From IMG/VR virus record IMGVR_UViG_3300046011_004984, positions 1 to 21,205 of that record: a stretch of 21,205 nucleotides of DNA; one strand, 5' to 3'. Shown here in pieces: positions 1-21,205 of this stretch. Each line of letters opens with the position of its first letter. The stretch's first letter is position 1. This stretch comes from a virus. The notes below the pieces were generated by a model. The model was given only the letters and a program-made list of their open reading frames with translations. It was not told the origin of the DNA and made no database searches. A program made the position numbers and the translations under genes.

Positions 1-192
1 GGTTCTGCAATTTTAGGTTATGATGAGCATATGAGTATTCAAAAGACTATTCGCAAGCCAGAGGAAAAACTTAAAGAGTTTAAAGCTGCTAATAAGATTA
101 TGCTACGAACGTTTATAGAAGACATTAGTTCGACCGATACTAAAATGTCCGGTCGAATTAATGAAGATACTATTTTGTTAAAAATAGGTTAA
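1..192 (+). CDS. 3' end of an unrecognised protein (partial)
   Basis: Frame 1 is open from the first base and ends at TAA 190-192, giving the last 63 residues of a protein whose start lies outside the window. The fragment is charged and predicted helical (IRKPEEKLKEFKAANKIM near its middle). This composition is quite unlike the Ser/Thr/Val-rich structural genes next to it, and it ends in ILLKIG. I do not recognise the family. The gene converges on the 1963-residue structural gene: the two stop codons share the bases TTAA at 189-192, leaving no room for a terminator between them. That geometry and the coherent amino-acid composition support a real gene. The function is unknown. Confidence 0.7.
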   Translation, partial: GSAILGYDEHMSIQKTIRKPEEKLKEFKAANKIMLRTFIEDISSTDTKMSGRINEDTILLKIG

Positions 193-3100
193 GTTATAGT
201 AACAGTAATAGTTCCAAATTTAGCAAATGCGCCACCTGACGCACCAGTAACTTTAATTGTTAACGATGCACCTGCAGTTAATAGAATAGTACTAGTTTCT
301 CCATTGCCTGTTGCTTCGTCATTATCTTGATATGCACTATTATTTAACGATAATCTACAGTCAAACCCAGTTGCGGTAACTGTATAGGTCCTTGTATGTG
401 TTGCAGTATAAGTAAACGTTAAAATTTGCGTAGCATATGTTGATGTACCAGTAAACGGTGTAGGCGGTGCAAATGTCGGTAGATCAGTAACAACAGTTAT
501 ACTTTTAGTTGAATTTCCAACGTTGTTATATGCACCAACAGTAACAATGTACGAAGCACCAGGGGTGCATCCATTAAATGTATAAGTAGTTACAGTACCA
601 GCCATAGGGAACGGATTTGCTAAAATATTACCGTAAGTAGAATTACTTGCACTAGCGTATATTAACGTTACCACACCACCACCGGCTGCATATGACCAAG
701 AAATAGATATCGAAGTTGACGTTTTTGATACCAATGTCACCGTTACTTCACCTGGGGCAACATTTACAGTAGTTGCCGACCATGATCCTAAAAATGTTCC
801 TATAGTAAACGTCATATTTGTCGTTGTAAGGGGCGAATAACTAGTCGGAAGCCGTAATACTACAAGCAAGTTTCCGGATGGATCAGTTGAAATATCGCTT
901 CTTGAGCTATCTTGAGCATACTTTAATGTGAAATTACTATTACCGGCACCAATTACACCCCCAGATGCTGAAATTGTTAAACTATTATAATTTGGTTGTA
1001 AACCATAAACTGTAAACGTTCCCGAATCTGCCATAACACCACCTATTGGTTGACCAGTTGCATTAGCCGGAATAGTTGGAATTGGAGTTGGTGTAGTATC
1101 TGGTGTTGGTGTTACTGTTATAGTATTTGATGATGCACTATACCCTGCAGCGTTAGACACTGCAATGTATATTGAATATGGTGTACTCCAGTTAATTGTT
1201 CCAGATAATCTTCCCGAATATGGAGGAGATGCACTAATCCAGGTAGTTGTTAAATCTCCAGGATTTGGTGTAGTCCATATTGCGTAATTACTCCATGGTC
1301 CGCCTGTATTAGTACCTACTGTAAATCCAAAATCAATAAATCCTAATCCGCTAGCTATATATGACAAAGTTACAGTTACAACTGGAGCAGTTAACACTGG
1401 AGTTGCAGAAAATACTGAAGCTGAACCATTTGCAGTGCTATTACCTGCATATACTGAAAATAAGTATTGTGTACCATTAGTTAACCCAATATATGTAAAC
1501 GTACCACTGCTAATGTTAGCATTTGACCCCGGGGTGCCGCCATTCATAACTGAAGCTACAAATTCAACCGGACCAGCTGTACTTGCTCCAAGTGTATAAG
1601 GAAACGATATCGATCCGTTTTGTGCAGTAACTGTTCCGATCGCCGGAGTCACATTCGGAGCCAATTTTGGTACAATTACAGTATTTGATGTAGCAGTGTA
1701 CGCTGATAATGAAGAAGTAACTGTACAATACCAAGTTCCCCACCAAGTTCCCCAAACAGCATTTGATGTACCCATGTAATATGCAGTACTAGTACCATTA
1801 TTAAGAATTGTCATAGGGGATGGTGAATTGAGACCGGACATATTACCAGTGCCGGTACCGACAATATTAAAGGTATCCGTAGGCCATGCATTTGTAATAG
1901 AAACAGCCATTTCTCGAGTAGTTATATTAAATGATATCGACACTGCTGGAATTGGATATACAGTTAACGTACCGGTAGTTCGTGTATGGCCAGTAGCACT
2001 AAATGTAGCCATAAACTGACAAGTACCACGAGCACCCACCATATAAACTGTACTAGCACTTCCATTAGAATTTACTAGCAGACCGCTTAAAAATACAACG
2101 TCAGTTATATTGCCATTTGAGTTAACCGTTTGCAGTGTAACTGTACTGTTAGCTATTGCGCCAGTAATATTTAATGTTGCCGTTGATCCTACAGACATTG
2201 ATGAAGGACTTACTGTAAATACTTCGTTTGCAGTAGTCCTAACACTATAGGTTTCAGTCCGTGACCCGACTGTATACGTCATAGAAGTAACTGTATTATA
2301 ACTATTACTTGTTTGCAATACTAACTGCATTACGAATGACCCAGATGGACTAGTAGTTACAGTAGCTGATGTAGATAGTGGAGTACCTACTGTGGTGTAG
2401 GTTCCTGCGAAAAACGACCCCCCTGATGAACTAACATTTATTGAGTAGTTGTGCTCTAAATCGGTAACATATGCTGCCGCTGCAGAAACTGTAGAGTTAA
2501 TTGGAATTGAATAATCGGTTGAATTATCCCATGACGCTAGTGGAAGAGTTGGATAGATATCCGCAGCTCTTGTTGTTGCTGTAAATGCAGGATTAAGGGT
2601 TCTTGATCCTACTGTTATCGATGCTGTGCATGTTGTACTAAATGCATTTGGCATACGAATACCAAATGCAAGAGCAACTGACCCTGTACTATCTGTATTA
2701 ACTGTAAGACTTGAATTAGTGTATTCAGATACAGAAGTTGCACCAGTAACACTCATACCACTAAATGCTACAAAATTTGTAAATGACCAAGAAATTGTTA
2801 TAGGGCAATTTTTAGACATTCCTGAAATCATTTGGCTTGCAGGATACAACTGGGCATACGGTTCTAAATTGCCTGAATTGGCAACTTCTATAACTGCAAA
2901 TGTATCTGGATAGATGTCTGCATTTTGTGTAACAGTCTCTGAGTATCTTGTATGACCACTAGAATTAAATGTAGCGCGTAATCGATATGTTCCAAACCCT
3001 TCTCTATATATTGATTTAGTTACAGTACCAGTTGCTGATAAGAATTCATTAACTATGGAATTTGTATTTACTATAGTCCCGGTTGCCTCAATTACATCAA

Positions 3101-6080
3101 GATTATATCCGTCAAACTCATTAGCTCCTGAAATTGTATATGTAATAGCAGCCCCATCAGTTATAGTACGTGTTCCAGGAGTAACACTTATTACTTCGTC
3201 TGGTGTTGTTACTATAGTCCACCCGCCTTGGGTTGTGCCGCCTACACTAAACTCCATGCTAACTGCAGTTTTATAACTTCCACTAGCAGTACGTCTAAGA
3301 TATAATGTAAATTCACCTGAACCATTTGAAGTAGCATTACCTGATGTTGCATAGCCTGCCATTCCTGTAGCAAAAATAGTTCCGCTAAGACAACTAACGG
3401 GTATTGTTGTCCAACTAGGTTCGACTCCTCGAACTAATACTGAAGTTTCTTGCACACTGTTAAGATCACAATTAAACCGTACAGGTAAATCTCCTACTCT
3501 TGGCGTTGGGATTAAATCTGGATCTAATGAAGTATCGGTAATTGACATAGTGGTATTTGACGTTGCAAAGTCACCAGTTGGTGATCCAGTTAATTGGAAA
3601 GACATTGTTTCTGGTGTACTTTCAGTTAAATGATCAGTTGCAATAGTAAACGATACAGTTGCAACACCGCTATTTACAATAAATGACCCAGTTAATGCAG
3701 GTGTCATACTTACAACTGTACCGCCAGTTGAAGTATACGACATTGCAGAAAAGTCAGCAGCTGATACGCCTGTTATACTCCAATTATACGATGTATTAGT
3801 TGCTACATTAGTTGTTGAAATCCCAAATGATCCAGTATTTGAACCAGCGGTTTCAGTAACTGTAGCTCCGCTTCGTGTATATGTAAATAGCGGCATTGGG
3901 GTTACATACGCAGATGTTGTTGCTGCACTACTTATTCCGTTGTATACGTTTTTAGCATAAATAGAAAAGGTTCTAGTTCCTGACAATCGAGAATTGTTTG
4001 CAGACAAATCGCCTAATACAACTGATCCAGAAGTTATACCAGTTTTTGTTTGTCCGGTATCTGCAGTTACAGTATATGTATAAAGTGAATTATATGTCCA
4101 TGATATAGTTGCAATACCTGTCCCGCCTACTGCAGATGGGTTAGATGGCGGATTTGGATCTCTAGTAGTTACCGAAAATGTTCTAGAACCTGCCCCTATT
4201 ATAAATGTACTAGTAACTGTATTTGTTTCATTTGGTGATGCATTCATTCTAGGCTGAAATACAATGTTACCACTACTATCCGGAATTACAGTTGCAGTTG
4301 TCACCCACCCTGTTGTTAACGATAATGTTCCAGTTTGGAATGACCCATTTGATGCAGAAACAGTTACACCTCCACCGGTGCTATATCCAGGTGTAAATGT
4401 TCCAATTGTTACTGATGAACCGGCAACATTTGTTGTTCCCAGTTCTTGATTAGTAACACTTACAAATGCTGAAGTTATTGGATCTGGTTTTAAATCTGGA
4501 AGTGTTGTAATAGTGTTATCTACATAGATATTTCCTGCCCTGTTGTAGGTATAAATTCTTATTGTATAACCAGTCCATCCTATTAAGTTTGTGTTAGTTA
4601 CAGTTGAAATAATCGAATTTGCTAATAACCCACTGTCAAAAACTTGCGACATATCACTTGTTAAGTATGCATACACTCGATAATTATCTACAGTTCTAGT
4701 TGGTGTTGTAACTGCTTTTGTCCATGATATAGAAATAGAATTCATATCAGGAGTTAAAATTACACCCGTAACATTTACTGGTACTTCTGGCCACGATGTT
4801 TCAGTAGCAGTACCTGATTTTACAGATTCACCACCTGCATTTACTGCTGCAACTTGATACGAATGTGCCGTATATGCGGTTATACCGGTATTATCAATAA
4901 ACGGTGATGTTTTAGTGCCTACTGATGCGCCGCCTTTGTATATTACATAAGATGTTGCTCCAACGGTAGTGCCCCATGTAACTGTAATACTTGTTTGACT
5001 TGTTGCAACCGCAGATGGCGCTGCTGGTTGAACAGTTTTAGTAGTAAACGATAATACAGCACTAACAGCAGTGCCTGCTTCATTATTAGTATCGACATAT
5101 ACATTGTAAACTGTGTTAGCTACTAATACAGATGTCGAAGTATTACCAACTGTCGTGTTTCCTAATAATCCGCTATTATATTTTTCAACACCGTCGGCCT
5201 GTAACAATACTCTTACTCGTTGACTAATAATAACCGGACTTGCAGATTTAGTCCATGTTACTGCTACAGTAGATGATGTTATATTTGTTAATGCGCCGTA
5301 ACTTACAGCTGTTGCTGCAATTGGAAAATCTGGTAACGATCTTGTTGGAGCAGCTGCAGCAGACATTGGGCCTACCCCACCGGTACTTCTTCCTTTAACT
5401 TTATATGTGTGCAATGAATAAGTTAACACATTATGGTCATACGGTATTTGAACGCCGGTTACAATTAACGTATCTGTTCCAGAAATAACTTCATAAACAT
5501 CATAAGAAGATGCGTATGTTGCAGATGCTGTAACTCTTAATATATTTTTACTAATAACATTAACTACTGGGGTAGTTGGAGTTAGTGGCACGTTTTCTAA
5601 TGTTAATAAATCTGCAATTGTTTCTGCAGTGGGTAATGGGGTAATTGCAGTGTTTGACGCTAACAAGTGAACTTTAAATGATGTACCTGCAGTTAACCCT
5701 GTTAAATTAGCAAATAGCTGTAACGGACTGGTTGTAAACTCTTGTATTGGACCATATACAATAGAATCAGTTGCTGCGTCTTTAACTGTAACAGTGTACT
5801 TATTACGAATACCATCTGATTCTTCCCACGACACTCTAGCAGTAGTTTGGTAAACTAGTGTAAATTGCGGATTTTTTGGTTTACCAATATTTGATTTACC
5901 AAATCCGTCCCAAAGTGAAATTAGTGCTTGATCGTTAGGCTTTTGAAACAAATTACGCACAGTAACTTGATTTAATGAAATAGGTGTATTTGGCGCAAAA
6001 AACAATTCAACATTAACTTGAGACATTGAAATTGAATTCTGAGCATTAGTAGATGGATTTCGTTCTAATGGTAGTGTCAT
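189..6080 (-). CDS. FN3/Ig-like multidomain phage virion (fibre/adhesin-type) protein, 1963 aa
   Basis: Probable virion surface protein. The N-terminus (about residues 15-63: ISMSQVNVEL, ISLNQVTVRNLF, ISLWDGFGKSN) resembles an attachment module I recall from T4-like cyanophage structural proteins. FN3-like beta-sandwiches follow at about 70-145, 165-248, 250-348, 350-430 and 432-528, with later ones at about 1475-1562, 1566-1657 and 1776-1866. A second Ig-like type, here called A, recurs at about 530-640, 853-960, 1054-1170, 1173-1283 and 1661-1776; it often starts D-x-x-P and ends near TFTVGSR...TT. A third type, B, follows two of the A copies (961-1053 and 1284-1378). Residues 730-850 look Calx-beta-like (VTET, TIATDHLTES, ETMSFQL). 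Only eight cysteines are visible in 1963 residues. The start ATG at 6080 overlaps the upstream stop (TAATG) and has AAGG nine bases upstream. No enzyme motif or S74 tail is seen. The role in adhesion is inferred. Confidence 0.85.
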   Translation of the reverse strand: MTLPLERNPSTNAQNSISMSQVNVELFFAPNTPISLNQVTVRNLFQKPNDQALISLWDGFGKSNIGKPKNPQFTLVYQTTARVSWEESDGIRNKYTVTVKDAATDSIVYGPIQEFTTSPLQLFANLTGLTAGTSFKVHLLASNTAITPLPTAETIADLLTLENVPLTPTTPVVNVISKNILRVTASATYASSYDVYEVISGTDTLIVTGVQIPYDHNVLTYSLHTYKVKGRSTGGVGPMSAAAAPTRSLPDFPIAATAVSYGALTNITSSTVAVTWTKSASPVIISQRVRVLLQADGVEKYNSGLLGNTTVGNTSTSVLVANTVYNVYVDTNNEAGTAVSAVLSFTTKTVQPAAPSAVATSQTSITVTWGTTVGATSYVIYKGGASVGTKTSPFIDNTGITAYTAHSYQVAAVNAGGESVKSGTATETSWPEVPVNVTGVILTPDMNSISISWTKAVTTPTRTVDNYRVYAYLTSDMSQVFDSGLLANSIISTVTNTNLIGWTGYTIRIYTYNRAGNIYVDNTITTLPDLKPDPITSAFVSVTNQELGTTNVAGSSVTIGTFTPGYSTGGGVTVSASNGSFQTGTLSLTTGWVTTATVIPDSSGNIVFQPRMNASPNETNTVTSTFIIGAGSRTFSVTTRDPNPPSNPSAVGGTGIATISWTYNSLYTYTVTADTGQTKTGITSGSVVLGDLSANNSRLSGTRTFSIYAKNVYNGISSAATTSAYVTPMPLFTYTRSGATVTETAGSNTGSFGISTTNVATNTSYNWSITGVSAADFSAMSYTSTGGTVVSMTPALTGSFIVNSGVATVSFTIATDHLTESTPETMSFQLTGSPTGDFATSNTTMSITDTSLDPDLIPTPRVGDLPVRFNCDLNSVQETSVLVRGVEPSWTTIPVSCLSGTIFATGMAGYATSGNATSNGSGEFTLYLRRTASGSYKTAVSMEFSVGGTTQGGWTIVTTPDEVISVTPGTRTITDGAAITYTISGANEFDGYNLDVIEATGTIVNTNSIVNEFLSATGTVTKSIYREGFGTYRLRATFNSSGHTRYSETVTQNADIYPDTFAVIEVANSGNLEPYAQLYPASQMISGMSKNCPITISWSFTNFVAFSGMSVTGATSVSEYTNSSLTVNTDSTGSVALAFGIRMPNAFSTTCTASITVGSRTLNPAFTATTRAADIYPTLPLASWDNSTDYSIPINSTVSAAAAYVTDLEHNYSINVSSSGGSFFAGTYTTVGTPLSTSATVTTSPSGSFVMQLVLQTSNSYNTVTSMTYTVGSRTETYSVRTTANEVFTVSPSSMSVGSTATLNITGAIANSTVTLQTVNSNGNITDVVFLSGLLVNSNGSASTVYMVGARGTCQFMATFSATGHTRTTGTLTVYPIPAVSISFNITTREMAVSITNAWPTDTFNIVGTGTGNMSGLNSPSPMTILNNGTSTAYYMGTSNAVWGTWWGTWYCTVTSSLSAYTATSNTVIVPKLAPNVTPAIGTVTAQNGSISFPYTLGASTAGPVEFVASVMNGGTPGSNANISSGTFTYIGLTNGTQYLFSVYAGNSTANGSASVFSATPVLTAPVVTVTLSYIASGLGFIDFGFTVGTNTGGPWSNYAIWTTPNPGDLTTTWISASPPYSGRLSGTINWSTPYSIYIAVSNAAGYSASSNTITVTPTPDTTPTPIPTIPANATGQPIGGVMADSGTFTVYGLQPNYNSLTISASGGVIGAGNSNFTLKYAQDSSRSDISTDPSGNLLVVLRLPTSYSPLTTTNMTFTIGTFLGSWSATTVNVAPGEVTVTLVSKTSTSISISWSYAAGGGVVTLIYASASNSTYGNILANPFPMAGTVTTYTFNGCTPGASYIVTVGAYNNVGNSTKSITVVTDLPTFAPPTPFTGTSTYATQILTFTYTATHTRTYTVTATGFDCRLSLNNSAYQDNDEATGNGETSTILLTAGASLTIKVTGASGGAFAKFGTITVTIT
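1731..1754. repeat. Perfect 12-bp tandem duplication encoding WGTW-WGTW
   Basis: The 12-mer CCAAGTTCCCCA (plus strand) occurs twice with no gap. On the coding strand it reads TGG GGA ACT TGG twice and gives residues 1443-1450 of the 1963-residue protein, WGTWWGTW. It is in frame and perfectly conserved at the DNA level, as expected for a recent slippage duplication. Confidence 0.9.
1947..3524 (-). repeat. Duplicated A-B Ig-like module pair inside the 1963-aa protein
   Basis: Residues 853-1053 and 1173-1378 share the same order of two modules. Both A parts end near M-x-(F/Y)-(S/T)-V-G and run into E-V-(I/F)-(S/T)-V-(T/S)-P. Both B parts then show a similar series: an I-(S/T)-G-A turn, a central F-L-S, a G-T turn, A-T-F-(N/S), and G-H-T-R near the end. 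A single extra A module (1054-1172) lies between the pairs. The DNA has diverged, so the duplication is old or was acquired by recombination. Confidence 0.65.
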
Positions 6081-7153
6081 TATTCTCTACCTTTTAACTC
6101 GTTAATTTCTACTTGTTGTGCTTTAATACATTCAATCAGTAACGGGATTAATTTTGCATAATCAACTGCTAGCATTCCATTTTCTCGTTCGTTAACTGCT
6201 TCTGGTAATACTGATTGCACTTCTTGTGCAATTACTCCAACATCGTATTTTTTAAATAAAGATTGATCTTGTGTTGCATAGAATTCTCTATTCCATTTAA
6301 ATGTATTACCAGATAATGCCATTAATTTTTCAATTGGATTAGTGATAGGAGTAATATTTTCTTTTAATCGGTTATCTGATAAACTATACGCAGTAACGTT
6401 ACCTGTAGCAGATATATCTCCACCAACACTTATATTTCCTGTTGTAGAAATAGCCAACGGCGCAGAAGAAAATGAACTAGATGCAGTGAGAGCCGCAGCA
6501 GCAGTTGATGAGGTAAATGTCGGATTTAATACATACGCAACTGTACCGGATCCGTTAAATGTAACTGTTTCTGAAGTATTGTTTATAGTGTTCAATGATA
6601 TAGACGAATTTAGCGTTAACGTTTTATTGTCAGAAGCACTATCTAGTGTCATTGATTTATTTACAGTTAACGTTTTACTATCAACACCTGCTAATGTTAT
6701 TGTATTGTTTACAGTTAATACTTTTGTATCAAGAATTGTTAAGGTTGATCCATTTGCAGGAGCAGTAACAGTTAATCGATTAAGGGTATTTGAATAACTT
6801 GGATACCATTCACCGATATTGTTACTAACTACATATGTTAAGTATAACGGTTTACCTATTTCGGCACTAATTGCAATTGAAACGTTTCCTGTTGCATTAA
6901 TAGTAAACTTTCCGGTTGGTATTATTGTAATCTGTCCACCGTTAACAAATGTTACTGGAGGATTAATATTTGAAATACTGCTAGTTCCACTAACAAAAGA
7001 AATTTGAGTTGATAAACTAATACTATTAGCAGCAGGAATAGTAGGAACAGACGCACCGACATCATCTACTCCTAAGTAATCCAAAAACGCTAGCCGACCT
7101 AAGTCTCCATTGGTCGGCACTTGATTTGGTTTTGTTCCAATAAAACTACTCAT
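6080..7153 (-). CDS. Short tail-fibre protein with C-terminal S74 self-cleaving chaperone domain, 357 aa
   Basis: The N-terminus (FIGTKPNQVPTNGDLGRLAF, residues 4-23) matches a module I recall from T4-like cyanophage fibre proteins. Residues 40-250 are Thr/Ser/Asn-rich beta structure, including three tandem 16-17-residue repeats at 142-190. From about 257 the chain becomes a peptidase S74 intramolecular chaperone: SDNRLKENI at 259-267, a GVIAQEVQSVLPEAV stretch at 306-320, and a terminal helix (LIPLLIECIKAQQVEINEL). In this family the chaperone drives trimer folding and then cleaves itself off just before the Ser of the S-x4-K dyad, here inferred as Ser259/Lys264. The mature fibre would be about 258 residues. 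Start ATG at 7153 has a strong AAGGAG eight bases upstream and overlaps the mini-ORF stop. Its own stop overlaps the next start. Confidence 0.9.
   Translation of the reverse strand: MSSFIGTKPNQVPTNGDLGRLAFLDYLGVDDVGASVPTIPAANSISLSTQISFVSGTSSISNINPPVTFVNGGQITIIPTGKFTINATGNVSIAISAEIGKPLYLTYVVSNNIGEWYPSYSNTLNRLTVTAPANGSTLTILDTKVLTVNNTITLAGVDSKTLTVNKSMTLDSASDNKTLTLNSSISLNTINNTSETVTFNGSGTVAYVLNPTFTSSTAAAALTASSSFSSAPLAISTTGNISVGGDISATGNVTAYSLSDNRLKENITPITNPIEKLMALSGNTFKWNREFYATQDQSLFKKYDVGVIAQEVQSVLPEAVNERENGMLAVDYAKLIPLLIECIKAQQVEINELKGRE
6090..6095 (-). promoter_or_regulatory. Ribosome binding site for the 1963-aa gene
   Basis: The coding strand reads AAAAGG nine bases before the ATG at 6080, inside the last codons of the S74 fibre gene. 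The site is moderate in strength. With the TAATG overlap it favours translational coupling. Confidence 0.55.
6584..6733 (-). repeat. Three tandem 16-17-residue beta repeats in the S74 fibre
   Basis: Residues 142-157, 158-173 and 174-190 align as D-(x)-K-(V/T)-L-T-(V/L)-N-x-(T/S)-(I/M)-(T/S)-L. The first two begin at Asp142 and Asp158 and are exactly 16 residues apart. The regular alternation of hydrophobic and Thr/Asn residues suggests a trimeric beta-helix or solenoid shaft ahead of the S74 domain. The structural reading is inferred. Confidence 0.75.
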
Positions 7154-7209
7154 TAATTTAACTCCTTAGAAAGTGTTAATGTATCTTTAAAATTATATTC
7201 TTGTCTCAT
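7153..7209 (-). CDS. 18-residue mini-ORF between giant gene and S74 fibre gene
   Basis: The 67-bp gap between the two structural genes holds an ATG-started reading frame encoding MRQEYNFKDTLTLSKELN. It has its own Shine-Dalgarno (AAGGAA, six bases upstream) overlapping the stop codon of the 4426-residue gene. Its stop TAA shares a base with the ATG of the 357-residue gene (TAATG), and it contains that gene's AAGGAG. The peptide is hydrophilic with no motif I recognise. It may be a coupling leader that carries terminating ribosomes on to the fibre start, a tiny functional peptide, or a chance frame. The double placement against neighbouring stop and start argues against pure chance, but conservation is unknown. 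Confidence 0.5.
   Translation of the reverse strand: MRQEYNFKDTLTLSKELN
7162..7167 (-). promoter_or_regulatory. Ribosome binding site of the S74 fibre gene
   Basis: A perfect AAGGAG on the coding strand ends eight bases before the ATG at 7153. It lies inside the mini-ORF, within codons for Lys and Glu of its SKELN end. Confidence 0.85.
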
Positions 7210-7215
7210 TCTTAA

Positions 7216-7221
7216 TTCCTT
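7216..7221 (-). promoter_or_regulatory. Ribosome binding site of the mini-ORF, overlapping the giant gene's stop
   Basis: The coding strand reads AATAAGGAATTAAGAATG. AAGGAA lies six bases before the mini-ORF ATG, and its first two bases belong to the TAA stop (7220-7222) of the 4426-residue gene. A ribosome terminating there would sit on the site. Confidence 0.6.
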
Positions 7222-10200
7222 ATTGGGTTGTAATTGCCGTTATTTCTGCATCATTTAATCTTACTGGATAATATGCAATTTTAGAAATTGTTTGAGCACC
7301 TGTTTCGTTACCTATATTTAACCGTTGCATAGGATTTACAGAATCGACTATATCTGAAGCACTATCAGTTACTAATGTTGCATTATCACCATTTGAAATA
7401 TAAGACACTATAGCATTTGTAACAGTGATAACTACACTTGCCGATAAAGTAGTTGATGGTGCTTGTGAAGTTACTAAGGTGTTTCCTAATACCGAAACAA
7501 CATAAGTTCCTGCAGGATATGAACCTACTCCGGTTGTTACTGCAATAGTTGCACCTGGAAATATTCCATTAATTACTGCAATTGATGTAAATGTAGTAGT
7601 TGTTGTAGTTGATGCCGATGCAGTAATTACTACTGGTAATAACGTTGATCTGTACGCTACTGCATGAGTAACTTCATTATTTAAAACTGCAGTAGTTATA
7701 CTAGAAAGATTAAACTGTGTTGTCGATGTATTAGTTTTACCAACTGCTTTATAAATCATTGACGACGTGCCAGTAGTTAACCCACCTACTGCGATAGTTG
7801 TAGATTGATTAACGTTTTCAATAAACACACCACCATAATCTTTAACTGTAATTGACTTATCAATTGCAGTTGCAGCTTGAGAAATTAATATAGTACCTTC
7901 ATTTTGATTATACCATCTTGAGAAATTAGTACCGCCAACATAAACCGTATCTGCTTCTCGTGTTACAATAGTTGTAACAGTTGGTATATAACTTGTAACC
8001 ATTCCTCCATCTTCTAATTGCGCACCCCACATTACAATCGAATCACCTGCTGTTTCTAACTTAATACCTACACCATGATCTGATGTATTGTCAGTAAAAT
8101 CATATCTTGTTAGTGTTGTAGTTACTGGAATTGTATACCAAGATGGCTCTGAAGACTCAATTACTGGGGTATTTGGATCCATTGTGTATTGTATACTTCC
8201 TGTTCCTGAAACTCTCTTAATCCATATTGAGAATGTTCTAGGAATAGGACCGCCTGCAGGAGCAGATTGGAACATAATTTTTGCAGGAGCAAGTGCAGTT
8301 GTACCGCTATCAGCTGTAAATTTAATTGCAGTAGTTCCATCCGGAGCAACTACACCAGATAATGGATCTCTTGAAATACGTGTATCATACCATGTTGTAG
8401 CATCTGTTATTACTCCTAACGTGAATAACGCAGAATATCTTATATAATTAGTTCGACTTTCTTCGATTAATAACCCTGATGACATTCTAGTTACTGTATT
8501 ATATGTAAACCTTGGTTGATTAGCAATTGCAACTTTCATTACTCCTGACATATCATAATATGTACCAATTGACTCACGCGTAAATGTAATCCTTGGATCT
8601 AATGTTCTACTATTAGCAAAATCAAACATTACGGTTGGTTTTACTTTTGGTCTTGTATCACTTGCTTCTAATCCTGCACCGGACGATCTAAATGTACCCT
8701 GTCTTGCATCAAATGTACTTCCTGTCGGTAAAGTCCATGATCCGGAAATTGTACCAGTAAGGTTAGTACCACTGTAATTAAGTGTAGATGCGTTTATTGT
8801 ATTACCTGAAACATCTAATGTTCCTAAAACTTTAACTACAACTGGTGCTAAATTAGTACCATTACCTACTGCAGTTAAAAAGTCAGAAGAACCAGGAGTT
8901 GTAAATACTACCTTTATTGTTTCTGCCGCACCTGCTCCTATAGTATCAATAATTTTAGAACCGTCAATTTTATATTGTTCGGCATTAATATCACCAACAT
9001 CACCAGTTTTTACTATTCTATTTCTTAGATCATTAGTAGTAGTTGTAGCTATTAAACTATAGGTATTTTGAGAAGTGGTTGTTCCGTTGTAAGACGCTAA
9101 CATAACATAATTAGTTAACGCAGTAGTACCACTACCAAATACCGCATTCGTAATACCGTCACCGCCTGTAACAACTGTACCAAATGATATTTCAGTAGGT
9201 GCTACCGATGATCCACTATTATTTCCTAATACATTCCCTGTACTTATTGCAGCTAGTTTACCTAACGCAACACCGTTATTTTTAAGATCGATCCAACCGT
9301 ATGTTGCGTTAAATTGATTACTATTAAAGCTAGCAACACCTAAATTAGCCTGAACAAAACTACTTGGTACAGTAGACGCTGTAGGTGCAGCAGTTAGTGC
9401 GAGTTTACTTTGATCAACTGCAGCAGTTGAACTAACCATACTGTTAACAATCTTACCAGCACCGATTATAGAAGTTAAATTGTAATATGTTATTCCGGAA
9501 ATTGTTTCAGAAACAACCGATAACGTTATATCTCCGATAATCGTTTTATTACGCCATTTATACTCTGTTGACAATCCACTGTCAGTTGGTCCAATTACAT
9601 ATGATAACACTTGTGCAGATTGTGGAGTACTTGTTACTTTAACATCACCTAACTTTGAAACTGCATCTTTTGACGATATTTGAGTATCTACATAACCTTT
9701 AGTTGCAGCATCTGAATCTACTGCAGGTCCATTTAAGCCAGTAATTCGATGCTCGCCATTCATGTTAATAGGGCCGTTCATAGCAGTAATACCATTTAAT
9801 GGTAAGAATCCAGGTCCAATAATTGACGTAAACGGCATCAATGAACCACCGTGATCTAATCCTAATCGTTTATCAATATACCCACGTACTGCACTTTGAA
9901 CAGGAACAATTTCAGATGCATTGTTAGTTAATGATGAATCAGATGAAAACTCGTTAACAACAACCCCTCTACTAAAACCAAACCCTTCGATGTTTGATAA
10001 CGAAATCTTAGCACTAAACGTTACAGTACCAGTACCTTGGTCTACTGAGAAGAAACGTCCTACTCTAAATATACCATCTTGATTAGTTGAAACGTAAAAA
10101 CAACGTCCTACACCTTCGTCTAATGTTTCGTGTGCAGGGTTTCTTGCTAATGCAGGATCACCGTAGATTGAATATGGAATATTTGTAGTACTATATCCGC

Positions 10201-13200
10201 CGGTACCTATATCACAGAAATCGTGTCCTGTTGCACGACAGGTACTAATACGTGTCGTTACTTGGCCGCCTACATCAACTGCATACCCAAGTTTTAAAGT
10301 ATAAGATGATGTTTTACTAAACGGTTTACTAATACCTAAACTATCACCTAATCCAGATGTACTAGTTCTAACAATTGTAGTAGTACCAGTTCCATATAAT
10401 CCGGGATTATACGGATAAAATATAACAGCATGGGTAGCATCAGCACTTGAAATTACTTGTACAAATCCGTTATAAAGTAAACTGCTATTTCCTGCAATTT
10501 GGTACCAAGTTCCTGCAGTAAGAGCTGATCCTAATGTTGAATAATTATATGCTACCGAATACCCTTCAACACCATTATAAGTAGTTAATGTTGGAAGACC
10601 TGTGTTGGCATTAACAATTGTAGCAGCAGTATCTGCACCAAAAACACCAGGATCTCCAGAAAACAACGTAGTTAATTGTGTAACGGTTTCACCGGTAGAT
10701 GCAATAGACGTTCTATAAACAGGTGTTGTTAGCTCTATTATTATTACTGCATCACGGTCTTGTGATGACCGTGCTGGAGCATTTGGAGCAATACCAATTT
10801 GAACAGTTGGCGTAGTTATATAACCCGACCCTGGTCTTATTAAATTAATTTGTGTAATAACACCATTAACTACATTACATGATGCAGTTGCTTGTTGAGT
10901 GTACGGTTCACCTACTATAGTGATAGGTGGTGGTACAGTATATCCAGTACCGCCATCTGATATATAAATTCTTTTTACACTAGCTGCTAATATTGCTCTA
11001 ATTGGAGACCCGTTTGGTGCCCAACATGACGGACTTACTACAATTTTGTTAGTATCTTTATCAACTGATTGAACAATTGTTTCCGAGTTCATATTTGCAG
11101 TAGTTGGTGTTTTGATTGATACCAATAAACTAGTACCAGATATAAAATCAGTTTTTACTGCGTTACTTGGTGATCCTGTAGTTAACGTAAATGTATATGT
11201 CGACGGAGTTGATTTTACATAATAGATAATTCCTTTTTCTAATCCATTAGTTGTAGTATTTGACTTAACTATATCACCTGTAGATAGACCAGTTTCTGCA
11301 ATTGTTGTAAATGTAGTACCACTAGCAATAGTTGTTACAATATATTCAGATGTAATGATCATTCCCGGCACATACCCTTCAACCGATGGAAGAGTTAAGG
11401 TAGTTTGATCTTTTATTGAAGTAACCTGCAACGGAACATTATAATTAGAATTTGAATTTCCGCTAATTGTAATAAAGCTATCAACTTTTGGTATTAAGTT
11501 ATCCTTATTGTACGGAATGTTAAATGTTACTAATTTATTAACTGTGCTGTCAACTTGTAATGTACTACTTGCAAACACCATTGCAGGAATACCAGTTCCG
11601 TCTGCAGAATTATTAATAATTGCATTAGCTGAAATTTCAAGATAGCCGTTGTTATTAACACCAAATGTAACTTCACTTCCTGCAGTAACAGTACCTACAC
11701 CATTTAAAACAGTTATACTAGTATGCGTTAAATTTCCTACAGTAATTTCTGAACTTACAACAGTACCAATAAATTCAACAGTAGATACTCCGCCAACTAA
11801 CACTTTACTGACAATAATTGTTCCAGGAACAATTGTTCCCGAATTTCCTGAAACTTCTAATATCTGAGTAGTGTTGTTATACTCTACACCTAATCTAGAT
11901 GCTGCAAAAGTCGGAACTACATATTTTAATACACGATGTAATCTACCATTCCATGAAGTGATATATGTTCCTTTATTGATTTGATCAATAACTGAATCTT
12001 GTGTAATACGACTTACTGCTATTTTAGTATCACTAACTTTAGATCCTTGTGTTTTAAATGAGAACGACACCGGGCCTGCTGGAGTAATTGTTGGATTTGC
12101 AGTTGATGTAGTTACCGACCCTAATGTAATAGTATAAACACTACTTATTGGTCCGGTTACAGTTGATACAATTTGTCCTGTAAACCCAATGCCTACAATA
12201 GTTTGTCCAGCTTCGATTATTCCGACAACATTATTAACTGTTATTGTAGTACTTGAAACACTACCGGATACGATAGATGCTGTTATATTTGAAGAAGGAT
12301 CACCATTTACGATGTTAGCAGGGTCAACAATAAAACTGTAATATGCAAAATCATTATCACTTTGTAAAATTGCAACGTTTGGATCTAATAAATCACCAGT
12401 TGATTCTGTTAAGTTATATGCAACAATACGATATACATCATTTAAGTTGTCATTATATTGTAATGCAGTTGATGGTCTAGTCGGTTTAACGTTATCAATA
12501 TTATTAAATTTTACGTTAGTTGTTACACGAATAGTTACTACCTGCCCATGGTACAATTCTTTTGCTAACCCAGCCGATGCTGCACTAGTTGAACTTGTTG
12601 AAGCAGATAAGTTCAGTTTAAGAACTGTTTTAGTTCCAATTAAAATTGAAGTATACTCAACTGATGTGATTGAATACTTAGTAATAATACCGCCATTTAC
12701 TGTATGATCAATTTCTAATGTAGAACCATTTGTTGGTTTATAATCATAACCACTAATCCACACAGATACCGCAGAAGTTGTAGCAGTAGGAGTCATTTCG
12801 TTAATAGTTAACCCTTGTTTATACACTATTGCAGTTTGAATCATGTGGTTAGCAAGGTTAGTACTATCTGGTAATTCAGTAACGTCAAACCCCGACGCCC
12901 TCATACCGTAATTACCAAAGGTGTTTGAACAGCCTACGCCTCTTAAGTTACTACCGTTGTTTGCCCAAAGCCCGGTATGTGCATAATACGTAAATGTACA
13001 TACTTGTTCAGTAAACGCACCATTTGTTGCAAGAATACCATATGCTAAATCATTAAACATAGCAAAGTCGTTTGCTAACATAGACCGATTACCGCCAGTT
13101 TCTAAATTAATCCGTAAATTAGCACCATTATTTAAGAAAGTAGTAACCGATGATGCAATAGTTGATATATCGGTTAACACTGTACCGTAATCATCTGTAT

Positions 13201-16200
13201 TATCTCCAGTTGGTAATGATGGGAAGTACTGCGGTCCGATAACAAGTGTTAACAATGCACCTGCACCGTACCCTGTAGATATATTACTATTTGCAGTTGC
13301 AAGGGCAGTTAATGATGCCGGAGTAGATGTAAAGTTGCCAGCAGTTGCTCCTGTTCTTGTAAAACTAACTGCAGTTACTGCACCAGTTAACGACACTGCA
13401 GTAACATATGCAATTACTCCAGATACTCCGGATACTGTTAATAAATTACCAACTGCATATGTGCCAGTTTGTGTTCCTGATATAGTTGCAGATACAACTT
13501 TACATGGTATAGCAACTGACGGAATAGCTGTCCATGCATGATCAACAACATAATCAATTATTATATCACACAAATTGCCTGCGTTAGTTACATAAGTAGA
13601 AGTTGACGTCGGTAGTGTGGTATAAAAGATTTGGCTTACACCGTTACCGGACGATTTAGTAATTACATTATTTGCTATAATATCTTGCAATATAGATTTT
13701 AAATGAATGTATGCTTGTTTACATAATTCAAGTTCGTCCGGAATAACACTTTGTATATTATTAGCAGTATCATAATAATAAAATGAAATAGCACTATCAT
13801 AAGTTTGACTTGTTCCACCAAAGAAAATGTCATACGTGATAGCATCAATTATGTACCCGGTATCTCTTTCGCTAGTTAACACGTTATAATTAGCAAACTT
13901 ACTAATATTATACCCGCTGCTACCAGCAGCAAGCCATGCACTAATTTCTGTTTTAATAAACTCTTTATTGTTTTGAATAATATCACGAACTTTATTTAAA
14001 TCACTGGTTGCACTAGTAGGCCAAGTAATAGTAGGTGTTGCATTAACCCCGTTGCTAATCATACCAGTTATAATTCTAATATTATTTGATAATAAACTAG
14101 TATTTGCAAAGTATAAATTTGCCAATCTTGCAGATTCGTCAATACCTGAAATTGTTAAATCTTTCAAACCACCAATTAATAAGCTTGAATACGTTCTTAA
14201 AAATGATCTACCTGCATGTATTGATCGATAGTTAGTTCCTAATATAGCATCAGTTATTGCAGCATCAAGAACAAACCCAACGTCACGTTGTGCTTTTAAT
14301 AAGTCATAAGTAAGTGCATGGGTAACAGGATCATACATATACGTAGTTGACTTATCTAACGTTAACACCACTGTTTTAGTTGATGCATCAAAACTTGCAA
14401 TATCATCAATCTGATATCGGTTACCACGTACATAGAAAGAGCAAGGTGGTTGTGGCGGTCTAACATCTAAACCACTATTGTCTTCACCTATTACTGTTAC
14501 AGTAAGTCCTTGATCTGCAATGTTAGTAATTGTACCATATAATCTACCTGCAAACCCGTCAATCAATTGACCACCTGCAAATCTTTTATAGTTATTACTT
14601 TGCGAGAAACTAGAACATTCTTGGATGTATGGTGATTTAGTTTTAATGTTACCTTCTGGATCAAGTACCATAGCAAATCCGCCATGACCTTGGAATGTCA
14701 TACCTAAAACCCTGTTTCCTTCATTACATAAAAATACGTCAATTTCTTTATTATTTTTAGGTGTACTGTTGATATCTAACGGATCAGTTAAGTAATGACG
14801 TCCGTAATTGTTAGTATCAAACAATTTCCACGTAACTATTTTAGTTACACCTGCTACAATAACAGAATACGGATATATCCCTGGTTGATCAAATGGATAA
14901 ATTACAGTACAATTCATAGTGTTGCCACTTACTGAATCAATAACTGCTCTTCCTCGTTTTTTATTATCAGTAGTCGATGTATCAGCAATTACTCTACCAA
15001 CCCATGATAATAATGCTTGATAGTTACTACCTAATGTAACAACGATCTTATTTGATACACCGTCAAATGATGCAGTAATATTGTGTGAAATTACACCGGT
15101 ACCGTTATTAGTAAACGACACAGCACTTCCATCTTTAACAGATGCAACCTTAAACGTGTTTATTGAAACAGGAATTACAAAATACCCTACATTTAATGTT
15201 AACCCAGTAGTTGTATTAACTGATAAAAATGTAACTCGATTGTTTAATAAAAATCCATGACTTACTAATGTAATTAAGTCGCCGGAATCAGTAAAAGACA
15301 CGTTAGTTGAAACAACTGGAGAATAATCAGTATAATGAGTCATTATACCGGTACCGTTGTTAGTTAACGTCGATGCACTACCAGTAATAGACAATTTAAC
15401 TTTAAATGTGTTTTCTGAAACAGGTATTGCATAATAATCAATATCAGTAGTTAACCCGGTAGTTGTACTAATAGTTACAAATTTTACTTTTGAATTTAAA
15501 ATAAGACCATGCGATGCTAATGTAACTAAATCACCGGTATCTGTAAATGACACAAAACTTGATACTACAGGTGAATCATCAGTTCCGTTATAATTAACTT
15601 TACCAATTTCTAGTGCATCAATAATAGAATCACGATAAAAGAACATGTTAACCCATGCACTTTGACTAATTCTGTCAATTGGTCGAATAATTGTTCTACG
15701 GAATTCGTCACCTTTAATAGAAACGTTAGCGGGTAATCTAATTGGATAATCTTCGTAGTAAATACCACTTTCTACAAATACTGTAATTTGTAAATCACGA
15801 ACAGTTTCACCAAATTCTAATTCCTCACCAACTTGAATTACAACAGTTAATGTTGTGCTAGTACCAGTTGGTATTGCATCTGCAGTAAATGAGAATGTAT
15901 TAGTCGTTACAGATGATACAACCCATGAACCTGTTGGTGCATTAGTGTTACTACCAGAAAAATTAGCAGAATTTACAATAATATTTGTTCCTGCAGTAAC
16001 TGTGTGATTGTTACTAGTAACTATAATATTAGCATTTGAATATGCCCAGGTAACATTAGATAAAATATAAGATGATGTAAAGAATCCAGGTTTAGATAAC
16101 CGAACTTGTACAGTATCAACATTTCCTAGTGTACCTACACCAAACTCACCAGGTCCTGTTATCGCAGTTGGGGTTTGACCAATACTTAATTCAGCTGTAT

Positions 16201-19200
16201 TTCCAGATGTTAACGTAACTACTGCAGTGCCAGTTGACAACGTAGCAGATAATCCAGTAACTGTTCCAACAGTGATTGTAATACTGCCTGCAGTTTTATG
16301 ATTAACCGATAGTGTAAATTGTGTAAGACTGTCAATTGAGATAATAGTTAACGATGTATCTTGTGCCGGCACATATTTTACAATTGTGCCATATGCGTCC
16401 GATGCATCAACTGTTGATGAACCGACACCAAGTACTACTTTAGCAGGAAAAATATCGTTGTTTGACGGTGACCCTTGATCAACAAATCCTCTACCACCAT
16501 TGTTAACACAAACATGCCATATTCCAGTGCCGTATGATGCAACTGGTGCTACGCCGACACCGTATTGAAGAATATTAAGAACTGTATCAAAACTATTAGT
16601 AAATTTTGTTATTGAATCATTTGAATTTAATATACCTGTTCCATTTAATGTCAATGTAACAGAATTACCAGTTAATGTAGTTAATTTAAAATTATGAGTA
16701 GTTGCATTTGCTACATAATAAATTGTATTGGTAACAATACCAGTAGTTGTTGTGATAGATGAGAATGATACTGATGTACCGTTAGTTAGACCATGGCTAG
16801 TTAAAACAACTAAATCGCCAATATCAACAAACGATACTGATCTTAATGATGCAACATTTGCTGCTATATTACCTTGTACAAATATAGAAGTTGACGGTAA
16901 CTCGCTTGCATTTGAGAATGAAACAAGCTGAGGCAACGATTGATATCTAACTGCAGTTTCTTTATTTAAGACCTGCAATGCAACTGTTTTAGCAAATTGT
17001 AATCCGTCAAGCGATTGTTTATAATGTGTGCCGCCAACTGCAATAGTTCTTGCACTAGCATTTTTATAAAAACTTTTTCCTGAATTAATAGCTTGCCATG
17101 TTCCGCCTGTTATTAAATCAATACACATTGAATCAATGATAAATCCTAAATCTCTATAACACAACGATTCATCGTATACAAACCCGCCTGCAAATGTAGT
17201 ATTAACATACACAACAGTGCTGTTAACAATTGACGTTGAATTGTTTATAATAAGATTTCTTAATGATATTGCATTTCTATACATATCATTTGTATCATTA
17301 TTAGTAAATGTATCTTCGTTAACTAGCGTTATTGTAGGGCTGGCAACAGTTAAAAAGTTAACAACTTTGTCAACTTTATCGTTAATTAACGCAGTTATTG
17401 CAGATAGTTGAGGCGCAGTGCCGGAATAATTAGCAGTAATTTGTGCAGTAGCAAAAGTTTTTACACGATTAAAAATGTTTGTTGTACCGTTGGTGTTACC
17501 TGGTGCATCGCCAACTTTTGTATATTGTTGACTTGCTCGATATAATGCCGAATCTCCACCAAACGTTATATCATATAACAACGCAGTTACAATATTTTGT
17601 AATTCCTGAACCATCTTTACTCGATCATAAGTAACGCCGTAAAACAGTTCTCCGATATCTTGATTATCATATACATACAATTCGGTGTTAGTAGCAATAT
17701 TGTTAATGATACTATATGTAAAAATTGATCTAGTTTGATCAATCATTGCTGCAGTAATAGTTTGATTAGTGTTAACTTTTATATTCGAACTTAATGCAGG
17801 AAACGTTGGTAACGTTGTTGGAACTTTACCAGATTGTATAATATCGGTTATAACTTTGAATAATCTTATAATTTTAGTTTGTTTAATCTCAGTATCAATT
17901 ACTGGATAAAACTTATTCATAAACCAAGATGTAGATGTAGTAGGTCCGGTTGTATACACAGCAGTTGTATTGCCAATACCGGTATAGACTGTTTGCAAAT
18001 CACTATTGCCGGTTGTAATATCTGGGTATGTAGTAGACACTGGCACATTTGCAATATCAGTTAAAATATCTGCAATTAACGTAATGTTTGACGAAACTGA
18101 CAACGACGCAACTATACCATTAGATAGTGTATCATTTCTATATTGTCTTACAGATTGCTGATATGATACGTTTAATGTACCGTTTTTAATAATTGATTGT
18201 GCTAATACGTTGACATGTCTAATTGCTGCAATACATGCTTCTGATTCTGAATCTTTAATAAAATTAGATGATGCGTTAGCCCAAAATTGTTTTCCAGCAT
18301 ACACACTTTGACTATTACCGCCGTATGTTAAATCGTATACTAAACTCCAAATAATATATTTTATATCACGATTGCTTAACGCTCTATCATAAATTACATT
18401 TGGATATTTTGAACTTAAAAACGACAATGTTTCAGCTTGAATAAATGCAATATTTTCTAACAATAACTGTTTAGCTGATGCATGCCCAACTAGATCATAC
18501 CCTACTGCTGGATTTGCAGGTAATGGATACTTTACTGCAGGCAATGTTCCGTACAGTACGTAGTTACGAATAACGTTAATATTTGAAATAATTAAACTTG
18601 TTTTTGATGCCGCTGGTAGATTACGAATTGCCGGTGTTAACATTAACAAGTTGATTAAATTTTTACGATCTATGGTACCAGTTGCACTAAATCTTCCAGC
18701 ATTTAATTGTAATGTAGTATTTGAGAACGAAACTGAAGTAAGGGTTGATCTAGTAACTACAAACGAAACAACTGCACTGTTATTAAATGAAGAAATTGTA
18801 ACCGCATCAGACGCAATATCTATACCAATTAGAGATGCATTAATAAGAATCTCACTTGCTACTGGATACAAAATTGATGTTTGTGTGTTAAAGAATAATG
18901 TTATTTGAGATCCGTCACACTCTGCTGATTTAATAGATATTGGATTAATAATTAACATAGATGCTAATTGTTCAGCACTTATATTAGTACCAGCATTTTT
19001 AAATGCAATTGCTGTTTGAACACTTTGATAATTTGATTTAAACAATGCATCGTACTTAATTGCATTAATTAATTGTAAAGTATATGCTTGTAATGCAACT
19101 GTGTTATATGAGAAATCGATAATTTGATCTCTTATAAAGTTAACAGTTTCGACCCACTGAATTAAACCATCACTAGTTGGATTATCGTGAACATAACTTA

Positions 19201-20500
19201 CACCTTCCCAGTATGAATTGTAATTAGTACCCGACGTAGCAGAATCTGGATTAGATGCGCCTAGCACTAAATCGGTTCCGATATTTGTTAATAAAACATT
19301 AATCTTATCTTTAAGTGTATTAGTGTCATAGGCAAACGGATTAACGTATTTTTTATTAATATACGCAATTGCTTCTGCTTGAATAAAACCTTTGTTTGCT
19401 TGTAATAAATTAAATGCAGCAACATACCCAGAATCGCTAGAATTTCCACCAGTTAACGACACTTTTTGAATTTTTGAAAAATACTGATCAGCACTTATCG
19501 TATAGGAAATACGTTGTTTGTATGGGCCTGGTTCTTGACTTGCTACATTAATTAATGACTCTGCATGTAACATTGCAGCACCGACCGACCTAAAAGCGTA
19601 ATTCCAAAATCTACCTTCTTTACCTGCAGGAGTTTGTGATTGTAAATCATCGCCGCTAGTTGCTATGTATAGATTAACATTACTTGAAAATGTTTTTTTA
19701 TCAACATAAAACGCAGTTGCGGCTTGTAAATCATCTTTATTATCAATACCAACTATACCTGCTAATTCTTTTGGATGATCATGTAAATACAGCGGCCCTG
19801 TCATAGTATCACCACCGCGGTATATTGTATTCTTACGAGGTAGTACTTCGGATGGCAAATAATTACTAGTTAATGTTGAATCGTATGTGCTTCCTGCAGA
19901 TGTATCAGGTGCAATCGGTTCATTACGCGCACTTACTGGACCTGGTACAATTGAACCGTTTGAATCTACTATACCTATAGTACCGTCTTCTGTTAATCTT
20001 ACATAATTTTTATTTGCATAACCAACGTTAACTACTAACTCGTCAAGTGTAGTTGTAACATTAAGAGGAGCCCATAAGGTGTTAAATGATTGAACTAATG
20101 CATCGCTTGGATCCGGAACTCTTCCGATAGGAAACCCATTTGCATTAAACGGATATTTAATTTCAGGAGTTTCATCTTCTGAAAGTTGAGATGCTTTTGA
20201 TGATATAACGATCGACGTGTCAGTGATATTAATGTCAATAAACTTATTACCTTTAACTAATTTTCTAGCAGTTAAACTGGTACCAGTTGCATTACCCATA
20301 ATAATTTGATTTCCAACTAATACATCATCTACTGTTGAATAATCGCAACCATCTGCTAAATCAGAAAAGGTAATACGGCCGCCTTGGTTAAAAATTGCAT
20401 ATATTTCAGTAAAGTTTGCATTAACTTTACGAAATGCGTCTCTTATACTATCACCAGTGCCGTCGTTGCCTTGTACACCGATTTGAATTTGTTCTTGCAT
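7220..20500 (-). CDS. Giant modular phage virion/tail-fibre protein, 4426 aa
   Basis: Probable tail-fibre or other virion structural protein of a T4-like marine phage. The N-terminus (GNDGTGDSIRDAFRKVNANF, residues 11-30) is a module I recall from cyanophage structural proteins. A fibre motif GGDTMTGPLYL is at 229-239. Helical modules (FIQAE, then Y-D...RD...YD...GG) recur at about 361-412, 676-738, 955-992, 1106-1146, 2063-2101 and 2171-2242. A beta-helix-like part covers about 1560-1985 (VFVESGIYYEDYPIRLP, MTFQGHGGFAMVLDPEG). Familiar blocks follow at 2470-2540 (GNRSMLANDFAMFNDLAYGI), 3175-3236 (two G-x-GY modules), 3465-3520 (FYVSTNQDGIFRVGRFF) and 3596-3604 (DAATKGYVD). The C-terminus (about 3956-4426) resembles the phage spike/jelly-roll module: FTRESIGTYYD, GLLIEESRTNYI and a final IAYYPVRLNDAEI. 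Glycan binding there is inferred. AAGGAG lies ten bases before the ATG. The frame is intact over 13.3 kb. Confidence 0.9.
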   Translation of the reverse strand: MQEQIQIGVQGNDGTGDSIRDAFRKVNANFTEIYAIFNQGGRITFSDLADGCDYSTVDDVLVGNQIIMGNATGTSLTARKLVKGNKFIDINITDTSIVISSKASQLSEDETPEIKYPFNANGFPIGRVPDPSDALVQSFNTLWAPLNVTTTLDELVVNVGYANKNYVRLTEDGTIGIVDSNGSIVPGPVSARNEPIAPDTSAGSTYDSTLTSNYLPSEVLPRKNTIYRGGDTMTGPLYLHDHPKELAGIVGIDNKDDLQAATAFYVDKKTFSSNVNLYIATSGDDLQSQTPAGKEGRFWNYAFRSVGAAMLHAESLINVASQEPGPYKQRISYTISADQYFSKIQKVSLTGGNSSDSGYVAAFNLLQANKGFIQAEAIAYINKKYVNPFAYDTNTLKDKINVLLTNIGTDLVLGASNPDSATSGTNYNSYWEGVSYVHDNPTSDGLIQWVETVNFIRDQIIDFSYNTVALQAYTLQLINAIKYDALFKSNYQSVQTAIAFKNAGTNISAEQLASMLIINPISIKSAECDGSQITLFFNTQTSILYPVASEILINASLIGIDIASDAVTISSFNNSAVVSFVVTRSTLTSVSFSNTTLQLNAGRFSATGTIDRKNLINLLMLTPAIRNLPAASKTSLIISNINVIRNYVLYGTLPAVKYPLPANPAVGYDLVGHASAKQLLLENIAFIQAETLSFLSSKYPNVIYDRALSNRDIKYIIWSLVYDLTYGGNSQSVYAGKQFWANASSNFIKDSESEACIAAIRHVNVLAQSIIKNGTLNVSYQQSVRQYRNDTLSNGIVASLSVSSNITLIADILTDIANVPVSTTYPDITTGNSDLQTVYTGIGNTTAVYTTGPTTSTSWFMNKFYPVIDTEIKQTKIIRLFKVITDIIQSGKVPTTLPTFPALSSNIKVNTNQTITAAMIDQTRSIFTYSIINNIATNTELYVYDNQDIGELFYGVTYDRVKMVQELQNIVTALLYDITFGGDSALYRASQQYTKVGDAPGNTNGTTNIFNRVKTFATAQITANYSGTAPQLSAITALINDKVDKVVNFLTVASPTITLVNEDTFTNNDTNDMYRNAISLRNLIINNSTSIVNSTVVYVNTTFAGGFVYDESLCYRDLGFIIDSMCIDLITGGTWQAINSGKSFYKNASARTIAVGGTHYKQSLDGLQFAKTVALQVLNKETAVRYQSLPQLVSFSNASELPSTSIFVQGNIAANVASLRSVSFVDIGDLVVLTSHGLTNGTSVSFSSITTTTGIVTNTIYYVANATTHNFKLTTLTGNSVTLTLNGTGILNSNDSITKFTNSFDTVLNILQYGVGVAPVASYGTGIWHVCVNNGGRGFVDQGSPSNNDIFPAKVVLGVGSSTVDASDAYGTIVKYVPAQDTSLTIISIDSLTQFTLSVNHKTAGSITITVGTVTGLSATLSTGTAVVTLTSGNTAELSIGQTPTAITGPGEFGVGTLGNVDTVQVRLSKPGFFTSSYILSNVTWAYSNANIIVTSNNHTVTAGTNIIVNSANFSGSNTNAPTGSWVVSSVTTNTFSFTADAIPTGTSTTLTVVIQVGEELEFGETVRDLQITVFVESGIYYEDYPIRLPANVSIKGDEFRRTIIRPIDRISQSAWVNMFFYRDSIIDALEIGKVNYNGTDDSPVVSSFVSFTDTGDLVTLASHGLILNSKVKFVTISTTTGLTTDIDYYAIPVSENTFKVKLSITGSASTLTNNGTGIMTHYTDYSPVVSTNVSFTDSGDLITLVSHGFLLNNRVTFLSVNTTTGLTLNVGYFVIPVSINTFKVASVKDGSAVSFTNNGTGVISHNITASFDGVSNKIVVTLGSNYQALLSWVGRVIADTSTTDNKKRGRAVIDSVSGNTMNCTVIYPFDQPGIYPYSVIVAGVTKIVTWKLFDTNNYGRHYLTDPLDINSTPKNNKEIDVFLCNEGNRVLGMTFQGHGGFAMVLDPEGNIKTKSPYIQECSSFSQSNNYKRFAGGQLIDGFAGRLYGTITNIADQGLTVTVIGEDNSGLDVRPPQPPCSFYVRGNRYQIDDIASFDASTKTVVLTLDKSTTYMYDPVTHALTYDLLKAQRDVGFVLDAAITDAILGTNYRSIHAGRSFLRTYSSLLIGGLKDLTISGIDESARLANLYFANTSLLSNNIRIITGMISNGVNATPTITWPTSATSDLNKVRDIIQNNKEFIKTEISAWLAAGSSGYNISKFANYNVLTSERDTGYIIDAITYDIFFGGTSQTYDSAISFYYYDTANNIQSVIPDELELCKQAYIHLKSILQDIIANNVITKSSGNGVSQIFYTTLPTSTSTYVTNAGNLCDIIIDYVVDHAWTAIPSVAIPCKVVSATISGTQTGTYAVGNLLTVSGVSGVIAYVTAVSLTGAVTAVSFTRTGATAGNFTSTPASLTALATANSNISTGYGAGALLTLVIGPQYFPSLPTGDNTDDYGTVLTDISTIASSVTTFLNNGANLRINLETGGNRSMLANDFAMFNDLAYGILATNGAFTEQVCTFTYYAHTGLWANNGSNLRGVGCSNTFGNYGMRASGFDVTELPDSTNLANHMIQTAIVYKQGLTINEMTPTATTSAVSVWISGYDYKPTNGSTLEIDHTVNGGIITKYSITSVEYTSILIGTKTVLKLNLSASTSSTSAASAGLAKELYHGQVVTIRVTTNVKFNNIDNVKPTRPSTALQYNDNLNDVYRIVAYNLTESTGDLLDPNVAILQSDNDFAYYSFIVDPANIVNGDPSSNITASIVSGSVSSTTITVNNVVGIIEAGQTIVGIGFTGQIVSTVTGPISSVYTITLGSVTTSTANPTITPAGPVSFSFKTQGSKVSDTKIAVSRITQDSVIDQINKGTYITSWNGRLHRVLKYVVPTFAASRLGVEYNNTTQILEVSGNSGTIVPGTIIVSKVLVGGVSTVEFIGTVVSSEITVGNLTHTSITVLNGVGTVTAGSEVTFGVNNNGYLEISANAIINNSADGTGIPAMVFASSTLQVDSTVNKLVTFNIPYNKDNLIPKVDSFITISGNSNSNYNVPLQVTSIKDQTTLTLPSVEGYVPGMIITSEYIVTTIASGTTFTTIAETGLSTGDIVKSNTTTNGLEKGIIYYVKSTPSTYTFTLTTGSPSNAVKTDFISGTSLLVSIKTPTTANMNSETIVQSVDKDTNKIVVSPSCWAPNGSPIRAILAASVKRIYISDGGTGYTVPPPITIVGEPYTQQATASCNVVNGVITQINLIRPGSGYITTPTVQIGIAPNAPARSSQDRDAVIIIELTTPVYRTSIASTGETVTQLTTLFSGDPGVFGADTAATIVNANTGLPTLTTYNGVEGYSVAYNYSTLGSALTAGTWYQIAGNSSLLYNGFVQVISSADATHAVIFYPYNPGLYGTGTTTIVRTSTSGLGDSLGISKPFSKTSSYTLKLGYAVDVGGQVTTRISTCRATGHDFCDIGTGGYSTTNIPYSIYGDPALARNPAHETLDEGVGRCFYVSTNQDGIFRVGRFFSVDQGTGTVTFSAKISLSNIEGFGFSRGVVVNEFSSDSSLTNNASEIVPVQSAVRGYIDKRLGLDHGGSLMPFTSIIGPGFLPLNGITAMNGPINMNGEHRITGLNGPAVDSDAATKGYVDTQISSKDAVSKLGDVKVTSTPQSAQVLSYVIGPTDSGLSTEYKWRNKTIIGDITLSVVSETISGITYYNLTSIIGAGKIVNSMVSSTAAVDQSKLALTAAPTASTVPSSFVQANLGVASFNSNQFNATYGWIDLKNNGVALGKLAAISTGNVLGNNSGSSVAPTEISFGTVVTGGDGITNAVFGSGTTALTNYVMLASYNGTTTSQNTYSLIATTTTNDLRNRIVKTGDVGDINAEQYKIDGSKIIDTIGAGAAETIKVVFTTPGSSDFLTAVGNGTNLAPVVVKVLGTLDVSGNTINASTLNYSGTNLTGTISGSWTLPTGSTFDARQGTFRSSGAGLEASDTRPKVKPTVMFDFANSRTLDPRITFTRESIGTYYDMSGVMKVAIANQPRFTYNTVTRMSSGLLIEESRTNYIRYSALFTLGVITDATTWYDTRISRDPLSGVVAPDGTTAIKFTADSGTTALAPAKIMFQSAPAGGPIPRTFSIWIKRVSGTGSIQYTMDPNTPVIESSEPSWYTIPVTTTLTRYDFTDNTSDHGVGIKLETAGDSIVMWGAQLEDGGMVTSYIPTVTTIVTREADTVYVGGTNFSRWYNQNEGTILISQAATAIDKSITVKDYGGVFIENVNQSTTIAVGGLTTGTSSMIYKAVGKTNTSTTQFNLSSITTAVLNNEVTHAVAYRSTLLPVVITASASTTTTTTFTSIAVINGIFPGATIAVTTGVGSYPAGTYVVSVLGNTLVTSQAPSTTLSASVVITVTNAIVSYISNGDNATLVTDSASDIVDSVNPMQRLNIGNETGAQTISKIAYYPVRLNDAEITAITTQ
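15086..15568 (-). repeat. Tandem pair of 'SHGL' beta-modules in the giant protein
   Basis: Residues 1645-1720 and 1730-1805 are adjacent copies of one module with the order SPVVS, VSFTD-x-GDL, SHG, TTTGLT, NTFKV, NNGTG. By eye, about 48 of 82 aligned residues are identical. A third copy lies at residues 1218-1294 (16619-16849). Confidence 0.85.
16619..16849 (-). repeat. Third, dispersed copy of the SHGL beta-module
   Basis: Residues 1218-1294 show VSFVDIGDL, LTSHGL, TTTG, YYV, FKL and LNGTGI in the same order as the tandem pair at 15086-15568, but sit about 350 residues nearer the N-terminus. The copy follows a helical module and precedes NSFDTVLNILQYG. Confidence 0.8.
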
Positions 20501-20510
20501 TTACGTGTCA

Positions 20511-20516
20511 CTCCTT
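20511..20516 (-). promoter_or_regulatory. Ribosome binding site of the giant gene
   Basis: The coding strand reads AAGGAG followed by ten bases and the ATG at 20500. This supports the chosen start, which also gives the recognisable GNDGTGDS N-terminal module. Confidence 0.85.
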
Positions 20517-20541
20517 GTGTGAGAATGTTATTTGTTTGTGG

Positions 20542-20549
20542 TATTTATC
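20542..20549 (-). promoter_or_regulatory. Putative T4-type late promoter for the minus-strand structural operon
   Basis: The minus strand reads GATAAATA. It differs from the T4 late octamer TATAAATA only at the first base and fits the NATAAATA form described for T4-like cyanophages. By T4 geometry, transcription would start near 20536, giving a leader of about 36 bases ending in the AAGGAG site. No other convincing promoter was seen between this operon's genes, so it probably serves all of them. Confidence 0.65.
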
Positions 20550-20559
20550 AAAAAAATTT

Positions 20560-20565
20560 TATAAT
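20560..20565 (+). promoter_or_regulatory. Possible sigma70 -10 element for the zinc-ribbon gene
   Basis: A perfect TATAAT lies 18 bases before the ATG at 20584. The best -35, TTGTGG at 20536-20541 with an 18-bp spacer, matches only its first three bases. A start near 20572 would leave a leader of about a dozen bases. In this AT-rich DNA the match could be chance. Confidence 0.35.
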
Positions 20566-20583
20566 CTTAATGTAAATACAAAT

Positions 20584-20871
20584 ATGATTATCTCTACAGA
20601 ATACTGTATTAATGAATATACAAGAATTAGTAAACTTGGAAACACCCATACCTATTTTCGAAAAAAAACTATAGTTACATTACGATGCGATAATTGCAAT
20701 TTAATGTTTACTCGTAATAAAGGTTCGATGGATCCGGCACGATTAACTAATCAATTCTATCATGTATGTAGTAGTTGTAATGCTAAACAATTTGCACAAT
20801 CAAAAGGTGTTGAAAGAAGAAAAATATGGGAAATGCCAGTTAGTAGTCTAAAGACATTAGACCAATTATAA
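20584..20871 (+). CDS. Small zinc-ribbon-type conserved phage protein, 95 aa
   Basis: Two CxxC pairs, C35-D-N-C38 and C62-S-S-C65, lie 24 residues apart and would bind one zinc ion as a ribbon or treble-clef-like knuckle. The core between and after them (MDPARLTNQFYHVC, AKQFAQSKGVERRKIWEMP) resembles a small hypothetical protein I recall from T4-like cyanophages. The basic stretch KGVERRK is compatible with nucleic-acid binding, but no catalytic motif is visible and the role is unknown. The frame stays open upstream into the giant gene, but that extension is antisense and has no sensible start signal, so the ATG at 20584 is preferred. No Shine-Dalgarno precedes it, which is odd beside its neighbours. 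It is divergent from the giant gene; the next + gene starts 19 bases after its stop. Confidence 0.8.
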   Translation: MIISTEYCINEYTRISKLGNTHTYFRKKTIVTLRCDNCNLMFTRNKGSMDPARLTNQFYHVCSSCNAKQFAQSKGVERRKIWEMPVSSLKTLDQL

Positions 20872-20874
20872 ATA
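20867..20874 (+). promoter_or_regulatory. Perfect T4 late promoter octamer overlapping a stop codon
   Basis: TATAAATA matches the T4 late consensus at all eight positions and includes the TAA stop (20869-20871) of the zinc-ribbon gene. By T4 geometry transcription would start near 20880, at the beginning of the AAGGAG of the next gene, giving a very short leader of about 11 bases. Confidence 0.6.
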
Positions 20875-20879
20875 TGAAA

Positions 20880-20885
20880 AAGGAG
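20880..20885 (+). promoter_or_regulatory. Ribosome binding site of the Lys/Pro-rich gene
   Basis: AAGGAG lies five bases before the ATG at 20891, a strong site that fixes the start. Confidence 0.85.
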
Positions 20886-20890
20886 ATATT

Positions 20891-21205
20891 ATGTTTGAAT
20901 TTATCAAATCATTATTTAAAAGAAAACCTGCTAACACTCAATCATCAGATCCTGTGTTAATCCATGCAGATATTGGCGAGAGTGTTGTTATTACAGAAGT
21001 TTCATTAGCAGAGGTAAAACCAAAAAAACCAAAGGTAACTAAATTAAAAGAAGTTGAACCAGTTAAACCTGTAACTCCTGCAGTAGCTAAAGGTGTTAAA
21101 CCTGCAGCTAAGAAAACCAACCCTAAACAAGTTAAATCTGAACCTGCAAAAATTGTACAACTTGTACAACCGTTACCAACTAAGAAAAAAGGTCGTCCTA
21201 AATTT
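20891..21205 (+). CDS. Lys/Pro-rich basic protein with AT-hook-like GRP motif (partial, 3' end outside window)
   Basis: The frame is open for 105 codons to the window edge without a stop. The N-terminus MFEFIKSLFKRKP is an amphipathic, basic helix candidate. Residues 15-40 are more neutral and acidic. From about residue 44 the chain is low-complexity Lys/Pro/Val/Ala (VKPKKPKVTK, EPVKPVTPAV), ending at the edge in KKKGRPKF. GRP flanked by lysines resembles an AT-hook core, so DNA binding is possible, but a single GRP in a Lys-rich tail is weak evidence. Family and function are not recognised. A strong RBS and a late promoter octamer immediately upstream suggest late expression. It could be a virion-packaged or head-associated DNA-binding protein; this is inference only. 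Confidence 0.75.
   Translation, partial: MFEFIKSLFKRKPANTQSSDPVLIHADIGESVVITEVSLAEVKPKKPKVTKLKEVEPVKPVTPAVAKGVKPAAKKTNPKQVKSEPAKIVQLVQPLPTKKKGRPKF

Follow-up and report, generated by a model that had tools for sequence, protein, structure and literature searches.

A short frame between two phage fibre genes as a probable relay cistron for translational coupling

The 21,205-nt stretch of viral DNA analysed here (IMG/VR record IMGVR_UViG_3300046011_004984, positions 1 to 21,205; hereafter the window) carries an 18-codon frame, the mini-ORF, between a giant tail/fibre gene and a gene for a fibre/chaperone protein with a Peptidase_S74 domain (the S74 gene). We consider it probable that this frame is translated purely as a relay cistron, yields no functional product and keeps the translation of the S74 gene coupled to that of the giant gene; it would most likely represent a natural instance of a known device, the leader ORF that brings about translational coupling. 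The anatomy of the junction, its conservation across a clade of related phages, the drift of the encoded peptide, and the fact that a full-length gene or a direct junction can stand in place of the frame can all be read directly from the sequences.

The giant gene, the S74 gene and a gene for an fn3-repeat protein form a run (Table 1) with a single gap of 66 nt, and this gap is occupied by the mini-ORF. The initial annotation had described an 18-codon ATG frame filling the operon's only gap, led by a Shine-Dalgarno (SD) sequence that overlaps the stop codon of the 4426-residue gene and closed by a TAA that overlaps the next ATG (TAATG); all of this is exact, coordinates and frame included. The mini-ORF has its own SD (SD1) and start codon, while the SD of the S74 gene (SD2) lies inside it, and AAGG/AGGAG-type SD2 sequences are found inside the leaders of its relatives as well. 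The C-terminus of the giant protein is a LamG-like fibre end (...IAYYPVRLNDAEITAITTQ), and its N-terminal part resembles the N-terminal domain of T4 gp9/gp10 weakly (E 3e-4, below the Pfam cut-off), a match suggesting that the giant fibre may be anchored to the baseplate. The S74 protein matches Pfam PF13884 (E 5.6e-15) and many PHROG tail-fibre families. No promoter-like site was detected in the gap, a scan of 700 nt revealed no terminator-like site, and the window contains neither Rfam elements nor tRNAs. The giant gene is adjoined by a divergent gene for a lysine-rich protein (MFEFIKSLFKRKP...), an arrangement that recurs in most of the related contigs covering this region.

Table 1. Features of the giant-gene/S74 junction and its surroundings in the window
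Feature	Position	Strand	Remarks
Lysine-rich protein gene	20891-21205	plus	divergent from the giant gene
Giant tail/fibre gene, 4426 aa	20500-7220	minus	stop TAA at 7222-7220
gp9/gp10-like N-terminus of the giant gene	17523-20500	minus	weak match
SD1, TAAGGA	7222-7217	minus	overlaps the giant-gene TAA; 7 nt upstream of the mini-ORF ATG
Gap between giant and S74 genes	7219-7154		66 nt
Mini-ORF (putative relay cistron)	7209-7153	minus	MRQEYNFKDTLTLSKELN; 18 codons plus TAA at 7155-7153
SD2 of the S74 gene, TAAGGAG	7168-7162	minus	AAGGAG at 7167-7162, within mini-ORF codons 14-16 (AAG GAG); 8 nt upstream of the S74 ATG
TAATG	7155-7151	minus	1-nt overlap of mini-ORF stop with S74 start
S74 fibre/chaperone gene, 357 aa	7153-6080	minus	C-terminal Peptidase_S74 domain; N-terminal motif MSSFIGTKPNQVPTNGDLG
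fn3-repeat protein gene, 1963 aa	6080-189	minus	1-nt overlap with the S74 gene

From this layout we infer translation of the mini-ORF, with coupling as the function under selection. Ribosomes finishing the giant gene would meet SD1, which is built onto its stop codon, restart at the mini-ATG 10 nt downstream of that stop, translate the 18 codons and stop at TAATG, where the S74 gene would then be started with the aid of SD2 inside the mini-ORF. A gap of 66 nt, too long for efficient coupling, would thereby give way to two short hand-offs, one of +10 nt and one of -1 nt, so that translation of the S74 gene would be tied to that of the giant gene. According to a 2025 review, coupling is most efficient at spacings of -4 to +3 nt, and several studies observed little or none of it once the spacing exceeded about 30-40 nt, while others see some at longer spacing; overlaps of -4, -1 and -8 are enriched in coupled gene pairs, and short ORFs may serve solely for the delivery of ribosomes (PMC12548453). 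In an E. coli reporter, reinitiation was at background level with a 40-nt spacing (PMC2268962). Since the predicted RNA folds do not mask SD2 as a rule, reinitiation or scanning would be more likely than an unmasking of this site. It should be noted that the S74 gene, with a strong SD2 of its own, might also start uncoupled, and that the predicted RNA structure provides no general reason why it should need help. Moreover, 47% of ordinary gene pairs in one of the related phages (G001) have gaps of more than 40 nt, so that coupling is not needed everywhere in such a phage.

Relatives of the window were found via the S74 protein, the C-terminus of the giant gene and N-terminal alignments, and they comprise IMG/VR contigs including two of about 372 kb each (G001 and G002); in view of these two large contigs, the window probably derives from a jumbo phage. 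For its clamp loader, read from the 25-kb contig on which the window's junction lies, the nearest counterparts (56% identity) are found in PA5oct-like jumbo phages of Pseudomonas. Among the cultured phages there is no DNA relative at the level of the junction; the N-terminal S74 motif is matched in Delftia phage PhiW-14 only, where the slot is held by a different gene of 109 aa with a 1-nt overlap. Prophage relatives were not confirmed in any bacterial genome, and a search with the SD1-junction pattern, which returned 87 stretches, added no LamG junctions to those already known.

Nine distinct mini-ORF junctions were recovered from the related phage contigs, with frames of 8 to 19 codons; L002/L009/L208 is identical to the window at the junction, probably stems from the same genome and was not counted as independent. 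The peptides of the relatives are MRQNYNFLKNTNTFSKELQ (L213), MTKYSFKDIHTFIKGLK (L211), MKHFTNSIPPFSKGLQ (L034), MNKYFTLNIDITLNSKELK (L212), MKQYFTLKTILLDSKELT (L214), MKQTYKTKTLKGLQQ (L038) and MIYKINKIKGFNND (L217), to which the 8-codon MKINKGEY (L220) is added, found at a paralogous junction of G001 and of two further contigs. Every one of the nine frames ends in a stop/start overlap within coupling distance (-1 in seven, -4 in L038, -8 in L217), and an AAGG/AGGA-type SD1 precedes the mini-ATG in all of them except L220, which has a weak AGGT only. The frame of the mini-ORF relative to the S74 gene is the same at eight of nine junctions, while its distance from the giant gene varies between 3 and 10 nt, a contrast that ties the mini-ORF to the S74 gene. 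Measured against the S74 frame, its length changes by whole codons, with L217 as the exception. An in-frame extension of the giant gene was considered as well and is excluded, since the distance from the giant stop to the mini-ATG (3, 4, 9 or 10 nt) does not keep a constant frame.

In a tree of the LamG tails, eight of the mini-ORF junctions and a direct junction (L209, from G002) fall into one clade (support 100/99), whereas L220 lies outside it and therefore points to a second origin of the mini-ORF. Because L209 is nested within the clade, a loss of the mini-ORF in this lineage is probable, with the reservation that support for the inner forks is weak. Here (TAAGGAATAAACAATG), SD1 stands directly before the S74 ATG, and the distance from giant stop to start is 10 nt, as it is at the mini-ATG; a loss of the stretch between the mini-ATG and the S74 ATG would have just this outcome. 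L209 is the only relative within the clade without the mini-ORF frame, and we found none there that had lost the ATG or the frame while keeping the fibre gene's own SD, a combination that would have spoken against the initial annotation's interpretation. One of its two readings, the reinitiation cassette, which it suggested may also set the ratio of giant protein to S74 fibre, is well borne out as a cassette: the ATG, the open frame and the stop/start overlap are kept through whole-codon changes in length, while the residues drift neutrally.

The slot is occupied in most other phages by a gene that encodes about 75-127 aa, matches phrog_18574 and most often ends in TAATG, a real gene of roughly 100 aa that had escaped the initial annotation. 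Such genes commonly end in WAG[ED], and these codons hold the SD of the next gene. This double use of the WAG[ED] codons is seen in many members of the family (e.g., L029:457-681 and L056:5977-6300, the latter on the minus strand). The four junctions of G001 comprise one mini-ORF of 19 codons, one of 8 codons, one direct join and one phrog_18574 gene. Its second fibre cluster (L056, G001:60001-80000, positions 4829-12765) repeats the junction between a LamG end and an IGxxPNQxPTN gene, and contains the 8-codon mini-ORF, the direct join and the full phrog_18574 gene within 8 kb. One may go a step further and regard the slot before IGxKPNQxPTN fibre genes as a conserved coupling adapter of phage tail operons, in which an unbroken path for the ribosome is what selection maintains and which is interchangeably filled by a gene of about 100 aa, by a contentless mini-cistron (with at least two origins) or by a direct junction; arguments for and against this broader proposal are, in our view, evenly balanced. 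Were it true, expression of the S74/IGxKPNQ protein would stay tied to that of the giant fibre. At two junctions of other phages, the gap ahead of an IGxKPNQ-type gene measures 74 nt (L218) and 52 nt (L271); the former contains a weakly led 18-codon frame only, the latter no frame. With no well-led bridging frame in either gap, tight coupling is not universal.

One rival explanation grants the mini-ORF no function and regards it as a leftover ATG with an open frame in an AT-rich spacer that ends at the next start by accident. When random intergenic sequence drawn from the same phages was substituted for the interior of each junction and scored for a frame from the mini-ATG ending at -1, -4 or -8, the chance of such an ending was 0.10 for the window and 0.09-0.39 across the nine junctions; at a single junction an accident thus has a chance of about 10%, and the phage is AT-rich. 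Against it stands the fact that eight of nine clade members have retained the mini-ORF despite deep divergence, and that such a frame is present again at a separate junction. The product of the probabilities is 4.5e-8 if all nine junctions are taken as independent, a value that overstates the significance because the mini-ORFs are not fully saturated; as the junctions share ancestry, the 3e-4 obtained for only the four deeply split lineages is the fairer figure. Bridging frames are also rare at other gaps: among gaps of 25-160 nt, as delimited with a simple gene caller, G001 has an SD-led bridging frame in 7 of 80 and G002 in 3 of 89. Two of the seven in G001 are junctions of the giant/S74 type, and several of the other bridging frames are probably ordinary real genes of 32-49 codons. 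The layout of the mini-ORF is apparently more than chance, and we regard the accident as improbable. Still less credit is due to a functional microprotein, an 18-aa peptide with a role of its own, for instance in fibre assembly or as a virion component, which had been put forward together with the reinitiation cassette. In its favour, position, SD and start are conserved, and the nearest relatives are partly alike (MRQEYNF.KD, MRQNYNFLKN and MTKYSFKD). The codon alignment of seven mini-ORFs, however, reveals no purifying selection on their residues: 85, 131 and 126 differences fall on the first, second and third codon positions, so that the second is as variable as the third, and of the codons in which the window and L213 differ, 1 is synonymous and 5 are nonsynonymous (neutral expectation 1.2 and 7.0); the sample of junctions is small, and this closest pair contributes much of the result. 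The near-constant part of the peptide is limited to SK[EG]L., which the embedded SD2 and the stop codon would force, the length falls from 19 codons to 8-15, with 8 as the minimum, and L209 has lost the frame altogether. Aligning the junctions of relatives, as had been recommended, thus brought out the conserved ATG and stop overlap and failed to bring out synonymous-biased substitutions; frame, start and stop are kept, and the residues are not.

A regulatory leader would retain the translation of the mini-ORF and assign it another task, with translation or stalling opening or closing a fold of the RNA by which SD2 would be masked, an attenuation mechanism tuning the S74 gene to a signal. This too is very unlikely: none of 150 shuffles of the L213 interior pairs SD2 as much as the natural sequence does, and L217 and the window display a weak excess, but the other junctions have none, there is neither a conserved stall peptide nor an Rfam match, and predicted folding yields a masking hairpin in clear excess over shuffles at just one of eight junctions (L213). 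A further suggestion concerns the origin of the mini-ORF alone and is compatible with its reading as a relay cistron, namely that it is a shrunken relic of a phrog_18574 gene whose body was deleted. The mini-ORF occupies the slot of these genes, behind a LamG-ended fibre gene and before an IGxKPNQxPTN gene; it shares with them the type of SD that follows the LamG stop and, usually, the TAATG at the next gene, and a phrog_18574 gene is also present at a paralogous junction in G001. When compared with a profile of 22 phrog_18574 N-termini, by contrast, the mini-peptides score no better than shuffles (combined p = 0.38), and intermediates between 19 and about 74 codons were not seen among the junctions found. 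Position fits and sequence does not; we view this descent as rather doubtful, possible but unsupported.

A close parallel to the proposed relay cistron comes from synthetic biology. Like the leaders of the bicistronic design (BCD), the mini-ORF combines an SD1, fewer than 20 codons, a stop/start overlap of 1 nt and an SD2 wholly within its 3' end, and the length of a BCD2-derived leader (17 aa) is close to its 18 (PMC5995908). Unlike these, it is natural, is placed inside an operon behind a 13-kb gene rather than at the 5' end of the mRNA, and is proposed to be entered by terminating ribosomes, given that SD1 lies on the giant-gene stop. ORF-11, ORF-17 and ORF-18 of the integron attI1 site are likewise short SD-led frames whose translation, not their residues, drives the next gene (PMC8876359); integron cassettes, however, often lack an SD of their own and their leader follows a promoter, whereas the phage fibre gene has a strong SD2 and its leader bridges two structural genes. 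Mycobacterial short upstream ORFs and MIRU-borne ORFs also "deliver" a ribosome by stop/start overlap (PMC12548453), in a setting different from a tail-fibre operon of a large phage where the slot is elsewhere filled by a real gene or by nothing. Within phages, phrog_18574 genes share the slot, the SD and commonly the TAATG with the mini-ORF, yet encode proteins of 74-127 residues with a conserved YYLKFTDE-like start and a RKWAGE-type end.

If the mini-ORF is a relay cistron, the phage has its own, natural version of a device engineered in synthetic biology, sited behind a 13-kb gene, which illustrates how two fibre proteins might be co-translated with no useful product between them. The coexistence of mini-ORF, direct junction and full gene provides a clean comparative case for asking whether coupling itself is selected. 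It also calls for caution, as conserved short phage ORFs from gene scans need not encode functional peptides. The motif [FL]IGxKPNQ[VI]PTNxDLG forms the N-terminal head of fibre proteins in many phages (IGNKPNQVPTN genes in L208-L287), and the genes that carry it usually follow directly behind a LamG-ended fibre gene or a phrog_18574 gene; the motif may be an attachment or assembly tag.
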